Shown here in pieces: positions 1 through 64,000 of a stretch of DNA of 64,000 bases; within the stretch, counting starts at the first letter, position 1, and every line of letters starts with the position of its first letter. The position numbers were made by a program, and so were the translations under genes. The notes under the pieces are model-generated. The model saw nothing but the letters and a program-made list of their open reading frames with translations, did no database searches and was not told the DNA's origin. Source of the DNA: Fibrobacter sp. UWB4 (GTDB lineage: Bacteria; Fibrobacterota; Fibrobacteria; Fibrobacterales; Fibrobacteraceae); assembly GCF_002210345.1 (NCBI RefSeq), contig NZ_MWQI01000001.1:1116001-1180000 (forward strand). The letters run 5' to 3'.

Positions 1-2
1 GC

Positions 3-797
3 TCCTGCTCCACAACCGAAAGCATGAAGGGCATCAAGGGCGATTCGAGCATCGCCGTTAGCGGTGGCGTCATCGACATCAACAGCCGCGATGACGGTCT
101 CCATAGTGGCGGCACCATCACACTCAGCGGCGGCACAATGACCATCGCTACAGACGACGACGGTGTTCACGCCGAAAAAGCACTCTATGTCAAGGACAAC
201 GCCAACGTGAGCGTGACCATCGCATACGAAGGCATGGAATCCCCGGACATGAACTTTGAAGGCGGCATCACGAGCGTCATCACCACAGACGACGGCTGGA
301 ATGCGGCTGGCGGCACAAGCACCACAACCGGCGGCAACACTGGTCGCGGCGGCTGGGGCGGAGCAGGCGGAGGCATGGGCGGTAGCACCGGGAATCTCAA
401 GGTCTCTGGCGGTTACCACTACGTTTACGTGGGCACAGGCGACACGGACGGCATAGACAGCAATGGCGGCATCAGCATCACCGGCGGCGTCATCATCGTG
501 GAATGCCGCATGAACGGTGGCATGGGCGGCATGGTCGATTCCGACGGAACAACCACCATTTCGAGCAATGCAAAGCTTCTCGGATTCGGGACGAACAATT
601 CCGAAGAAGGTACGCAGTACAGTGTCAGTTTCAACACCAACAGCTACTACGGAACTTCGGATATCGCATTCAAGCCAAGCTTCTCGGGAAGCAAGATGGT
701 CTCTAGCGTAGGCCAGCCGGGCGTCGTGAACAGCGTGAGCGGCATGACCAAGACCTGCTTCGGGAACAGCACCGATCGCTGCGTTTATACGAAGTAG
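3..797 (+). CDS. Cthe_2159-type carbohydrate-binding beta-helix protein (5' truncated by window)
   Basis: The reading frame is open to the left window edge, so only the C-terminal ~264 residues are present. The protein is very Gly/Ser/Thr/Asp-rich with repeated rungs such as SGGVIDINSRDDGLHS, SGGTMTIATDDDGVHA and ISITGGVIIVECRMNGG. This fits the right-handed beta-helix family typified by Clostridium thermocellum Cthe_2159, a secreted calcium-binding, polygalacturonate-binding protein. The DDG(L/V)H repeats are plausible calcium ligands. A Gly-rich insertion (WGGAGGGMGGS) sits near residue 115. The C-terminal end has two Cys (CFGNSTDRC) that could form a disulfide. It is followed by a strong bidirectional terminator. 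Function by family: extracellular or surface binding of acidic plant polysaccharide. The signal peptide is outside the window. Family call moderately sure; substrate inferred. Confidence 0.7.
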   Translation, partial: SCSTTESMKGIKGDSSIAVSGGVIDINSRDDGLHSGGTITLSGGTMTIATDDDGVHAEKALYVKDNANVSVTIAYEGMESPDMNFEGGITSVITTDDGWNAAGGTSTTTGGNTGRGGWGGAGGGMGGSTGNLKVSGGYHYVYVGTGDTDGIDSNGGISITGGVIIVECRMNGGMGGMVDSDGTTTISSNAKLLGFGTNNSEEGTQYSVSFNTNSYYGTSDIAFKPSFSGSKMVSSVGQPGVVNSVSGMTKTCFGNSTDRCVYTK

Positions 798-830
798 GGA
801 GTAGGAAGTTAGAAGTAGGAAGTAGACAGT
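793..830. repeat. Heptad-like tandem repeat, TAGGAAG/TAGACAG type
   Basis: Degenerate head-to-tail units GTAGGAA, GTTAGAA, GTAGGAA, GTAGACA start inside the stop codon region. The inverse copy (ACTGTCTACT units) lies at 905-937, so the two tracts flank the terminator as an inverted pair. Confidence 0.75.
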
Positions 831-837
831 AAAAAGC

Positions 838-867
838 ATAAAGGCGAGCACATTTGCTCGCCTTTTT
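838..867. terminator. Bidirectional rho-independent terminator
   Basis: Stem AAGGCGAGCA (841-850), loop CATT, TGCTCGCCTT (855-864). A-rich 5' flank and TTTT 3' flank make it functional on both strands. It separates the convergent beta-helix gene and pilT. Confidence 0.85.
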
Positions 868-904
868 CAAATTCAGAAATCGTGAATTTATTGCTGCAAC
901 TTTC

Positions 905-937
905 TGCCTACTGTCTACTAACCACTGTCTACTAATT
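905..937. repeat. Heptad-like tandem repeat (inverse orientation)
   Basis: CTACTGTCTACTAACCACTGTCTACTAAT: reverse-complement copies of the TAGACAG unit at 821-830. It overlaps the pilT stop codon region. Confidence 0.7.
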
Positions 938-2036
938 ACATCCAGCCGCGATCAGATGTGCCAGAAATACCACGAATCTTAAGATCGAAGTCATCGCGGT
1001 TCGTCGCAGCGTTCATAGCCGTTTCGAGCGAAATCTGCTCATTCTGGTAAAGCTCCAGGAGCGCCTGGTCGAACGTCTGGCTATGGTATTGAATGTGACC
1101 TTCAGCAACAGCCTGTTCCACCATGTCAATCTTGTTCTTATCCTGGATATATTCCTTGATGGCGCCCGTATTCACGAGAATCTCGGCTGCCGGGACTCGC
1201 CCCTTGCCATCCTTCGTCGGCAAAAGGCGCAGCGAAATGATGCCAGCCAAGACTTCTGCAAGCAACAAACGCACTTCGTCATGCTGATGCGGCGGATACA
1301 TCGAAAGCACACGGTGAATCGTTTCAACAGCATTCGTCGTATGGATGGTCGCAAAGACCATGTGGCCCGTATCGGCAGCCGTAAGCGCAATCTGCATCGT
1401 CTCAAGGTCACGAATTTCGCCCACGAGGAGCACATCCGGGTCCTGACGGAGAGCTGCTCGAAGCGCGTTCGCATAAGAAAGCGTATCCACGCCGATTTCA
1501 CGCTGCGAGATAATCGCCACGTTATCTTTATAAAGATATTCAATCGGGTCTTCGACGGTAATGACGTTTACGGATTCCTTGTGGTTGATGTAGTCAATCA
1601 TCGAGGCAAGCGTCGTCGACTTACCAGAACCCGTCGTACCCGTCACAAGCACAAGGCCACGCTTGGTCAAGGCCAAATCGCGAATGACTTCGGGCAAATG
1701 CAATTCTTCGAACGGCGGAATCACAGCCTTGATATGACGAATGACAACAGCGATCGAACCACGCTGACGGAACACGTTCACACGGAAACGCCCCATGTCG
1801 CGGGCGCCCACGGCAAAGTCACATTCCTTGTTCGCTTCAAAACGCTGCTTCTGATCGCGATTCATGATATCATCCAAGAATGAATCCATCATGGCGCTAT
1901 CGATGCGCACGTCAAAAAGCCTCTGTAAAGCACCATTGATACGATAAACAGGCGGAACGCCAACTCGCAAATGCAAGTCAGACGCCTTGCGGTTTACCAT
2001 TTCACGCAAGAGCTGTTCAATGCGAAGTTCAGCCAT
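936..2036 (-). CDS. pilT: Type IV pilus retraction ATPase PilT
   Basis: Hexameric secretion-type ATPase that powers depolymerisation of type IV pili (twitching, surface motility); cytoplasmic, at the pilus base. The 366-residue product has the N-terminal PAS-like domain (KASDLHLRVG), Walker A GTTGSGKST at about 133-141, the Asp box, Walker B (LLVGEIRDLET) near 203-214 and the HIHTTNA-type His box (FATIHTTNA). The length is normal for PilT. I chose the ATG at 2036 because GGAGAAG lies 6-7 nt upstream. A longer TTG start at 2051 would overlap the preceding gene and has no ribosome-binding site. It begins 1 nt after the TPR gene stop, so the two are co-transcribed. No other pilus genes are in the window. 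Confidence 0.95.
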   Translation of the reverse strand: MAELRIEQLLREMVNRKASDLHLRVGVPPVYRINGALQRLFDVRIDSAMMDSFLDDIMNRDQKQRFEANKECDFAVGARDMGRFRVNVFRQRGSIAVVIRHIKAVIPPFEELHLPEVIRDLALTKRGLVLVTGTTGSGKSTTLASMIDYINHKESVNVITVEDPIEYLYKDNVAIISQREIGVDTLSYANALRAALRQDPDVLLVGEIRDLETMQIALTAADTGHMVFATIHTTNAVETIHRVLSMYPPHQHDEVRLLLAEVLAGIISLRLLPTKDGKGRVPAAEILVNTGAIKEYIQDKNKIDMVEQAVAEGHIQYHSQTFDQALLELYQNEQISLETAMNAATNRDDFDLKIRGISGTSDRGWM

Positions 2037-2037
2037 A

Positions 2038-4578
2038 TTAGACTTCTCCAAACTTTTCGCGGCAGAGTTTCTTTACTTCTTCCAAACGAGATTGAATTTC
2101 AGCATTATCCGGATTTTTCTTGGCGAGATCCGAATAAATATCAAGAGCCTTGTCGTAGACGCCCTGTTCCATATAAATGTCCGCCAGCGTACGCGTGTTC
2201 AGACTGTCATCCAGATCAGCAGCGCCACGAGAGAGCGGAGCTTCTGCATTTTCAACAAGGCTTGCAGAAACTTCATCATCGGAATCGCCGGACATCAGGT
2301 AGTCTACGCCGTTGTTGTTCGGTTCATCGGACTCCGGCAGGGAATCGTCTTCGTCGAACAATCCCTTGAAAGCATTCGAGACTTCGGAATCGATGGAATC
2401 GAGTTCAGCAGACGGAGCAGTCTCTTCTACAGCCTGTTCTGCGACGGGAGCTGCAACAGGTTCTTCCGGCAAATCCAAATCATCGTCTTTGCCGAAAATG
2501 CTATCAAAGGATTCTTCGACGCCCTTTTCTACATTTTCCTTTACAGCGCTCTCTTCAAGTTCTGCACTTGTCGCTTCCTGGCTCAAAGATTCTTCGGCAG
2601 GAGTTTCTTCGACCGAATTTTCAGAAGGCACAGATTCCGCAGGTGCAGAATCGTCCTTGTCACCGAACATGGAAGCAAAAGCACCACCCATTTCCTGAGC
2701 AAGGCTTTCTTCTTTCGGCTGTTCTGCGACAGATTCTTCAGCAACAGGTTCTTCAGCTGGAGCATTTTCTACAGGAGCTTCATCATCGCCAAAAAGCGCA
2801 TCAAAAGCACCGTCAACGTCTTCGGCAGCCGATTCTTCCGCAGCCGATTCTTCATCCTTTTTTTCAGATTCGCTAGATTCATCCAGATTCAAGACAAAAT
2901 CATCTTCAGGCTTGGACAGGTCCTCTTCGTCCGAGAAATCCATATGAGAAGTCGGAACTAGACCTTCTGCCGGAGCAATATTCTCGGCAGCTTCCGTTGG
3001 CGTAAATTCAGGAGCCTTTTCAACAACATCATCGGTCGCTGTATCAGCCAAAGTACCCTGGTCCATGCTAAAGTCGGCATCGGCAGACTTTTCGAACAAG
3101 CCACCCAAAGATTCCCCAGAAGCAGGTTCTTCCAGCGGTTCCGTTTCAGGAGCCTTTTCATCAGAGGATGCTGCTACAGAACCCGTTGTTTCCGTCGAAA
3201 CATCATCGTTCATGTTGAAGTCGGCATCGGCGGATTTTTCGAACAAGCTCCCAAACGAATTTTCATCGGACTCTGAAGCTACAGAAGCATGTTCTTCAGG
3301 GAGTTCATCATCACCCAAAAGCGACGAGAAAGCATCATCAACATTCGTTCCGGCATCTTCAGTCTTTGGCGCCACCTCTTCCGGTTTTTCATCTAGATTA
3401 AGATCATCCGATTCGATGGCGTCGGCTTCATCCGAGAAATCCATATGCGATGTAGGGATGCCGTTTTCAGAAGTTTCACCAGCGAGATTTTCCTTTTCTG
3501 TCGGATTTTCATCTGGCACATCCAGGCTTTCGGCAACCGGCTTCTCTTCATTTAACTCAGGGCTGGACGCAGTATCAGCCGTAGACTCTTCCGGGAGTTC
3601 ATCGTCGCCAAGCAGAGAAGAGAAAGCATCGTCAACATTCGTTGATTTTTTATCTGCATCCAGCGGTTCATCCAAGCTATCAAGACTAAGTTCGCTATCG
3701 TCAAGCTTTTCTTCAGAAATTTTTTCGAGCGGTTCATCAATCAGTTCATCAGCAACGCTTTCCTGCTTGGATTCTTCTTCATCAACCTTTTCATCATCCG
3801 AGAAATGAGAGAAGAGAGATGACGTTGCCGGTTCTTCTTCGGCAACAGCCTTCTTGCCTGAATCCACAACATCGAGGTCGTCATCGCCACCCAGAATGCC
3901 AGAAATGGCAGAAGAAACTTCCGAGGAGTTCAGCACATGATCAAAATCCGGAATCTCAGAACCATCTGGATTCTTGGAAAGATCATCAGAAGCAAAATTC
4001 AGGGAATTGCGCAAAGCCTCCATTGAAGAATTGTCTTCTTCATCAGTATTCGGAAGCGATGCCGCAAGGTTTGCAAAGATATTGTCTTCACCGCTGATTT
4101 CTGCATTTTCAGCATCATCGTTCACGTCCATCGTAAACGAACTTTCGTCCATCGGTGGCGGCACGAGACTTGCCTGTTCTTCTTCTGGGAGAACATCGTA
4201 TTCCTCTTTCCAGAACGGATCCAGCGGGTCCATATCGTGAACACGGCGGAAACAGGCATTGCGCTCAGCAACCTTACCAAGCTTATCGTAGGATTCACCC
4301 ATTCTCTTATGAGCAGAGAGGCAGAACGGATCCTTGGCAAGCACCTTCTTATATTGCGAGATGCTCCCCGCATAATCCTGCTGACCCGCCAAGACCTTTG
4401 CACGGACCAACATTGCAGGAACATCGGAAGGTGAAGCCGCAAGAGCCGTATCGACAATTTTCAAGGCAGCTTCGTAATCACCCGAAGCACGTTCCATGTC
4501 GGCAAGCCAGGCAAGAGCCTGAGAACGCCCCTTATTCTTTTTTACAGCCTTTCTGAGAGAATCCAACGATATAGCCAT
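2038..4578 (-). CDS. TPR protein with long acidic repeat linker
   Basis: About 846 residues in three parts. An N-terminal TPR block (~1-135, e.g. YEAALKIVDTALAASPSD, YAGSISQYKKVLAKDP) is followed by ~600 residues of Asp/Glu/Ser-rich low-complexity sequence, then a single C-terminal TPR (ADIYMEQGVYDKALDIYSDL). The linker contains recurring modules: NVDDAFSSLLGDDELPEE (twice), LFEKSADADF (twice) and PTSHMDFSDE (twice), plus diverged FDALFGDDE and FDSIFGKDD copies. There is no signal peptide or membrane segment, so it is probably cytoplasmic. It lies between a Trm112-like gene (TGATG overlap) and pilT (1-nt gap), which suggests a scaffold role around the pilus or motility machinery, but that is inference. 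Of two adjacent ATG codons, the second (4578) has better spacing from GGAG. Confidence 0.75.
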   Translation of the reverse strand: MAISLDSLRKAVKKNKGRSQALAWLADMERASGDYEAALKIVDTALAASPSDVPAMLVRAKVLAGQQDYAGSISQYKKVLAKDPFCLSAHKRMGESYDKLGKVAERNACFRRVHDMDPLDPFWKEEYDVLPEEEQASLVPPPMDESSFTMDVNDDAENAEISGEDNIFANLAASLPNTDEEDNSSMEALRNSLNFASDDLSKNPDGSEIPDFDHVLNSSEVSSAISGILGGDDDLDVVDSGKKAVAEEEPATSSLFSHFSDDEKVDEEESKQESVADELIDEPLEKISEEKLDDSELSLDSLDEPLDADKKSTNVDDAFSSLLGDDELPEESTADTASSPELNEEKPVAESLDVPDENPTEKENLAGETSENGIPTSHMDFSDEADAIESDDLNLDEKPEEVAPKTEDAGTNVDDAFSSLLGDDELPEEHASVASESDENSFGSLFEKSADADFNMNDDVSTETTGSVAASSDEKAPETEPLEEPASGESLGGLFEKSADADFSMDQGTLADTATDDVVEKAPEFTPTEAAENIAPAEGLVPTSHMDFSDEEDLSKPEDDFVLNLDESSESEKKDEESAAEESAAEDVDGAFDALFGDDEAPVENAPAEEPVAEESVAEQPKEESLAQEMGGAFASMFGDKDDSAPAESVPSENSVEETPAEESLSQEATSAELEESAVKENVEKGVEESFDSIFGKDDDLDLPEEPVAAPVAEQAVEETAPSAELDSIDSEVSNAFKGLFDEDDSLPESDEPNNNGVDYLMSGDSDDEVSASLVENAEAPLSRGAADLDDSLNTRTLADIYMEQGVYDKALDIYSDLAKKNPDNAEIQSRLEEVKKLCREKFGEV

Positions 4579-4835
4579 CATTTCTCCAATGGAAGAAGAA
4601 CAGCTTCATCCGCCAAAAGTACAGGTATACCGTCACGAACCGGATAGACACGGGAACCATCAGGTGTCGTAAGCGCTTCGGTCAGGGGTTCAGTAATAGC
4701 TTCGCCAGCTGCGTTTTTGAGAGAGCCGGCACTAATAGCATTGTTCAAAAGAGCGATGCAATCCTCGCCCGCTTGAGAAAGAGGTTGACGTGTTTCCGGG
4801 CAGCAAAGAATACTTAACAATTTAGAATCGAGCAT
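4578..4835 (-). CDS. Trm112-like (UPF0434/YcaR) protein
   Basis: 85 residues from ATG 4835, preceded by AAAAGG. An upstream in-frame ATG at 4895 would read through a 13-bp inverted repeat and is unlikely. The N-terminus LDSKLLSILCCPETRQPL and C-terminus VYPVRDGIPVLL match the small Trm112/YcaR family, whose members act as partners or activators of methyltransferases. Compared with zinc-binding members, the second CxxC is not present and there is a ~25-residue insertion between the two conserved ends. Its stop overlaps the start of the TPR gene (TGATG), indicating translational coupling. Specific partner unknown. Confidence 0.75.
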   Translation of the reverse strand: MLDSKLLSILCCPETRQPLSQAGEDCIALLNNAISAGSLKNAAGEAITEPLTEALTTPDGSRVYPVRDGIPVLLADEAVLLPLEK

Positions 4836-4845
4836 AAGACCTTTT

Positions 4846-4879
4846 AAATGTGTTATTTCATCAAAAAAATAACACATTT
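4846..4879. promoter_or_regulatory. 13-bp perfect inverted repeat before the Trm112-like gene
   Basis: AAATGTGTTATTT (4846-4858), an 8-nt loop, then AAATAACACATTT (4867-4879). It lies between the GT2 stop and the Trm112-like start. On the minus strand it has A-rich sequence before it and no clean U tract after it. It ends right at the AAAAGG ribosome-binding site. Either a weak terminator or a structure or operator controlling the downstream pilT operon. Confidence 0.55.
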
Positions 4880-4898
4880 TTACAAAAAAGGGCAAATT

Positions 4899-6545
4899 TT
4901 AACGAAGATATTTAAGGTTTACAAGGGCAAAATTGCCATTTTTGCCATTTCCAATAAGCAAATACACACACATTCCCAATTTATCGAGCCAGTTGATGTT
5001 GAATTCCTCGCGATAACCCGAGAAATTCGAGACCACCAAAAGCTCACGGCAACCCGTGCGGTTGCGAATGGACTCCATGTCCGAAAGCGGTCCAAGGAGA
5101 TGCTTGCGGTTCTCTTCGGAGAGCTTTTCGGGTTCAGAACTCACGCAACCGAGAATTTCAATGCCCGGGATCACGTTGTAGCTATCGAACCAGTTATTGA
5201 GGGAATCTTCACGACCGCCAAGCAGAATGGAGCGGTGGCGTTTTTTCGCAAAGATACGGTAGAAATAGTTTATCCAGAATGCAACGCGGCGCCAAGCAAG
5301 GAGAACAAACGGGATAAAGAGACTGGAACAGACAGCATAGATGCACCACCCAATACTGGGATAGATTGTAGACTTGTCTCCCGGGACATAAGAAAATTGG
5401 GCAAAGTAACGGAATACCTCATACCCACCAACAGCAAGAAGGTTCAGTGGCACAAGGTACTGCAAGAACTTTTCGCCCTTGAGGCTGGATTCCGTGTATT
5501 CCCCACGGAAAATAAGAAAGACCATATTAACAATGGCGACCAAGCCAACAAGCCACCAGTCTTCAAAAGTCGTTATCACCCCGATGGATTCCTTAATGGA
5601 TGTAAAAATGCATCCGTCGTTTCCCAAACCGGGCAAAAATACAAGTGCCCACACGGCAATCACGCCCAAGTCGAGGAACATCTTCCAAAACTTCGGGATG
5701 AGGCGCGAGAACATGCCCACAAAAGCGGCAAAAAGGATACCGAACGACACCAGGAAATTCGGGACAAAATAAAGGTCCTTGTGCTTTTTCACAAAGATCA
5801 GCATCGCCTTGTAGAAATCCACATACGAACCCCAACGGCGCGTACGGCAGCTCTGTCCCTTGAAATGCAAAATATTCGTGACCGGCGTGTAATAATTGTG
5901 GAGACCCATTTCCTTGGTGCGGAAACAGAGGTCCAAGTCTTCGCCGTACATGAAGAAGTCTTCGTCAAAGCCGTTCAGCTTTTCGTAGACATCGCGGCGG
6001 ATGCAGAAGAACGAGCCGCTAATGGCATCGACTTCAATCATCTCGTCCGGGTCAGCGTATGTCATGTTATAGCTTGCAAGTGTCTTGCTTTTCGGAAAGA
6101 GCGAAGCAAGGCCAATTGTCTTGGAAACAGCAGAAACAATCGTCGGGAACGAACGGCGGCATGCCCACTGCAGCGTTCCGTCTTCGTTCAAGATACGGCA
6201 ACCGACCGTGCCTGCATCCGGATGCTCTTCCATGAACTGGAGCATTTCGCGGAAAGCGTTCTTTGAAATGATCGTATCCGGGTTGATGAAGAACAAGTAT
6301 GGCTTGGTCGCATGCTTTTCGGCAAGGTTGCAGCCTTTGCCAAAGCCCAGATTTTCCTTGGAGTCAATCCATTCCACTTCCGGGAAGAAGTTCTTGATTT
6401 CGGGAATGATCGGCTCGGTAGAACCGTTATCCAGAACGATAATCTGCGAATCGATCCCTTCGCATGCGTCACGGACGGACTTGAGGCATGCCGGAATGAA
6501 GTCGCAAGAGTTATAAGCAATGATAATGACAGAACAGGAAAGCAT
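4899..6545 (-). CDS. Membrane glycosyltransferase: GT2 domain fused to a nucleotide-binding-like C-terminal domain
   Basis: 548 residues. Residues ~1-260 form a GT-A family 2 domain of the rhamnosyltransferase (WbbL) type: SVIIIAYNS, VLDNGSTEP, NLGFGKGCNLA, FFINPDT (DxD-like) and the acceptor-side motif GFDEDFFMYGEDLDL. About five hydrophobic segments follow (~270-420). The C-terminal ~110 residues (RSILLGGREDSLNNW ... LLVVSNFSGYREEFN) resemble the Rossmann/CoA-binding-like domain found ahead of polyprenyl-phosphate sugar transferases. It is the last gene of the glycosylation string, 41 nt after the mannose synthase gene across a repeat tract. No Shine-Dalgarno sequence is visible. Role: adding a sugar to a lipid-linked or surface glycan at the inner membrane; sugar not predictable. 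Confidence 0.8.
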   Translation of the reverse strand: MLSCSVIIIAYNSCDFIPACLKSVRDACEGIDSQIIVLDNGSTEPIIPEIKNFFPEVEWIDSKENLGFGKGCNLAEKHATKPYLFFINPDTIISKNAFREMLQFMEEHPDAGTVGCRILNEDGTLQWACRRSFPTIVSAVSKTIGLASLFPKSKTLASYNMTYADPDEMIEVDAISGSFFCIRRDVYEKLNGFDEDFFMYGEDLDLCFRTKEMGLHNYYTPVTNILHFKGQSCRTRRWGSYVDFYKAMLIFVKKHKDLYFVPNFLVSFGILFAAFVGMFSRLIPKFWKMFLDLGVIAVWALVFLPGLGNDGCIFTSIKESIGVITTFEDWWLVGLVAIVNMVFLIFRGEYTESSLKGEKFLQYLVPLNLLAVGGYEVFRYFAQFSYVPGDKSTIYPSIGWCIYAVCSSLFIPFVLLAWRRVAFWINYFYRIFAKKRHRSILLGGREDSLNNWFDSYNVIPGIEILGCVSSEPEKLSEENRKHLLGPLSDMESIRNRTGCRELLVVSNFSGYREEFNINWLDKLGMCVYLLIGNGKNGNFALVNLKYLR

Positions 6546-6550
6546 AGGCT

Positions 6551-6584
6551 AGTTGGAAGTAGGAAGTAGACGGTAGGAAGTGGG
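6551..6584. repeat. Heptad-like tandem repeat, TAGGAAG type
   Basis: Units AGTTGGA, AGTAGGA, AGTAGAC, GGTAGGA, AGTGGGC fill the short gap between two genes of the same string. Confidence 0.7.
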
Positions 6585-6586
6585 CG

Positions 6587-7300
6587 TTAAGCCAATCCCA
6601 ATCGCAGTTTCAGCACGAGGAAGAACGCTTCGGAGATGATTCCGCCGCTCATCTTGGAAGTGCCGCGAGTGCGGTCCGTAAAGATGATGGGGATTTCTTT
6701 CACGCGGAGGCCCTTCTTCCAAATCTTGAACGTCGTCTCGATCTGGAAGCAGTAACCGTCGCTCTTCATCTTGTCGAGGTTAAGCGCCTGCAACGCTTCA
6801 CGGCGGAAGCACTTGAAACCGCCCGTCGCATCGCTGATCGGGAGGCCCGTCACAAGTCGCGTATAGACATTCGCGCCATAGCTCAAAATCAGGCGGCGCA
6901 AATCCCAGTTCACCACGCTGATGCGGTGATCCTGATAACGGCTACCTAGCACAAGGTCGGCATCTTCGGCAGTTTCCAGGAATCGGTTCAGATCCGTCGG
7001 GCTATGGCTAAAGTCGGCGTCCATTTCGAAAACGCGCTCGTAATCGCGTTCAAGCGCCCACTTGAAACCCATCACATAGGCAGAGCCAAGACCCATCTTA
7101 CCCTTGCGGCGGATCAAGTGGATTCTGGGATTCTTGTCGGCTTCGGCCTGGACGAGGTCGCCAGTACCATCCGGAGAACCATCATCCACCACCAAGATTT
7201 CTAAGCAATCATTCTGTTCCAAAATGGCCGACATAATGAGGAGAATATTCTCCTTTTCATTGTAGGTCGGAACAATAACCAAACTCTTAGGGAACGCCAT
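6587..7300 (-). CDS. Polyprenol-phosphate mannose synthase (Dpm1/Ppm1-like GT2)
   Basis: 237 residues. It transfers a sugar, by family mannose from GDP-mannose, to polyprenyl phosphate, giving the lipid donor for GT-C mannosyltransferases. Motifs are PTYNEKENI, VVDDGSPDGTGDL, GLGSAYVMGFKWAL, MDADFSHSP (metal-binding DxD), LVLGSRY, and the DPM signature ATGGFKCFRREAL followed by FQIETTFK and RTRGTSKMSGGI. It has no C-terminal membrane domain, as in soluble single-domain DPM1. Start ATG 7300 has AGAGG 7 nt upstream; a longer start at 7321 has no support. It lies in the same string as a DUF2723 protein and two more GT2 enzymes, so a role in protein or envelope mannosylation is likely. Glucose as the sugar cannot be excluded. 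Confidence 0.88.
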   Translation of the reverse strand: MAFPKSLVIVPTYNEKENILLIMSAILEQNDCLEILVVDDGSPDGTGDLVQAEADKNPRIHLIRRKGKMGLGSAYVMGFKWALERDYERVFEMDADFSHSPTDLNRFLETAEDADLVLGSRYQDHRISVVNWDLRRLILSYGANVYTRLVTGLPISDATGGFKCFRREALQALNLDKMKSDGYCFQIETTFKIWKKGLRVKEIPIIFTDRTRGTSKMSGGIISEAFFLVLKLRLGLA

Positions 7301-7332
7301 AAAATACCTCTCTAAACACAAATCTACACAAA

Positions 7333-8271
7333 TTACAATTCGCCAATGGTATCAGAAACGGGATAAGAGCGTTTTTTGTTGCCATTCATCATCTCGCCAA
7401 GAAGTCCAAGCGAAAAGAACTGAACACTCATGACAAGCGAGAAGGCGCCTGCCAACAGAAGCGGACGCACATGCATCGCCCCGGTCTCACACCATTCATA
7501 GCCAAAATAACCGCAAGTGCCAAGACCGAAAAGCATCAAAATAAGCCCAATCAGCCCAAAGAAATGGAGCGGTTTCGAAGAGAAGCTACGCATGAACATG
7601 AGGGATACCAAGTCCAAAAAGCCACTCACCAGGCGGGAAACGCCGTACTTCGAGACGCCATGGACGCGGGCGCGGTGCGCCACCGGCATTTCCGTAATGC
7701 GAAAGCCCTGCCACTTGGCCATCACCGGGATAAAGCGGTGGTAGTCGCCGTAAAGCTGGATAAAGCGGACAACGGAGCTGCGGTAAGCCTTGATGCCGCA
7801 GTTGAAATCGTGCAGGCGCTTGCCACAGACCATCGACACGGTCAAGTTGAAAAGCTTGGAAGGCATCGTCTTGTGCCAAGGGTCAAGACGGCGAATCTTC
7901 CAGCCAGAGACAAGGTCGTAACCGCTTTCGAGGATCTTGATCATCTTCGGGATTTCGAGCGGGTCATCCTGCAAGTCGCCATCAAGCGTAGCGACATACT
8001 TGCCACGAGCCTTGGAAAAACCAAGGGCAAGTGCGGCGGCCTTGCCGCAGTTGAACTGGAAACGGAACGCACTCATCGAAGATCCAGGTTTTACACCATA
8101 TTCCTTGGCGAGACCTTCGACAACTTCCCATGTATTATCGCGGCTACCATCATCAATGATGATCACCTCGAATTCCATACCGGTCGGTTCGATTGCAGCC
8201 CAAATTTCCTTCATCAACTCAGGAAGATTTTCACTTTCTTCCTTAACAGGGATAACCAAGCTCAAATCCAT
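7333..8271 (-). CDS. Polyprenyl-phosphate glycosyltransferase with two C-terminal TM segments (GtrB/ArnC-like GT2)
   Basis: 312 residues. Residues ~1-225 form a GT2 domain with LVIPVKEESENLP, IIDDGSRDNTW, NCGKAAALALGFSKARG, the metal site LDGDLQDDP, and the family motif LHDFNCGIKAYR with HRARVHGVSKYG. Two hydrophobic helices (FGLIGLILMLFGLGTCGYFG; LLAGAFSLVMSVQFFSLGLL) finish the protein, as in undecaprenyl-phosphate glucosyl- or aminoarabinosyl-transferases. It is expected to charge the lipid carrier with a sugar on the cytoplasmic face. GAGG lies 9 nt before the ATG. It sits 16 nt after the DUF2723 gene and 32 nt before the DPM-like gene, so two different lipid-linked donors may be made for this locus. 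Confidence 0.85.
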   Translation of the reverse strand: MDLSLVIPVKEESENLPELMKEIWAAIEPTGMEFEVIIIDDGSRDNTWEVVEGLAKEYGVKPGSSMSAFRFQFNCGKAAALALGFSKARGKYVATLDGDLQDDPLEIPKMIKILESGYDLVSGWKIRRLDPWHKTMPSKLFNLTVSMVCGKRLHDFNCGIKAYRSSVVRFIQLYGDYHRFIPVMAKWQGFRITEMPVAHRARVHGVSKYGVSRLVSGFLDLVSLMFMRSFSSKPLHFFGLIGLILMLFGLGTCGYFGYEWCETGAMHVRPLLLAGAFSLVMSVQFFSLGLLGEMMNGNKKRSYPVSDTIGEL

Positions 8272-8287
8272 GACAATACCTCAAGAA

Positions 8288-11200
8288 CTAATTTGCAGCA
8301 TCGGCAGCCGGTGCCGGTTCTTCATCAACCTTAAGCGATTCGTCCGTAATAGATTCGATCTGCTGGAGGCTCATCGTAAGGCGGCTCTTACCCGGAGCAT
8401 CGTAAGCCGGAATGTTTTCGAGACCGCGCTTCACAACATCGATAGCCTTAGCCTTCATGCCCGCAGAAGCATAGACATAGGAAGCAGCCCAGTAGTTGCG
8501 CCATTCTCTCGGGAACTGATAAATGCCCAGTTCAAGGTACTTGGCGGCATCGTTGGCAATACGTTCGACTTCAGCCTTGTCTGCCTTGGTGAACGGCTTC
8601 TTCGTGATGAGGGCCGAAATCTTTTCACGGGCGTCAAACGAGATCTGCAAATAGAGCGAGACGTAGCTGCTGAGCAAACGTTCCGTTTCGGAATTGATGT
8701 ACGCAGAGCCATCGCCAAGACCGCGGAACTTATACACGCTATCAATGAGAGCGGCGGTCTTCTGAGCATCAAATGCATTCTGCTTCGGCGTGAGGTCACC
8801 CTTTACAAAATTGTAGACCATGCCTTCCTGGACCATGTACTTTTCAAGACCCATGAAGTTCGAAGTTCCGACAGTCGTCGAAATTTCAATCGGCTTGTCC
8901 ATATTCTGGAGAGCAAGATCAATCACGAGCTTGTACTGCGTGAGCATCATGCTAGAACGGTTTCTCTTCGCCCAATCCAGGAATGCGTCCCAGACCTGGT
9001 AGTTCACCTTGAACTGGAGAAGCTTGGCAGAATCAGCCTGGGAGAGATTTCCGGCAGCTTCCATCTGGTCGATGCGTTCCTTGAGCTTCGGCTTCAGGGA
9101 TTCCGCACGGCGCACCCAAGTCGAAACAAGGTGGTTCGGGTTGTTGGCACTGCTATTGTCAAGGACCAAGTCGTTATCGATGGTTTCCTTGGTATAGGAA
9201 AGCTTGAGAATCGGTTCATTCACGAGCATCTGCTTGATGTACCAGTCCGTATTGCCCAAGGAGAGGTTCACCACGCGGACGTCCTTACGAATACCAGCGA
9301 CTTCCTGAGCAAACCACAGCGGGAACGTGTCGTTATCGCCATTCGTGAAAAGAATTGCATTCGGGCGGCAGCTGTTGAGGAGGTTGTAGGCATAATCCCA
9401 GGGAACCCAGAGGCCGGAACGGTCATGTTCCTTGTAGTTCGAAATGCTCGGAACAAGAAGCGAAACAAGTACAAGAGCGGCAGCAATCGGAGAAGCGAAG
9501 GCGGCCGTTCCTGCGGCCGTCGCGGCAAGCAGCACGAGAATACCAGCGCCAATACCATAAATCATGCTCATGAAGATAAATGCCGGCGTGTAGAAGTAGT
9601 CACGTTCACGGACTTCCATGTGGACCGCTTCCGGGAACGGAGCGCGCTGTCCAAAACGGGCGAAGCTTTCTTCAATCTTCTGCCAGTTTCTCCAGGCAGA
9701 CGTATTTTCGGCATCGCTAATCTTCTTTTCGAATTCAGCAATTCGGGATGCCGGAGCGTTACGCATGCGAAGACGTTCAATCGCAAGCTTGGAATAATCA
9801 ATCGTCTGGCGGAGGTCGATGAGTTCGTTCGGATCCGGAAGAGAGGTAATGCCAGCACCGGCATTGTTCAAATCCGCCACGTTGCGAGTCATGGCGCTAA
9901 CCCAATAGTCACGGTCGCGCTGTTCCATGCGAGTGCCATCGGCAAAGTTGATATAGAACAGGAGGCCAAGCGAGCAAAGGGCGTAAAGCGTCGAGACAAA
10001 GATTCCGAGATGCTTGTTACGCTTATAGACATAAACGCAGGTAGCAACAATAAGACCGTTAAACAGCAAGAAGAAGAAAAGCTGCATAAAGGTGTTGTCG
10101 CCCATAAACGACATCTGCGTCGGGAACTTGAAGCCCAAACGCTCGACCGGTTCATTTTCGGAAGCGTCAAACGTGTAGACACCGTTGGCGTAGTTCACCC
10201 CACCGACCTTTGTCGGCAAGTACTGGGCCATCTGGTAACCACCATAGCTCATGCTCGGGAAGGAGAGCACCTGGTGGGCAATGCGGGAACGGCGATAGAA
10301 AGCACGGGAAATCATGCTTTCGGAACCGTACTGCTTACGTTCGATAAATGCGTTGAAGGCATCCCAGTTCTTGGCTTCGAAAAGGTTTCCGAGCTGGAGG
10401 TTGCCCTGTTCGTCACGGATGTTGAGTTCCGGATCGTTTTCATCAATCGTCGGGTTGAGTTCAGAACGGATCGGGATGTAAAGGTGGGTGCTATAGCCGA
10501 CCAAAGCAAAGAACGCAAAAGCGAAAGAAAGAAGGAAGCTACGCTTAAAACCAGCTTCACAACGCCTGAATACGCCCTGGCTAATGCCAGCATAACCCAA
10601 ACCAGCAACAATCAAAGTACCAATGATCGTAATAGGCCAGCTATCCGTAATCATCAACAAGGCGGCAGCGACAAGAATCGACAAACCGGCCACAGCCGTC
10701 TGCTGGAACGGGAACCTTTTGCTGAACAGAAGGACAAGCCCCAGAACAAGAACACAAATCAGGGAAATTTCAATAAAGCTAGACACCATGTAGATGACGG
10801 AGCAGAGGAGCGTACCCGTAATCCAGATGGGAATGCGTTCGACAATCTTTTTCGGCTGAGCGACAAGGAGGAGCACAAACACGGCCGGGACGGTAAGCAT
10901 CGTATAGAGGTGTGCGCCCACTCCGAGGAATGCGATATAGCAAATGAAGATGAGAAGCTTATCGCTGCCCGATTCTTCGCGCTTGTTGTACCACACGAGA
11001 CCAAAGTAAGAGACGAGCATCAAAATGAGCATCGCAACGCCATAGACTTCGGCTTCGACCGCGTTGAACCAGAACGTATCGGAGAACGTGAGGAGGAATC
11101 CGGCCACGAGAGCGGCAGTGCCAAGTACAAACGTGCGCATCTTTTCAGAAATCTTTTCGGCCAAGGCGTCCGTCTTGAGGACCGTTGCCAAAAGTTCCCA

Positions 11201-11494
11201 GGCAAAGAGAGCCGTCACATAGACCGTCGCGGCAGAACTCACCACGGAGATGTAGTTCACGCGCTTTGCGATTTCACCCACGAACGGCAAAAGAAGAATG
11301 ACCGCACGGGCAAAGAACACGAAGAACGGCGTTCCAGGAGGATGCGGAATACCAAGCGTGTTAGCGCAAGCGACGAATTCACCACAGTCCCAGAAAGAGA
11401 CCGTCGGGGCCATCGTCATCATGTAAACGACCAAAGCAATAAAGCCAGCGATACCGGCAAAGATGTGCTTATGCCACTTCTCGTTAATCTTCAT
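8288..11494 (-). CDS. DUF2723 (TMEM260-like) multi-pass membrane protein, putative O-mannosyltransferase
   Basis: 1068 residues. The N-terminal ~550 residues have many hydrophobic helices, and the first periplasmic loop carries TVSFWDCGEF, with Asp36 and Glu39 placed like the acidic residues of GT-C glycosyltransferases. More helices follow near 640-690. A soluble C-terminal part (~700-1068) carries KDVRVVNLSLGNTDWYIKQM and a TPR-like end. The architecture and length match bacterial DUF2723 proteins; the human member TMEM260 is an O-mannosyltransferase. Genes for a Dpm1-like enzyme and another polyprenyl-phosphate GT follow directly, which supports use of a lipid-P-mannose donor. nusB ends 5 nt upstream. 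Function of the bacterial protein is inferred. Confidence 0.8.
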   Translation of the reverse strand: MKINEKWHKHIFAGIAGFIALVVYMMTMAPTVSFWDCGEFVACANTLGIPHPPGTPFFVFFARAVILLLPFVGEIAKRVNYISVVSSAATVYVTALFAWELLATVLKTDALAEKISEKMRTFVLGTAALVAGFLLTFSDTFWFNAVEAEVYGVAMLILMLVSYFGLVWYNKREESGSDKLLIFICYIAFLGVGAHLYTMLTVPAVFVLLLVAQPKKIVERIPIWITGTLLCSVIYMVSSFIEISLICVLVLGLVLLFSKRFPFQQTAVAGLSILVAAALLMITDSWPITIIGTLIVAGLGYAGISQGVFRRCEAGFKRSFLLSFAFAFFALVGYSTHLYIPIRSELNPTIDENDPELNIRDEQGNLQLGNLFEAKNWDAFNAFIERKQYGSESMISRAFYRRSRIAHQVLSFPSMSYGGYQMAQYLPTKVGGVNYANGVYTFDASENEPVERLGFKFPTQMSFMGDNTFMQLFFFLLFNGLIVATCVYVYKRNKHLGIFVSTLYALCSLGLLFYINFADGTRMEQRDRDYWVSAMTRNVADLNNAGAGITSLPDPNELIDLRQTIDYSKLAIERLRMRNAPASRIAEFEKKISDAENTSAWRNWQKIEESFARFGQRAPFPEAVHMEVRERDYFYTPAFIFMSMIYGIGAGILVLLAATAAGTAAFASPIAAALVLVSLLVPSISNYKEHDRSGLWVPWDYAYNLLNSCRPNAILFTNGDNDTFPLWFAQEVAGIRKDVRVVNLSLGNTDWYIKQMLVNEPILKLSYTKETIDNDLVLDNSSANNPNHLVSTWVRRAESLKPKLKERIDQMEAAGNLSQADSAKLLQFKVNYQVWDAFLDWAKRNRSSMMLTQYKLVIDLALQNMDKPIEISTTVGTSNFMGLEKYMVQEGMVYNFVKGDLTPKQNAFDAQKTAALIDSVYKFRGLGDGSAYINSETERLLSSYVSLYLQISFDAREKISALITKKPFTKADKAEVERIANDAAKYLELGIYQFPREWRNYWAASYVYASAGMKAKAIDVVKRGLENIPAYDAPGKSRLTMSLQQIESITDESLKVDEEPAPAADAAN

Positions 11495-11499
11495 AAAAA

Positions 11500-11940
11500 T
11501 TAAGCATCCTTCTTAGTATTGTTTGCAACCATGCCACGCTTCTGCAAGAATCCGGCGAGGAGTCCGTTCACGAACGTGCCCGAAGAATCCGTACTGAACT
11601 TGGCAGCAACCTGAACAGCTTCAGAGATGACCACCTTCATCGGGATTTCAGGAACATACAAAAGTTCAACCATCGCGATGCGCAGCACAATCCTATCGAG
11701 AGTCGCCATGCGCTCAATTCCCCAATGAGCGGAGCAGGCTTCGATTTCAGAATCGAGTTCGGCCTTGTGAGCAAGGACCAAGTCGACAAGCTTCATGCCG
11801 TACTTTTTCATGTTGTCCTGGAGCGGCTGGGCTTCCAAAACGCCCGGGAGTGCATCAGCGACCGTGCCGCCAGAAATTTCCATTGCGTAAAGCAACTGCA
11901 TCGCAAAGACGCGAGCAGGTCTAAAACTTACTTGTGCCAT
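11500..11940 (-). CDS. nusB: Transcription antitermination factor NusB
   Basis: 146 residues, all-helical NusB fold: RPARVFAMQLLYAMEISG at the N-terminus, then WGIERMATLDRIVLRIAMVELLYVPEIPMKVVISEAVQVAAKFS, the conserved core. It binds boxA RNA with NusE (S10) in rRNA antitermination. The C-terminus FVNGLLAGFLQKRG is also typical. It starts 2 nt after ribH; ribH-nusB adjacency is widespread in bacteria. It continues into the glycosylation genes without a terminator. Confidence 0.95.
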   Translation of the reverse strand: MAQVSFRPARVFAMQLLYAMEISGGTVADALPGVLEAQPLQDNMKKYGMKLVDLVLAHKAELDSEIEACSAHWGIERMATLDRIVLRIAMVELLYVPEIPMKVVISEAVQVAAKFSTDSSGTFVNGLLAGFLQKRGMVANNTKKDA

Positions 11941-11942
11941 AA

Positions 11943-12410
11943 TTATTTCCCAATCTGCTTGTAAAGATTTACCATTTCAACGGCAGTTCTTGCCCAATTG
12001 CAGCCGAGGTTTCCGGCCTTGAGGCCAGCGCGGTTCATCGCCTGGTCAACCGTGTCGGTCGTTAAGATTCCGAGAATCACCGGAACCTTGCCTTCGGCAG
12101 CGAGCGATGCGATTCCGCCCGTAGAATTGTTCACGACTACGTCGTAGTGCCCCGTTTCGCCACGGATAACGGCACCGAGAGCCATCACTGCATCGTACTT
12201 GCCAGAATCCACAAATCTGCGGCAGAGGCCCGGCAGTTCAAAAGCACCCGGCACATGAGCCACAGCGATATCATCGCTATCGACACCGAGCGTTTCGAGT
12301 TCGCGGACAGCGCCTTCGAGAAGCTTGTCAGTCACCACTTCGTTGAAGCGGGCGACTGCAATCGCGACCTTCATACCAGAACCATTGAGGGAATTTTTGA
12401 ATTCTTTCAT
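11943..12410 (-). CDS. ribH: 6,7-dimethyl-8-ribityllumazine synthase
   Basis: 155 residues. Condenses 5-amino-6-ribitylaminouracil with 3,4-dihydroxybutanone 4-phosphate, the penultimate riboflavin step; forms 60-mer or pentamer shells. Conserved VAIAVARFNEVVTDKLLEGA, HVPGAFELP, ALGAVIRGETGHYD (with the catalytic His in GETxH), and PVILGILTTDTVDQAMNRAG are all present. ATG 12410 lies 1 nt after the ribBA stop with GGAAAA at a good distance; a start 15 nt further upstream would overlap ribBA with no ribosome-binding site. Confidence 0.95.
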   Translation of the reverse strand: MKEFKNSLNGSGMKVAIAVARFNEVVTDKLLEGAVRELETLGVDSDDIAVAHVPGAFELPGLCRRFVDSGKYDAVMALGAVIRGETGHYDVVVNNSTGGIASLAAEGKVPVILGILTTDTVDQAMNRAGLKAGNLGCNWARTAVEMVNLYKQIGK

Positions 12411-12411
12411 C

Positions 12412-13659
12412 TTATTTTCCTTCATCTAAAACTTCAGCTGCGCCATGATCCGCATTGTCGAGATGGAGTTCGTGGCCCATCTTTTCTTTCTTGGTGCGCA
12501 GATAAAAACGGTTGATTTCATTGGGTTTGATTTCGATCGGCACGCGTTCCACGATCTTGAGACCGTAAGCGGAAATGCCAGAAATCTTGCTCGGGTTGTT
12601 CGTGAGGAGTCGCATTTCCTTCACGCCGAGGTCCGCCAAAATCTGAGCGCCCGTACCGTACTGGCGCAAGTCGGACTTGAACCCAAGGTGGAGGTTCGCC
12701 TCGACCGTGTCGAGACCCTTTTCTTGGAGTTCGTAAGCGCGGAGCTTGTTGCAAAGACCGATGCCACGGCCTTCCTGACCGCGCATGTAGAGGAACACGC
12801 CGCCATGTTCGCCAATGAACTTCATGGCTGCGGCAAGCTGGTCTCCGCAATCGCAACGGAGGCTACCAAAGATATCGCCCGTGAGGCATTCGCTGTGGAC
12901 GCGCACATAGACAGGCTTGCTGAAGTCCGGATTACCGGCAACCCAGGCCACATGTTCGACGCCATCGGTCTTGCTGCGGTAGGCATAAGCCGTGAAATCG
13001 CCGTACTTGGTCGAAACGTGCGGAGCGGCCACGCGCTGCACAAGCTTTTCCGTTTTCAGGCGGTAGTCAATCAAGTCGCGGATGGAGATAATCTTGAGGT
13101 CGAACTTCTTGGCGACTTCCTGGAGCTGCGGCATACGGGCCATCGTGCCGTCTTCGTTCATGATTTCGATGAGAGCGGCAGCCGGGCGGAGACCGGCGAG
13201 CTTGGCGAGGTCCACAGCAGCTTCGGTGTGGCCAGCACGGCGCAGAACGCCTTCTTCCTGGGCGTAAAGCGGAGAAATGTGCCCCGGACGGCCAAAGTCC
13301 GAGGGCTTGGAATTCGGATCGGCGAGAGCCTGGATCGTTGCGGCACGGTCATGGGCAGAAACACCCGTGGTGCAGCCTTCGAGCTTATCGACCATGACGG
13401 TGAACGGAGTGCCGAGCATGGAAGTGTTTTCGGCAGTCTGACGCGTGAGATTCAATTCGCGGCAGCGAGAAATCGGAAGCGGGCAGCAAAGCACGCCACG
13501 CCCCTCGTGGAGCATGAAGTTCACCTTTTCGGGAGTAATCTTTTCGGCGGCGATAATGAAATCGCCCTCATTTTCACGGTCTTCGTCATCAACCACGACC
13601 AAGAACTTACCGTTCTTGAAATCTTCAATGGCCTCTTCAATCGTATTAAGCAAGGTCAC
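12412..13659 (-). CDS. ribBA: Bifunctional 3,4-dihydroxy-2-butanone 4-phosphate synthase / GTP cyclohydrolase II
   Basis: About 415 residues. The N-terminal RibB domain (~1-200) has [21 protein letters not shown] and HDRAATI. The C-terminal RibA domain has the zinc site [21 protein letters not shown] and the GTP-binding YGTGAQIL region. It supplies both entry branches of riboflavin synthesis. The usual start is GTG at 13659, overlapping ribE by 14 nt, but AAAGGA lies only 2 nt before it. The in-frame TTG at 13653 has better spacing and may be the true start. Coupled to ribE upstream and ribH downstream. Confidence 0.95.
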
Positions 13660-14245
13660 GTTCCTTTAGATAGTTTTCAATATATTTGCCGAGCATATCG
13701 ACTTCCACATTCACCACGGTGCCAGGCACCCAGTTCCTGAGATTCGTGCGGGCTAAGGTCTCGGGGATAATGCAGACGCGGATGTAATCCTCCCCTTTTT
13801 CGGCCACCGTAAGGCTAATGCCGTTCAAGGTGATAGATCCACGACGGATGACATAGCGGCGCAAGTCTTTAGGCAAAGCCAAATCGACCTCGACACCCGT
13901 TTCACGCGGAGTAACGCGCAAAACTTCGGTGGTGCAATCGACATGCCCCATCACAAAGTGACCGCCCATAAAGCTATCGGCACGGCAAGGATACTCGAGA
14001 TTCACGAGATCCCCGACTTTTGCCTGCTGAAAAGACGTATTCACGACAGTCTGGTGCATGAGACAGAACGTTGCTTCGTCATCGGTACAGTTTTCAACGG
14101 AGAGGCATACGCCGTTATTGGCAATGCTGTCGCCCAGTTTGCTGTTTTTGAAAAATCCCGGCGACTTCATGCGCATGGTAAGCGCATCTCCCCTGTTTTC
14201 GAGGGAAATGATTTCGCCGGTTGCTTGAATTATACCCGTAAACAT
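13646..14245 (-). CDS. ribE: Riboflavin synthase alpha chain
   Basis: 199 residues. Dismutates two lumazines to riboflavin. Two tandem lumazine-binding barrels are seen: [12 protein letters not shown] ... [14 protein letters not shown] in the first half and [14 protein letters not shown] ... [12 protein letters not shown] in the second. The ATG at 14245 gives the classical MFTGII start; a TTG at 14263 is in frame but unlikely. No Shine-Dalgarno sequence is present. Instead TAAATTTG ends 6 nt before the ATG, so the message is probably leaderless. It heads the rib-nusB-glycosylation string. No FMN riboswitch is recognisable upstream. Confidence 0.95.
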
Positions 14246-14251
14246 ACGCGG

Positions 14252-14259
14252 CAAATTTA
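14252..14259 (-). promoter_or_regulatory. TAnnTTTG-type promoter element of ribE (leaderless)
   Basis: Minus-strand TAAATTTG six nt before the ribE ATG, matching the -7 element of Bacteroidota housekeeping promoters. The same octamer precedes the FNT gene and metG at 5 nt. I see no matching -33 TTTG here. Confidence 0.45.
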
Positions 14260-14265
14260 GCAATT

Positions 14266-14302
14266 TAGACGAGAGACGAGAGACGAAAGACGAAAGAGGA
14301 GA
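14266..14302. repeat. Heptad-like tandem repeat, GAGACGA/GAAAGAC type
   Basis: Units GACGAGA, GACGAGA, GACGAAA, GACGAAA, GAGGAGA sit just upstream of the ribE promoter element. The same unit occurs in the 5' end of the EamA gene at 22872-22897. Confidence 0.7.
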
Positions 14303-14415
14303 AGCGTTTAAGGCATCAAAAGTGGTCTTTGGCAGTATTCGTAAGTCTGTAACGCCAAGCTCTAAGCGTCAAAAGAGAACAGCACAACAATCGTTCACTA
14401 AGTGCGAACCATTAG

Positions 14416-15018
14416 CTATTCTTTTCCTTCTAAACAATCATGATTCGTTTTTGCTGAAGATATAATTTTTTCACACGTAAAGGGTTCTACAAAATCCGGG
14501 TAACATGAAAATTCAACAACATAGGGATAATAATATTTGTTGTTTAATCGTCGTTTGGCTTGCAGTACGACAATTTGTCTTTTTAAGATTCTCCCATGAG
14601 GGCCATCTGAAATAGTATCAGTTTTCGTATCAAGAGTAAAATCTTTTGTTAAAGAATCTACATCAAAATCGTGACTATGTCCTGATTTTGATCGCAAAGC
14701 AAAATCAAAAAACATAAACACCGTATCTTTAGGATTTTTTACAGCATAATAAAGGTCACCCATTTCCCAATGAGTCAGGAATTCCGCATGAAAAGATTCC
14801 GGCAATTCTATGGTCATGCAATCGGCCACAAAAAGATTGTTTTCGGCATGGTGTCTTTTCTTTAATTTATTTATAAGTTTTTCTATAGGAAGACGACTAT
14901 CCGGAGTATCTAATTCCAACTCAAATAAATCGATTTTTTTATTCCTATAGTTATCATCCTCTTTCGTGCACGATATCAAACAAACAAAACAAAATACAAT
15001 AACTAACCATTTTTTCAT
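14416..15018 (-). CDS. Hypothetical lipoprotein
   Basis: 200 residues with a lipoprotein signal peptide (MKKWLVIVFCFVCLISC; lipobox LISC, Cys17), then a soluble mixed alpha/beta domain with no family I recognise. Recognisable stretches are DCMTIELPESFHAEF, DTVFMFFDFALRSKSGH and GRILKRQIVVLQAKRRL. AGAGAGG lies well placed before the ATG. The gene is A+T-richer than its neighbours. It lies downstream of ribD and the small membrane protein with a ~110-nt gap, so it is possibly an independent unit. Confidence 0.7.
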   Translation of the reverse strand: MKKWLVIVFCFVCLISCTKEDDNYRNKKIDLFELELDTPDSRLPIEKLINKLKKRHHAENNLFVADCMTIELPESFHAEFLTHWEMGDLYYAVKNPKDTVFMFFDFALRSKSGHSHDFDVDSLTKDFTLDTKTDTISDGPHGRILKRQIVVLQAKRRLNNKYYYPYVVEFSCYPDFVEPFTCEKIISSAKTNHDCLEGKE

Positions 15019-15127
15019 TATTTAACCTCTCTAATGTCATTCGCCTTATAACACTGTTCCATAAACAAACATCGTGCATCCATGATGGATCTTAAAATTA
15101 GCTTATCTTATAATCATCAATAATACT

Positions 15128-15322
15128 TCAATCCTTTTTTTTAATTTTCAAAAAAACATACGCACTTACGCCACTTAAAACTAAAATTCCCGGCAAATAA
15201 AGTTGTATATCTTCTAAAGGAATCGGAGCACTAGGAGTATTCCCTATACCAAAATGATTACAAAAAATATAGAGTCCCGACAAGAAAAAGGTTAGAAACA
15301 GCCAAATAAAAAAATTTCTCAT
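15128..15322 (-). CDS. Small two-helix membrane protein
   Basis: 64 residues from ATG 15322. A hydrophobic helix (FFIWLFLTFFLSGLYIF), a short loop (GIGNTPSAPIPLEDIQ), a second helix (LYLPGILVLSGVSAYVFL) and a KIKKKD tail indicate a hairpin membrane protein. It begins 4 nt after the ribD stop. No ribosome-binding site is clear. A+T-rich. Function unknown; could be a spurious ORF, but the composition and double-helix pattern favour a real gene. Confidence 0.5.
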   Translation of the reverse strand: MRNFFIWLFLTFFLSGLYIFCNHFGIGNTPSAPIPLEDIQLYLPGILVLSGVSAYVFLKIKKKD

Positions 15323-15326
15323 CAAT

Positions 15327-16598
15327 TTACTGCGGATAATACACCGTCAAGACATCGGGGCCGATGACGGCGGATTCTTTGGCGACGATGTTGGCCGGCA
15401 ATTCGGGATATTCGAGGCCAGCCTTGACGGCGCCAGACTCGATGAGATTTTCGAGGGCGATATCAACGGAAGAATCAGTGGAACGCCAAAGATCGAGGCG
15501 GTTCCATAAAGGCTGCGTATTTTGCGTTTGCGAGAGATTGCGAGATTCGTCTTTAAAAAGTTCGCGAGCGAGAGCTGCGCCGGGTTCCACCATCAAGCGG
15601 TGCATTCCACGAGCAGACAAGTCATCAACCATCGCGCACCAATTTTCAGCAAACGAATCGTGAAGTAACACAACGCAATCGGCAACATTCACCAAATTCG
15701 GTTGCGCCACGCACGAAAACACGATTGGCGTTACATCGCCAGCACTGAAGATTTTCAAACGCGAAATTTCATCGGCGCTAAATTCGTGATGCCCCGCCCA
15801 GACGATTTTCACAGGATTGTTGCCTGCGGCATAACGCACGTCAAGTCCCGGATTATCAGCAAGGAGCGTGCCCGCACCAACAAGAACAGCATCACTCATC
15901 GCACGGAGTTCATGATTCCAACAGTTTGCGCCTTGCTTTGTAATTGCTAGCGGCAAATGGTTCCCCGCCTTATCCACGCAGCCCATAAAGCCATCCTGAG
16001 AAACAGCAGACTTGACTTCGACAAAGGTGCGTTTGGTGCGTACAAAATAATCATACGCTTCAAAATAGCGTTCCACTTCGGCAAAGACGGCTCGGCCTTC
16101 AGCTTCACGAGCTGCCCTGTCTTGAGGTGAAAGACTCGTAAATTCAAAAACGCGGCATTCCGTACAAGATTCACCGTTCGAGCATTCCTCGACGCAAGCG
16201 AGAATGCAAGCATCCACGCCCTCGTGCACTTCAATTCCCGCATCCTCAAGAATCTTGCGAGATTTCCCATGCACAAGAGGATTCGGGTCGGAATGTGCGA
16301 AATAGACTTTCTGGATTCCTGCCTCGATAATCGCCTTGGTGCAAGGCGGCGTTCGACCGTAATGGCAACACGGTTCCAGTGTCACAAAAATAGAGGCTCC
16401 GCGAGCGAGTTCCCCCGCATCGCGTAACGCCATGACTTCGGCATGAGCACTCCCAGGGCGCTGAGTGCGCCCCTTCCCCACGACAATTCCATCTTTGACG
16501 ACAACGGCACCGACCGCCGGATTCGGGCGGCTCTCGCCTATCGCAAAGAACGCTTGCTCTAAGGCAAACTGCATGTAGTTTGTGATTTCTGGGGGCAT
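15327..16598 (-). CDS. ribD: Bifunctional riboflavin deaminase-reductase RibD with Cys-rich insertion
   Basis: 423 residues. The N-terminal deaminase has zinc ligands His52 (HAE) and Cys77/Cys86 in PCCHYGRTPPC, plus RPNPAVGAVVV. The C-terminal reductase (~190-423) begins FVEVKSAVSQDGFMG. Together they convert the GTP cyclohydrolase product to 5-amino-6-ribitylamino-uracil phosphate. RibD proteins are usually ~360-380 residues. The extra length includes an interdomain cluster of five Cys (131, 135, 139, 145, 148) that could bind a metal, followed by a helical spacer. It is separate from the other rib genes by ~1.1 kb. No clear Shine-Dalgarno sequence. Confidence 0.92.
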   Translation of the reverse strand: MPPEITNYMQFALEQAFFAIGESRPNPAVGAVVVKDGIVVGKGRTQRPGSAHAEVMALRDAGELARGASIFVTLEPCCHYGRTPPCTKAIIEAGIQKVYFAHSDPNPLVHGKSRKILEDAGIEVHEGVDACILACVEECSNGESCTECRVFEFTSLSPQDRAAREAEGRAVFAEVERYFEAYDYFVRTKRTFVEVKSAVSQDGFMGCVDKAGNHLPLAITKQGANCWNHELRAMSDAVLVGAGTLLADNPGLDVRYAAGNNPVKIVWAGHHEFSADEISRLKIFSAGDVTPIVFSCVAQPNLVNVADCVVLLHDSFAENWCAMVDDLSARGMHRLMVEPGAALARELFKDESRNLSQTQNTQPLWNRLDLWRSTDSSVDIALENLIESGAVKAGLEYPELPANIVAKESAVIGPDVLTVYYPQ

Positions 16599-16616
16599 TA
16601 CAAAGCCATTTAAATT

Positions 16617-16740
16617 TCACTGGATCCTGCTCCTTCGAACCTAAGAATTGTAAGGTAATAAATTACCAACAATTCTATATCAACCCTTACGGGTTTCAGG
16701 ATGACGAGTCTGGATGACAGGGTTTCAGGATGACGTTAAC
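16617..16740. repeat. Dispersed TGGATCC...GGATGAC repeat region
   Basis: Starts CACTGGATCCTGCTCCTTCGAA and ends with three copies of a GGATGAC end (TTTCAGGATGAC, TCTGGATGAC, TTTCAGGATGAC). No gene is seen here. Confidence 0.6.
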
Positions 16741-16742
16741 GT

Positions 16743-17180
16743 TTAGTTCTGCGGCGGGAGAGCGAGGATGCCACCTTCGACGTTGAACACTCGGGTATAG
16801 CCGTTTTCAACGAGGAACTTGGATGCGGCCATGCTGCGCTTGCCACTGCGGCAGTAAATCAGCAAGTCCTTATCCTTCGGGAATTCGCTCAAGCGCTGCG
16901 GCATTTCCTGAAGCGGGATGTTAATTGCAGTTGCTGCAGCCATGCCCTTAGCCACTTCAGCCGGGGTGCGCACGTCAATGAGGACGGCACCAGCCTTGTG
17001 CATATCCAAAGCCTTCTGCCAATCAATCGTCGTAATCGTCGCTACTTTCTGTTCAACAACAGCAGCCGGTTGTACAGCTTCAACTTTCTTTACAGCAGCC
17101 TGCGCTTTCTGTTCTTCAGAAGATTCGCAAGCCGTAGCAAGCAACATAGCACAAAAAGAAATCGCCAATAATTTATTCAT
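16743..17180 (-). CDS. Rhodanese-domain lipoprotein
   Basis: 145 residues. Signal peptide with lipobox LATAC (Cys18), a short charged/Ala-rich linker, then a single rhodanese domain: AGAVLIDVRTPAEVAKG, active-site loop LLIYCRSGKRS with the catalytic Cys, and ASKFLVENGYTRVFNVEGGI. It would act outside the cytoplasm, anchored to a membrane. Family members transfer sulfane sulfur or bind thiol-linked partners; the substrate here is unknown. AAGGAG lies 7 nt before the ATG. It appears monocistronic, bordered by dispersed repeats on both sides. Confidence 0.88.
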   Translation of the reverse strand: MNKLLAISFCAMLLATACESSEEQKAQAAVKKVEAVQPAAVVEQKVATITTIDWQKALDMHKAGAVLIDVRTPAEVAKGMAAATAINIPLQEMPQRLSEFPKDKDLLIYCRSGKRSMAASKFLVENGYTRVFNVEGGILALPPQN

Positions 17181-17245
17181 TTACGTACTCCTTGAAATTT
17201 CAAAATAAAAGATAACTGTTTTTTAAAACATCATATAAAATAGAC

Positions 17246-17281
17246 ACTGGATTCTTCACCCCTTTGGGGTTCTGAATGACG
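17246..17281. repeat. Dispersed TGGATTCTTC...TGAATGACG repeat
   Basis: ACTGGATTCTTC, a small CCCC-TTT-GGGG hairpin, then TTCTGAATGACG: a compact copy of the dispersed family. Confidence 0.55.
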
Positions 17282-17296
17282 TAAAGCCTTCAAAAA

Positions 17297-18466
17297 TTAA
17301 TCTTTCTTCACATGAGCGTCAATAAAGCTAAATGCATCTTGGTATGCCTTGTCGCGAACGTCCTTACGCGAGAGGAACAAATCATGAAGGCCGCCAGGAA
17401 TCGTCGTCGTCGTTACGGAATCTCCAAGATACGGCGCCCACTCTTCAATATGATCCACATCCAGGACCCCATCGCAATGCAAATAATCATCCGTCCATTC
17501 TTCACCTTTTGCGCTACAGTCTCCATGCATAACCAGCACCGGAGACTTGATATTCAACCTAGAGTGGACTCGGCCTTGACCGTTCATAACCGCGCGGAGC
17601 CAGCCGAAATACATATCTGGACGGGAGGAACTTTTCAAGGTTTCATTGAACTCCCATTCGCCCTTTTCACTTTTCAAAAGTGAATAGGCATAATTCGGAT
17701 CGCCCGTGGAACCTACACAGAAATCAGGCCAGAAAAGTCCCATTTCAGAAACAAGCGGAAGCCCTATTTTTCGCAAGAACCAATTATAGTTCATATCAAA
17801 AAAGGGGCTGTTCAACACAAGGGCCGCAAAGCGCTGTTCGCTACGATCATTCGCATAAAGTGCCGATATCAAGCCTCCCAGAGAATGACCAATAATCACA
17901 AAAGGAACATGTTCCGCCTCTTCGTAGTCATCTACAGCAATTTTCTTGCTGAGTTCAACAGCAACATCAAGTTCTGCATAAAATTCCTTGATGTTACGCA
18001 TGTCACTACGGGGTTCATCAGACACAAACGAGCGACCGCAATAATGCAAATCAATCGCAAAGAACGCAAAGCCTGCGGAATCCGCTTTTTCGGCCAGTTC
18101 CTTCTGGAAAAAATAATCATTGTACCCATGCACATAAAGGACTATACCACGCAAGCTCACGTTATTCTGCGAATCCGCACGAGGAGAACTCCCAAACGGG
18201 TATTCTATAAGCGTCGAGTGAAAAACAGCATGGCTATCAGGACTCGTCTCTATCGGATAGACCTTAAAAGGTTCACCAAGTTCCATGTCAGTCTGCACCT
18301 GGGACATCGATTTTTCAATCACATCAGGATGCACATCGATAATAGAAGTGCTATCTAACTTCACTTCCTGCATAGCTTCGGCGTTCGCAAAATACACATA
18401 AACCGCCCATGCGATAAAGAAAAGCACCAGCGGAATAATCATGACGATTATTTTAACCTTTTTCAT
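17297..18466 (-). CDS. Membrane-anchored alpha/beta hydrolase (S33/lysophospholipase-like)
   Basis: 389 residues. An N-terminal anchor helix (VKIIVMIIPLVLFFIAWAVYVYF) is followed by an alpha/beta-hydrolase fold: oxyanion region LYVHGYNDYFFQ, cap-preceding DLHYCGRS, nucleophile elbow GHSLGGL with the Ser, acid in VMHGDCS or the following loop, and catalytic His in PGGLHDLFLSR. It probably faces the periplasm and hydrolyses an ester or lipid; substrate not predictable. No Shine-Dalgarno; TATTAT lies 7 nt before the ATG, suggesting a leaderless message. dxs ends 37 nt upstream on the same strand. Confidence 0.82.
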   Translation of the reverse strand: MKKVKIIVMIIPLVLFFIAWAVYVYFANAEAMQEVKLDSTSIIDVHPDVIEKSMSQVQTDMELGEPFKVYPIETSPDSHAVFHSTLIEYPFGSSPRADSQNNVSLRGIVLYVHGYNDYFFQKELAEKADSAGFAFFAIDLHYCGRSFVSDEPRSDMRNIKEFYAELDVAVELSKKIAVDDYEEAEHVPFVIIGHSLGGLISALYANDRSEQRFAALVLNSPFFDMNYNWFLRKIGLPLVSEMGLFWPDFCVGSTGDPNYAYSLLKSEKGEWEFNETLKSSSRPDMYFGWLRAVMNGQGRVHSRLNIKSPVLVMHGDCSAKGEEWTDDYLHCDGVLDVDHIEEWAPYLGDSVTTTTIPGGLHDLFLSRKDVRDKAYQDAFSFIDAHVKKD

Positions 18467-18503
18467 GCGCTACATAATACAAAAAATTAAAAGCTCTCAG
18501 TAT

Positions 18504-20252
18504 TTACGATAAGATTTGCATCACGTCTTTTGCAACCTGAGCCGGATTCAAGTGATTTTTTTCACAGAGATCCGCAAAAATAACCTTGTCGTAGAACTCC
18601 TTGGAAAGCCCGCGCACAAGCACTTTCGCACCTGTATCGCCAAGAGCTGCCGCCACCTTCTGGCCAAAACCGCCCTCGACCACGCCATTTTCGAGCGTGA
18701 CAAACACATCGTGAGTCTTTGCAAGTTCCAAAAGCAAGTCCTTATCCACACCGCTTGCATAACGCGGATTCACAAGCGTCGCATCAATACCTTCACGACG
18801 CAGTTCAAGCGCCACAGCTGCGGCACGCTGGTAAAAATCGCCAAGGCCGATCAGAGCCACGCGCTCGCCACGATGCACGACCTTGAACTTGTTGAGGTTA
18901 GAATAATCCTTTTCAAAAATGTCGCTGCGGTGGTGCACGGCGTTCGGTATGCGAATCGCCACCGGATGTTCCGTCTGATCAATCGCCCAGTCCGCCATCG
19001 TCTTGAATTCCTCAACGCACGTCGGGCACAGATAAACTAGATTCGGAATATTCGAAAGCATCGGGATATCAAAGATGCAGAGGTGCGTCGTATCGTTCAT
19101 GCCATCGGCACCAGACATCGTCACAAGAATCGTTGCTGGATTGTTATTTGCACACAGATCCTGCGAAAGCTGGTCGTAGGTGCGCTGAATGAACGTGCCA
19201 TGAGTGCTATAAATCGGCTTAGCGCCACCCTTTGCAAGCCCGGATGCAAGCGCAACCGCATGTTCTTCGGCAATGCCCACGTCGATGTATTGCTTACCCG
19301 CCTCCTTACGGCGAGCCGCATGGAATCCAATTCCCGCCGGAACAGCCGAATGAATCACGACAACCTTCGGGTCACTCTTGATTTTTGCCATGAGGTAGAG
19401 CCCGAGAATTTCACTGTAGCTTTCGCCACTGCCCCAGTTGATTTCGCCCGTTTCGATGTTGAACGGAGCCGCCCAATGCCAGCCTTCGCGGTTCTGTTCG
19501 GCATAGGAATAGCCACGGCCTTTTTGCGTATGCAGATGCACCACGACCGGGCGCGTCGAGCCTTTCACGGACTTGAAAATTTCAATGAGCGAAGCGATAT
19601 CATTACCTTGTTCAAGATACTTGTAATCAAAGCCAAGCGACTTAAAGTAATTGTTTTCAGACTTGCCCGCAGTCGCGCGAAGTTCTGCCAGGGACTTGTA
19701 AAGCCCGCCGTGGTTTTCGGCAATGGACATTTCGTTATCGTTCACCACAACGATAAAATTCGTCGCATATTCGCCCGCATTATCAAGACCTTCAAACGCT
19801 TCGCCACCGCTCAAGGAACCATCGCCAATCACAGCAATCACATTGCCCAATTCACGCAGCACATCGCGAGCGGTCGCAAGGCCAAGCGCAAGGCTTACCG
19901 ACGTAGAGGTATGCCCCACCATAAAAAAGTCGTGTTCGCTTTCGGTCGGTTCGCTATAGCCCGTCACATCGCCGTAATGCGATTCGTCCAAGAACGCTTG
20001 GGCACGGCCCGTGAGCATCTTGTGGCTGTAGCTCTGGTGACTCACGTCATAGACAATCTTGTCCTTTGGAGAATCGAAAACGTAGTGGAGCGCAATCGTC
20101 CCTTCGACAAAGCCGAGGTTCGGCGCCACGTGACCGCCACGCTTAGAAAGCTTTTTAAGGAGTGCTGTGCGCATTTCGGCGGCAAGCTGTTCGAGACTCT
20201 TGATGTCCAACGCTTTCACGTCGGCAGGGGACTTGATTTTTTCTAGGAGCAT
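18504..20252 (-). CDS. dxs: 1-deoxy-D-xylulose-5-phosphate synthase, divergent short form
   Basis: 582 residues, versus ~620 in the classical enzyme. Thiamine-diphosphate enzyme making DXP from pyruvate and glyceraldehyde 3-phosphate, the first step of the MEP isoprenoid pathway. Recognised: GGHVAPNLG (catalytic His), YDVSHQSYSHKMLTGR where classical DXS has DVGHQAYPHK, VGHTSTSVSLALGLA, the TPP motif GDGSLSGGEAFE...NDNEMSI, and the transketolase C-terminal half with STHGTFIQRTYDQ and MSGADGMND. The GADG loop is altered and lengthened relative to the GADGxTH consensus. I keep the DXS call, but a related transketolase-like activity is possible. GAGG lies before the ATG. Confidence 0.78.
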   Translation of the reverse strand: MLLEKIKSPADVKALDIKSLEQLAAEMRTALLKKLSKRGGHVAPNLGFVEGTIALHYVFDSPKDKIVYDVSHQSYSHKMLTGRAQAFLDESHYGDVTGYSEPTESEHDFFMVGHTSTSVSLALGLATARDVLRELGNVIAVIGDGSLSGGEAFEGLDNAGEYATNFIVVVNDNEMSIAENHGGLYKSLAELRATAGKSENNYFKSLGFDYKYLEQGNDIASLIEIFKSVKGSTRPVVVHLHTQKGRGYSYAEQNREGWHWAAPFNIETGEINWGSGESYSEILGLYLMAKIKSDPKVVVIHSAVPAGIGFHAARRKEAGKQYIDVGIAEEHAVALASGLAKGGAKPIYSTHGTFIQRTYDQLSQDLCANNNPATILVTMSGADGMNDTTHLCIFDIPMLSNIPNLVYLCPTCVEEFKTMADWAIDQTEHPVAIRIPNAVHHRSDIFEKDYSNLNKFKVVHRGERVALIGLGDFYQRAAAVALELRREGIDATLVNPRYASGVDKDLLLELAKTHDVFVTLENGVVEGGFGQKVAAALGDTGAKVLVRGLSKEFYDKVIFADLCEKNHLNPAQVAKDVMQILS

Positions 20253-20380
20253 GAGACCTCATGATGCCCGTCAAGCGGGGATAATACATTGCGGTAGAAA
20301 AACTTTTAAAATAATATATACAAAAAACGCCCGCAAAAATTGAGATTTCCGCGGGATTTTGTTACATAAGTGTACAGAAG

Positions 20381-20647
20381 CTACAGCACGTAAAGCGCAA
20401 GAACAACAACGAGTGCAATAAACGGGAGCGCAAAAAGCGCAAGGAATCGCAAGCAATAAAGAGCGACTTTCGCATTCCAGAAGAAAAGGCGCCACCGTCC
20501 CTGCTTAGTCTTGCGGATTTCCGCCTGACAATCAGGGCAAATATTGCCGATTTTATTGCGATAACGAATGGCAAGGTTACTTTCCATCGGGGACATCCCC
20601 ACCTTGTCATTAAATTCCTTTTTGCAAATTGAACATGTACTTAGCAT
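20381..20647 (-). CDS. Small zinc-ribbon membrane protein
   Basis: 88 residues. Two cysteine pairs (CSICKKEF near 5-8 and ICPDCQAE near 37-40) form a likely zinc ribbon, and a C-terminal hydrophobic helix (LFALPFIALVVVLALYVL) anchors it. TATATT lies 6 nt before the ATG and no Shine-Dalgarno is seen, so the message may be leaderless. Family not recognised; possibly a membrane-tethered regulator. Confidence 0.65.
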   Translation of the reverse strand: MLSTCSICKKEFNDKVGMSPMESNLAIRYRNKIGNICPDCQAEIRKTKQGRWRLFFWNAKVALYCLRFLALFALPFIALVVVLALYVL

Positions 20648-20665
20648 GCTGCTAATATAACAATT

Positions 20666-20757
20666 TAGTTATTAGTCATTAGTCTTTAGTCAGTAGATTT
20701 AAGTTTGGCGCCAATGGCGCGGTTATAAAACCATTGACGATTAACCAATGACCAAAG
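20666..20757. repeat. TAGTCAT heptad repeat with 5-3-5 hairpin
   Basis: TTAGTTATTAGTCATTAGTCTTTAG-type units precede a 13-nt hairpin GCGCC-AAT-GGCGC (20708-20720). Reverse-type units (CATTGACGATTAACCAATGACC) follow. It lies between two minus-strand genes. Confidence 0.7.
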
Positions 20758-20758
20758 T

Positions 20759-21820
20759 CTAAATACCCTTAAACAGCGTAGTTATTTCTAACGAGTCGCG
20801 ATTTCCTTCAAAATTATGACCACCGGAATATCTATATCTCAATTTCCATGTAATCAAAGTGTCTTTTTCCAAAGGCGATTCAAGATTATTCCAAAGATAG
20901 AATGGCTTTTTGTTGTAAAGCGTTGGATAAGTCGTAAGCATTGATATTGGACGAAGAATATCTTGATAAATACAGATACGTGAAGAATCTACCGTCGTAC
21001 ATTTAGTATTATTCGATGCCCAGTCCGGCAACCCATCCACCGTAATGGTATATCCTGAGAACAAAGTATCTATTCCGAAGATTGGCTTTTGCGTATCGAG
21101 AGTGTCCAACGCTTTGCGGAATGTAGCCGTATCAAAAGCAGGCGCATTGATGGCAGGAACATAATCCGTCCATGCAGTTGGACCATAATTCAGGAATGTT
21201 GTGTCACGGGCAATCGTTCGTAATGTTGTATGGAAAGCATCATGGAAAACAGTATCACGCACACAGCGATACCCCGGTTCAGAGCACACAGTATTCACAA
21301 CTATTACAGTTGAATCATAATGCATATCCGGCATACGAACAGTTGCGACCTGGGCTGAACTCGTTGCAATATCATCAGCTAGATTATACATGTAACAAAT
21401 GCCAGCCTGCGAGCAATTAAACGTCTTTTCTACATCAGAAGAATCTAGATTGCAATAAATAGGCACGCTACCGCAAGGACCTGATGCCCCGCTTTTTTCT
21501 GCAGTGAGACTGACAAGCGTATCGTTTTTTTCCGTATAACGGTCAAAGTAAATAAAGCTGGTGTACTTTTCATTGCTTGTAATCAAAGTATCATCGTAAA
21601 CGGTGTCCTTATAAATATCTACGACTCTACGGACAAAAATGGTGTCGCAAAAAGTACGCAACGAGTCCAACTGTTCTTGCTTTTTAGCGTCAAACCATCC
21701 AATCGTGCATTCGCCATCCGGAGTGTAACCGATCGGTTCTGGAGCAGATGTAGAAATATTGCACGACACAAACAGAGCCGCAACCGAAGAAAGCAAAAGA
21801 GTTTGAACTAAATTTTTCAT
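20759..21820 (-). CDS. Hypothetical lipoprotein with repeated DTV/DTLI segments
   Basis: 353 residues from ATG 21820, giving a clean lipoprotein signal (MKNLVQTLLLSSVAALFVSC, Cys20). A longer ATG at 21913 would add 31 residues ahead of the signal and is rejected. The mature part is Thr/Asp-rich with repeated motifs such as FVRRVVDIYKDTVYDDTLI, YDSTVIVVNTV, VRDTVFHDAF and ARDTTFLN, and six or more Cys that may pair. No catalytic motif. Surface protein of unknown function. Confidence 0.7.
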   Translation of the reverse strand: MKNLVQTLLLSSVAALFVSCNISTSAPEPIGYTPDGECTIGWFDAKKQEQLDSLRTFCDTIFVRRVVDIYKDTVYDDTLITSNEKYTSFIYFDRYTEKNDTLVSLTAEKSGASGPCGSVPIYCNLDSSDVEKTFNCSQAGICYMYNLADDIATSSAQVATVRMPDMHYDSTVIVVNTVCSEPGYRCVRDTVFHDAFHTTLRTIARDTTFLNYGPTAWTDYVPAINAPAFDTATFRKALDTLDTQKPIFGIDTLFSGYTITVDGLPDWASNNTKCTTVDSSRICIYQDILRPISMLTTYPTLYNKKPFYLWNNLESPLEKDTLITWKLRYRYSGGHNFEGNRDSLEITTLFKGI

Positions 21821-21941
21821 GTAAATAAAATTACAAACACGGCCGTTAAAAAGTTCCGGAAAAATGAGGAAAAAACGTAGAAATTTGCGGGAATTGTCGC
21901 CCCAAAAGTACAAAATGTATTATATAGGACTTAGTTGTTTG

Positions 21942-22005
21942 TAATAGGTCACTAGTCAATAGTCATTAGTCAGTAGATTTTAGTTTGGCACCTACGGTGC
22001 GACTA
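21942..22005. repeat. TAGTCAT heptad repeat with 5-3-5 hairpin
   Basis: AATAGGTCACTAGTCAATAGTCATTAGTCAGTAG units, then GCACC-TAC-GGTGC (21988-22000). Same organisation as 20666-20757, ending at the stop of the EamA gene. Confidence 0.7.
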
Positions 22006-22007
22006 TT

Positions 22008-22901
22008 CTACTTTTTCACGGCAATAAGCACAACGGAGCCGAGGATTAAAATGATTCCAGCGACAAGGCGGGTGGTAAGAGTTTCACCGAAAACAGTTAC
22101 GCCGATCGCTACAGCGGTCACGGGTTCCAAAGCGCCAAAAATCGCCGTCGGCGTAGAGCCGATGATTTTCACGGCCTTGACCATAAAAATAAGCGAGAGC
22201 ACCGTCGGCACAAGGCCCAGCATAAAGCCCCAACCCCACGAACTTGCCTGCGTAAAAACCGGTGGAAACCCAGAGCCAAGCGTCACGGAATAAAGCAACA
22301 AAAAACATAGGCAAAAACAGATGGCGTAAAAAGTCATCTTCACGGAACCCATCTGGAGGTTCACGCGGTTCGCCATGACGATGTAAATGGCGTAAGTAAA
22401 AGACGAAATAAAGACCAACAGCCAGCCGATGGAACTTACAGAAAAGCCGCTATCGCCATTGTACAAAAGCGAGACGCCCACCATCGAAACTGCGATAGAC
22501 GCTATCACGCTCTTTTTCATTTTTTCTTTGAAAAATAGCGACATGATGACCGCGACTTCAAGCGGATACAAGAAGAGGAGCGTTGAGGCAAGCCCCGCAT
22601 CCATGTACTTGAACGAGGCGTAATACGTGAGCGAACTCACCGCAAACAGGAATCCGAATGCGACAAGCGCGCGGAACTCGCGAAAAGAAATCTTGAAATA
22701 CGAGCCTTTCGCGAGAATCACAGCAAAAAGGAGAATTGCTGCCGTAAAAAAGCGGTAAAACAAGACCGTTTCGGGCGAGTAATTCTGAGCGTACAAATGC
22801 AACGCACCCAGCGGATTCGTGCCGTAGCAAATGGCGGACGCCGCCGCGAGAGCGAAACCTTTCAGAGAAGGCAGACGAGAGACGAAAGACGAGAGGAACA
22901 T
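22008..22901 (-). CDS. EamA-family (DMT superfamily) transporter
   Basis: 297 residues with ten predicted hydrophobic helices in two EamA repeats (GFALAAASAICYGTNPLGA...; SVSSIGWLLVFISSFTYAIYIVMANR...). The second repeat ends ALEPVTAVAIGVTVFGETLT, a typical DMT signature, followed by VAGIILILGSVVLI. Exports or imports small metabolites; substrate unknown. The DNA for the first ~14 residues (FLSSFVSRLPSLKG) is a GAGACGA heptad repeat tract and no ribosome-binding site precedes the ATG, so the true start may be further in, just before helix 1. Confidence 0.85.
   Translation of the reverse strand: MFLSSFVSRLPSLKGFALAAASAICYGTNPLGALHLYAQNYSPETVLFYRFFTAAILLFAVILAKGSYFKISFREFRALVAFGFLFAVSSLTYYASFKYMDAGLASTLLFLYPLEVAVIMSLFFKEKMKKSVIASIAVSMVGVSLLYNGDSGFSVSSIGWLLVFISSFTYAIYIVMANRVNLQMGSVKMTFYAICFCLCFLLLYSVTLGSGFPPVFTQASSWGWGFMLGLVPTVLSLIFMVKAVKIIGSTPTAIFGALEPVTAVAIGVTVFGETLTTRLVAGIILILGSVVLIAVKK
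22872..22897. repeat. GAGACGA heptad repeat inside the EamA 5' end
   Basis: CAGACGAGAGACGAAAGACGAGAGG, the same unit as at 14266-14302 but here within the apparent coding start. Confidence 0.65.
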
Positions 22902-22909
22902 AAAACTTT

Positions 22910-22955
22910 ACTGGATCCTTCGACTACGATGCTACGCATCTTCGCTCAGGATGAC
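22910..22955. repeat. Dispersed TGGATCCTTCG...CAGGATGACA repeat
   Basis: ACTGGATCCTTCGAC, inner GATGCTACGCATC palindrome, then TTCGCTCAGGATGACA. Full-length copy of the dispersed intergenic family. Confidence 0.7.
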
Positions 22956-22967
22956 AAAAAAACGACA

Positions 22968-23084
22968 ATAGAGCCGAGCGGTCTAGAAATCGTGAGCCAC
23001 AAGCGGCACTGAGCAAACGTGCCGTGGTGGCGAGAGCGAGGCGAAGAAGGAATTTTTCCATCAGTGATAGAGCCGAGCGGTCTA
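22968..23084. repeat. 18-bp direct repeats flanking a hairpin at the smc 3' end
   Basis: ATAGAGCCGAGCGGTCTA occurs at 22968-22985 and 23067-23084, 99 bp apart; the second copy contains the smc stop codon. Between them lies a hairpin 22996-23031: GCCAC...CGGCAC pairs with GTGCCG...GTGGC around a 9-nt loop. Possible small mobile or repetitive element, or a structured 3' UTR. Confidence 0.6.
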
Positions 23085-26000
23085 TATAGCAAACTTAGTT
23101 GCGTCGGCGAGCTGCACACTAGCGATGCGGGAAATACCCTTGATTTCCTGCGTCACGCCGTAGAGCATATCGGCTTCGGCCATGGTACGCTTGTTATGCG
23201 TCACGACGATGAACAAGGTCTGCTTACTGAATTCACGGAGGAGCGCCATAAAGCGACCGACGTTAGCGTCATCAAGCGGACCGTCAACTTCGTCCAGCAC
23301 GCAGTACGGAGACGGCTTTTCCATGTAAATAGCGAACAAAAGCGCCGTTGCCGTAAGTGCGTGTTCACCACCGGAAAGCGCCTTGATACCGCGCATCTTC
23401 TTGCCAGTCGGGCGGACGTTGATTTCGATGTCGGCATCGAGAATGTCCATCGGCTTGCCCATTTCATCCACGCGTTCCACGAGGTTCATCTTCGTTTCGC
23501 CATTGAGGAACAGCTTGCTGAACACGAACTGGAAGTTCTTCTGGATGCGTGCAAACGTATCCAGGTAGCGCTGGCGGGCAATGTCGTCAAGCTTTGTGAT
23601 GGTGCGGTCAAGCGATGCACGGGCGCGATCAAGGTCGTCGAACTGTTTTTCGACTTCTTCGAGACGCTTCTTTTCGTCTTCGTAATCTTCCATCACGTTG
23701 ATGTTGATCGGGCCTAGCTCCTTAATCTTGCCGCGGAGTTCACGAATCTCGCGGTCGGCTTCTGGCTGCGTGTATTCCACACGTTCAACGTTCTCGGGAT
23801 TGTCCAAATCGACAGTCCATTCATTCGTGATGCGTTCGCGGAGGCGGTCGAGATTGTTCTGGAGGGATTCCTGACGACGTCCGACGTCATTCAGTTCCTT
23901 CATCTTTTCAATCATGTCATCGCGGAGGCGGTTGACTTCGTCGCGCCATCCTTCAAGGTCGCCGCTCACGAGGTCATAGCGTTCACGAGCAAGGTCGCGG
24001 TTGCGTTCAAGTTCACGGAGCGCGTTATCTTTCACTTGCGCTTCGTCGGAGAGCTTGTTGCAATCCGTCTCAAACTTTTCAATAGAAACTGTATTCTTTT
24101 CGATTTCGTCACGGCGGTTGCGAATCGTATTGTCCAAAAATTCCATCTGGTCGGCAATGGCGACCACGCGGTTCTGGTTCTGCTTCAAGCGAGAAGTCTT
24201 GTCTTGCGCACTGCGTTCGAGTTCGCGGACATCTTCTTCTTTTTCGCGGAGCATCGTCTCGTTTTCACCCAGCTGGTCCGAAATCGTCTGGTAACGTTCT
24301 TCGACCTTTTCGACTTCGGCTTCGGCTTCGGCAAGTTCAGCATCGCTGTTCTTGGACTGCGCCGCCGCTTCAATTCTGTTCTGCGCATTCGTCACTTCGC
24401 CATTGAGCTGGTTCAAGCGACGGGTGCAGTTTTCAACCGTATTCCGGTGGATGCGGATAGAAGCATCGCCACCACGCAGAGAATCACGCTTTTCGCGAAT
24501 TTCATCGACCAGGGACGAAAGCATTTGCGCGTCTTCTTCGGTGAGTTCTCGCAAGCGGTCCACATTCTCTTCGCCCGCCAAAATATCGCCTTGCACTTTT
24601 TCCAAAAGCGCTTCGGCATCTGCAATTTCGTTCTTGCGGGAGAGTGCCCCCGACGTCGAAACGCCAAACGACACAAGGCCGCTTGTACGCACAATCGTAT
24701 CGGCGGTGACAAAATTCAAGTTTTCGCCACGGTATTCCTTCGCCAGATTCAGCGCAGTCTGCAAAGAATCTACAACAAAATAGCGAGAGAGGATTCCGGA
24801 GAGCCACGGAGAAACTTCATCATCCGTCTTGACAAAATCCTTGAGCGAACCGACAACGCCCGGATTGTTCACCGGCTTGTCGTAAGCAGGAGCCGCACTC
24901 GAGACAAGCGACATGAGCACCTTGCCCACGTTTTCGCTCTTGAGCGCATTTACAATTTCATTGACAGCATCGTCGCCATTCACGACAACAGAATCAAGGA
25001 TTTCACCGAGAGCAGCTTCGACGCTCGATGCGTATTCCGGCGTAGCCTCGATGCGTTCCGAAACAAGACCGCCAATGAGGTGTGCCTTGTTTTCCTTGAG
25101 GTAACGGTTGGCGTCCGAGCCTTCGTTCATCACGCTCTGGAGCACGTCAATTCGAGACTGCAAGCGGGCTTCTTCGTTCTTCAAGCCCTGCAATTTCTGC
25201 TGCGCCTCGGAGAGTTCGGCACGTTCCGTTTCCAAACGTTCTTCACGCGTGGCGCGCTGTTCTTCGAGATTCTCGATTTCGCGATTCGTGTCTTCGATGC
25301 CCGCCTGGATTTCGGCGATGTTCGCTTCTGCATCGGACTTTTGCTTGTCGAGACCTTCAATTTCGGTCTGCCACTTCGCAATGTTCGACTGGAGCATGTT
25401 GACTTCGGCGTCCATACGTTCGAAGCGCCCGCGGAGGGAGTTCACGCGGTTTGTGGCCTGCAAGCGTTCGTTCGAAAGTTCACGCGACTGCGTACGCAAG
25501 TCATCGACCTTGTCGCGCATAACCTGGAGTGTTTCGCGCTCGCGTTCCAAAAGCGCATTCAGCTCGTCCATGTCGTTTTCGCTACCGAGAACGGCAATTT
25601 CTTCTTCGAGGCGAGCTTTTTCTTCGGAGAGTTCCTGCGACTTCTGTTCGCTACGTTCGATTTCGCCCTGAGCCTTTTCGTTCGAGGATTCAAGGGCCGC
25701 CATGGAATCGCGCAAACGCATAATGTTGTTGTTCAGGTCATTTAAGGCAATCGTTGCCGCCTGGACATTGCGTTCCAAATCGCGGTAGGTATTTTCGTCT
25801 TCGCTAATTGCAAGCTTCTTTTCTTCAATCTTAGCTTGCAATTCCGTCGCCTGCGTCTTGGAAGATTCCACTTCGTGGTTCATGCGCTTGGTCGTAGAAT
25901 CAAGCGTAGCGAGACCTTCCTTATAGTCCTCAAACTTGTCCAAACTGACAGACAAATCGAGTTCGCGGAGGCGTGTATTTAATTTCTTGTAAGCATTGAC

Positions 26001-26636
26001 CTTTTCGGCCTGAGTTTCATAGAGACGGACAGAACGGCGCACACTGCGCAAGTTGTCTTCGACACGTTCCATGTCCATCTGCACGCGTTCGAGCTGGCGG
26101 CGCGTTTCCTTGCGCTGCTGTTTGTACTTGCTCACGCCAGCGGCTTCTTCGAAAAGCACTCGGCGGTCGTCCGCCTTGTCCGAAAGCACCGCCTTGATCA
26201 TGTCGGCGTTCATCTGCGAATACGTGCTGGAACCAAGGCCCGAGTCAAAGAGCAAAGCGTGAACGTCACGCAGACGGCATTCCTGGTTATTGATGAGGTA
26301 TTCGCCCGAACCATCGCGGTGCACACGGCGGGTCACGATGACTTCGGAATAATCAGAAGCAAGAGTGCCATCGCTATTATCGATGACGATAGAAACTTCG
26401 GCAAGACTCATAGCGGCACGTTCTTCGGTACCGCTAAAGATAACGTCTTGCATCTTGCCCATACGCAAAGCGGCTGCCTTCTGTTCGCCAAGCACCCAGC
26501 GGATGGCGTCCGTAATATTGGACTTGCCACAGCCGTTCGGCCCAACGACAGCCGTAAGACCCTTCGTCGGGAAGTTAATTTCCGTCCTCTGCGCGAAGGA
26601 TTTAAAACCAAAAATCTTTAACTTAGTTATCTGCAC
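23082..26636 (-). CDS. smc: Chromosome segregation SMC ATPase
   Basis: 1184 residues, normal for SMC. N-terminal ATPase with Walker A GPNGCGKSN (32-40), long coiled coil (~170-500), hinge (~520-650, including GLVSERIEATPEYASSVEAALG), a second coiled coil (~660-1010), then C-terminal signature KALSGGEHALTATALLFA and Walker B YCVLDEVDGPLDDANV. Forms the condensin core for chromosome compaction and segregation. The start is GTG at 26636, giving MQITKLKIFGFKSF. No Shine-Dalgarno; TACATTTTG precedes it by 5 nt, so it is possibly leaderless. scpA/scpB are not in the window. Confidence 0.96.
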   Translation of the reverse strand: MQITKLKIFGFKSFAQRTEINFPTKGLTAVVGPNGCGKSNITDAIRWVLGEQKAAALRMGKMQDVIFSGTEERAAMSLAEVSIVIDNSDGTLASDYSEVIVTRRVHRDGSGEYLINNQECRLRDVHALLFDSGLGSSTYSQMNADMIKAVLSDKADDRRVLFEEAAGVSKYKQQRKETRRQLERVQMDMERVEDNLRSVRRSVRLYETQAEKVNAYKKLNTRLRELDLSVSLDKFEDYKEGLATLDSTTKRMNHEVESSKTQATELQAKIEEKKLAISEDENTYRDLERNVQAATIALNDLNNNIMRLRDSMAALESSNEKAQGEIERSEQKSQELSEEKARLEEEIAVLGSENDMDELNALLERERETLQVMRDKVDDLRTQSRELSNERLQATNRVNSLRGRFERMDAEVNMLQSNIAKWQTEIEGLDKQKSDAEANIAEIQAGIEDTNREIENLEEQRATREERLETERAELSEAQQKLQGLKNEEARLQSRIDVLQSVMNEGSDANRYLKENKAHLIGGLVSERIEATPEYASSVEAALGEILDSVVVNGDDAVNEIVNALKSENVGKVLMSLVSSAAPAYDKPVNNPGVVGSLKDFVKTDDEVSPWLSGILSRYFVVDSLQTALNLAKEYRGENLNFVTADTIVRTSGLVSFGVSTSGALSRKNEIADAEALLEKVQGDILAGEENVDRLRELTEEDAQMLSSLVDEIREKRDSLRGGDASIRIHRNTVENCTRRLNQLNGEVTNAQNRIEAAAQSKNSDAELAEAEAEVEKVEERYQTISDQLGENETMLREKEEDVRELERSAQDKTSRLKQNQNRVVAIADQMEFLDNTIRNRRDEIEKNTVSIEKFETDCNKLSDEAQVKDNALRELERNRDLARERYDLVSGDLEGWRDEVNRLRDDMIEKMKELNDVGRRQESLQNNLDRLRERITNEWTVDLDNPENVERVEYTQPEADREIRELRGKIKELGPININVMEDYEDEKKRLEEVEKQFDDLDRARASLDRTITKLDDIARQRYLDTFARIQKNFQFVFSKLFLNGETKMNLVERVDEMGKPMDILDADIEINVRPTGKKMRGIKALSGGEHALTATALLFAIYMEKPSPYCVLDEVDGPLDDANVGRFMALLREFSKQTLFIVVTHNKRTMAEADMLYGVTQEIKGISRIASVQLADATKFAI

Positions 26637-26657
26637 TGGAGCAAAATGTAGTAAAAA

Positions 26658-26786
26658 AGTAGGAAGTAGGCGGTTAGCAGAGCTTAGTTACTAAGTGCCT
26701 TCGGCACAGTTATTAGTTAATAGTTACTAGTGAATTTCATCTTAATACTTTCTAGTAACTAGTAACTTAGAACTATTAACTAGATT
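26658..26786. repeat. Composite heptad repeat with 5-3-5 hairpin upstream of smc
   Basis: AAGTAGGAAGTAGGCGGTTAG units, then GTGCC-TTC-GGCAC (26695-26707), then TTATTAGTTAATAGTTACTAG and TAGTAACTAGTAAC units. It fills the gap between smc and the next gene and mixes both unit types. Confidence 0.7.
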
Positions 26787-26788
26787 TT

Positions 26789-27289
26789 CTACTTCAGCTT
26801 AAAAGCAACATTCCCGTCTTCGTCTTGCGAGACAACAAGGTACTGGCTGCCGCCTTCGAAGTCGAGAATTGTTTCAGTATAGATCATATGAACATCTTCT
26901 TCGCCGCAGCCTTTTACATCTTTTTCAAAGACATTCGGTTCGCCTTGTTTGGCTAAAGTATTATACACTCTGTTGGGTGTGCTATAAGTAGCACAAACCT
27001 TCCCTATACTCGCAAGCAACTTGCCATTCCACTTGTCAAAACGCACACGAACCTTAAATTTCCCGACCCAGTCTTCTTCGACAACCTTGCTCTTTTCGCC
27101 CGGTTCAATCGCATCGCGAATCCACGGCTGCACAGACGTTCCGTCTTCCGAAATAATATCAAGCCCAAGAATCGTAACATCAGTCTTGTTTTCGACCTGG
27201 AGCCTGGTCGTCGTATCAATAAACAAGTGACTCATGCAAGCCGTCAAAGAAAAAGCAACCAGACAAAGGAATAAACGCAAATACTTCAT
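26789..27289 (-). CDS. Hypothetical lipoprotein
   Basis: 166 residues; lipobox LTAC (Cys18) after MKYLRLFLCLVAFS. The mature domain is likely beta-rich (TTRLQVENKTDVTILGLDII, KFKVRVRFDKWNGKLLASI) and looks like a small immunoglobulin-like or beta-sandwich domain with three later Cys. GGGAGG precedes the ATG. The start overlaps the stop of the outer-membrane protein gene by one base (TAATG), so the two are translationally coupled and may form an envelope complex. Function unknown. Confidence 0.75.
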   Translation of the reverse strand: MKYLRLFLCLVAFSLTACMSHLFIDTTTRLQVENKTDVTILGLDIISEDGTSVQPWIRDAIEPGEKSKVVEEDWVGKFKVRVRFDKWNGKLLASIGKVCATYSTPNRVYNTLAKQGEPNVFEKDVKGCGEEDVHMIYTETILDFEGGSQYLVVSQDEDGNVAFKLK

Positions 27290-28518
27290 TAGTGACCTCC
27301 CTGAGTTGCATCCACTTTTTCGTAGCGAATTCCCTTCGCCTCGATAACCTTATTGCCTTGAGCATCCACAGTCGGGGTATTCACATTTTGCTGTTCAGAC
27401 TGAACCTTCAAGAATTTTTTCAAGTCATATCTGCGGTCAGTCGTCTGCATCGGAGCTTCTTGAGCCGCACCGCGTCCAAAGAAACTGTTACCGATCTTAC
27501 CCAAGCTAATCTTGATTTCGGCAAGGAATGTTCCCTTGGCATGGAACATATTCTCGTAATCAAACGCAGCATTGTAACCCAGGCGAACGAAGAACAAATC
27601 TACAGCACCACCCCAAAGCAAGTCCCTCGCGCCAGCACGTTCATGGCGGCGAATGCAAGAGGCTTCAATTGCCCCCAGACGAGCCGAACCCAAGTAATAT
27701 TTCAATGTTGCAGAACGGAAACCATTATCCGGGAAATCAAATGACACTTCGGAATACAAAATTTGTTTATAAAGATTTTGTTCCCAATTCAAACGAACAA
27801 AGTTATCATCATCGCCATTCGTCTTGCGTCGGTATATCGTAGCATTCAAGTTCGGCAAAAAAGTCTTGAAACCGCTCGTTGCCCCACCGTAAAGAGACCG
27901 CGATTCCAAATCAAGCGAGAGACGAATCGTCTGGAACGTATTGCGATAGAAGCTTGCCTGTACGCTCACGTTCTTGTAACGCGCATGAGCCCAGTAAAAC
28001 AGCAAGGAATCCGACTCGTTCGGATAAACTTTGCGGCTTGCAAGTTCAAGATTCTGGTGCTGCAAACCCAAGGCAAATGTTGCGTCGTATGCGGAATTCG
28101 TATAAGAAAAGCCCCAGGTGAGCGCCGAAGAAATGTGCGCAAAATCGCCGTAATGCGGAAAGAAGAAAAAGTCCTGCGAATCCCAGCCCGTACGGTCAAA
28201 CCACGTGAGGAATCCCAAATGATTCGTAGAATCCAGCACCCAACTACCAAAAATGCCATAATGGTGCCTAAAAGCAAAACCGTCATGCACACCGTACTTG
28301 CTTTTTAAAGGCAACTGTCCAGACGAAGGCGTGTAAGTATAACCAATATCGATAAAACCACCTCGCCCGCCGCGCATCACAAGACCGATATCGCGGAGTT
28401 GACGGTCACGCATCACAAGGCCACCCTGAGTCAAAGCTTCAGCAGGAATCGGGTCAGCAAAGGCAACACCAGCCGCCATCGCAAGCATGAGAAAAATTTT
28501 ATTCACACCAAATTTCAT
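27289..28518 (-). CDS. Secreted outer-membrane beta-barrel-like protein
   Basis: 409 residues with a signal peptide (NKIFLMLAMAAGVAFADP). The body shows alternating amphipathic strands ending in aromatic residues (FIDIGYTYTPSS, HLGFLTWFDRT, ALTWGFSYTNS, VSVQASFYRNTFQTIRLSL, ATLKYYLGSARLGAIEA), typical of an outer-membrane barrel. The C-terminus (KKFLKVQSEQQNVNTP) is non-barrel, so a periplasmic tail is likely. TATATT lies 7 nt before the ATG and no Shine-Dalgarno is visible, suggesting a leaderless transcript. First gene of a pair with the following lipoprotein. No family recognised. Confidence 0.7.
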   Translation of the reverse strand: MKFGVNKIFLMLAMAAGVAFADPIPAEALTQGGLVMRDRQLRDIGLVMRGGRGGFIDIGYTYTPSSGQLPLKSKYGVHDGFAFRHHYGIFGSWVLDSTNHLGFLTWFDRTGWDSQDFFFFPHYGDFAHISSALTWGFSYTNSAYDATFALGLQHQNLELASRKVYPNESDSLLFYWAHARYKNVSVQASFYRNTFQTIRLSLDLESRSLYGGATSGFKTFLPNLNATIYRRKTNGDDDNFVRLNWEQNLYKQILYSEVSFDFPDNGFRSATLKYYLGSARLGAIEASCIRRHERAGARDLLWGGAVDLFFVRLGYNAAFDYENMFHAKGTFLAEIKISLGKIGNSFFGRGAAQEAPMQTTDRRYDLKKFLKVQSEQQNVNTPTVDAQGNKVIEAKGIRYEKVDATQGGH

Positions 28519-28551
28519 GGATGATAATATAGTAAAGGAAATATGAGTGGG

Positions 28552-28701
28552 TTAGTAAACAGTAGGAAGTAGGAAGTAGGAAGAAAGCGTCATCCTCGAA
28601 GCGAAGCGTAGGGGATCCATACAGTTCGAACCGCGATTAAAACGTTCTTTTTACATTCCTGTCTACTGCCTACCGTCCACTGTCTACTGCGGCTTCGCCG
28701 C
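28552..28701. repeat. Intergenic repeat cluster: heptads, GGATGAC element, 5-3-5 hairpin
   Basis: TAGGAAG units (28560-28583), a reverse-orientation dispersed element (GTCATCCTCGAAGCG...GGGGATCCA, 28589-28619), reverse heptads (CTGTCTACTGCCTACCGTCCACTGTCTACT), then GCGGC-TTC-GCCGC (28689-28701) touching the MBOAT stop codon. Confidence 0.7.
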
Positions 28702-30119
28702 TAGAACTGGAAATAAAGGAACGGGTTGTAGCTCTGGGTAAAGAGCGCAAGCGTTGCCAAAATAAACAAGCCAAGCGCAATGAGAGACTTTTTGAACGAG
28801 ACATCAATGCACCAGTCATAGCTGCGGTACTTCCAGAACGAAAGCAAGCCAGCCAGCAACATGAACACAATGCACGTCGGCGTGAAAATTTCAGCAGACA
28901 AAATCACGTCGGAAGCAGCCGTAGCACCAAGCCCAACCATATTCTTCCACATGCGGACGGCATCGCCAATAGAATCGGCGCGGAAGAGCACCCAGCCAAA
29001 GAGCACAATCACCTGCGTCAAAAGGATTTGCACCACGCGAGGAGCCTTGTAGTACCAAGCGTTCTTGTTGTTTGCACGTTCAACAATCATGAAGAACGCG
29101 TGATAAAGGCCCCAGCACACGAACGTCCAGTTCGCACCGTGCCAAACGCCACTCACGAACATCACGAGGAAAAGGTTGAAGTACATGCGACCCGTCGGCA
29201 CGCGGTTTCCGCCCAGCGGGATGTACAGGTAATCGCGGAACCAGCTCGTGAGCGAAATATGCCAGCGCTTCCAGAAGTCCGTAATGCTGACTGAGCGGTA
29301 CGGGCCGTTGAAGTTGCGCGGGAAATGGAACCCGAGCATAAGGCCAAGACCAATCGCCATATTAGAATAGGCCGAGAAGTCAAAGTAAATCTGGAACATG
29401 TACGCAAGCGAACCCCACCAGCTGTTGATGACGCCCGGAGCATCGGCCGCAAAAACGCGGTCTGCGATAATGCCCACCTGGTTTGCAAGGAAGATCTTTT
29501 CGGTAAAGCCAAAGCAGAAAAACAGGATGCCACGCACAAAATTTTCAAGCGTATGCGTACGGGTTTCAAGTTCTTCGGCGACCGTATTGTAACGCACAAT
29601 CGGGCCAGCCACAAGCTGCGGGAAAAGCGCCACGTAGCATGCGAACGTTGCAAAGTTCTTGACCGGAGGAGCAGAACCGCGATAAACGTCAATCGCGTAA
29701 CTCATGGACTGGAACGAGTAGAACGAAATGCCCACCGGCAAAAGAACCGTCATAATCGAGAACGGCTCACAGCCGAGCATGGTCGCAAAATCGTTCACGA
29801 TCCCCATGCCGAACATGTAATACTTGAAGAACCCGAGCGCCCCGAGATTCACCGCAATTGCAGTCCACAGGGCAACCTTTCGCTGCAAGGAACTTGCATT
29901 CGGCGCCGAGATGAACCGCCCAGCCACGTACACGACAAGCGTACAGCCGAACATGAGGAACACGAGCCACGGTTCGAGCCAGCCGTAAAAAACGTAACTG
30001 AAGATGGTAATGAACAAGTTCAGGAACGAATGCTTAGCCCCGAGCTTGAAGAGAACAAAGTAGCCAACCAAGAACGTCGGCAAGAAGTAGAAAAGGAAAA
30101 TCTGGGAAGAGAATACCAT
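28701..30119 (-). CDS. MBOAT-family O-acyltransferase (AlgI-like)
   Basis: 472 residues, multi-pass membrane protein. AlgI/DltB-type features: QSMSYAIDVYRG, FPQLVAGPIVRY, FWKRWHISLTSWFRDYLYIPLGGNR and the catalytic-His region VSGVWHGANWTFVCWGLYH. Such enzymes move acetyl groups across the inner membrane to exported polysaccharides. The usual partner (an AlgX/DHHW-type esterase-fold protein) is not next to it; the upstream gene encodes a small secreted protein. No Shine-Dalgarno; the start is preceded directly by repeat DNA. Confidence 0.92.
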   Translation of the reverse strand: MVFSSQIFLFYFLPTFLVGYFVLFKLGAKHSFLNLFITIFSYVFYGWLEPWLVFLMFGCTLVVYVAGRFISAPNASSLQRKVALWTAIAVNLGALGFFKYYMFGMGIVNDFATMLGCEPFSIMTVLLPVGISFYSFQSMSYAIDVYRGSAPPVKNFATFACYVALFPQLVAGPIVRYNTVAEELETRTHTLENFVRGILFFCFGFTEKIFLANQVGIIADRVFAADAPGVINSWWGSLAYMFQIYFDFSAYSNMAIGLGLMLGFHFPRNFNGPYRSVSITDFWKRWHISLTSWFRDYLYIPLGGNRVPTGRMYFNLFLVMFVSGVWHGANWTFVCWGLYHAFFMIVERANNKNAWYYKAPRVVQILLTQVIVLFGWVLFRADSIGDAVRMWKNMVGLGATAASDVILSAEIFTPTCIVFMLLAGLLSFWKYRSYDWCIDVSFKKSLIALGLFILATLALFTQSYNPFLYFQF

Positions 30120-30123
30120 GGAT

Positions 30124-30164
30124 TAGTAGGAAGTAGGAAGTAGGAAGTAGACAGTAGGCAGTGA
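30124..30164. repeat. Heptad-like tandem repeat, TAGGAAG type
   Basis: TAGTAGGAAGTAGGAAGTAGGAAGTAGACAGTAGGCAG, six units, immediately upstream of the MBOAT start. Confidence 0.75.
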
Positions 30165-30173
30165 GGTATGGGG

Positions 30174-30286
30174 TATGGGCTCGGTCGCCTTCGGCTCCCT
30201 TTGGGCTATATCGCATTTGCACAAAGGCTCGTAGAGCCGACCTCAAAGCGGAGCGACCTCATAGGAGCTTTAGCTCCGTGCCCATA
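30174..30286. other. 113-nt nested hairpin element
   Basis: Outer arms TATGGGC (30174-30180) and GCCCATA (30280-30286). Inside, GGTCGC (30183-30188) pairs with GCGACC (30253-30258), GGCTC-GTA-GAGCC (30226-30238) and GGAGC-TTTA-GCTCC (30264-30277) are local hairpins, and CGACCTC is repeated. It lies in a gap between two minus-strand genes. Could be a structured RNA, a terminator, or a fused set of palindromic repeats. Confidence 0.55.
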
Positions 30287-30302
30287 ACTCAATGACCTTT
30301 TT

Positions 30303-30704
30303 TCATTCATTCACTTCAATTGCCAAATAGCGCGGGGATTCGTCGTCAAAGTATTCGTCTTCGACTGCACCGTCCCAGTTGCCCTCGAGCGGGATGAGCT
30401 TGAGCGTGTGCTTCGCCTTAGCCTTGAATTCACCGACGTTGCCCTTGGACTTGTCGGCCATCTTGTCCTTGACCTTGCCACGGGCGATGAGCGGATTATA
30501 GACGCCCACGAGAACGTCCTTGGCATCAAGCTTGCCCGAAACCACCTTTTGGACCTTGTACTTAAATACATAGACATAGCTATATAAGTCATTGCTCGGC
30601 ATTTTTCCCGGAATTTCGGTCAAACGCCCTTCAATGGTGATCGGGTCGGCGGCGAACACGAATGCAGCCGCAAGAATCAGCGAGAGAAAAATCTTTTTAA
30701 TCAT
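30303..30704 (-). CDS. Small secreted protein, function unknown
   Basis: 133 residues with a signal peptide (IKKIFLSLILAAAFVFAADP). The mature part of ~113 residues has VYVFKYKVQKVVSGKLDAKDVLVGVYNPLIARG, a pattern of a small beta-barrel/OB-like fold, and a Lys-rich middle followed by an acidic end (EDEYFDDESPRY). No enzyme motif. Upstream of the MBOAT gene on the same strand, ~180 nt apart, so a link to polysaccharide acetylation is only a guess. No Shine-Dalgarno; TAATTTG lies 5 nt before the ATG. Confidence 0.65.
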   Translation of the reverse strand: MIKKIFLSLILAAAFVFAADPITIEGRLTEIPGKMPSNDLYSYVYVFKYKVQKVVSGKLDAKDVLVGVYNPLIARGKVKDKMADKSKGNVGEFKAKAKHTLKLIPLEGNWDGAVEDEYFDDESPRYLAIEVNE

Positions 30705-31111
30705 AATTACAAATTAGAAAATTTTATGGCGAGAGATTAGAGCGAGGCTGGTCTTTGGCCATTGGTCATTAGTCAATTGTCATTAGTTATTAGTGAAAGG
30801 CAAATAGGATTACGGAGATATTTTTCGCATACTCGCCAAAATTTTCACATTATTTTGAACATAAAATGAACCAAACAGCAAATTTTAGCTCAAAAATCTT
30901 CAATTTTTACTTTACATCAATTTACCAAATTCAAACTTTTAACAAAAATCGTTAATTTTTACATTTTTTAGACTTTAAAAATTAAAATTTTCACCAAAAA
31001 TTTCAAAAATTTTCACAAAAGTCGGCTTTTACCTCTTGCCACCCTCAAAAATTACTCCTATATTTCAGCCCATCTAAATTTTCATCTATTCTTTAAAAGA
31101 CAGGATAAATT
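30705..31111. promoter_or_regulatory. A/T-rich intergenic region with divergent promoters
   Basis: Contains a TAGTCAT heptad tract (about 30750-30795), then ~230 bp of A/T-rich DNA with runs of AAATTTT and TTTTCAC, ending in the ilvB promoter. No gene seen. I looked for a branched-chain leader peptide and attenuator before ilvB and found none. Confidence 0.6.
31036..31064 (+). promoter_or_regulatory. Sigma-70-type promoter of ilvBN
   Basis: TTGCCA (31036-31041), 17-bp spacer, TATATT (31059-31064), followed by a ~40-nt leader. AGGA precedes the ATG at 31112. Confidence 0.55.
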
Positions 31112-32830
31112 ATGGCAAATAAGACCTTAAGTGGTGCCGAAGTGATTATCGAATGCCTCAAGCGTGAAGGCGTTGATACAATTTTCGGCTATCCCGGTGG
31201 ATCGGCCATTCCGATGTTCGATGCCATCCTCGACTCCAGCATCAAAGTTGTGCTCAGCCGTCATGAACAGGGCGCAACCCACATGGCTGACGGTTATGCC
31301 CGCCAGACCGGTAAGGTCGGTGTAGCTCTTGTCACTAGCGGTCCGGGTGCAACGAACACGTTTACAGGTATTTATACAGCTCTCATGGATTCTAGCCCGA
31401 TTGTCGTGCTCACAGCACAGACGACGACTCCGAACTTGGGCAAGGACGCCTTCCAGGAATGCGATACAAGCGGTATGACTTTTGCAACCGTGAAGCATTC
31501 TTACTTGGTGAAGGACACGAACGACCTCCCGCGCGTGATGAAGGAAGCGTTCCACATCGCACGTTCTGGCCGTCCGGGTCCGGTGCTTATCGACCTTCCG
31601 AAGGACGTGACTGCAGGCCCCTGCACCGCTCCGTTCACGGACCAGATGGACCTTCCGGGTTACAAGATCCCGACCTACGCTTCTACCGAAAGCGTTGAAA
31701 AGGCCGCAGAATACCTCAAGAATTCCAAGAAGCCGCTTTTACTCGTGGGCCACGGTGCCATGATTTCTGGCGCACACCGCCAGGTGAAGGAACTCGCCGA
31801 AAAGCTCGGCGCTCCGGTTTGCTGCACGATGCTTGGCCTCGGCGCATTCCCGACCGATCACGAACTTTCGCTCGGCATGCTCGGCATGCACGGCACGATT
31901 TACGCCAACAAGGCTGTTCTCGAATGCGACCTCATTCTCTCTATCGGTAGCCGTTGGGACGACCGCATTACCGGTAAGCTCAGCGAATTCTGCAAGAACG
32001 CCGTGAAGATGCACATCGACATCGACCCTGCCGAAGAAGGCAAGGTTTTGCAGCCGGATGTGTTCATGTGCGGTGACGCCAAGCTCGTCTTGGAACAGCT
32101 CCTCCCGATGGTGAACAAGCTCGATACCGCCGACTGGATCAAGACTTGCCAGACTTGGAAGAAGCGCTACCCGCTTACTTACGCCAAGCAGGGCGGCCTC
32201 CGTATGCAGCACATCGTTGCTACCGTGAGCGAACTTACGCAGGGCAAGGCAATCGTCACGACGGACGTGGGCCAGCACCAGATGTGGGTTGCACAGTTCT
32301 TCCACATCAACTATCCGCGTCAGCTCCACTCCAGCGGTGGCGCAGGCACGATGGGCTTTGGCTTCCCGGCTGCTATCGGTGCCGCATTCGGCAACGAAAC
32401 CGGTTGGCCGGTTTGCAGCTTCAGCGGTGACGGTGGTTTCCAGATGACCGAAGCAGAACTTGCAACGGCCGCCATCCACAAGCTCCCCATCAAGATTTTC
32501 GTGATGGACAACAAGTACCTCGGCATGGTGCGCCAGTGGCAGGAACTCTTCTATGACCACCGCTATTCCAGCGTGGACATGAGAGGCAACCCGGACTTCG
32601 TGAAGCTCGCCGAAGCTTATGGCATCCCGGGTCTCCGTATCAAGCGCCCGGCAGACGCCGAACGCGTGATCCAGAAGGCTTTGGACTACAACGACGGCCC
32701 GATTCTCATCCACTGCGAATGCGAAAAGGAAGACAACGTGTTCCCGATGATTCCGGCAGGCGCTCCGATCACTAGCATGATCACCGAACAGCCGAAGACG
32801 CAGCTCGAAAAACCCACCGGATCGACGTAA
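31112..32830 (+). CDS. ilvB: Acetolactate synthase large subunit
   Basis: 572 residues. TPP-, FAD- and Mg-dependent enzyme joining two pyruvates (or pyruvate and 2-ketobutyrate) in the first common step of valine, leucine and isoleucine synthesis. Shows GYPGGSAIPMFDAI, RHEQGATHMADGYAR (TPP-activating Glu region), GPGATN, the central FAD-binding domain, and the C-terminal TPP motif GDGGFQMTEAELATAA...NKYLGMVRQWQELFY. Length is typical. The small subunit follows 15 nt downstream in the same operon. Confidence 0.97.
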   Translation: MANKTLSGAEVIIECLKREGVDTIFGYPGGSAIPMFDAILDSSIKVVLSRHEQGATHMADGYARQTGKVGVALVTSGPGATNTFTGIYTALMDSSPIVVLTAQTTTPNLGKDAFQECDTSGMTFATVKHSYLVKDTNDLPRVMKEAFHIARSGRPGPVLIDLPKDVTAGPCTAPFTDQMDLPGYKIPTYASTESVEKAAEYLKNSKKPLLLVGHGAMISGAHRQVKELAEKLGAPVCCTMLGLGAFPTDHELSLGMLGMHGTIYANKAVLECDLILSIGSRWDDRITGKLSEFCKNAVKMHIDIDPAEEGKVLQPDVFMCGDAKLVLEQLLPMVNKLDTADWIKTCQTWKKRYPLTYAKQGGLRMQHIVATVSELTQGKAIVTTDVGQHQMWVAQFFHINYPRQLHSSGGAGTMGFGFPAAIGAAFGNETGWPVCSFSGDGGFQMTEAELATAAIHKLPIKIFVMDNKYLGMVRQWQELFYDHRYSSVDMRGNPDFVKLAEAYGIPGLRIKRPADAERVIQKALDYNDGPILIHCECEKEDNVFPMIPAGAPITSMITEQPKTQLEKPTGST

Positions 32831-32845
32831 TAGGAGAATTTGAAA

Positions 32846-33340
32846 ATGAAAGATATTGCACATTCTATTAGCTTGTTAGTGGCAAACCGCCCGGGCGTGC
32901 TCGTGCGTATTGCACTCGTGTTCTCCCGCCGTGGCTACAACATCGATTCTCTCGTCGTCTCCCCCACGCTCGACCCGAACTTCAGCCGCATGAACATCAT
33001 CGCTCACGGCAATCCCGAAATCTTGATGCAGATCATCAAGCAGCTCGAAAAGCTCGTGGACGTGGTTCAGGCCAAGGACCATACCGGTACGGACGCCGTG
33101 GAAAAGGAACTCGCACTCATCAAGGTTCGTTGCACTGCAGAACAGCGCACCGAAATCTTGCAGCTTTGCGACCATTTCCACGCCAACACGGTGGATATGA
33201 CGATGACTTCCATGATTATCCAGATTACGGGCAACAGCACGAAGGTCGATACCCTCAAGAGCTTGTTGCAGAAGTTCGAAATCGTAGAATACATCCGCAC
33301 GGGCAAGGTCATCATGCTCCGCGGCGAAGACAAGACGTAG
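32846..33340 (+). CDS. ilvN: Acetolactate synthase small (regulatory) subunit
   Basis: 164 residues. N-terminal ACT domain (ISLLVANRPGVLVRIALVFSRRGYNIDSLVVSPT) for feedback control by valine, and the C-terminal domain that activates the large subunit (VKCTAEQR-type motif VRCTAEQRTEILQLCDHF, FEIVEYIRTGKVIMLRG). ATG 32846 has AGGAG 9 nt upstream; a TTG six nt earlier is in frame but less likely. Followed by a terminator. Confidence 0.96.
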   Translation: MKDIAHSISLLVANRPGVLVRIALVFSRRGYNIDSLVVSPTLDPNFSRMNIIAHGNPEILMQIIKQLEKLVDVVQAKDHTGTDAVEKELALIKVRCTAEQRTEILQLCDHFHANTVDMTMTSMIIQITGNSTKVDTLKSLLQKFEIVEYIRTGKVIMLRGEDKT

Positions 33341-33368
33341 TCACTAGTCATTAGTCACTAGTCTTTAG
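33338..33368. repeat. TAGTCAT heptad repeat after ilvN
   Basis: TAGTCACTAGTCATTAGTCACTAGTCTTTAG starts in the ilvN stop codon and runs into the terminator. Confidence 0.75.
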
Positions 33369-33381
33369 AATAATAGCTGTA

Positions 33382-33410
33382 ATGCCGGCCTTCGGGTCGG
33401 CATTTGTTGT
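33382..33410 (+). terminator. Rho-independent terminator of ilvBN
   Basis: ATGCCGGCC-TTC-GGGTCGGCAT stem (one G.T pair) followed by TTGTTGTTT. Confidence 0.75.
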
Positions 33411-33548
33411 TTATGGAACTACGGTGGCCTATATGCAACGCATGCAACAAAATCATACAAGCCCCAAGATTAAAACAAGCTAAAAGTGGTCTATATACTC
33501 CAAAACAAACTATATTAAGGTAGAGTGTTAAGGTTGAAGGAGATTTCT

Positions 33549-34118
33549 ATGAAAATCGAGAAGAAGAAAATCATCAATAGTTCACGTTTGTCCAGCACCA
33601 CTAAAGCTGGAATCGCATCAATGCTCGGCATGTCCGCCGTCTTGATGAGCGGCTGCCTAGGCGAAGCCGAAAGCGGTCAAGTTGTCGGCCCTATTGAGCC
33701 GGACAACAACAACCCGAACAGCAGCGACGATTCCGAAGGCCCAGAAATTGCATCCAGCTCCTCTGTAGCCGATATTCCGCTGAGCCACGAACACCTCAGT
33801 AGCGAAGCGGTCGAAGCGCTTTCTTCTTCGGCCATGGATACGCCGAACAGCTCGTCCGAGAACCTCGCCAGCTCTTCTTCAGAAGCCCCCACCAGCTCAG
33901 CAGAAGAAGTCCTCAGCAGTTCTTCCGAAAATTCCAGCAGTTCTTTTGTGGAAAAGCCACTCAGCTCATCAAGTGACTCAGTCGTCCCTCCATGGCCAAG
34001 AGAAAAAACATGCGAAACGGTAGACTCCACAGGAATCCACGTCATTATGTGCCATGACGATGATCGCGGCATGATGGCAAGCATGGTTTCCACATACGAA
34101 ATGCTTGACTTGTCCTAA
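33549..34118 (+). CDS. Ser-rich lipoprotein A, putative radical SAM substrate
   Basis: 189 residues from ATG 33549, with AAGGAGA 6 nt upstream. It has an unusual long basic N-region (MKIEKKKIINSSRLSS), a hydrophobic stretch and lipobox MSGC (Cys36). Residues ~60-150 are Ser-rich blocks (SSSSVAD, EHLSSEAVEALSSSA, ENLASSSSEA, ENSSSSF). The C-terminus holds two Cys and ends with CHDDDRGMMASMVSTYEMLD. N-terminus, the HLSSEAxEALSS segment and the C-terminal SMVxT(Y/F)E motif are shared with the next gene. Followed at 34144 by the paralogue and at 34746 by a radical SAM/SPASM enzyme. I infer it is a modified surface lipoprotein or RiPP-like precursor; no known family is recognised. Confidence 0.75.
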   Translation: MKIEKKKIINSSRLSSTTKAGIASMLGMSAVLMSGCLGEAESGQVVGPIEPDNNNPNSSDDSEGPEIASSSSVADIPLSHEHLSSEAVEALSSSAMDTPNSSSENLASSSSEAPTSSAEEVLSSSSENSSSSFVEKPLSSSSDSVVPPWPREKTCETVDSTGIHVIMCHDDDRGMMASMVSTYEMLDLS

Positions 34119-34143
34119 TTGAATTTTGTAGTCTGGGATAATT

Positions 34144-34749
34144 ATGAAGATCGAGAAGAAAAAAGTCGTTAAAAGCTCAAAATTGAGCAATTTTGCTAAA
34201 AGCGCGGTCGCAGCCGCACTCGGAATCGCAGCATCCATCGGGACAACAGCCTGCGATGACAGCATATCCGCCATCGGCGGCGACAAAAAGCAAGAACCCG
34301 AACCGACATGCGGTGAAGTCGAATGCGGAAGCGAGTTCAGCAGCTCTAGCTACACCGACATTTCTTCAAGCGGCGAGCACCTCAGCAGCGAAGCCATTGA
34401 AGCACTTTCGTCTGCCAAACAGCCCAAAAGCAGTTCTTCAATAATCTCGGCAGGCATCCCTCACACTTATTCGTCATCGTCCGTCAAACAACCTAGCAGT
34501 TCGTCTTACGAGCCGCCCCTACAAGCGGGCATCCTCCCGCCGTACGAAGATTCTTCTTCAAGCGAAACGCCATCAAGCTCGTCCGAGGAAAAGTCTAGTA
34601 GCAGCGAAGCCGATATCCCAGATCCACGGATTATACCTGTCATAGACACGCTCAGCCCCCGCATCCACCTCTGCGAAGATCCAAACGATCCACGCTGCCT
34701 TATCGAAAGCATGGTGACGACATTCGAACAAGATGACATCCAAGCATGA
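34144..34749 (+). CDS. Ser-rich lipoprotein B, paralogue of A, putative radical SAM substrate
   Basis: 201 residues. Same layout as lipoprotein A: basic N-region MKIEKKKVVKSSKLSN, hydrophobic segment, lipobox TTAC (Cys37), a CGEVECG pair, Ser-rich blocks (FSSSSYTDISSSGEHLSS, KSSSSIIS, PSSSSEEKSSSSE), then a C-terminal region with CEDPNDPRCLIESMVTTFEQDD. Its stop TGA overlaps the ATG of the radical SAM gene (ATGA), so enzyme and protein B are translationally coupled. It differs from A in having a Pro-rich linker (EPPLQAGILPPYE) and an extra Cys in the C-terminal core. Ribosome-binding site weak (GGGA). Confidence 0.75.
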   Translation: MKIEKKKVVKSSKLSNFAKSAVAAALGIAASIGTTACDDSISAIGGDKKQEPEPTCGEVECGSEFSSSSYTDISSSGEHLSSEAIEALSSAKQPKSSSSIISAGIPHTYSSSSVKQPSSSSYEPPLQAGILPPYEDSSSSETPSSSSEEKSSSSEADIPDPRIIPVIDTLSPRIHLCEDPNDPRCLIESMVTTFEQDDIQA

Positions 34750-35840
34750 ATTTAGTCCTTTGCCTTACAGAACAGTGTAATTTACGTTGTACCTACTGCT
34801 ATTACAAGGAATCGCAAGCGGACCGCAAAACGGTCATGGACGATGCAACCCTCGAGCAGGCCATCAAAATTGCCCTCGACCGCACGATATTCTTTAAGCA
34901 GTCGTACTTGAACATCACGTTCTTTGGGGGGGAGCCGCTTTTGCGAAGAGATGCTATTTATAAAGGTGTCGAATTCGCAAAGGCGGTTGTCGATGATGCG
35001 ATGGATAGTGGCAAAATTTCCAAGAACTTCAGGTTGCAATTTGCGGTCAACACGAACGGTACGCTTTTTGACGATGAATTCTTTGATTTTTGCGAAAAGG
35101 AACATTTCCGCATTTATCTTTCCCTCGACGGGCCAGAAAAACATCACGACATCGCCCGACGCACTGTAAGCGGAACCGGAAGTTTCAAGGCAATCGAAAA
35201 GCACATTCCCCGATTTGCAAAACTCGGCGCAGTCGCATTGAGCACTGTTACACGCGCTCACGTCAGCACAATTTTCGAAAGTGTCAAATGGCTTCACGAA
35301 CAAGGTTTCCAGAGCCTCACGACGAGCGTCGATTTTGACGGCAAATGGACAAGCGAAGATTTCGACAAGCTCGCCTTGCAATACCAGAAAATGGCTGAGT
35401 ACTGGAGAGCATGCCGCGAGAAAGGCGACAAGTTCTTCCTTGGTACAATCCACGACAAAATAAAGATAACGCTCATAAATTCGCGATACAGATTGTATTC
35501 TTGCCATGTGTATAATGGCGCAATCGGCGTCGCGACAAACGGAAATATGTTCCCCTGCACGCGATTTATAACATCAAACCCAAACACCCATTACGTGCAG
35601 GGGAATGTATTCACAGGCTTTGACGAAAAAGCATGTGAAGAGATTCGTCAGTTCCTAGACAGCGACAAGAAAGAATGCGAAGGGTGCGACATCCGCTACC
35701 GCTGTTGCGCCCACGAATGCGCATGCACCAGCTTCTACACGACAGGAACAATTGAAGGCGTATCGCCCGAAGTGTGCACACACGAAAGAATGCTCGCAGA
35801 TATTTGCGATACGCTGCTAGAGAAGATGGCACAAAACTAA
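34746..35840 (+). CDS. Radical SAM/SPASM peptide-modifying enzyme
   Basis: 364 residues. The radical SAM cluster motif CNLRCTYCYY (Cys11, 15, 18) lies at the N-terminus, with the GGEPLL motif (FFGGEPLLRRD) and NTNGT for SAM binding. A C-terminal SPASM domain follows, with CHVYNGAIGVATNGNMFPCTRF, then CEGCDIRYRCCAHECAC, matching the Cx2Cx5Cx3C auxiliary [4Fe-4S] pattern. Anaerobic sulfatase-maturase and RiPP-maturase relatives have this layout. No sulfatase gene is nearby. Coupling to two paralogous lipoproteins suggests these are its substrates. A RRE-like recognition domain is not evident, so substrate docking may rely on the conserved lipoprotein ends. Confidence 0.88.
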   Translation: MNLVLCLTEQCNLRCTYCYYKESQADRKTVMDDATLEQAIKIALDRTIFFKQSYLNITFFGGEPLLRRDAIYKGVEFAKAVVDDAMDSGKISKNFRLQFAVNTNGTLFDDEFFDFCEKEHFRIYLSLDGPEKHHDIARRTVSGTGSFKAIEKHIPRFAKLGAVALSTVTRAHVSTIFESVKWLHEQGFQSLTTSVDFDGKWTSEDFDKLALQYQKMAEYWRACREKGDKFFLGTIHDKIKITLINSRYRLYSCHVYNGAIGVATNGNMFPCTRFITSNPNTHYVQGNVFTGFDEKACEEIRQFLDSDKKECEGCDIRYRCCAHECACTSFYTTGTIEGVSPEVCTHERMLADICDTLLEKMAQN

Positions 35841-35854
35841 AAGCAAACGCCCAT

Positions 35855-35943
35855 CCCGGACTTAAATCGGGATGACAGCGCCAAAAGGGGGAACGGGACT
35901 CAGGGTGATGACAAAGAAGGATATCATCCTGGGTCCCTAATTA
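35855..35943. repeat. Dispersed GGATGAC-type repeat pair
   Basis: CATCCCG-GACTTAAAT-CGGGATG hairpin ending in GGGATGACAG, then the longer hairpin listed as a terminator. Confidence 0.6.
35895..35937. terminator. Convergent-gene hairpin, probable bidirectional terminator
   Basis: GGGACTCAGGGTGAT (35895-35909) pairs with ATCATCCTGGGTCCC (35923-35937) with two wobble-type mismatches. Lies between the convergent radical SAM and GH8 genes. No long U tract. Confidence 0.5.
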
Positions 35944-35945
35944 TT

Positions 35946-37529
35946 TTAGCGAACTGAAATTTTACGGGAATAGACCTGCGAACGGCTCCTGGCCTTGACA
36001 ATGTAAATTCCACTTTGGCCGCGTGTTTTCCAGAAGAAATCCTTGCCCGAAGCATTCGCTACGACATGACCGTTCAAGTCAAAGATTTCCCAACAAGCAT
36101 CCACTGGAACAGACATCAGCACAGCGCCGTCCAGATGAGCAACCTTAATGCCCGCCGAATTTGCAAGACGGCGCTTGACAGCTTCAATCGAAGTTCTAGA
36201 AAGCGAAGAAGAATCCCCAACAGTAGCCGCCTTCGGATTATCAATTGCATCGACGACATTCACAAAAGCACCGCTCATCATTGACGTTCCAAACCAGGCA
36301 AGGAACTGGTCAAAATACATTTCATTGTGAAGCGTATCTTCGAGCGCTCCAGATTCATCCCTAGATTTTCCGAAGAAATCGCCTCCTTCATAGAACTTGC
36401 CCATTTCTTCACTGAATGCAATGCGGTCTTCTTTCTCGCCCACAGCCATTGCTGCTGTCGCCCACATGCCAATCGTCAAATGGCTATGTTCACTGCGGTA
36501 ACGCCAAGTCGTCTTATCCTTGGAATTATTGAAATCAAACCACTTGTCATCAGCAGGCAACAGTTCGCCGGCATTTTCAATCTGGTAGAAGTTTGCCGCC
36601 TTAGCGCCACCCTTCGAATTGATAAACGTCAAGGCATTCTTGAGGAACGCCTTTGCGCGTTCTTCGTCAAACCAGATAGCGTCAATAGCGACACGCCACA
36701 AAATGCGAATGGCATCCTTGAAAAAGGCGCGGCTTTCAAAATAGGCATTGTAGCCAAGCCCCGCAGAACCAACCCAGCCACCTTCTGGAGTCATCCAATC
36801 CGGCACCATGCCCATGCTATAGCCCGGACTTTTAGAAATAATTTCATAGGACTTATCTACGACTGTATTCCAACGGTCTCCATTCGAATCAAACTTGGCA
36901 AAAATTTTGTACCAAGCCGGAGAGAAATAGCCCGGATTCACAAAACTATAGCCACCCCAGCCAGCGCCCGGAGCCAAAATTCCATCACTTGTAACCTGCT
37001 TGGAACTCCACATGCAATCAAGAATTTTCTGTGCATGCGTCTTATAGTCGGAGCCAAGCTTTGCCGAAGTGTAAGGTTGCCACTTGCCCGCAGAAACAAG
37101 CTTATCGGCAAAAATCAAGGTCAGAGCGACATCTTCTTCGGCATCGGAGGCAGCCCCCGTACCCGAAATTTTTCCTTCAGGATTCATTTGCCAGTTGTAA
37201 TAGCAGCCGCCCCACATCGAAGAATTCGCTTCTTCCCAGATTTTATTAAACGAAGCCTGATCATTGGCATAAAGCGAGACAAGCATGCCATAACCGACAC
37301 CTTCGCTCACGGCATCGCCCGGAGTTTCGCTTTTTGGACGGTGAATAAGCCCGGCACCTGCACTATACGGCTGGATATTTCGACGGATCAGCCCTTGCCA
37401 GGTACTATCGAGAGCCTTGTTCCAATAGGCTTCATCGACCTTTGGCTGCGCATTAGGCAAATCAAGGACTGCAAATGAAGTGGTGAATGCTGCCGCCATA
37501 CAGAACGGCACAATACGAGAAATAAACAT
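35946..37529 (-). CDS. Secreted GH8 endo-glycanase with T9SS-like C-terminal tail
   Basis: 527 residues from ATG 37529, preceded by GGAGG. Signal peptide (FCMAAAFTTSFAV), then a family 8 (alpha/alpha)6 barrel (~30-420): catalytic acid Glu76 in SEGVGYGM, the DAEEDVALTL stretch with Asp129/Asp133 in the second conserved acidic site, and aromatic subsites. Family activities are endo-1,4-glucanase, xylanase or lichenase; the exact one cannot be read. The last ~70 residues (CWEIFDLNGHVVANASG ... GIYIVKARSRSQVYSRKISVR) resemble the Por secretion/T9SS sorting domain. An intermediate linker ~420-460 is Ser/Ala-rich. Convergent with the radical SAM gene. Confidence 0.9.
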   Translation of the reverse strand: MFISRIVPFCMAAAFTTSFAVLDLPNAQPKVDEAYWNKALDSTWQGLIRRNIQPYSAGAGLIHRPKSETPGDAVSEGVGYGMLVSLYANDQASFNKIWEEANSSMWGGCYYNWQMNPEGKISGTGAASDAEEDVALTLIFADKLVSAGKWQPYTSAKLGSDYKTHAQKILDCMWSSKQVTSDGILAPGAGWGGYSFVNPGYFSPAWYKIFAKFDSNGDRWNTVVDKSYEIISKSPGYSMGMVPDWMTPEGGWVGSAGLGYNAYFESRAFFKDAIRILWRVAIDAIWFDEERAKAFLKNALTFINSKGGAKAANFYQIENAGELLPADDKWFDFNNSKDKTTWRYRSEHSHLTIGMWATAAMAVGEKEDRIAFSEEMGKFYEGGDFFGKSRDESGALEDTLHNEMYFDQFLAWFGTSMMSGAFVNVVDAIDNPKAATVGDSSSLSRTSIEAVKRRLANSAGIKVAHLDGAVLMSVPVDACWEIFDLNGHVVANASGKDFFWKTRGQSGIYIVKARSRSQVYSRKISVR

Positions 37530-37726
37530 AAAACCTCCACACACCAATCAAATCCATTATATATTTAGAAATTCGGTAAAAAAAATGCAAGTAAAAAAAG
37601 CGAATCAACATTCCCCTTTACCATTCATTTAGCTTTTATCACACAAAAAAACGCCAAATAAACCCTTTATCATAAATTTTTCAAATAAGCATCATCCAAA
37701 TGTACGCTTTGTTATATTTACGTTAG

Positions 37727-38527
37727 ATGAAAACATTATTATCAATCCTATTACTTTGCGTCACGGCATTCTCTGCAAATCCAAAAATGCACGATACCGT
37801 TTTTGTGGAACAAATTGTCCGCGATACCGTTTACATTCCGATAAAACAAAAAACGGATACCATTTTCATAAAAAATGATATTCCCCAAGGCGTCACGCAA
37901 AAGAAATGTTGCGCACCGACAGAAGAGAACCCGCTCGGTCAAGATACAACAAAATATCTTCGCAACGACACAAACTATGCCCACCATTCCGTTTATCTTC
38001 ATTTCGACATCATTTCGTTATTCCTGCTCGTGGGAGATTCTACACTGACTTCTGTTGGCGGGAACCTAGAAATTTCACCAAGCCGTAAAAATTCGCTTAT
38101 GGTAAATTTCCGATACAGCAAGAAAATGCCTACCATTTCTGGAGACATGTTCAACGACATATACGAAGGATACATAGCACAGTACGACATTGGCTTTGGC
38201 TATCGACATTACTTCAGGTCTTCAAAATACAGCAGCTACATTGACGTCGGCGGAAACATTCTCATCCGCAAGCACGACTACGACAACACATGGGATGGAA
38301 AGAATTTAATCAACGAAAGGCCGCACAGCAGGCACGAAACAGCTTATTCATTCGCGCCCTACCTCCACCACGGTCACATCTTTAGAGGAAACATAAACGT
38401 ATTCGGCATCGAATATGGACTCGCCTATAATTTTTCAGACAAAGAGTTGTTAAAAAAACAAATGACGTATATCACAGGCGGCGTCCAACTTGACTTTAGA
38501 TTAAACTTTGGCGTGGGGATTTTCTAA
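37727..38527 (+). CDS. Tandem outer-membrane protein 1 (DTV-repeat N-terminus)
   Basis: 266 residues. Signal peptide (MKTLLSILLLCVTAFSA), then HDTVFVEQIVRDTVYIP and TDTIFIKND, repeated D-T-(V/I)-(F/Y) units, a short CC pair, then a ~170-residue region of alternating strands (SVYLHFDIISLFLL, NSLMVNFRYSKKM, AQYDIGFGYRHYF, YIDVGGNILIR, VQLDFRLNFGVGIF) like a small outer-membrane barrel ending in an aromatic residue (Phe). Overlaps the next gene by one base. TATATT 8 nt before the ATG; no Shine-Dalgarno. First of three similar genes. Confidence 0.7.
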   Translation: MKTLLSILLLCVTAFSANPKMHDTVFVEQIVRDTVYIPIKQKTDTIFIKNDIPQGVTQKKCCAPTEENPLGQDTTKYLRNDTNYAHHSVYLHFDIISLFLLVGDSTLTSVGGNLEISPSRKNSLMVNFRYSKKMPTISGDMFNDIYEGYIAQYDIGFGYRHYFRSSKYSSYIDVGGNILIRKHDYDNTWDGKNLINERPHSRHETAYSFAPYLHHGHIFRGNINVFGIEYGLAYNFSDKELLKKQMTYITGGVQLDFRLNFGVGIF

Positions 38528-39396
38528 TGAAGTTCAATCGTATTGGTTTGATTTTTGCAGTATTTTTTGCAATTGCAATTAGTCCCGCATTGGGAGTGAC
38601 CGACACGGTCTATGTCCAAAAAAGAATTACGGATACGCTCTATGTAGTATCTCCGCCGGACACGGTCTACATCCAGGAATCAAGCGTTCAGGCGCAATCA
38701 GCACCGGTAACGTACGAAAATACGGCCAAGCCAGCAAAGAACGAATTCATCACGGATTACAGCACGGACACCATTCCGCCGACAAACAAATTTTACATCG
38801 GTGGCGTAACGGCATTCACTTTAATTTCATTATGGTTCGGTGTGCCCATGTTTGATCTTGATTATGAAATAGAGAACTCGTTCAGAGGCTCGCTTGTATT
38901 TAATTTATCAGGAATATTCGAATTTTACGAATACTCATTACATCACGAAGATCCAACCTGGGAAGGATTTAGAAGCATCATCAGTCCAGGAGTCGGGTAC
39001 CGCCAATACATGCTTACATTTATAACAAGCAAAGTCAACCCCAAAAAACTTCCCATAAAATTCAGAAACACCCCGTTAAACAGTCTTTCACTTTACCTTC
39101 AAGCCATGGCAAGCCCATCATTCAAACTCGCCTACGATAAGGCTTACAAAAAAGACGATTTTAAAAGCGGAAGCTTCGATGCTGGTTTTGCCGCTAGCGC
39201 CTCCTTTGGCACTGTATGGAATTTAAACAACATTCTCTGGGAATTTGGTTTTACATCAGGCTACCAATATTGGAGTGACAAGTCACGCAAATACCTCACC
39301 AAAGATCTAAACACGGGGAAAACCAAATACCGCTATCTCAATGGATGGTGCGCCAAGGGCTTTTTCATAGGAACCGACTTCAAGATTGGATTCTAA
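38527..39396 (+). CDS. Tandem outer-membrane protein 2 (DTV-repeat N-terminus)
   Basis: 289 residues. Signal peptide (RIGLIFAVFFAIAISPALG), then TDTVYVQKRITDTLYVVSPPDTVYIQ, three DTxY units, a linker, and a barrel-like domain from about residue 95 to the C-terminal KIGF, with FYIGGVTAFTLISLWFGV and FDAGFAASASFGTVWNLNN. Layout as in the previous gene. Start overlaps the upstream stop by one base (TAATG). Probably an outer-membrane protein whose partner is its paralogue. Confidence 0.7.
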   Translation: MKFNRIGLIFAVFFAIAISPALGVTDTVYVQKRITDTLYVVSPPDTVYIQESSVQAQSAPVTYENTAKPAKNEFITDYSTDTIPPTNKFYIGGVTAFTLISLWFGVPMFDLDYEIENSFRGSLVFNLSGIFEFYEYSLHHEDPTWEGFRSIISPGVGYRQYMLTFITSKVNPKKLPIKFRNTPLNSLSLYLQAMASPSFKLAYDKAYKKDDFKSGSFDAGFAASASFGTVWNLNNILWEFGFTSGYQYWSDKSRKYLTKDLNTGKTKYRYLNGWCAKGFFIGTDFKIGF

Positions 39397-39397
39397 C

Positions 39398-40204
39398 ATG
39401 CGTAACACAATCATTTTTATTCTCGTCATCATCGCCTGCGCATTTTCCCAAGACCGAATCATAGATACGGTCTACACGGACTCGCACAAGGTAACATACG
39501 TTATTGACACGGCCAAGGCAACTTCACAACGCACGGAACTTAGCGCAGCATCCACGCCACAACAAGAAGCTCTCCCGCAACAAGAGGAAGTTGCAGACAC
39601 ATTCGGATTAAGCGCCCCACCCAACAATTCAAACAGAGTGACGCTTCTTTTGGTCGCACAAAGTTTAAGTTTTTCTTTAAGCTATGAACATTTATTCGCC
39701 GACTTCTGGAGTTTTGCTTTGCGATTCGGTTATGACGGATTCAACAGCAAGGACATTCGCGAGAACACAGACGCCGAAGGGACTATCCAAACATTCGCCA
39801 TGCCGATAGCCCTGAGATGGCATTGGGGTCGCCGAAACATCGGCAGTTATAGCTACGTAGGCACCACAAGCGAAAACCACCACAAAAACAATCGTCAAGT
39901 AGAAGGTTTTATCCAGGCACAAATTGCCCCGATCTTATATAATGTCGATCTGCATCGAGACTCCAGTTCTTACAAACCGCAACTCGACCTAAATGAAAAA
40001 GAGTATGCGCTTTATTACACTCTTGGTTTTGGCTTCAATTACTGCTACGAACATTTCATTTTCAGCGTAGAAATGAACATCGGGACTTTTATGCAAAAGC
40101 CCAAATTCCAAGAGAACACACAAATTTACAAAAACAGATATGGCACAAGACTTTTGGACAAGACCATCGCCGAAAGCAGTCTTGCTATCGGCTGGATGTT
40201 CTAA
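39398..40204 (+). CDS. Tandem outer-membrane protein 3 (DTV-repeat N-terminus)
   Basis: 268 residues from ATG 39398, one base after the previous stop. Signal peptide (MRNTIIFILVIIACAFSQ), DTVYTDSHKVTYVIDT segment, a Gln-rich linker (PQQEALPQQEEVADT), then barrel-like strands (VTLLLVAQSLSFSLSYEHLF, FWSFALRFGYDGF, YALYYTLGFGFNYCYEHFIFSVEM) ending AIGWMF. Third member of the set; convergent with the small acidic protein gene 6 nt away. Confidence 0.7.
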   Translation: MRNTIIFILVIIACAFSQDRIIDTVYTDSHKVTYVIDTAKATSQRTELSAASTPQQEALPQQEEVADTFGLSAPPNNSNRVTLLLVAQSLSFSLSYEHLFADFWSFALRFGYDGFNSKDIRENTDAEGTIQTFAMPIALRWHWGRRNIGSYSYVGTTSENHHKNNRQVEGFIQAQIAPILYNVDLHRDSSSYKPQLDLNEKEYALYYTLGFGFNYCYEHFIFSVEMNIGTFMQKPKFQENTQIYKNRYGTRLLDKTIAESSLAIGWMF

Positions 40205-40210
40205 GCGTTT

Positions 40211-40624
40211 TTAGAATCCCAGAACGGCTTCGGAGATTTCATTCGCTTCGTCAGAGCCGTCATCAGCACGGTCGGCATTGAACTCGCCCCAGCCCTCGCT
40301 CGTGCCGCAACCAACACCCACATCCATCGTAGACCACTTGAATACCGCATAAACGCGTTCAAAGCGTTCCAGGATTTCAGTCAAGATATCCTCGGGAGGT
40401 TCGTTTTCAACGATGAATGTGCCATCAATCGCGTACAGTTCAGATTGCGGTAGTTCCTCGAAACGGCATTCATATTCATCAGTCATGTATTCTTCAACAG
40501 AATACCACTCGCCAGAATCGATACTAGGCAATTCAGCCTCTGGAAAATGCTCCATAAACTGATTCCACAAAGCATCCAGATCCTCTTGAACACCTATGAA
40601 ACGAACTAAGATTCTGCAATCCAT
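40211..40624 (-). CDS. Small acidic cytoplasmic protein, function unknown
   Basis: 137 residues, strongly acidic, no signal or membrane segment. N-terminus MDCRILVRFIGVQEDLDALWNQF, then EWYSVEEYMTDEYECRFEELP, FERVYAVFKWS and a Gly/Cys patch GVGCGTSEGWGEF. CGGAGG is well placed before the ATG. The alternating hydrophobic pattern suggests a small alpha+beta fold. No family recognised. Confidence 0.65.
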   Translation of the reverse strand: MDCRILVRFIGVQEDLDALWNQFMEHFPEAELPSIDSGEWYSVEEYMTDEYECRFEELPQSELYAIDGTFIVENEPPEDILTEILERFERVYAVFKWSTMDVGVGCGTSEGWGEFNADRADDGSDEANEISEAVLGF

Positions 40625-40732
40625 ACAACCTCCGTTTGGATTTTAATTTAGAAACATTTCAAGGGATGTAGTCCTCCCCCTCCTCTTAAGAATATAATTT
40701 ATTTTTCTTTTGAAGAGAGCAAAAGACAAGAA

Positions 40733-40773
40733 ACCCCGGCCAAAGACACGCAAAAGCGAATTTTGGCCGGGGT
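40733..40773 (-). terminator. Terminator after gltBD
   Basis: 12-bp perfect stem ACCCCGGCCAAA / TTTGGCCGGGGT around a 17-nt loop just after the gltD stop, followed on the minus strand by TTCTTGTCTTTTGC. Confidence 0.75.
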
Positions 40774-40778
40774 AAATA

Positions 40779-42143
40779 TTATTTCAATCGTCCAACAACT
40801 TGCTTAGCGCTAGCCATGGCGCGAACCACAAGCGAAGCACCGTTAGCACAGTCACCGACTGCGTAAATGTTACGTGCAGGGTCTGGGATGATTGCCGTAC
40901 GCGGCGTGAGTTTCAATCCCAAGTCGTTCACGAGGCCTTCAGCCGGAACGCCTGTGAAGCCCATGGCGAGCACGACCAAATCAGCTTCGATGATTTCCGT
41001 GGAATTCGGAACTTCATTCGGCTTGAGCGGCTTGCCGAGCGGAGACATATCCCATTCGACACGGACAGCTTCGACACCAGCCACGTGACCGTCCTTGACA
41101 ATAAACTGCTTGGACGAAACATTCCAGCGACGTTCGCCGCCTTCGTGGTGTGCGTAGCTTGTGCGCAGCAAGTACGGCCAATCCGGCCACGGCGTAGAGG
41201 GTGAACGAGTCTCAGGCGGCTTCGGCATGAATTCCACCTGGAGAACGCTCTTGCATCCTTCACGGATTGCTTTACCCACGCAGTCGTTACCCGTATCGCC
41301 ACCGCCAATGATCAAGACTTTTTTGCCCTTGGCATTGTACTTTTCCGGATCATTGCAATCAGGCATTTCGGCACCGTGCAAGTAATCGAGAGCGAGGTAA
41401 ATGCCTTCGGCTTCGCGGCCCGGGATTTTCAAGTCGCGGGCGTTCGGCGTACCAATGGCGAGGAATGTGTAATCGAAATTGCGGTGGATGTATTCAGCAG
41501 AAATATCCTTGCCGATTTCAGTATTGCAAACAAACTTGATGCCAGCAGCTTCGAGAAGAGCTACGCGGCGATCAATCACCTGCTTTTCAAGCTTCCAGTT
41601 CGGAATGCCGTAACGCAGAAGTCCACCCGGCTTTTCGTGCTTTTCATAAACGGTCACGGCAAAGCCTTTTCGACGGAGCGCTTCGGCGGCAAACAAGCCC
41701 GCAGGGCCAGCGCCAATCACGGCGGCGGTCTTTCCGTTCGGTTCAGCCGTCGGGAGGCTCACCCAGCCTTCTTCGAAGGCTGTTTCGATCATGAACTTTT
41801 CGACCTGACGGACCATCACAGCATCGTCATTCAAGTTACGTGTGCAGCAAGATTCGCAAAGAGCCGGACAAACGCGTCCCGTGAATTCCGGGAAGAAAGC
41901 CGTCTTGCTAATGATATCGTAACCTTTGTGAATGTCGCCTGCGGCAACCGCTTCGTTAAATTCAGGAACGAGGTTTCCGAGCGGGCAACCTGCGCCATGG
42001 CAGAAAGGCACACCGCAATTCGAGCAGCGGCCGGCCTGAGCCACAATTTCAACGGCAGTCAGCGGGCGTTCAACTTCTTTTACGTCCTTGACACGTTCAT
42101 CAACCGGACGGTAAACATCTTGTATTCTCTGTACTGTTTCCAT
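40779..42143 (-). CDS. gltD: Glutamate synthase small subunit
   Basis: 454 residues. NADPH-oxidising beta subunit of glutamate synthase, passing electrons to the large subunit. N-terminal Fe-S motif CSNCGVPFCHGAGCPLGN with RVCPALCESCCTRN, FAD-binding AAVIGAGPAGLFAAEALRRKG, NADPH-binding KKVLIIGGGDTGNDCVG and the C-terminal FAD motif IYAVGDCANGASLVVRA. GGAGG precedes the ATG. It starts 18 nt after gltB in the same operon. Confidence 0.96.
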   Translation of the reverse strand: METVQRIQDVYRPVDERVKDVKEVERPLTAVEIVAQAGRCSNCGVPFCHGAGCPLGNLVPEFNEAVAAGDIHKGYDIISKTAFFPEFTGRVCPALCESCCTRNLNDDAVMVRQVEKFMIETAFEEGWVSLPTAEPNGKTAAVIGAGPAGLFAAEALRRKGFAVTVYEKHEKPGGLLRYGIPNWKLEKQVIDRRVALLEAAGIKFVCNTEIGKDISAEYIHRNFDYTFLAIGTPNARDLKIPGREAEGIYLALDYLHGAEMPDCNDPEKYNAKGKKVLIIGGGDTGNDCVGKAIREGCKSVLQVEFMPKPPETRSPSTPWPDWPYLLRTSYAHHEGGERRWNVSSKQFIVKDGHVAGVEAVRVEWDMSPLGKPLKPNEVPNSTEIIEADLVVLAMGFTGVPAEGLVNDLGLKLTPRTAIIPDPARNIYAVGDCANGASLVVRAMASAKQVVGRLK

Positions 42144-42161
42144 TATATCCTCCGTACCGGT

Positions 42162-45100
42162 TTACTTCTGAGTGTGCATAGCTAAAGCGTGACGGTATTC
42201 AACCGGGAATACCTTTACAAATTTCGGACGGGCATCGTTCCAGTCTTCGAGAATGCGCTTGCCCTTTGCAGAACCAGTAGCTTCGACGTGCTGCTTGATG
42301 ATGTCGAGGAGTTCCTTTTCGCTTTCCGTTCCCGGAAGCACACTTTCGAGGTCCACAGAATCCACGTTGCAGCTCAAGTCAAAGTGACCCGTTTCGTCGT
42401 AGACGTAAGCGAGACCACCCGTCATACCGGCAGCGAAGTTCACGCCCACGCGACCGAGCACGACCACGCGACCACCCGTCATGTATTCGCAACCATGGTC
42501 ACCCACGCCTTCAGAAACGAGAAGCATACCGGAGTTACGGATACCGAAGCGTTCGCCAGCGAGACCGTTGATGAACACCTTACCGCTTGTACCACCGTAA
42601 CCGATGACGTTACCAGCGATGACGTTGTCTTCGGCCTTGAACGTTGCGTTGTGCGGCGGGCGAACGATAATCTTACCACCGCTGAGTCCCTTAGCCATAA
42701 AGTCGTTGACTTCACCTTCAAGGTCAAGCGTAACACCCGGAGCGAGGAATGCACCGAAGCTCTGGCCGGCAACACCCTGCAAATGAATCTTGATCGTATC
42801 TTCCGGGAGACCCTTTGCACCGTAGAAGTCATCCACGTAGCCGGAGGTTTCAGTACCGACCGTGCGGTCCGTGTTGTGGATCATGGCGCAAAGTTCCACC
42901 GACTTGCCTTCCTTGAAGGAATCCTGCACGAACGGGAGAATTTCGCGGCGGTCAAAGTTGACGAGTTCTTCGGGTTCATAATTTTCATCGAAGGACTTGC
43001 AACCTTCAACAGTCTGGAAGACCTTGCTAAAGTCGAGGTGCTTTGCCTTGTAGAATTCAATAGCGTGGTTTACATCGAGCAAGTCGCTACGGCCGCAGGC
43101 TTCATGGAGGCTCTTGAGACCGAGGCTTGCGAGGATTTCACGGACTTCGTCGGCAATGAAGAACAAGAAGTTCTTGACGTATTCCGGCTTGCCCTTGAAG
43201 TGCTTGCGGAGTTCCGGATCCTGCGTGGCAAGGCCCATCGGGCACTGGTTCGTATGGCAGCGGCGGTCCATAATGCAACCGAGCGATACGAGCAAGTTCG
43301 TGGCAAAGCCAAATTCTTCGGCACCGAGGAGAGCGCCAATCACGACGTCACGACCGGTCTTGAGCTGACCATCGACCTGGAGCTTCACGCGACCACGGAG
43401 GTTGTTCAAGACGAGAGTCTGTTCAGCTTCAGCAATACCAAGTTCCCACGGAAGTCCCGCATGCTTAATGGAAGTGAGCGGAGATGCGCCCGTACCGCCA
43501 TCGTGACCAGAGATGAGAACGACGTTTGCGTGAGCCTTGGCAACACCGGCAGCAATCGTACCGACACCGACTTCAGACACGAGCTTCACAGAAACACGAG
43601 CCTTCGGGTTGGAGTTGTGCAAGTCGTAAATGAGCTGAGCCAAGTCTTCGATGGAGTAAATATCGTGGTGCGGCGGCGGAGAAATGAGCGACACGTTCGG
43701 GATGGAGTGACGCACGCGAGCCACAAATTCGTTCACCTTACGAGCAGGGAGCTGACCACCTTCACCCGGCTTTGCACCCTGAGCCATCTTGATCTGCAAA
43801 TCCTTAGCGTGACGGAGATAGTCGATCGTCACACCGAAACGACCAGAAGCGATCTGGCGAATAGCAGAGCTGCGGATTTCACCGTTCGGCCCCGGAGTAT
43901 TGCGATCCGGGTCTTCACCACCTTCACCGCAGTTGCTCATGGCACCCACGCTGTTCATGGCGATAGCGATTGTTTCGTGAGCTTCCGGGCTCAAGGAGCC
44001 AAGGCTCATAGCGCCAGCGACAAAGTGCTTGACGATGCTTTCACGAGATTCGACTTCGGAAATGTCAATCGGAGTCGTTTCCTTGAACTTGAAAAGGCCG
44101 CGGAGCGTTGCTAGGCGTTCGGACTGATCGTCAATGAGCTTGGAGTAAGCCTTGAACTTTTCGTAATCGCCCATCTGCACGGCCTGGCGGAATGCAGCGA
44201 TGGACTGCGGAGTCCACAAGTGGCGTTCGCCTTCGCTGCGATAGCGGTACTGACCGCCTTCCTTGAGGACGCTGCTAGCATCGGCAAGAGCGATATGGCA
44301 ACGAGCGTCGATTTCCTGAGCGATTTCCTTGAGACCGATACCTTCGATGCGGCTTGCAGTACCCGGGAGGTACTTGTCGATAAATTCGCGGTTGAGACCG
44401 ACGGCTTCGAAAATTTGAGCGCTGCGGTAGCTGCGGAGCGTAGAGATACCCATCTTGGACATGATCTTCAAGAGGCCCTTGTCCACAGCCTTGATGTAGT
44501 TGGCCGCTGCCGTGACCGGGTCCACATCGAGTTCGCCGGTATGGCACATGTTCGTAATGCTTTCGAGAGCGAGGTACGGGTTGATGACCGTTGCACCATA
44601 GCCGAGCAAAAGGGCAAAATGCATGACTTCGCGAACTTCACCAGACTGCACAATCAAACCGATTTCAGGACGGACACCAGCTTCGACGAGCGAACGGTTC
44701 ACGCAAGCGGTTGCCAAAAGCGACGGCATCGGGACATAGCCCCAATCCACATTCTTGTCGGAAAGGACGATGATGTTGAAGCCGTCCTGCACAGCGCGGA
44801 TAGCGTCGCCAGCGAGCTTCTGCAAAGCTTCTTCGAGAACTTCGCCATTGCCGCCAATCGGGAACTGCATCTTAAGGACTTTAGCCTTGAAGCTCTTGTC
44901 ACCAATGTTTTCAAAACGGCGGATTTCGTCTTCGGTTACAACCGGACGCGGAATCTTGATGAGGTGAGCCTGTTCCGGAGTTTCTTCGAGAATGTTGCCG
45001 TGGTTACCGATGTAGGTCGTAAGGCTCATCACGAGTTCTTCACGAATCGGGTCAATCGGCGGGTTCGTCACCTGTGCGAACAGCTGCTTGAAGTAGTTGA

Positions 45101-46583
45101 ACAGCGGCTGCGGCTTGTCAGAAAGCACGGCGAGAGCGGCGTCGTTACCCATGGAGCCGAGCGGTTCTGCACCAGTCTTTGCCATCGGCTGCAAAATCAC
45201 GCTCAAGTCTTCGGCAGAGTAGCCAAAGCGCTTCTGCTGGATAAGCAAATCAGCCGGGACATCAGACGGATTGATTTCGCTGAAGAGGCCACGAACGCTC
45301 ATCTTGTTTTCGGCAACCCAGCGGCGGTACGGCTTGCTGCGGGCGACGAGAGCCTTCATTTCCGCATTCTTCAAGATGCGGTGGTTTTCAATATCGAGGT
45401 AAATGATTTCACCCGGTTTTAAACGACCCTTTTCTTCAACCTGGTCGTCGTCGATGTCGAGCACACCCGTTTCGGATGCCATGACAAACAAACCGTCTTT
45501 ACATAAAGTGTAACGTGCCGGACGGAGACCGTTGCGGTCCAAAATGGCACCTGCGTTCACGCCGTCGGAGAATGCGACGGCTGCCGGACCATCCCACGGT
45601 TCCATCAACATGGATTCGTATTCGAAGAAACCACGCACATCGCGGCCGAGGTAATGCTTTGCACCCCAAGCCTGCGGCATCATCATGAGCATCGCGTGCG
45701 GGAGGCTACGGCCTGCGGCCACCAAAAGTTCAAACATGTTGTCGAGGCTAGCGGAGTCGCTCTGGCCTGCGGCAATCAGCGGCAAGCACTTCTGCAAATC
45801 TTCGCCAATGCGGTCGCTCTTGAGGTACGGTTCACGAGCCTTGAGGCTGTTCAAGTTTCCGCGGAGCGTATTGATTTCGCCGTTGTGAGCGAGGTAGCGG
45901 AACGGATGGGCCAAAGGCCAGGTCGGGAACGTGTTGGTCGAATAACGCTGGTGGACAAGCGCAATAGCACTTTCGAAATCGTTATCCTTCAAATCCTTGT
46001 AGAAACCTTCGATCTGCGTTGCAAGCAAAAGGCCCTTATAGACAATCGTCTTGGAGCTGCAAGAGCAGATGTAGAGGTTTTTGACAGACTTTTCGATCAA
46101 GCGGCGGAGCACAAACAGCTTGATTTCGAATGCTTCGTTCGATTCGAACTTTGAGCCGTCAAAAATGTACTGACGGATGTGCGGAAGCGTTTCGCGAGCC
46201 GTGTGACCGATGGCGGACGGATCCACCGGAACTTCACGAATCTTGACGACCGGAGCACCTTCAGCTGCGGCAAGCTTTTCAATTTCAGCATCAGCAGAAT
46301 CGGCAGCCACCGTATTTTCGACAAAGACCATCGCCACGCCGTAACGGTTCGGAAGATCATTGTAGATCTTGTGGAAGAACTTGTGCGGCATCGAAAGCAG
46401 AAGGCCGGCACCATCACCCGTTTCCGGGTCGCCACCCGTTGCACCACGATGGAGGAGGCGCTTTAATACGGTGATACCCTGGACAACAATCTGGTGAGAA
46501 GCGATATTATTTATATTGGCGACCAAGCCGACGCCGCAGGCGTCATGTTCGTTGGCTGGATCGTAAAGAGCTTGTGCTTGCAT
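42162..46583 (-). CDS. gltB: Glutamate synthase large subunit
   Basis: 1473 residues. Converts glutamine and 2-oxoglutarate to two glutamates. Class-II glutaminase domain with the N-terminal nucleophile Cys16 (EHDACGVGL) after a 15-residue propeptide, central domain, FMN-binding synthase domain (ATG...GGEGGEDPDRN, AKPGEGGQLP, SGHDGGTGASP), [3Fe-4S] motif CIMDRRCHTNQCPMG and C-terminal beta-helix domain (VVVLGRVGVNFAAGMTGGLAYV). AAAGGAT lies before the ATG. A sigma-54 promoter lies ~30 nt upstream, so nitrogen control is expected. Confidence 0.97.
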   Translation of the reverse strand: MQAQALYDPANEHDACGVGLVANINNIASHQIVVQGITVLKRLLHRGATGGDPETGDGAGLLLSMPHKFFHKIYNDLPNRYGVAMVFVENTVAADSADAEIEKLAAAEGAPVVKIREVPVDPSAIGHTARETLPHIRQYIFDGSKFESNEAFEIKLFVLRRLIEKSVKNLYICSCSSKTIVYKGLLLATQIEGFYKDLKDNDFESAIALVHQRYSTNTFPTWPLAHPFRYLAHNGEINTLRGNLNSLKAREPYLKSDRIGEDLQKCLPLIAAGQSDSASLDNMFELLVAAGRSLPHAMLMMMPQAWGAKHYLGRDVRGFFEYESMLMEPWDGPAAVAFSDGVNAGAILDRNGLRPARYTLCKDGLFVMASETGVLDIDDDQVEEKGRLKPGEIIYLDIENHRILKNAEMKALVARSKPYRRWVAENKMSVRGLFSEINPSDVPADLLIQQKRFGYSAEDLSVILQPMAKTGAEPLGSMGNDAALAVLSDKPQPLFNYFKQLFAQVTNPPIDPIREELVMSLTTYIGNHGNILEETPEQAHLIKIPRPVVTEDEIRRFENIGDKSFKAKVLKMQFPIGGNGEVLEEALQKLAGDAIRAVQDGFNIIVLSDKNVDWGYVPMPSLLATACVNRSLVEAGVRPEIGLIVQSGEVREVMHFALLLGYGATVINPYLALESITNMCHTGELDVDPVTAAANYIKAVDKGLLKIMSKMGISTLRSYRSAQIFEAVGLNREFIDKYLPGTASRIEGIGLKEIAQEIDARCHIALADASSVLKEGGQYRYRSEGERHLWTPQSIAAFRQAVQMGDYEKFKAYSKLIDDQSERLATLRGLFKFKETTPIDISEVESRESIVKHFVAGAMSLGSLSPEAHETIAIAMNSVGAMSNCGEGGEDPDRNTPGPNGEIRSSAIRQIASGRFGVTIDYLRHAKDLQIKMAQGAKPGEGGQLPARKVNEFVARVRHSIPNVSLISPPPHHDIYSIEDLAQLIYDLHNSNPKARVSVKLVSEVGVGTIAAGVAKAHANVVLISGHDGGTGASPLTSIKHAGLPWELGIAEAEQTLVLNNLRGRVKLQVDGQLKTGRDVVIGALLGAEEFGFATNLLVSLGCIMDRRCHTNQCPMGLATQDPELRKHFKGKPEYVKNFLFFIADEVREILASLGLKSLHEACGRSDLLDVNHAIEFYKAKHLDFSKVFQTVEGCKSFDENYEPEELVNFDRREILPFVQDSFKEGKSVELCAMIHNTDRTVGTETSGYVDDFYGAKGLPEDTIKIHLQGVAGQSFGAFLAPGVTLDLEGEVNDFMAKGLSGGKIIVRPPHNATFKAEDNVIAGNVIGYGGTSGKVFINGLAGERFGIRNSGMLLVSEGVGDHGCEYMTGGRVVVLGRVGVNFAAGMTGGLAYVYDETGHFDLSCNVDSVDLESVLPGTESEKELLDIIKQHVEATGSAKGKRILEDWNDARPKFVKVFPVEYRHALAMHTQK

Positions 46584-46613
46584 AGAAATCCTTTTTAGTT
46601 TTTGCGCCCTATA

Positions 46614-46630
46614 TGCAAAAACTGTGCCAA
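46614..46630 (-). promoter_or_regulatory. Sigma-54 (RpoN) promoter of gltBD
   Basis: Minus-strand TTGGCACAGTTTTTGCA: GG and GC are separated by exactly 10 nt, matching TGGCAC-N5-TTGC fully. Predicted start of transcription falls about 20 nt before the gltB ATG. Confidence 0.8.
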
Positions 46631-47076
46631 CTCGCTACAAAATGCGTAAACCCCGCTTCAATTCATGAAAAAGCGGTTAAAAATGTAAAAGAAGGAATTT
46701 TATGTAGAAAATAACGCAAGATCGCCGCCGCCTAGATTTACAATTTCTGAAATTAAATTTCGAATTTTTACAAAATACGTAAATCCAAATTTGAGCCATT
46801 CGCTCTTGTTAGACTTCTTTGAAAATTGCGTAATATCTTTTCGAATTATTTATTTTCCAATTTCATCTTTTCTGTCTAAAAATGCATTTTTTAAGTATCG
46901 CTGGTGTTTTCAGGTCTATTTTTACATTTCTAGCTAAAAGATTATCGTATATAAATACTGTTTTTTCGCAAAAAACGCCTTCAGAATCATAAAGTATCGA
47001 AAATTTAAGTTTTATAACAGATTTGTAGACAAAAATTGGAAAATGAACGCTGATTAAAAATTTTAAATTTGGCGCC
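46631..47076. promoter_or_regulatory. Divergent gltB/FNT control region with three related direct repeats
   Basis: A/T-rich, no gene. Holds ACAAAATGCGTAAACC (46637-46652), ACAAAATACGTAAATCC (46770-46786) and the weaker GAAAATTGCGTAATATC (46821-46837), plus a CCGCTT...AAGCGG hairpin near 46655. The repeats lie upstream of the sigma-54 promoter where an enhancer-binding activator would bind. Confidence 0.5.
47064..47071 (+). promoter_or_regulatory. TAnnTTTG promoter element of the FNT gene (leaderless)
   Basis: TAAATTTG five nt before the ATG at 47077, no Shine-Dalgarno sequence. Confidence 0.45.
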
Positions 47077-47700
47077 ATGATTAATTTTATTAAGTCTATT
47101 TACTCCGGTTTGTGCATTGGACTCGGCGGAACGGTTTACCTTTCTTGCGACAATAAGATCCTCGGGTCGTTCTTGTTCGGCCTCGGACTTTTTACGATTT
47201 TGAATTTCGGCTTCAACCTTTTTACAGGCAAGGTCGGCTATTTCGTCAATAACAAGATTAATTACTGGGGCTTTTTGGGAACAGTCTGGCTCGGGAATTT
47301 TGTCGGAACTTTCGTTTTCGCAAAGTTGATGGCGGCGACTCGCTATGGTGCGGCACTTCAAGCGAAAGCAAATGCTCTTTGCGTCATCAAGGACGGTGAT
47401 GGCTTTGCAAGTTTGCTTGTGCTCGGGATTTTCTGCGGGATGCTCATGTTCATCGCCGCGGACGGCTACAAGACCGTTGAAAATCAGGTCGGTAAAGTAT
47501 TTATCGTGTTTCTCCCGGTAATGGTCTTTATCTTGAGTGGTTTCGAGCACTGCATTGCAGACATGTTCTACTTCTCGCTTGCAGGCGATTTTTCAATGAC
47601 CATGCTCAAGGCTCTTGTCGCAATTACAATAGGCAATTCCATTGGCGGCGGACTCATCCCGCTCATGCAAAAGCTGAACGCCAAGTCCGCGAAAGCATAA
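47077..47700 (+). CDS. Formate/nitrite transporter (FNT) family channel
   Basis: 207 residues, about six hydrophobic helices. Matches the FNT fold: GLCIGLGGTVYLSC at the N-terminus, FLFGLGLFTILNFGFNLFTGKVGYF (helix-break region), NYWGFLGTVWLGNFVGT, and GFEHCIADMFYF with the conserved GxEHxxANM-type His. It is shorter than FocA or NirC (about 270-285). Family members move formate, nitrite or hydrosulfide. Formate export fits a fermenter that makes formate. Divergent from gltB. Confidence 0.85.
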   Translation: MINFIKSIYSGLCIGLGGTVYLSCDNKILGSFLFGLGLFTILNFGFNLFTGKVGYFVNNKINYWGFLGTVWLGNFVGTFVFAKLMAATRYGAALQAKANALCVIKDGDGFASLLVLGIFCGMLMFIAADGYKTVENQVGKVFIVFLPVMVFILSGFEHCIADMFYFSLAGDFSMTMLKALVAITIGNSIGGGLIPLMQKLNAKSAKA

Positions 47701-47726
47701 ATTACCTCACGGCATCAAATTATAGG

Positions 47727-49607
47727 CTAAAACATCACCCTATAAGGAATTTGTTTGTCAAAGCGGCGGCCTTTCAAATCGAAATAGCCATTGTGAACCG
47801 GGACATCAATCTTGCGGGCCACACGATTGGAACCAGGAATCGCAACTGAGCTTGTATCCGCCTTGCCAAATTTGATGTTCCCGACAAGCGTTTCGCTACC
47901 GAGACCTTCAGCGGTCAGGTAAAAATCCTGTACGCCTTTGAGTTTAGGCAAGTTCGAACATTTCACGTCATTCCACTTGGAATCGCCAGCGGCAGGCAAT
48001 TCGCACTTGGAAATCACATCACCTTTTTTGCTTTCGGTGCGAAGCGATAGTGTGCCGCCAGCGCTATTTTTCACCTGGACACTCACGCCAACATCTACGA
48101 TAGAGTCGGTAATCACGTTTTCAAAAATGGCATAGCCGCCGTCCTTAATCGCAAATTCATCCTTATCGGTGAGGCGTACACGAATGCCATTGTCAAAGCC
48201 ATTCGCCGGAATCGTATCGCGGATGATGCGCAAAAAGTCGAGACGGTCGAGTTCTGCGTAATGCTTGCCCTTCGTGATTTCAATGAAGTTCGAACCGCGT
48301 TTGAGCTTTGTCGGGATGTACACGACGGATTTTTCCGGGAAATCGCTCCATGCGCCGGTCAGCGGCAGTTCAACTTCACGAGTTTTGCCATTGATGTCCA
48401 CGAAATGCGAACTGCCGTTTGCGCCATCTTCGGTCCAGTTGTTGTCGTAACGGTAACGGATAAGGTAATCGCCCGCCTGCGGGATAATCATCGGCAAACG
48501 AATCTTGCTATCGTCATAATTGATGTAAGCACAAAATTCTCCGTTCGAAGCCTTGGAACTGCTAGAAATATCGACATGCGTGAGGATGCCGTGTTCCGCT
48601 TCGGCGCTCAGATAACGCCCCATAAATGGCTGACCAAGTTCCGGCCAGTTGTCGTCCGTCCACACGATATCGCGCACTTGTATGTAAGAATTGCCACCGT
48701 CATTTTTATCGTAATAATGGTTCACAAAACGCTGACGGTTCACGTCTTCGAAAGCTTCTCCGCCCGCAGGCCCGTAATAGCGACCATAGCGACTCAGAAG
48801 AATCGTGCCACCGCCATCCAGGAGCGCCTTGCCCGAACGGTCTACATAGCCGCCGTTAATGCGGTTGGAACGCCCGACGGTCGTCTTGTAAGAATTGTTT
48901 TCAAGATCCGCGCCCTTCTTGCAGCAATTGTCCCAAGCGGTAAAGAGGAAGTACTTGCCGTTGTGTTCAATGAGGCTTGCGCCTTCGACACCTGCCCCAC
49001 CGCGGTTGGCAATGTTCTGCATTTTAGCGCCGTCTTTCACCTTGCCCGTTTTTTCGTCCAGTTCGAGAATGTGAATGCCCGTACCCCAGGAGCCAAAAGC
49101 CATCCAGACTTTTCCATCGAGGTCCTTGAGCACCGCCGCGTCAATGGCGTTGTACGAATCGCTCTTAACCGTGTGAATCACCTCACCCTGGTCCGTCCAT
49201 CCGTATCCAGGCTTTGTCGGGTCGATTTCCTTACTTGACATGAATCCCATGCCCGACGAGCGGATGCCCATCTCGGAACCGCAATAGTACATGCGGTATT
49301 CACCGCCGATGTAATGAATATCCGGCGCCCAGATGTCAATCATGTTCGGAGCGTATTTGTAAAGCCACTTCGAGAACTCGGGCATGGCGGGGTCGCCATT
49401 TTTCCAGTTCAAAGCATCCTCGGAGAACTGCATGAGCATGTGGTTATCCGTCGTCGCAAGCGCGTAGCCATCTTCATAGCGGATAATGTCCGGGTCATGG
49501 CCTGCCCAGCGGGTTTCCTTGGCAAACCAATCGGCAGCAAACGAAATCTCAAGCGAGAGGCCCGCAAAAACGAACGCAAAGGTGCAAATTCTGGAAAAAC
49601 GAATCAT
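47727..49607 (-). CDS. Secreted GH43 glycosidase with two beta-sandwich modules
   Basis: 626 residues. Signal peptide (FAFVFAGLSLEISFAAD), then a five-bladed propeller (~35-335) with GH43 catalytic residues: Asp38 in GHDPDII (base), Asp156 in NAIDAAVL (pKa modulator) and Glu208 in VEGASLI (acid). Residues ~335-465 look like a CBM35/CBM6-type module (YLSAEAEHGILTH ... LDFLRI) and ~470-600 another sandwich (ENVITDSIVDVGVSVQVK...). The end DLKGRRFDKQIPYRVMF is a short tail like those of other exported Fibrobacter enzymes. GH43 members debranch arabinoxylan or cut arabinan. AAGGAG precedes the ATG. Confidence 0.9.
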   Translation of the reverse strand: MIRFSRICTFAFVFAGLSLEISFAADWFAKETRWAGHDPDIIRYEDGYALATTDNHMLMQFSEDALNWKNGDPAMPEFSKWLYKYAPNMIDIWAPDIHYIGGEYRMYYCGSEMGIRSSGMGFMSSKEIDPTKPGYGWTDQGEVIHTVKSDSYNAIDAAVLKDLDGKVWMAFGSWGTGIHILELDEKTGKVKDGAKMQNIANRGGAGVEGASLIEHNGKYFLFTAWDNCCKKGADLENNSYKTTVGRSNRINGGYVDRSGKALLDGGGTILLSRYGRYYGPAGGEAFEDVNRQRFVNHYYDKNDGGNSYIQVRDIVWTDDNWPELGQPFMGRYLSAEAEHGILTHVDISSSSKASNGEFCAYINYDDSKIRLPMIIPQAGDYLIRYRYDNNWTEDGANGSSHFVDINGKTREVELPLTGAWSDFPEKSVVYIPTKLKRGSNFIEITKGKHYAELDRLDFLRIIRDTIPANGFDNGIRVRLTDKDEFAIKDGGYAIFENVITDSIVDVGVSVQVKNSAGGTLSLRTESKKGDVISKCELPAAGDSKWNDVKCSNLPKLKGVQDFYLTAEGLGSETLVGNIKFGKADTSSVAIPGSNRVARKIDVPVHNGYFDLKGRRFDKQIPYRVMF

Positions 49608-49706
49608 ACGACTCCTTCATCCACACACCAGCATACACTACATAATCTAAATATTCAAAAGCCCTTTTGAAACAAATTTATTGGAAAAATTCCATTACAG
49701 TCATAC

Positions 49707-49741
49707 AAAAAAAAACAGCACCATCGTAAACGAAAGTGCTG
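49707..49741 (-). terminator. Terminator of the GH10 gene
   Basis: Minus strand: CAGCAC (49741-49736), 14-nt loop, GTGCTG (49721-49716), then nine T residues. Confidence 0.8.
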
Positions 49742-49768
49742 CTTTCAGTAAAAACAATCCTAGATTTT

Positions 49769-51418
49769 CTACTTCACGGTCATCTGGAACTTCTTATCGC
49801 CTGCGTTGACCTGATAATAGCCCTTGAAGCCGCGGAACTTGGCTTCGCCATTTTCGTCGGCAGTTGCATAGAGATCCGTTGTCCAGACCTTGTGCCACAA
49901 GTCGTACACACGCTTTGCGGCAGGCTTTTCGCGGCCGTCAGAAGCAATCATGCCGCCGTTCTTGACCCAGTGACGGTTGTCCCAGAAGCCCCAGAACACG
50001 ATACCGTTCACAGCAGGATGGCTAAATGCCGTACGGAGGAAGGTTTCGAACTTTTCGGCCTGGACTTCTTCGGTATCGTTCATCCCCATCTGCCAGTCGC
50101 CCACGTCAAATTCAGTGACCTTGATCGGGAGGCCGAGAGAAGCGAGCTTGTCCAAGCGTTCCTTGATAAGGCCCGGCACAACCGGACGCAGACCAAAGTG
50201 GCACTGCACACCGATGCCCATCACAGGCACCTTGCGTTCGAGCATACCCTTGATCAAGCCATAATAGCGATCCGTTTCGCCAGCAGCCACGACGTTGTAA
50301 TCGTTGATGTAAAGGAAAGCACTCGGGTCAGCCTTGTGCGCCCAAATGAAGGCACTGTCGAGAATGCCCCAGCCGCACTTGTTGAACGTCCAGGATTCGT
50401 GAATCGGTTCGTTCCACACGTCATATTCGGTAATCTTGCCCTTGTATTCCTTGAGGTCGCGATTAATGCGGGCCTTGAGCTTTTCGGCCATTTCTTCACA
50501 GCTACCCTTGTTGCTGTAATGCTTGTCAAAACCGTAGCCCTGATGGCTCCACATGAGCGCGTGACCGCGAAGCTTCCAATGATTCTGGGCGGTGAAGTCC
50601 GTGTATTCCTTCATTTCATCACGCTTGATCTTGCCCTTCTTTGGTTCATATTCCGGCCACTTGAACTGGTTTTCAGAAACGCCGTGCCAGAAGTACTTCT
50701 TGGCGGCATTGCGGTACCAATTTTCAGTGCTATCCTTGGTATCGTAGAGTGCAAGCGCAGTACCGAACGGGAACGAATGACGCAACAACTTCACGTGAAC
50801 CTTTTCGCCCGGATTTGCCTTGACCGTGAAATCCACCTTGCGGAGGCTATCGATACGGGCATCGGCATTGTTATACCAGGACGGGTCAGACATTTCGTCC
50901 ATCTTCTCGACTTCGACATCATCGAGCTGGATCCAGCCCTTCTTGAGGCCAATCTGGAACGTAATGTTGTTGAGGCCATACCCCTTCTGGTCGGCAAGGA
51001 AAATCATTTCATAAGTCTGCCACTTGTCCGTCAAGTCAAACGAAGCGCTTTCTTTTTGGCGGTAGTCTGGAGGGCCGCCCTGCACCACGGAATTGATAGG
51101 CATATTGCCTTTTGCCTTGAATGTGAGCTTATAAAAACCAGAATCAGCAAGCCACTTGGGCGGCTGGAGCTGCAAGCCCCACCACGGATTCGGCAAGTCC
51201 TTCACCACGACCTTAGCGCCCTGGGATCCATCGACACCGAGTCCCTGCACGGCAATTTGCGATTCGGCTACAGCTGGACCATCAGGATTGTTCCACAGAT
51301 ACCAGCCGCCGTCACCATACTCCATATCACCATTATTCAACTGTGCAAAAGACGGCACAGAAAGCGCCATGGCAACGGTCGCCGCAATCGCAAGAGCTTT
51401 CTTATTCATAAAATTCAT
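49769..51418 (-). CDS. Secreted GH10 endo-xylanase with N-terminal CBM
   Basis: 549 residues. Signal peptide (KALAIAATVAMALSVPSFAQ). Residues ~27-175 form a CBM4/9-like jelly roll (LNNGDMEYGDGGWYLWNN ... WIQLDDVEVEKMDE). Residues ~190-530 form a GH10 TIM barrel: HALMWSHQ, acid/base Glu337 in DVWNEPIHES, QCHFGL and nucleophile Glu436 in KVTEFDVGDW, then GIVFWGFWD. Hydrolyses beta-1,4-xylan. A C-terminal segment (DENGEAKFRGFKGYYQV) completes the protein. ATG 51418 has GAGG 7 nt upstream. GH43 lies 160 nt downstream after a terminator, so the two are separately transcribed but likely cooperate on arabinoxylan. Confidence 0.95.
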   Translation of the reverse strand: MNFMNKKALAIAATVAMALSVPSFAQLNNGDMEYGDGGWYLWNNPDGPAVAESQIAVQGLGVDGSQGAKVVVKDLPNPWWGLQLQPPKWLADSGFYKLTFKAKGNMPINSVVQGGPPDYRQKESASFDLTDKWQTYEMIFLADQKGYGLNNITFQIGLKKGWIQLDDVEVEKMDEMSDPSWYNNADARIDSLRKVDFTVKANPGEKVHVKLLRHSFPFGTALALYDTKDSTENWYRNAAKKYFWHGVSENQFKWPEYEPKKGKIKRDEMKEYTDFTAQNHWKLRGHALMWSHQGYGFDKHYSNKGSCEEMAEKLKARINRDLKEYKGKITEYDVWNEPIHESWTFNKCGWGILDSAFIWAHKADPSAFLYINDYNVVAAGETDRYYGLIKGMLERKVPVMGIGVQCHFGLRPVVPGLIKERLDKLASLGLPIKVTEFDVGDWQMGMNDTEEVQAEKFETFLRTAFSHPAVNGIVFWGFWDNRHWVKNGGMIASDGREKPAAKRVYDLWHKVWTTDLYATADENGEAKFRGFKGYYQVNAGDKKFQMTVK

Positions 51419-51607
51419 GAGGACACCTCGGTTATAATTCTACGGGCTTTTATTTTCAGGTTAAATATATACTCAACGACCTTTTTTCGGGCGATTTAGG
51501 GCATATTTTAGGCCGACTATAACACAAATGAGATAAAAAGTGTAACAAGTGTATCAAAGGATAAATTCATCCATCATTTTGAAGTCCCCCGCCCCAATAC
51601 TTAAAAA

Positions 51608-52234
51608 TTACGGAATTTCAACGAGATATTGTTCTTCAATATGCATGTTTTCATATTTTTCTCTTTTATCCCTATACCATCCTGTATAATGGTAAAGAGT
51701 GTCATTTGAACCATCAAACACAATCGGCTTCATTTTACTCCAATCAATATTATAATTCAACCGATCTCTATATTTTGCAGTATCAGTTCCCAAATATACC
51801 TGTGTTAGCAAAACAGAGCGAAAATAGGCATCCATATTAATAGTCTTTTTCTCTAATAAAATACTACGCCCCGTTACTTCACTTTTCAGAAATACTTCCA
51901 CATTAACTTCACCTCTCAAAATGTATCTACAACAAAACACATCCGCAGCAGGAAATATAACATTACAAAAGCCTTGCCAAAATCTTTTTATCACCTTTTG
52001 AACAGCACCATTTTCATCCTCTTCAATCATCAACAATATAGGAACATCAGCAGTATCTCCATTAAACCGATACACCAACGTATAATCAGAGGTTTCACCG
52101 AGATCATAATTATTTTTTCGATCACTATCACTATCAAGAAGACCCATCATAAAAATTCTTTCCGCATTGTTATAATAACTAAAACACGACGAAAGCAAAA
52201 ATGGCAGAATCCCAATCATTATATATTTAAACAT
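51608..52234 (-). CDS. Hypothetical lipoprotein
   Basis: 208 residues; lipobox LSSC (Cys17) after FKYIMIGILPFL. Mature part: DYTLVYRFNGDTADVPILLMIEED, VFCCRYILRGEVNVEVFL, SILLEKKTINMDAYFRS and KMKPIVFDGSNDTLYHYTGWY, likely beta-rich. A/T-rich gene with AAGGA upstream. No family recognised. Stands alone between GH10 and the TIGR01212 gene. Confidence 0.65.
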   Translation of the reverse strand: MFKYIMIGILPFLLSSCFSYYNNAERIFMMGLLDSDSDRKNNYDLGETSDYTLVYRFNGDTADVPILLMIEEDENGAVQKVIKRFWQGFCNVIFPAADVFCCRYILRGEVNVEVFLKSEVTGRSILLEKKTINMDAYFRSVLLTQVYLGTDTAKYRDRLNYNIDWSKMKPIVFDGSNDTLYHYTGWYRDKREKYENMHIEEQYLVEIP

Positions 52235-52401
52235 TAGATATCTATTCCTTATCCTAGCAACAATAAATATAAATTAATATTAATTTCACCAATAAACAAA
52301 AAACGACATTTTGTCTATTTCCTAGGCTACATAGACTCTACAAAACGAACACTTGTAAAATTTAGTACGACTATCGAGGAATAATTATCTATTTTATAGC
52401 C

Positions 52402-53286
52402 ATGCATTACAAACCTTATCGCGATTTACTTTTGGAGCTTTTCCCCAATTACCTCAAGGTGCGCAAGCTCCCGCTGAATGGCGGCATGAGCTGCCCGAAC
52501 CTCGATGGAACCAAGGGATTTTCGGGATGCAGCTACTGCAACAACCGCAGCTTCAGCCCTGTCTTTGACGAAGCTAAAGTCTCGATTCAGGAACAGCTCG
52601 AAAAGTACGTTCCGAAGCTTCGCGACAAGTACCCGAATGCGGGCATCCTCGCCTACTTGCAGCCGTACACGAATACGCACGCGCCGCTTGAACATCTGCG
52701 CGAAATCATCGATCCGATTATTAAGCATAAAGAAATTGCAGGGCTTGCGATTGGTACACGCCCAGATTGCCTTGAAGACGAAAAGATTGAATACCTTGCG
52801 GAACTCAACCGCAAAAAGCCGATTATCGTTGAAATCGGGCTCCAGACCGCAAACGACTTGACGCTCGCGGGCATCAATCGCAGGCATACGCTTGCGGAAT
52901 TTGAAGATGCCGTAAAGCGCTGTCAGGCCGCTGGTCTCACCGTCACGACGCACGTGATTGTTGGGCTTCCCGGCGAAAAGATGGAAGACTTTAAGCACAC
53001 GGCACAAGTCGTTCACGATTTAAAACTTGCAGCAGTCAAGATCCACCCGCTGCACATTGTCGTGGGCACGGTCATGGCGCAAGATTTTGCCAATGGCGAA
53101 GTCAAATTGCTTTCGTTCGAGGAATACTGCGAAGCGGTTGCCGAGATGATCAAGATTATCGGCAAGGATATCGCAATCGAACGTTTCAGCGGCGAAAGCC
53201 CAAGCGAACTCTTGATTGCACCGAACTGGTGCGGAGAACGCGACAAGATCATTGCTACAGTCGAAAAATTGTTAGATAGTCATTAG
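52402..53286 (+). CDS. TIGR01212-family (YhcC-like) radical SAM protein
   Basis: 294 residues. Cluster motif GGMSCPNLDGTKGFSGCSYCNN with the family's spaced Cys (CPN...CSYC), then LAIGTRPDCLEDEKIEYL, EIGLQTANDLTLAGINRRHT and THVIVGLPGEKMEDFKHTAQVVHDL, all typical of TIGR01212. The molecular role of this family is unsettled. Separate from the SPASM enzyme at 34.7 kb. Preceded by TATTTT 6 nt before the ATG with no Shine-Dalgarno. Confidence 0.9.
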   Translation: MHYKPYRDLLLELFPNYLKVRKLPLNGGMSCPNLDGTKGFSGCSYCNNRSFSPVFDEAKVSIQEQLEKYVPKLRDKYPNAGILAYLQPYTNTHAPLEHLREIIDPIIKHKEIAGLAIGTRPDCLEDEKIEYLAELNRKKPIIVEIGLQTANDLTLAGINRRHTLAEFEDAVKRCQAAGLTVTTHVIVGLPGEKMEDFKHTAQVVHDLKLAAVKIHPLHIVVGTVMAQDFANGEVKLLSFEEYCEAVAEMIKIIGKDIAIERFSGESPSELLIAPNWCGERDKIIATVEKLLDSH

Positions 53287-53299
53287 CAATAACGAGATG

Positions 53300-53385
53300 G
53301 CGATTCCGGCTCGGAGGCCGGAATGACAATGACGCCTGAGCAAGAAATAACTGGATTCGTCGCTTCGCTCTGAATGACGAAGACG
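53300..53385. repeat. Dispersed repeat: ATTCCGGC hairpin plus TGGATTCG...TGAATGACG
   Basis: GATTCCGGC-TCGGAG-GCCGGAATGAC hairpin, then ACTGGATTCGTCGCTTCGCTCTGAATGACG. Confidence 0.65.
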
Positions 53386-53404
53386 TAAAAAACGAGAGGG
53401 GAAA

Positions 53405-53920
53405 ATGAAACGTATTGAAGATTACATTATTGCTGTTCCGGACTTTCCAAAGCCGGGAGTTTTGTTCCGTGACATCACGGGAATTTTGAGCGATCCCGAT
53501 GGGCTGAAGCTCACGCTTGATGCATTCTATAAAACGTTTGAAAATGTTGATTTTGACGTTGTCGTAGGTCTCGAAGCGCGCGGATTTTTATTTGGAGTTC
53601 CGATTGCAGAACACTTTCACAAGCCGTTTGTCCCTGAACGCAAGAAAGGCAAACTCCCCCGCGAAACCGTAGAAATCACTTACAATCTCGAATACGGAAC
53701 CGCCTGTATGGAAGTCCATAAGGATGCGATAAAGCCGGGGCAACGCGTTGTTATCGTCGATGACTTGCTCGCCACCGGTGGCACTGCAAAAGCAGCGGCC
53801 CATCTCGTAGAAAAAATGGGCGGCAAAGTTGAATGTTTTGCATTTGTCATTGAGCTTGCTGGCCTTAAAGGCCGCGAAGTTCTTGATGGCTATCGTGTAG
53901 AATCGCTGACAAAGTTTTGA
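53405..53920 (+). CDS. apt: Adenine phosphoribosyltransferase
   Basis: 171 residues. Salvages adenine with PRPP to AMP. Shows the N-terminal IIAVPDFPKPGVLFRDIT, GLEARGFLFG and the PRPP-binding loop RVVIVDDLLATGGTAKAA. Length normal. Preceded by GAGGGG and the dispersed repeat, so probably monocistronic. Confidence 0.97.
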   Translation: MKRIEDYIIAVPDFPKPGVLFRDITGILSDPDGLKLTLDAFYKTFENVDFDVVVGLEARGFLFGVPIAEHFHKPFVPERKKGKLPRETVEITYNLEYGTACMEVHKDAIKPGQRVVIVDDLLATGGTAKAAAHLVEKMGGKVECFAFVIELAGLKGREVLDGYRVESLTKF

Positions 53921-54090
53921 CCTTAAACGGCGAAATTTTGTTAAAAATCGTCAAATTAGGCATTCTAGCGCCATTTTCATTCCATTCGTCATAAAAAATT
54001 TACTTAAGGGGTAAAAACAGGTTTTCTTTTTACCTTATATTTAGTATTTTAATCGTCAAGAAGGACTTTTTTAACAAAAGGACATTCAAG

Positions 54091-55095
54091 ATGAAACATA
54101 TCAAAAAGCTTTTAGCCATAGCGCTTACATTCGCAGCGTCTATTTACGCGGCCGAACGCGTCTACTTGGCCCCCATTAGCGCCGTCGGTATCAACGAAAA
54201 CATCGGCATCGCTGCAGAAAAGCTCATGAACGCCTACATTGACGAAAACAATCGTTATGTACTCATCAGCTATTCCGAAGAAGATTCTATCAAAGTCGGT
54301 GACCGCGAATCCATAAATAAGAAGGCAAAAGAAAAGAACTGCACCAAGTTCATCATGGCCGAATTTACACGTCTTGGCGAGAATGTCATTACATCATTCA
54401 AGCTCTACAACGTAAACAGCGAAGTTCCCGTTTGGAGCGACCGCCTCAAGGCCAACAATCCCGAAGATATCGACCCGATTGTCCAGCGCGTAGCCCGTAA
54501 TATCGGCACCAGCCAAAAAGCGACTCGCGACAACGACATCTATACCGTCACTCAACAAGAAACAAAAACGCCTAAAAAGAAAGGCATCAACACATACGGC
54601 GGCGTCAAAGTTATCGGCACACTCCCGCTCAACCCAGATCCAATGCTTGATGCAGGACTTGGTATTTTCCTGTTCTGCGACGCCAAAGATTACTTTTTCA
54701 ACGCAGAAGCTTCTATAGTCAACATCGGCGAAGCTTCCGACAGGCCCACGCTTGCAAATATCATGCTTTCCCTGATGTACCCGTTTGGAACTTCAAGCAC
54801 ATCTCCGTTCATCGGTGGCGGCCTCGCATTCGGCTATAGAGAAGGCGTTATCAAAGACAACATTAATGATGTAAAAGCCGAAACGTCGGGCTTGTCATTG
54901 GAAGCTGGCGGTGGTGTTGTTTTCAACAGAGCTAGCCGCGTTATGGCAATCGCGCAAGTCAATTACTTTGTCGACTTTTTCACAACACCGTTTTTTGAAG
55001 CTAAAAAAGATACAAAGGGAAACTCTGCCGGTATCAAAAAGAACCATTACATGAACGGATTCAAGTTTAGCCTTGGTCTTGCTCTCGGTGTGTAA
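54091..55095 (+). CDS. Outer-membrane protein with periplasmic N-terminal domain
   Basis: 334 residues. Signal peptide (KKLLAIALTFAASIYAAE). Residues ~20-150 look like a periplasmic alpha/beta domain (VYLAPISAVGINENIGIAAEKLMNAYIDEN ... FTRLGENVITSFKLYNVNSEVPVW) like the N-terminal domains of TolB/CsgG-type proteins. Residues ~170-334 form barrel-like strands ending FSLGLALGV. Positioned 2 nt before a lipoprotein gene, so likely one complex. AAAGGACA precedes the ATG. Confidence 0.7.
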   Translation: MKHIKKLLAIALTFAASIYAAERVYLAPISAVGINENIGIAAEKLMNAYIDENNRYVLISYSEEDSIKVGDRESINKKAKEKNCTKFIMAEFTRLGENVITSFKLYNVNSEVPVWSDRLKANNPEDIDPIVQRVARNIGTSQKATRDNDIYTVTQQETKTPKKKGINTYGGVKVIGTLPLNPDPMLDAGLGIFLFCDAKDYFFNAEASIVNIGEASDRPTLANIMLSLMYPFGTSSTSPFIGGGLAFGYREGVIKDNINDVKAETSGLSLEAGGGVVFNRASRVMAIAQVNYFVDFFTTPFFEAKKDTKGNSAGIKKNHYMNGFKFSLGLALGV

Positions 55096-55097
55096 AA

Positions 55098-55538
55098 ATG
55101 AAATCAAGGGTACTCTCATATTTGCTAATCGCATCTGCGTCATTAAGCTTGACGGGATGTTTTTGGGGACAAACCCATATTACGGCTAGTGAGTACTCTT
55201 CTAAGCCCTACGAAATCTATAAAGACGGCGAACACATTTGCACAATGCAATCCGATAACGATTGCACCATCTCTAAGCATGGCGCTTCAACATCAGCAGG
55301 AATACTCGAAGCATACCAGGACGGTCAAAAAGTCGGAACCATAAGAATCAAACGGCAAGTCACATTCTCCTCGCTGCTCTGGATTCCGCTCACCTACGGA
55401 CTTTCGTACTGGCTTTACAGAGCTTACCCAAGCAATGTCGAAATTCCTGTTTACCCATTGTATAAAACCACCAACAACGGGAATGCAGGCAGTTCATGGG
55501 ATGATCCTTTGCCCACAGAAAAGAGCGTCTGGGACTAA
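55098..55538 (+). CDS. Small lipoprotein with PEGA-like domain
   Basis: 146 residues, lipobox LTGC (Cys21). The mature part KPYEIYKDGEHICTMQSDNDCTISKHGAS ... LEAYQDGQKVGTIRIKR resembles a PEGA-type beta domain with one Cys pair, then a hydrophobic stretch FSSLLWIPLTYGLSYWLYRA, a likely membrane contact. Starts 2 nt after the outer-membrane protein gene. Function unknown. Confidence 0.65.
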   Translation: MKSRVLSYLLIASASLSLTGCFWGQTHITASEYSSKPYEIYKDGEHICTMQSDNDCTISKHGASTSAGILEAYQDGQKVGTIRIKRQVTFSSLLWIPLTYGLSYWLYRAYPSNVEIPVYPLYKTTNNGNAGSSWDDPLPTEKSVWD

Positions 55539-55566
55539 CAAAATACTCTAAAAATTTTTATCTTTT

Positions 55567-55603
55567 GCCGAGAAATCATAGCCGATTTCCCGGCTTTTTA
55601 TTT
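55567..55603 (+). terminator. Rho-independent terminator of the envelope gene pair
   Basis: GCCGAGAAATC pairs with GATTTCCCGGC (one mismatch), loop ATAGCC, followed by TTTTTATTT. It ends at the argH ribosome-binding site. Confidence 0.75.
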
Positions 55604-55613
55604 GAGGTTTACA

Positions 55614-57017
55614 ATGGCTAAGAAGAAAGATACCCAGACTAACATGTGGACGGGCCGTTTTGCGAGTGGCATGGCTCAGAGCATGGTCGATTTAAGTTTC
55701 AGCTTGCAGTTTGATGCAGAACTCATCGAAGAAGATATCGAAGGGAGCATCGGACATGGCAAGGGTCTTGTGGAATCTGGAGTTCTTTCGAAGGCCGACT
55801 ACAAGAAGATTTGCGATGGCCTCAAGAGCATTCTCGACGACTACCACGCCGGCAAGAATCTCTGGTGCGATAGCGACGAAGACATCCACATGGCCGTGGA
55901 ACGCGTACTCACCGAACGCATCGGCGCACTCGGCAAGAAGATTCACACAGGCCGTAGCCGCAATGACCAGGTCTGCACGGACTTCAAGCTTTACATGCGT
56001 CACCGCGCTGCAGAAATCCGCCAGCTCGAAATTGAACTTATGGAAACGGTTTTGGACCTTTCCAAGAAGTACTTTGGCAAGATGATGCCGGGCTACACGC
56101 ACTTGCAGCAGGCACAGCCGATTTACTTTAGCCATTACCTCATGAGCATGTTCTTTGCCGTGAGCCGTGACGTGAAGCGCCTCGACAACTTCCTCGAATT
56201 GCATAGCCAGCTCCCACTTGGCAGTGGCGCCATGGCTGGTTCTGCATTCCCGTACCACCGCGCACTCGTTGCCGAAGCCCTTGGCTTTAAGGACGTAAGT
56301 CCGAACAGCATTGACGCCGTAAGCCATCGCGACATGATGCTCGAATTCAACGCCGACCTCGCCATCATCGCAAACACGATGAGCCGTTATGCCGAAGACT
56401 TTGTGAACTGGAGCTCTAGCGAATTTGGCTACCTCACATTGCACGACGCATTCTCCAGCGGTTCTTCGATGATGCCGCAGAAGAAGAATCCGGACTCCAT
56501 GGAACTTATCCGTGGAAAGTCTGGCCGCATGCTCGGGAACTTCACTGCACTTTACACGCTCGCGAAGGGCGCCCCGCTCAGCTACAGCCGCGACTTGCAA
56601 GAAGACAAGGAACCGGTCTTTGACAGTGTCCACAACGTGAAGGTGATTCTCCGCGTGATGAAGGAAGCTTTGGAAACCGCACGATTCAACTTTGAAACGA
56701 TGCACTCGAAGATGCTCCCGGCACTCCTTGCTACCGATCTTGCAGATTTGCTCGTGGAAGCAGGCGTTCCGTTCCGCGACGCCCACCACGTCGTGGGAAG
56801 CCTCGTCGGCGATGCAGCACGTGCAGGCAAGCAGTTTACGGAACTTTCTGACGAGGCTTGGGCCGCCGCAGGCGTCCCGGACGTCGCCAAGATGAAGAAG
56901 ACGCTTACGTTCGAATACAGCATAAGCAAGCGCAACATCGAAGGCGGTACAGGTCCGAAGTCCGTGAAGCAGCAGTTCACGAAAGCCGCCGCCCTCCTCA
57001 AGAAGCTCAAGAAGTAA
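55614..57017 (+). CDS. argH: Argininosuccinate lyase
   Basis: 467 residues from ATG 55614 (TGAGG 6 nt upstream; an in-frame TTG at 55602 rejected). Splits argininosuccinate into arginine and fumarate. Motifs: GRFASGMAQSMVDLSFS, EDIHMAVERVLTERIG, HTGRSRNDQVCTDF, PGYTHLQQAQP and the superfamily signature GSSMMPQKKNPDSMELIRGK. Monocistronic, convergent with purB. C-terminal Lys-rich end (KKLKK). Confidence 0.97.
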   Translation: MAKKKDTQTNMWTGRFASGMAQSMVDLSFSLQFDAELIEEDIEGSIGHGKGLVESGVLSKADYKKICDGLKSILDDYHAGKNLWCDSDEDIHMAVERVLTERIGALGKKIHTGRSRNDQVCTDFKLYMRHRAAEIRQLEIELMETVLDLSKKYFGKMMPGYTHLQQAQPIYFSHYLMSMFFAVSRDVKRLDNFLELHSQLPLGSGAMAGSAFPYHRALVAEALGFKDVSPNSIDAVSHRDMMLEFNADLAIIANTMSRYAEDFVNWSSSEFGYLTLHDAFSSGSSMMPQKKNPDSMELIRGKSGRMLGNFTALYTLAKGAPLSYSRDLQEDKEPVFDSVHNVKVILRVMKEALETARFNFETMHSKMLPALLATDLADLLVEAGVPFRDAHHVVGSLVGDAARAGKQFTELSDEAWAAAGVPDVAKMKKTLTFEYSISKRNIEGGTGPKSVKQQFTKAAALLKKLKK

Positions 57018-57031
57018 GAGGGTCTGTGTAA

Positions 57032-57150
57032 GGTGATCCCGCCCCGGAACTAGTCCAAGGTGACAAGGTGGCAGGCATGACTGCTGAACGAGATGTGACT
57101 GGACCCTTCGCTTTGCTCAGGGTGACAAGATTGTTGTTCAGAATGACAAG
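57032..57150. repeat. Dispersed GGTGAC/GGATGAC-type repeat cluster
   Basis: GTGATCCCGCCCCGGAACTAG...CAAGGTGACAAGG, then ACTGGACCCTTCGCTTTGCTCAGGGTGACAAG and TTCAGAATGACAAG. Confidence 0.6.
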
Positions 57151-57158
57151 TTCTATTT

Positions 57159-57189
57159 AAAATGCCGCGCAATTAATGCGCGGCATTTT
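57159..57189. terminator. Bidirectional terminator between argH and purB
   Basis: 13-bp perfect stem AAAATGCCGCGCA / TGCGCGGCATTTT with a 5-nt loop; A/T ends on both sides. Confidence 0.85.
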
Positions 57190-57281
57190 GCATACTTTTA
57201 TAATAAAATAGCAAGGCGTAGCGTACTTAAACGTACGTGAGCCTTGCCGAGAGGAAGTAATGCGAAGTTTATCGGCGAATT

Positions 57282-58724
57282 TTACACCTTGAGTTCGCCA
57301 GCGTCGATAGAATCCCATGCCGGAATCGCTTCGATAGCCGGACGGACTTCTTCCGTAACGAACTTCACGACCTGTCCCGGAGCGCGACCCACGAACTTGC
57401 GGAGGTCGAGGATTTCCTTGAGCTTTTCTTCGGTAATGCCGAGCTTCTGGAACTTTTCGTTCTTCAAGACACGTTCGAGCAAGTCGTTGTCCTTGCCCTG
57501 TTCCTTCACGACCTTGCCAGCTTCCATGGACATCACGCGGATTTCTTCGTGGAGTTCCTGACGGTCGCCGCCATTCTTCACACCTTCCATGATGATGTTT
57601 TCAGTTGCCATGAACGGGAGTTCGGCCATGATGCGCTTTTCGATAACCTTCGGATAAACAACGAGACCGTTCGTGACGTTTTCAGCGATGATGAGCATGG
57701 CGTCCATAGCGAGGAATGCTTCAGGAATTGCCAAGCGCTTGTTCGCACTATCGTCGAGCGTACGTTCGAACCACTGCGTTGCCTGCGTGAAGGCGGTGCT
57801 GTTGACCTGAGCCATCACGAAACGAGCGAGGGAGCAGATACGTTCGCTGCGCATCGGATTACGCTTGTAAGCCATGGCGCTGGAGCCGATCTGAGTCTTT
57901 TCGAACGGTTCTTCCACTTCTTTGACGCCCTGCATGAGGCGCATGTCGGTAGCGAACTTGTGCAAACTCTGAGCGATGGAGCTGAGCACCTGGTTCACGC
58001 GGTTGTCCCACTTACGGGTGTAGGTCTGGCCGGTGATGGTGAGCACGCGCTTGAAGCCTGCCTTGGCGGTCACGCGGCGGTCGAGTTCCATAATCTTTTC
58101 TTCGTCGCCGTTGAACAGGTCCATGAAGCTGGCCTGCGTACCGGTCGTGCCCTTCACGCCGCGGAACGGAAGCACTTCAATGAGGAAGTTCAATTCTTCG
58201 AGGTCGATGAGCATGTCCTGGAGCCAGAGGCAAGCGCGCTTGCCGACAGTCGTGAGCTGTGCTGCCTGGAAGTGCGTAGCGCCGAGCTGAGCCATGTCCT
58301 TGTATTCCATCGCAAACTTGGAAAGCTTGTCCATCACGCGGCAAAGACGCTTGCGCACGAGGATCATAGCCTGCTGCATCTGGATAAGGTCGGTGTTGTC
58401 GCCCACGAATGCAGACGTTGCACCGAGGTGGATGATGCCCTTGGCCTTGGGGCACTGGACGCCGTAAGCGTAAACGTGGCTCATCACGTCGTGACGGCGG
58501 CGCTTTTCTTCTTCTTCGGCGACTTCGAAGTTGATGTCCTTTTCGTGGGCCTTCAGTTCGTCCACCTGCTCCTGCGTAATCGGAAGGCCGAGTTCCATTT
58601 CGGATTCGGCGAGGTAAATCCAGAGCCTCCGCCAAGTCTGGAACTTGTACTGCGGGCTGAAGATGAAACTCATTTCCTTGCTAGCATAACGCTTGATAAG
58701 CGGGCTTTCGAATTGATCACGCAT
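57282..58724 (-). CDS. purB: Adenylosuccinate lyase
   Basis: 480 residues from ATG 58724 (AAGGA 9 nt upstream; an ATG at 58796 lies across the palindrome and is rejected). Catalyses two fumarate eliminations in purine synthesis (SAICAR to AICAR, adenylosuccinate to AMP). Motifs: [25 protein letters not shown], the signature [17 protein letters not shown] and GTTGTQASF. The slightly long, [16 protein letters not shown]-starting form is like the eukaryotic and Bacteroidota type. Its ribosome-binding site lies inside a 26-bp palindrome. Confidence 0.96.
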
Positions 58725-58730
58725 AAAAAA

Positions 58731-58756
58731 TGTCCTTGTTAAATTTAACAAGGACA
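58731..58756 (-). terminator. 26-bp perfect palindrome, terminator/attenuator on the purB leader
   Basis: TGTCCTTGTTAAA followed directly by its exact reverse complement TTTAACAAGGACA. On the minus strand TTTTTT then ATG follows. The right arm contains the purB Shine-Dalgarno AAGGA. It looks like a terminator for the upstream protease gene that also covers the purB translation start; an operator is possible. Confidence 0.7.
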
Positions 58757-58776
58757 AATATAGAAAAAAAGGAGAA

Positions 58777-60588
58777 TTACCTTCTCTGGTACGCATCCGG
58801 AAGTTCCAGGAAATTATAGCCTAGCAGCACACGACCGCCCAGGTTTTCACCCATCCCTTCTTTTCGTTCAATGATAATTTCCAAGTCTCCTCCACTTTCA
58901 GCCGCAAAATCAACCAATTCAAACGGATTTGATGTTGATTCCGATCTTGCAATCGTTCTGCCATTTTGCTTTACCTTGAGGTTTATATCTTGCGGAAGCC
59001 TTCCATACTGCGCAACGGCAGTTCCACTTGAAAGCCAAGCAATAGCAATACGATATTTCTTCCCGCTTTGAATACCACTTTCAGTAAATGAAATCTTTCC
59101 GTTCTTGAAAAAATCCTCATTATTGCCATTCCAAAAACGGGAGCGATTCTTTTCAAACATGGCTCTGCCATCAGGAACACCCATAGCATAATCACCATTA
59201 TCGGGATCATGATCCTTCGCCCCAATAATTTTCTTGATACTGGATGTCAGTAAAAGCGCCTTCACGACCTCAGGGTGCCACCTATAAAACGGATAACGCT
59301 CCAACAAAAGGGCTATGGAAGCAGTTGTATAAGGAGTCGAAGAACTTGTCTGGGTAAAATAAGGTGTAAGCACTTGGTACTCAGAATCATAATGTTTATT
59401 TAGTATCCCTGCTGCACCTTTATCCGGGAAAAGGATATCAGAGAAATTTGCTATTTCTGGTTTGACATACGCTTCCCCACTAAAAGAAGGATCGCCTTTT
59501 TTGGAATACTTGGGATTAGCCCAACTAGACGTCTGATGATATGTCAAATTATTATGTACAGCCCCAACCGAAATAACATTGACTCCTGTCGCAATTTCCG
59601 ATATTTGAGCTGCAGTTGCTTTTTTGTAGCCAAGATTTCCCGCACTAGCAACTTCAATCGTTCTTGTCGCATAAATAAAATCATCAATATATGTTGCACT
59701 ATAATAGAAAGAACCATCCCCATACGAATGATTACCAATATATATCTTGGGACTCTTTTTGTAACCATCTACCGGAACAGTTTTTCCACATGCCTCATGA
59801 AGTCCATAAAGAGTTGCGTCCGATGCGACATGATTTATTACCCAACTAGTTTTTGTTCCATGAATAATACTAGAAGCTATTTCTAGTCCATTATTTGTAA
59901 TCACAAAATATTTATCACTTGGAACATGCTCATATTCCACAAAGGGAACGCCAATATCCGTCACTGATATACCAATATTATGGCCACTATAGTTCCGTGT
60001 AACTTGGAGTAAGTTTGAATTATTTATTACAGACTCATAATTCCAAAAATCTATCGTTTCACTAATAGTACGATCTAAAGATGGTGGCCCAGCAAGTTTT
60101 ATATTTTTAACCGTACAAAAATCTTTTCCAACACATTCATCCGACGCTTTAACGACAGAATAATTTGATAAATCTCTTATATTTGAACAAGTATATTTTG
60201 TTTTATCTTCATCTTCAAATTTCTTTCTCGCCGTATCCTTATCTTCTATTTCATTAATCTTCTTCAAATACTCCGATTCTGGTATATCATTTTTATTATT
60301 AAGAGAATACCACCTTTTTCCATTACGGTGTTCAAAAATACCATAAGTCTTTGCAATTCCCGCCTCTGACGGATAATTAGCATCCTTAGCCAATGATTTC
60401 GTTTTAACCATATCGGACTTCTGATTAACCGATTTCTTGACATCCTTTATATAGGCTTTCGGTATATTACGCGTGGACGTGACATGGCGTCCAAGCACAT
60501 CAGCCTTCATGGTCGCATCCTGATCTGCCGCTTGTGCACTCATAGCGAGTGCACCGCAAACAACCAACATTGATATATTTTTATTCAT
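58777..60588 (-). CDS. Secreted subtilisin-like (S8) protease
   Basis: 603 residues from ATG 60588 with GGAGAT upstream; a longer start is rejected because the signal peptide ([19 protein letters not shown]) begins here. An N-terminal prodomain-like, Lys-rich region spans ~25-190. Then a S8-like fold: Asp211 (ISVTDIGVP), His253 ([13 protein letters not shown]), oxyanion Asn318 (EVASAGN) and Ser415 ([17 protein letters not shown]) correspond to the catalytic set, but the motifs are atypical (NHVAS for HGTHVAG, TSSSTP for GTSMATP). C-terminal ~100 residues form a beta domain ([14 protein letters not shown] ... [12 protein letters not shown]). Active protease probable, not certain. Confidence 0.78.
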
Positions 60589-60769
60589 ACTTATCTCCAA
60601 AAAATTAAGGAAGCTATCACACGGAAGCTCCCTTGTCATTTGTACAATACATTTAACATTGTACATGGAACGTAATTTAAACAAAATCAAAAAAAATTAT
60701 TATAGAAAATTAATATTTTTTTCTTCCAAAAACACACTACATAATATTACTTTATTTCGGCAGTCGCAA
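60589..60769. other. A/T-rich spacer upstream of the S8-like gene
   Basis: Very A/T-rich; no repeat tract, hairpin or gene seen. Probably the protease promoter. Confidence 0.4.
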
Positions 60770-62353
60770 TTATTCACCACTATTTTTCACCGCAATCCTC
60801 CCCTGCGGCTTTCGGTAAGCTTCGGGGATTTCGTCACCCAAGCTTTTCAAAAATTTCACCATGGCATCGCTATCGGTCATGACCTTATCCATGACGATTT
60901 CACTTTCGCGGAATGCCGTAATTTCACCGCCTTCGTACGCCACATAAGACGACAATCCGACCGTATAAAGCGCATTTTCATCAATAGCGACAAAACCTTT
61001 ATCAGTTTCCACTTGAACATTTTCAATGCGCACTCGCGTTGCTGCGATTTCCGATTTTTCAACGACAACCGTATAACGTAAGCCCGAAACTTGCAAGAAT
61101 CCGCCGGATTCCTCAGGCAATTTCGAAGCGCCTTGTGCAAGCGCCTCCTTAATTTGGCGCCCAGTCGCACGAATCAAGCACATTCCGTTTGCAAAAGGCA
61201 TCACATTCAGAATGTCTTGATATTTCACTGCGCCCGCAGGGATCGTCACGCGGACACTCCCGCCATTTTCGATTCCAATTTGCGCCCCCACAGAAAAACG
61301 CATGGCATCGGCCGCCAAGTCGCCCAAGTTTGTTTCGCCCTTGCGAACCAAACGCTTTCCGTCATCACCATTGATCGTCAAATCAAATTTCGTATTCGAG
61401 ACAACCTTCTGTAAATCGGCGGCAGTCAATGCAAGCAAGCTATCGTGAACAGCCGCGACTTTACGGTTCACAGCAACTACACTATCCATCGAAATCAACC
61501 GAGAATGGGATTTCCCGTCGGGATAAATATCCAGCATTCCGACATTCTGGAATTTTGTTCCCGTCTGCGACACAAGAACACTGTCGCCATCAGAATTTAA
61601 AACAAATTTTTCACCAACAATACTATGCGAATGTCCGTCTAGCACAGCGTCAATCCCCGTCGTTTTCTGGACAACCTCAACGGAACTCACCGGCGGCACA
61701 AACCCCAAGTGCGAAAGCAAAATCACGTAATCTGCGCCTGCTTTACGCGCATCATCAACCGCCAACTGCACCAAATTGAAAATATCCTTTGCAGGAATGT
61801 CATACAAAGTCTTTAGCGATTCATCCGTAAACGCGTAAGCCTCCCCCACTAAAGTTTGCGGTGTCAGCACTCCGACAAATGCAATCTTTTTTGCGCCAAT
61901 CTGCTTTAAAACATAGGGCTTAAACAGCGGCGTCAAAGTTCCTTTCTGCACAAGGTTCGCACAAACAATTGCTGCGTTCATGGAATCAGAAAGTTCCATC
62001 AAGCGCGGAATCTTATAATCAAATTCATGGTTACCAAGCGTCACGACATCGTAACCGACTGCGTTCATCATGGATACAACATAGCCGCCACGAGAGATGC
62101 TCCCCATCGCACCGCCCTGCAAAAAATCGCCAGAGGAAACCGTCACGACATCAGCCGTATCCGCAATCGCATCACGAAGGCCTGCAAACTTTGCATAGCC
62201 CTCCATATTGCAATGAACATCGTTTTCGTAAACGACAACAATACTCCGGGGCGAAGCCAAAACCTGTTTATCGCCCGACACCTGAGGCTGTTTCCCTGAA
62301 CAAGAAAACACGCCAAAAACAACCAAAGGCAACAAGTACTTTAGCTTATTCAT
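60770..62353 (-). CDS. Lipoprotein 5'-nucleotidase / metallophosphatase
   Basis: 527 residues. Lipobox FSC (Cys18). Calcineurin-like phosphatase domain (~40-300): VVVYENDVHCNMEGY (metal-binding NDxH), VVTVSSGDFLQGG, VTLGNHEFDYKI, ILLSHLG, DAVLDGHSHSIVG. A C-terminal 5'-nucleotidase domain follows (~330-510, NLGDLAADAMRFSVGAQIGIENGGSVR). UshA-type enzymes hydrolyse extracytoplasmic nucleotides or UDP-sugars. GAGGGG before the ATG. Tail is basic (KPQGRIAVKNSGE). Confidence 0.9.
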   Translation of the reverse strand: MNKLKYLLPLVVFGVFSCSGKQPQVSGDKQVLASPRSIVVVYENDVHCNMEGYAKFAGLRDAIADTADVVTVSSGDFLQGGAMGSISRGGYVVSMMNAVGYDVVTLGNHEFDYKIPRLMELSDSMNAAIVCANLVQKGTLTPLFKPYVLKQIGAKKIAFVGVLTPQTLVGEAYAFTDESLKTLYDIPAKDIFNLVQLAVDDARKAGADYVILLSHLGFVPPVSSVEVVQKTTGIDAVLDGHSHSIVGEKFVLNSDGDSVLVSQTGTKFQNVGMLDIYPDGKSHSRLISMDSVVAVNRKVAAVHDSLLALTAADLQKVVSNTKFDLTINGDDGKRLVRKGETNLGDLAADAMRFSVGAQIGIENGGSVRVTIPAGAVKYQDILNVMPFANGMCLIRATGRQIKEALAQGASKLPEESGGFLQVSGLRYTVVVEKSEIAATRVRIENVQVETDKGFVAIDENALYTVGLSSYVAYEGGEITAFRESEIVMDKVMTDSDAMVKFLKSLGDEIPEAYRKPQGRIAVKNSGE

Positions 62354-62385
62354 AACCCCTCTATAATTGCAAATTTTTGCCCGTA

Positions 62386-62907
62386 TTAAAGCTTTTCGGC
62401 AAATTCATTCATCGGCTTACGCAAGTCATGTCGCGGCGAAGGAACGCCATTGACCGGATCGGCATAGCCAATGTCCAAAAGGCAAGCAAGCTTGATGTTC
62501 GATTCAAAACCGAATTCATGTTCGATGTGGGAAGCGTTGAAGCCACGAGCCCAAAGCGTTGCAAGCCCGAGGTCAGTCGCCTGCATCATCATCGAAGTCG
62601 TAACAATGCTGGAATCCATGATACCGCTTTTGAAATCGTCCATATACGCGGTCGGTGAATAGACCTTATTGTCGTCATAGCAGACCATCAACACAACTGG
62701 AGCATTATACGCCATACGCGTGAGAGAACGGACCTTCTTGAGAGCTTCAGGGGACTGGAGAACCTTGACAAACACAGGCTGACCGTTTACCGCCGTCGGC
62801 GAGATGCGCCCCGCTTCGAGCACCTGCATCAGTTTTTCGGGTTCAACTTCCTGGTCGCTAAACGCACGGCAACTAAAACGATCTCTAGCCAAATCAATAA
62901 AAGACAT
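62386..62907 (-). CDS. Nitroreductase-family flavoprotein
   Basis: 173 residues. FMN-binding nitroreductase fold: RFSCRAFSDQEVEPEKLMQVLEAGRISPTAVNGQPV at the N-terminus, SIVTTSMMMQATDLGLATLWARGF in the middle, and LLDIGYADPVNGVPSPRHDLRKPMNEF at the C-terminus. NAD(P)H-dependent reduction of nitro or quinone-like compounds by family; physiological substrate unknown. AGAGG 6-7 nt before the ATG. Separated by 32 nt from the 5'-nucleotidase gene downstream. Confidence 0.92.
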   Translation of the reverse strand: MSFIDLARDRFSCRAFSDQEVEPEKLMQVLEAGRISPTAVNGQPVFVKVLQSPEALKKVRSLTRMAYNAPVVLMVCYDDNKVYSPTAYMDDFKSGIMDSSIVTTSMMMQATDLGLATLWARGFNASHIEHEFGFESNIKLACLLDIGYADPVNGVPSPRHDLRKPMNEFAEKL

Positions 62908-62947
62908 AAGTACCTCTGGTTTTATAACAATAATATAAGCAAATTGA

Positions 62948-63024
62948 GTTACCAGTTAATAGTTAGTAGTTACTAGAGATGTAAAAAAAGACACGTTTAT
63001 AAGAGATTGCCGCGCACTTCGTGC
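62948..63024. repeat. TAGTTAG heptad tract and small hairpin
   Basis: AGTTACCAGTTAATAGTTAGTAGTTACTAG units, then GCAC-TTC-GTGC (63014-63024), a slightly shorter version of the 5-3-5 hairpin. Confidence 0.55.
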
Positions 63025-63102
63025 TCACAAAGACTCCCCATCTTTCGTCTAATTTCTATATTGGCGCCCCTTCGGGCCGCATTTAGTACGGCTCGGCCAT
63101 GT

Positions 63103-63150
63103 CAAAGTAACAAGTTACTTTGCCGCGTCGCTCGCCTTTTACTAAATTTG
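63103..63150 (+). promoter_or_regulatory. metG promoter with palindromic operator-like site
   Basis: CAAAGTAAC-AA-GTTACTTTG (63103-63122) is a perfect 9-bp inverted repeat whose right end supplies TTTG (63119-63122). A 20-nt spacer leads to TAAATTTG (63143-63150), 5 nt before the metG ATG, giving TTTG-N20-TAnnTTTG as in Bacteroidota promoters. Outer arms ATTTAGTA / TACTAAAT (63081-63088 and 63141-63148) could form a larger structure. Confidence 0.55.
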
Positions 63151-63155
63151 CGCAC

Positions 63156-64000
63156 ATGAAAAATTTTTACGTCACCACTCCGATTTATTACGTCAATGAT
63201 GCCCCGCATATCGGGCATTCCTACACGACCGTTCTTGCTGATATCCTTACCCGCTTCCACAAGATCATCGGCTACCAGACATTTTTCTTGACCGGTACCG
63301 ACGAACACGGCCAGAAGGTGCAGCGCGCCGCTGCCAAGCGTAACGTGACTCCGCAAGAACACGTGGACGAATACTACCACCGCTTCGAAGACCTCTGGAA
63401 GAAGATGAACATCCAGAACGACTTCTTCATCCGCACAACGATGCCGGAACACAAGGCTTTTGTGCAGGAATGTTTGCAGAAGCTCTGGGACAAGGGCGAA
63501 ATTTACTCGAAGGAATACGAAGGCTGGTACTCCGTCGGCGAAGAACGCTTCTTCAGCGAAGACGAACTCGACGAAAACAAGTGCGATCCGATCAGCCATC
63601 GCCCGGTGGAATGGCTCAAGGAAAAGAACTACTTCTTCAAAATGGGTTCTTACCAGCAGAAGTTGATTGACTTCTTGGAAAGCCACAAGGACTGGATTGT
63701 GCCGGACTACCGCTGGAACGAAATCCGCGGATTCCTCCGCCAGCCGCTGAACGACCTCTGCATCAGCCGTCCGAAGATCCGCCTCAGCTGGGGCATTCCG
63801 CTGCCGTTCGACCCGGACTACGTGACTTACGTCTGGTTTGACGCTCTCCTCAACTATGTGAGCGCCTCCACCGCCTTCCACAAGACTTATGCTGACGGCA
63901 CTCCGATTTGGCCAGCCTCTTACCACCTCATCGGTAAGGACATTTTGACGACCCATAGCGTCTATTGGCCGACCATGCTCATGGCTCTCGACATTCCGCT
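63156..64000 (+). CDS. metG: Methionyl-tRNA synthetase (3' end beyond window)
   Basis: First ~281 residues present; the frame is open to the right edge. Class I synthetase charging tRNA-Met. Shows NFYVTTPIYYVNDAPHIGHSYTT (HIGH motif), FLTGTDEHGQKVQRAA, a connective peptide with GWYSVGEERFFSE and a single Cys region (ENKCDPISHRP), and ISRPKIRLSWGIPLPFDPDYVTYVWFDALLNYVSA. This is the type without the four-Cys zinc knuckle. No Shine-Dalgarno; the start is set by the TAAATTTG element, so the message is likely leaderless. The KMSKS motif lies outside the window. Confidence 0.96.
   Translation, partial: MKNFYVTTPIYYVNDAPHIGHSYTTVLADILTRFHKIIGYQTFFLTGTDEHGQKVQRAAAKRNVTPQEHVDEYYHRFEDLWKKMNIQNDFFIRTTMPEHKAFVQECLQKLWDKGEIYSKEYEGWYSVGEERFFSEDELDENKCDPISHRPVEWLKEKNYFFKMGSYQQKLIDFLESHKDWIVPDYRWNEIRGFLRQPLNDLCISRPKIRLSWGIPLPFDPDYVTYVWFDALLNYVSASTAFHKTYADGTPIWPASYHLIGKDILTTHSVYWPTMLMALDIP

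Follow-up and report, generated by a model that had tools for sequence, protein, structure and literature searches.

Lipoproteins modified by RiPP-type enzymes have been demonstrated only recently, and for an enzyme class other than the one described here: in the DAG-RiPPs, modification of lipoproteins by MNIO enzymes was shown by mass spectrometry (PMC12636315). These proteins carry a lipoprotein signal, are modified in a C-terminal core and are made by a short pathway without a leader protease. Radical SAM/SPASM enzymes of the TIGR04133 family likewise adjoin a lipoprotein (TIGR04134). PapB (NF047865) has an N-terminal RRE region and acts on short CX3D peptides, in which it links CX3D/E. It tolerates Cys-Xn-Asp with n = 0-6 as well as Cys-Glu (PMC9413430). 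CteB, a SCIFF maturase of solved structure (5wgg/5why), also has an N-terminal RRE domain, and its Aux I cluster has an open site (PMC6231123). The FibroRumin radical SAM family (TIGR04136) is another peptide-maturase family, named after Fibrobacter and Ruminococcus. QhpD/PeaB (TIGR03906) modifies a protein subunit and not a short peptide.

The locus analyzed here lies in a 64,000-nucleotide window of the Fibrobacter sp. UWB4 genome (contig NZ_MWQI01000001.1, positions 1,116,001 to 1,180,000). As in the DAG-RiPPs, putative precursors with a lipobox are encoded beside a RiPP-type enzyme; however, this enzyme is a radical SAM protein instead of an MNIO enzyme, and the putative substrates are unrelated. 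Lipoproteins modified by RiPP enzymes being already known for MNIO, we would not count the Fibrobacter system as a new category unless its chemistry proves to be new. The open-licence literature yielded nothing relevant on this enzyme family or on radical SAM-lipoprotein pairs in Fibrobacter.

Layout of the locus and relationships of its enzyme

Three close-packed genes on the forward strand make up the locus. LP1 (33549-34118; 189 amino acids) and LP2 (34144-34749; 201 amino acids) are putative Ser-rich lipoproteins (25% and 23% Ser) with the lipobox cysteine at Cys36 and Cys37, respectively, and represent class I of the partner types described below. The third gene (34746-35840) encodes a 364-residue radical SAM/SPASM enzyme, and its start codon overlaps the LP2 stop codon in the sequence ATGA. 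All three open reading frames and this overlap were confirmed as an earlier note on this DNA had described them, including the paralogy of the two lipoproteins: their N-terminal 40 residues align with a score of 86 (maximum of 50 in 2000 shuffles) and their C-terminal tails with a score of 51 (maximum of 41 in 2000 shuffles), so that LP1 and LP2 are true paralogues. The same note had seen no sulfatase, transporter or peptidase and had recognized no family for the lipoproteins. Indeed, none of these genes is evident in the immediate neighbourhood of the trio, and neither lipoprotein matches any NCBIfam lipoprotein model. A glycosyl hydrolase family 8 (GH8) gene, identified with Pfam, follows the enzyme gene on the opposite strand. 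On the other side, a scan found an intrinsic-terminator-like stem-loop of putative function with a 10-pair stem (33381-33404, forward strand) 3' of ilvN, which would set the trio apart from the upstream ilvBN genes.

Each lipoprotein consists of a long conserved N-terminal region that reaches to the lipobox Cys (33549-33656 in LP1, starting with MKIEKKK; 34144-34254 in LP2), a Ser-rich middle of variable sequence and a C-terminus with the conserved form hxhC...SMV[TS]T[FY][ED]xxD. The C-terminal core, as delimited by tail conservation and core comparison, reads CETVDSTGIHVIMCHDDDRGMMASMVSTYEMLDLS in LP1 (34011-34115) and CEDPNDPRCLIESMVTTFEQDDIQA in LP2 (34672-34746), all on the forward strand. 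The lipobox Cys is found at residue 36-37 in 63 out of 72 partner lipoproteins, as opposed to a median of 22 in a noisy set of 44 other predicted lipoproteins that includes a few distant partner lipoproteins. This position implies a conserved N-terminal extension ahead of the hydrophobic stretch, possibly a recognition leader fused to the signal peptide. Speaking against its specificity, orphan proteins with the same extension exist with no radical SAM gene adjoining, one of them in a genome (G060, 84% complete) in which the enzyme family was not found; the N-terminus is therefore not specific to the enzyme. Orphans with the long extension are encoded at L188 3016-3507, L189 2902-3258, L192 175-684, L193 3034-3459, L195 3061-3429, L196 3240-3608, L200 2347-2679 and L201 3014-3361. 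Those of the type found at L195, L196 and L201 have no lipobox Cys, and several orphan tails read TAGMPYYD, TAGIPYYD or LAGIMEDS.

The enzyme contains the CX3CX2C motif of radical SAM clusters (Cys11, Cys15 and Cys18; 34776-34799, forward strand) and, in its SPASM region (35502-35777, forward strand), eight invariant cysteines (Cys253, 271, 311, 314, 320, 325, 327 and 344) with the signature C325-x-C327, which together place it among the radical SAM/SPASM proteins. The Pfam Radical_SAM model (PF04055) scores 64 bits, but the SPASM model (PF13186) only 15.2 bits against a cut-off of 21.5. In a search of the enzyme against family profiles, as had been proposed earlier, the top NCBIfam match is PapB, with 212.5 bits over the whole enzyme, yet this stays under the cut-off of 340, as do the scores of all other named families tested. 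PapB is followed by QhpD (TIGR03906, 143 bits; cut-off 453), which differs in substrate and context, and by the nif11 and SCIFF maturases, each far under its cut-off. Membership was likewise rejected for the FibroRumin family (45.9 bits; cut-off 400) and for the anaerobic sulfatase maturases (TIGR03942, 101 bits; cut-off 349). The model of TIGR04133, the family that shares the lipoprotein neighbour, gives 25.3 bits (cut-off 425). Two true TIGR04133 enzymes (623 and 593 bits) are encoded in the same genome, each with a small lipoprotein upstream (L202 and L203; L003 227-1788 and L004 248-1788). The TIGR04134 model matches neither LP1 and LP2 nor the lipoproteins beside these two enzymes, and the latter are not recognized by any other NCBIfam model either. 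To judge from the profile scores, two unrelated radical SAM-lipoprotein systems appear to coexist in one genome, and neither the present enzyme family nor its lipoproteins seems to fit any named family tested.

In an AlphaFold model of the enzyme (mean pLDDT of 89), the best fold match is CteB (Z of 32.6 over 334 residues at 2.9 Å), followed by ChlB and anSME; CteB 5wgg is also the best solved relative (E of 1.3e-42). The match to CteB does not begin before CteB residue 94 or 99, so the enzyme lacks an N-terminal RRE domain. By both sequence and predicted fold, its closest relatives are peptide or protein maturases, which favours a maturase role. The C325-x-C327 signature is present in all 86 enzymes of our tree, including relatives from Saprospiraceae and Oscillospiraceae, and is absent from a true PapB (L112, 434 bits), from the other RRE-bearing maturases in the set and from CteB. 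Cys327 may occupy the Aux I position left open in CteB, and its invariance weakens the assumption of an open Aux I cluster in the present enzyme.

Enzyme clades and their partner proteins

Enzyme homologues (at least 68% identity) and matches to a class I lipoprotein profile, A2 (E of 1e-15 or better), were searched in the same 61 Fibrobacter genomes. The close enzyme and the strong lipoprotein matches occur in one and the same set of 33 genomes, and the lipoprotein genes adjoin the enzyme gene. The chance of identical sets would be 5e-18 for independent genomes, a value that overstates independence because the genomes are related. The final lipoprotein gene overlaps the enzyme gene by ATGA in 27 of the 32 loci counted, with one to four lipoprotein copies in tandem. 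At L037 and L040, as many as four class I lipoproteins with differing cores stand in tandem, and one contig of genome G037 carries two tandem enzyme-lipoprotein units. The co-occurrence that the earlier note had wished to see checked is thus complete, and a dedicated enzyme-lipoprotein pair distinct from TIGR04133 is strongly supported by these genome comparisons. That note had also expected that homologues of the enzyme would not regularly occur without the lipoproteins. This holds for the close homologues (33 out of 33), but not for the wider family, in which one enzyme clade regularly lacks them and stands beside a cytosolic-looking protein. The enzyme family itself is nearly limited to Fibrobacter; three further genera of the bacterial family contribute a handful of members.

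Reading the neighbours of 79 enzymes gave four partner types. Type I, to which LP1 and LP2 belong, comprises the MKIEKKK lipoproteins with the C-terminus given above; type II, lipoproteins ending in SM[PA]...GHI..PL..V; and type III, lipoproteins beginning M[DN]I[RK]K.K.EKNREWS, together with looser relatives in other genera. Type IV is not a lipoprotein but a short, Lys-rich, mostly Cys-free and cytosolic-looking protein of about 70-180 amino acids, whose gene mostly lies 50-70 bp downstream of the enzyme gene. Clade IV loci (L043, L059, L062, L064, L066-L069, L071-L084 and L182) encode a partner protein with Gly/Pro patches, and some of these pairs adjoin hemB/hemL-like or purF-like genes. 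When partner labels were placed on a quick-search tree of 86 enzyme sequences (labels taken from neighbours, a few assigned by hand, L050 unassigned), three changes sufficed for the four groups, which is the minimum, compared with a mean of 39.5 for shuffled labels. Partner type therefore tracks enzyme clade, so that enzyme and partner have co-diversified, a pattern that fits an enzyme-substrate relation.

Class I tails were defined by SM[VAI][STI]T[FYL][ED] near the end of the protein. In the 42 distinct tails, two further features are kept: an Asp or Glu three residues past this segment (motif +9) and a Cys that precedes the segment by a varying number of residues, mostly 9-15. This core Cys is present in all 51 class I lipoproteins, mostly as C-x-D with the Asp two residues on; in the 42 distinct tails it is the single invariant Cys, and no conserved CX3D/E repeat was found. 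A DNA pattern for MV[ST]T[FY][ED] recovers the lipoprotein cores plus one further site outside the cluster in nearly every genome; the extra site also occurs in genomes without the enzyme and was taken as unrelated and not as a trans-substrate.

Comparisons between species reveal that the last ~50 codons of the lipoprotein change type while the remainder stays similar. Between L021 and L023, the first 120 nt of the lipoprotein gene are 98% identical, the middle 90% and the enzyme gene 91.5%, but the core only 43%; the core of L021 is instead 98% identical to that of L025. Conversely, L008 and L015 share a core at 83% identity, whereas the remaining lipoprotein is only 53-56% identical. We read these exchanges as probable recombination that diversifies a functional tip and leaves the enzyme in place.

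The C-x-C signature was also sought in 38 enzymes of named genomes that are more distantly related. It is present in six, identically spaced and in no case together with an RRE-sized extension at the N-terminus. A predicted lipoprotein adjoins four of the six, compared with two of 30 others (p of 0.003; regex-based test, devised post hoc and leaving out two cases of odd spacing). The four are from Bacteroidota, Bacillota, Myxococcota and Planctomycetota, and a fifth C-x-C enzyme, from a Clostridiales MAG, overlaps the gene of a secreted repeat protein. These observations suggest that SPASM enzymes linked to lipoproteins form an unnamed group that extends beyond Fibrobacter. C-x-C SPASM enzymes of this kind are found at L109, L110, L111, L115 and L130, from Saprospiraceae, Oscillospiraceae, Myxococcales, Planctomycetota and Clostridiales. 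In other loci, radical SAM/SPASM enzymes without C-x-C adjoin proteins (L114 2409-5152, L121 3623-6251 and L122 2599-5122) that may have twin-arginine signals and/or contain Cys-rich repeats; these are candidates for large secreted, Cys-crosslinked precursors.

Readings of the chemistry

The best family match and the closest solved structure, PapB and CteB, both point to a ranthipeptide-like thioether, in which the core Cys would be joined to an Asp/Glu (or Thr) close by in CxD or SMV[TS]T[FY]E, looping the tip of the lipoprotein. As in PapB substrates, LP1, LP2 and their clade carry a Cys near Asp/Glu, and in class I this Cys is invariant with Asp mostly two residues on. Nevertheless, the enzyme remains under the PapB cut-off (212 of 340), its substrates would be lipoproteins and not short CX3D peptides, the N-terminal domain of PapB and CteB is missing, and the invariant C325-x-C327, which may fill Aux I, has no counterpart in either. 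Moreover, many partners in the sister clades are free of Cys besides the lipobox (13 out of 21 in class III). A Cys thioether is thus possible for the clade of LP1 and LP2 but, given the Cys-free partners of sister clades, would not explain the family as a whole; we hold it to be one candidate, less likely than not. Some other, Cys-independent modification common to the Cys-free sister clades seems about as likely as the thioether. Of the target residues that the earlier note had named in the conserved ends, the C-terminal Cys and the segment of Ser, Thr, Tyr/Phe and Glu/Asp are indeed conserved in class I, but the Cys-free partners make it unlikely that the chemistry of the family is based on Cys alone. 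From these partners in clades III and IV it follows that the chemistry would be either Cys-independent or clade-specific. A specific Cys-independent site would account for them: the motif xG[ILMVDE][PVI], which recurs in the mature lipoproteins (alternatively the SM..T segment) and is shared by clades I-III; we rate this slightly below the thioether. The motif exceeds its count in shuffled sequences in class III (54 versus 6.7), class I (25 versus 6.6) and class II (5 versus 1.3), for a pattern picked after inspecting the sequences, and is not enriched in other Ser-rich Fibrobacter open reading frames (6 versus 4.5). However, fewer than half of the class I lipoproteins contain it (15 of 32), LP1 does not, and it could be a binding or turn motif. 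It is also not enriched in class IV (6 versus 3.3, with 49 of 500 shuffles as high) and is unconvincing in the Oscillospiraceae and Clostridiales partners, for which reason it was rejected as a family-wide target.

That the enzyme acts on another substrate altogether, a small metabolite or another protein, with the lipoproteins as mere functional partners such as product receptors, is improbable. The orphans with the same N-terminus would suit this reading, but the nearest enzyme relatives are peptide or protein maturases, the operon has no biosynthetic genes and partner type follows enzyme clade. In addition, the switch of clade IV to a small cytosolic-looking protein suits substrates better than receptors. 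Maturation of the anaerobic sulfatase type, converting Ser or Cys to formylglycine, is very improbable: anSME is a close fold relative, but TIGR03942 scores 101 bits of the 349 needed, the partners match no sulfatase model and a CxPxR-type motif is not conserved in their cores.

A proposed lipoprotein maturase and its significance

The constant placement of the enzyme gene directly behind lipoproteins with a conserved, exchangeable tail leads us to infer that the enzyme very probably modifies its adjacent lipoproteins chemically. We consider it likely, as a single joint proposition, that LP1, LP2 and the enzyme form a small autonomous operon, that the enzyme is their dedicated, RiPP-like lipoprotein maturase, and that the core is where function and variability reside, being exchanged as a cassette from one species to another around a constant enzyme. 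The maturase role is well supported by the genomic evidence, while the modification with its position and chemistry, the export of the protein and its display at the surface are put forward as a model. According to this model, the preprolipoprotein would be synthesized in the cytoplasm and recognized through its long conserved N-terminus and/or the C-terminal motif, and the conserved core would be modified by 5'-deoxyadenosyl-radical chemistry. Export, lipidation at Cys36/37 and anchoring through the ordinary lipoprotein pathway would follow, and the modified tail would be displayed on a flexible Ser-rich stalk. The most likely targets in the clade of LP1 and LP2 would be the invariant core Cys and the SMV[TS]T[FY][ED] segment.

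The Fibrobacter pair would constitute a genus-wide radical SAM counterpart of the MNIO-modified lipoproteins, with four partner types, in a major fibre-degrading rumen bacterium. Its three-gene design is compact and easy to express, and the putative modified segment is naturally swapped while the enzyme remains unchanged. A broader proposal, which we regard as speculative, is that RRE-less C-x-C SPASM enzymes across phyla, possibly with a fully ligated Aux I, carry out Cys-independent radical modification of secreted lipoproteins and, in one clade, of a cytosolic basic protein; if true, both the reaction and this class of modified surface proteins, whose cores can be swapped, would be new. For Fibrobacter, the proposed maturation would, if true, represent a new way of decorating surface proteins and would offer a tractable test of the role of the tail in adhesion, recognition or competition.
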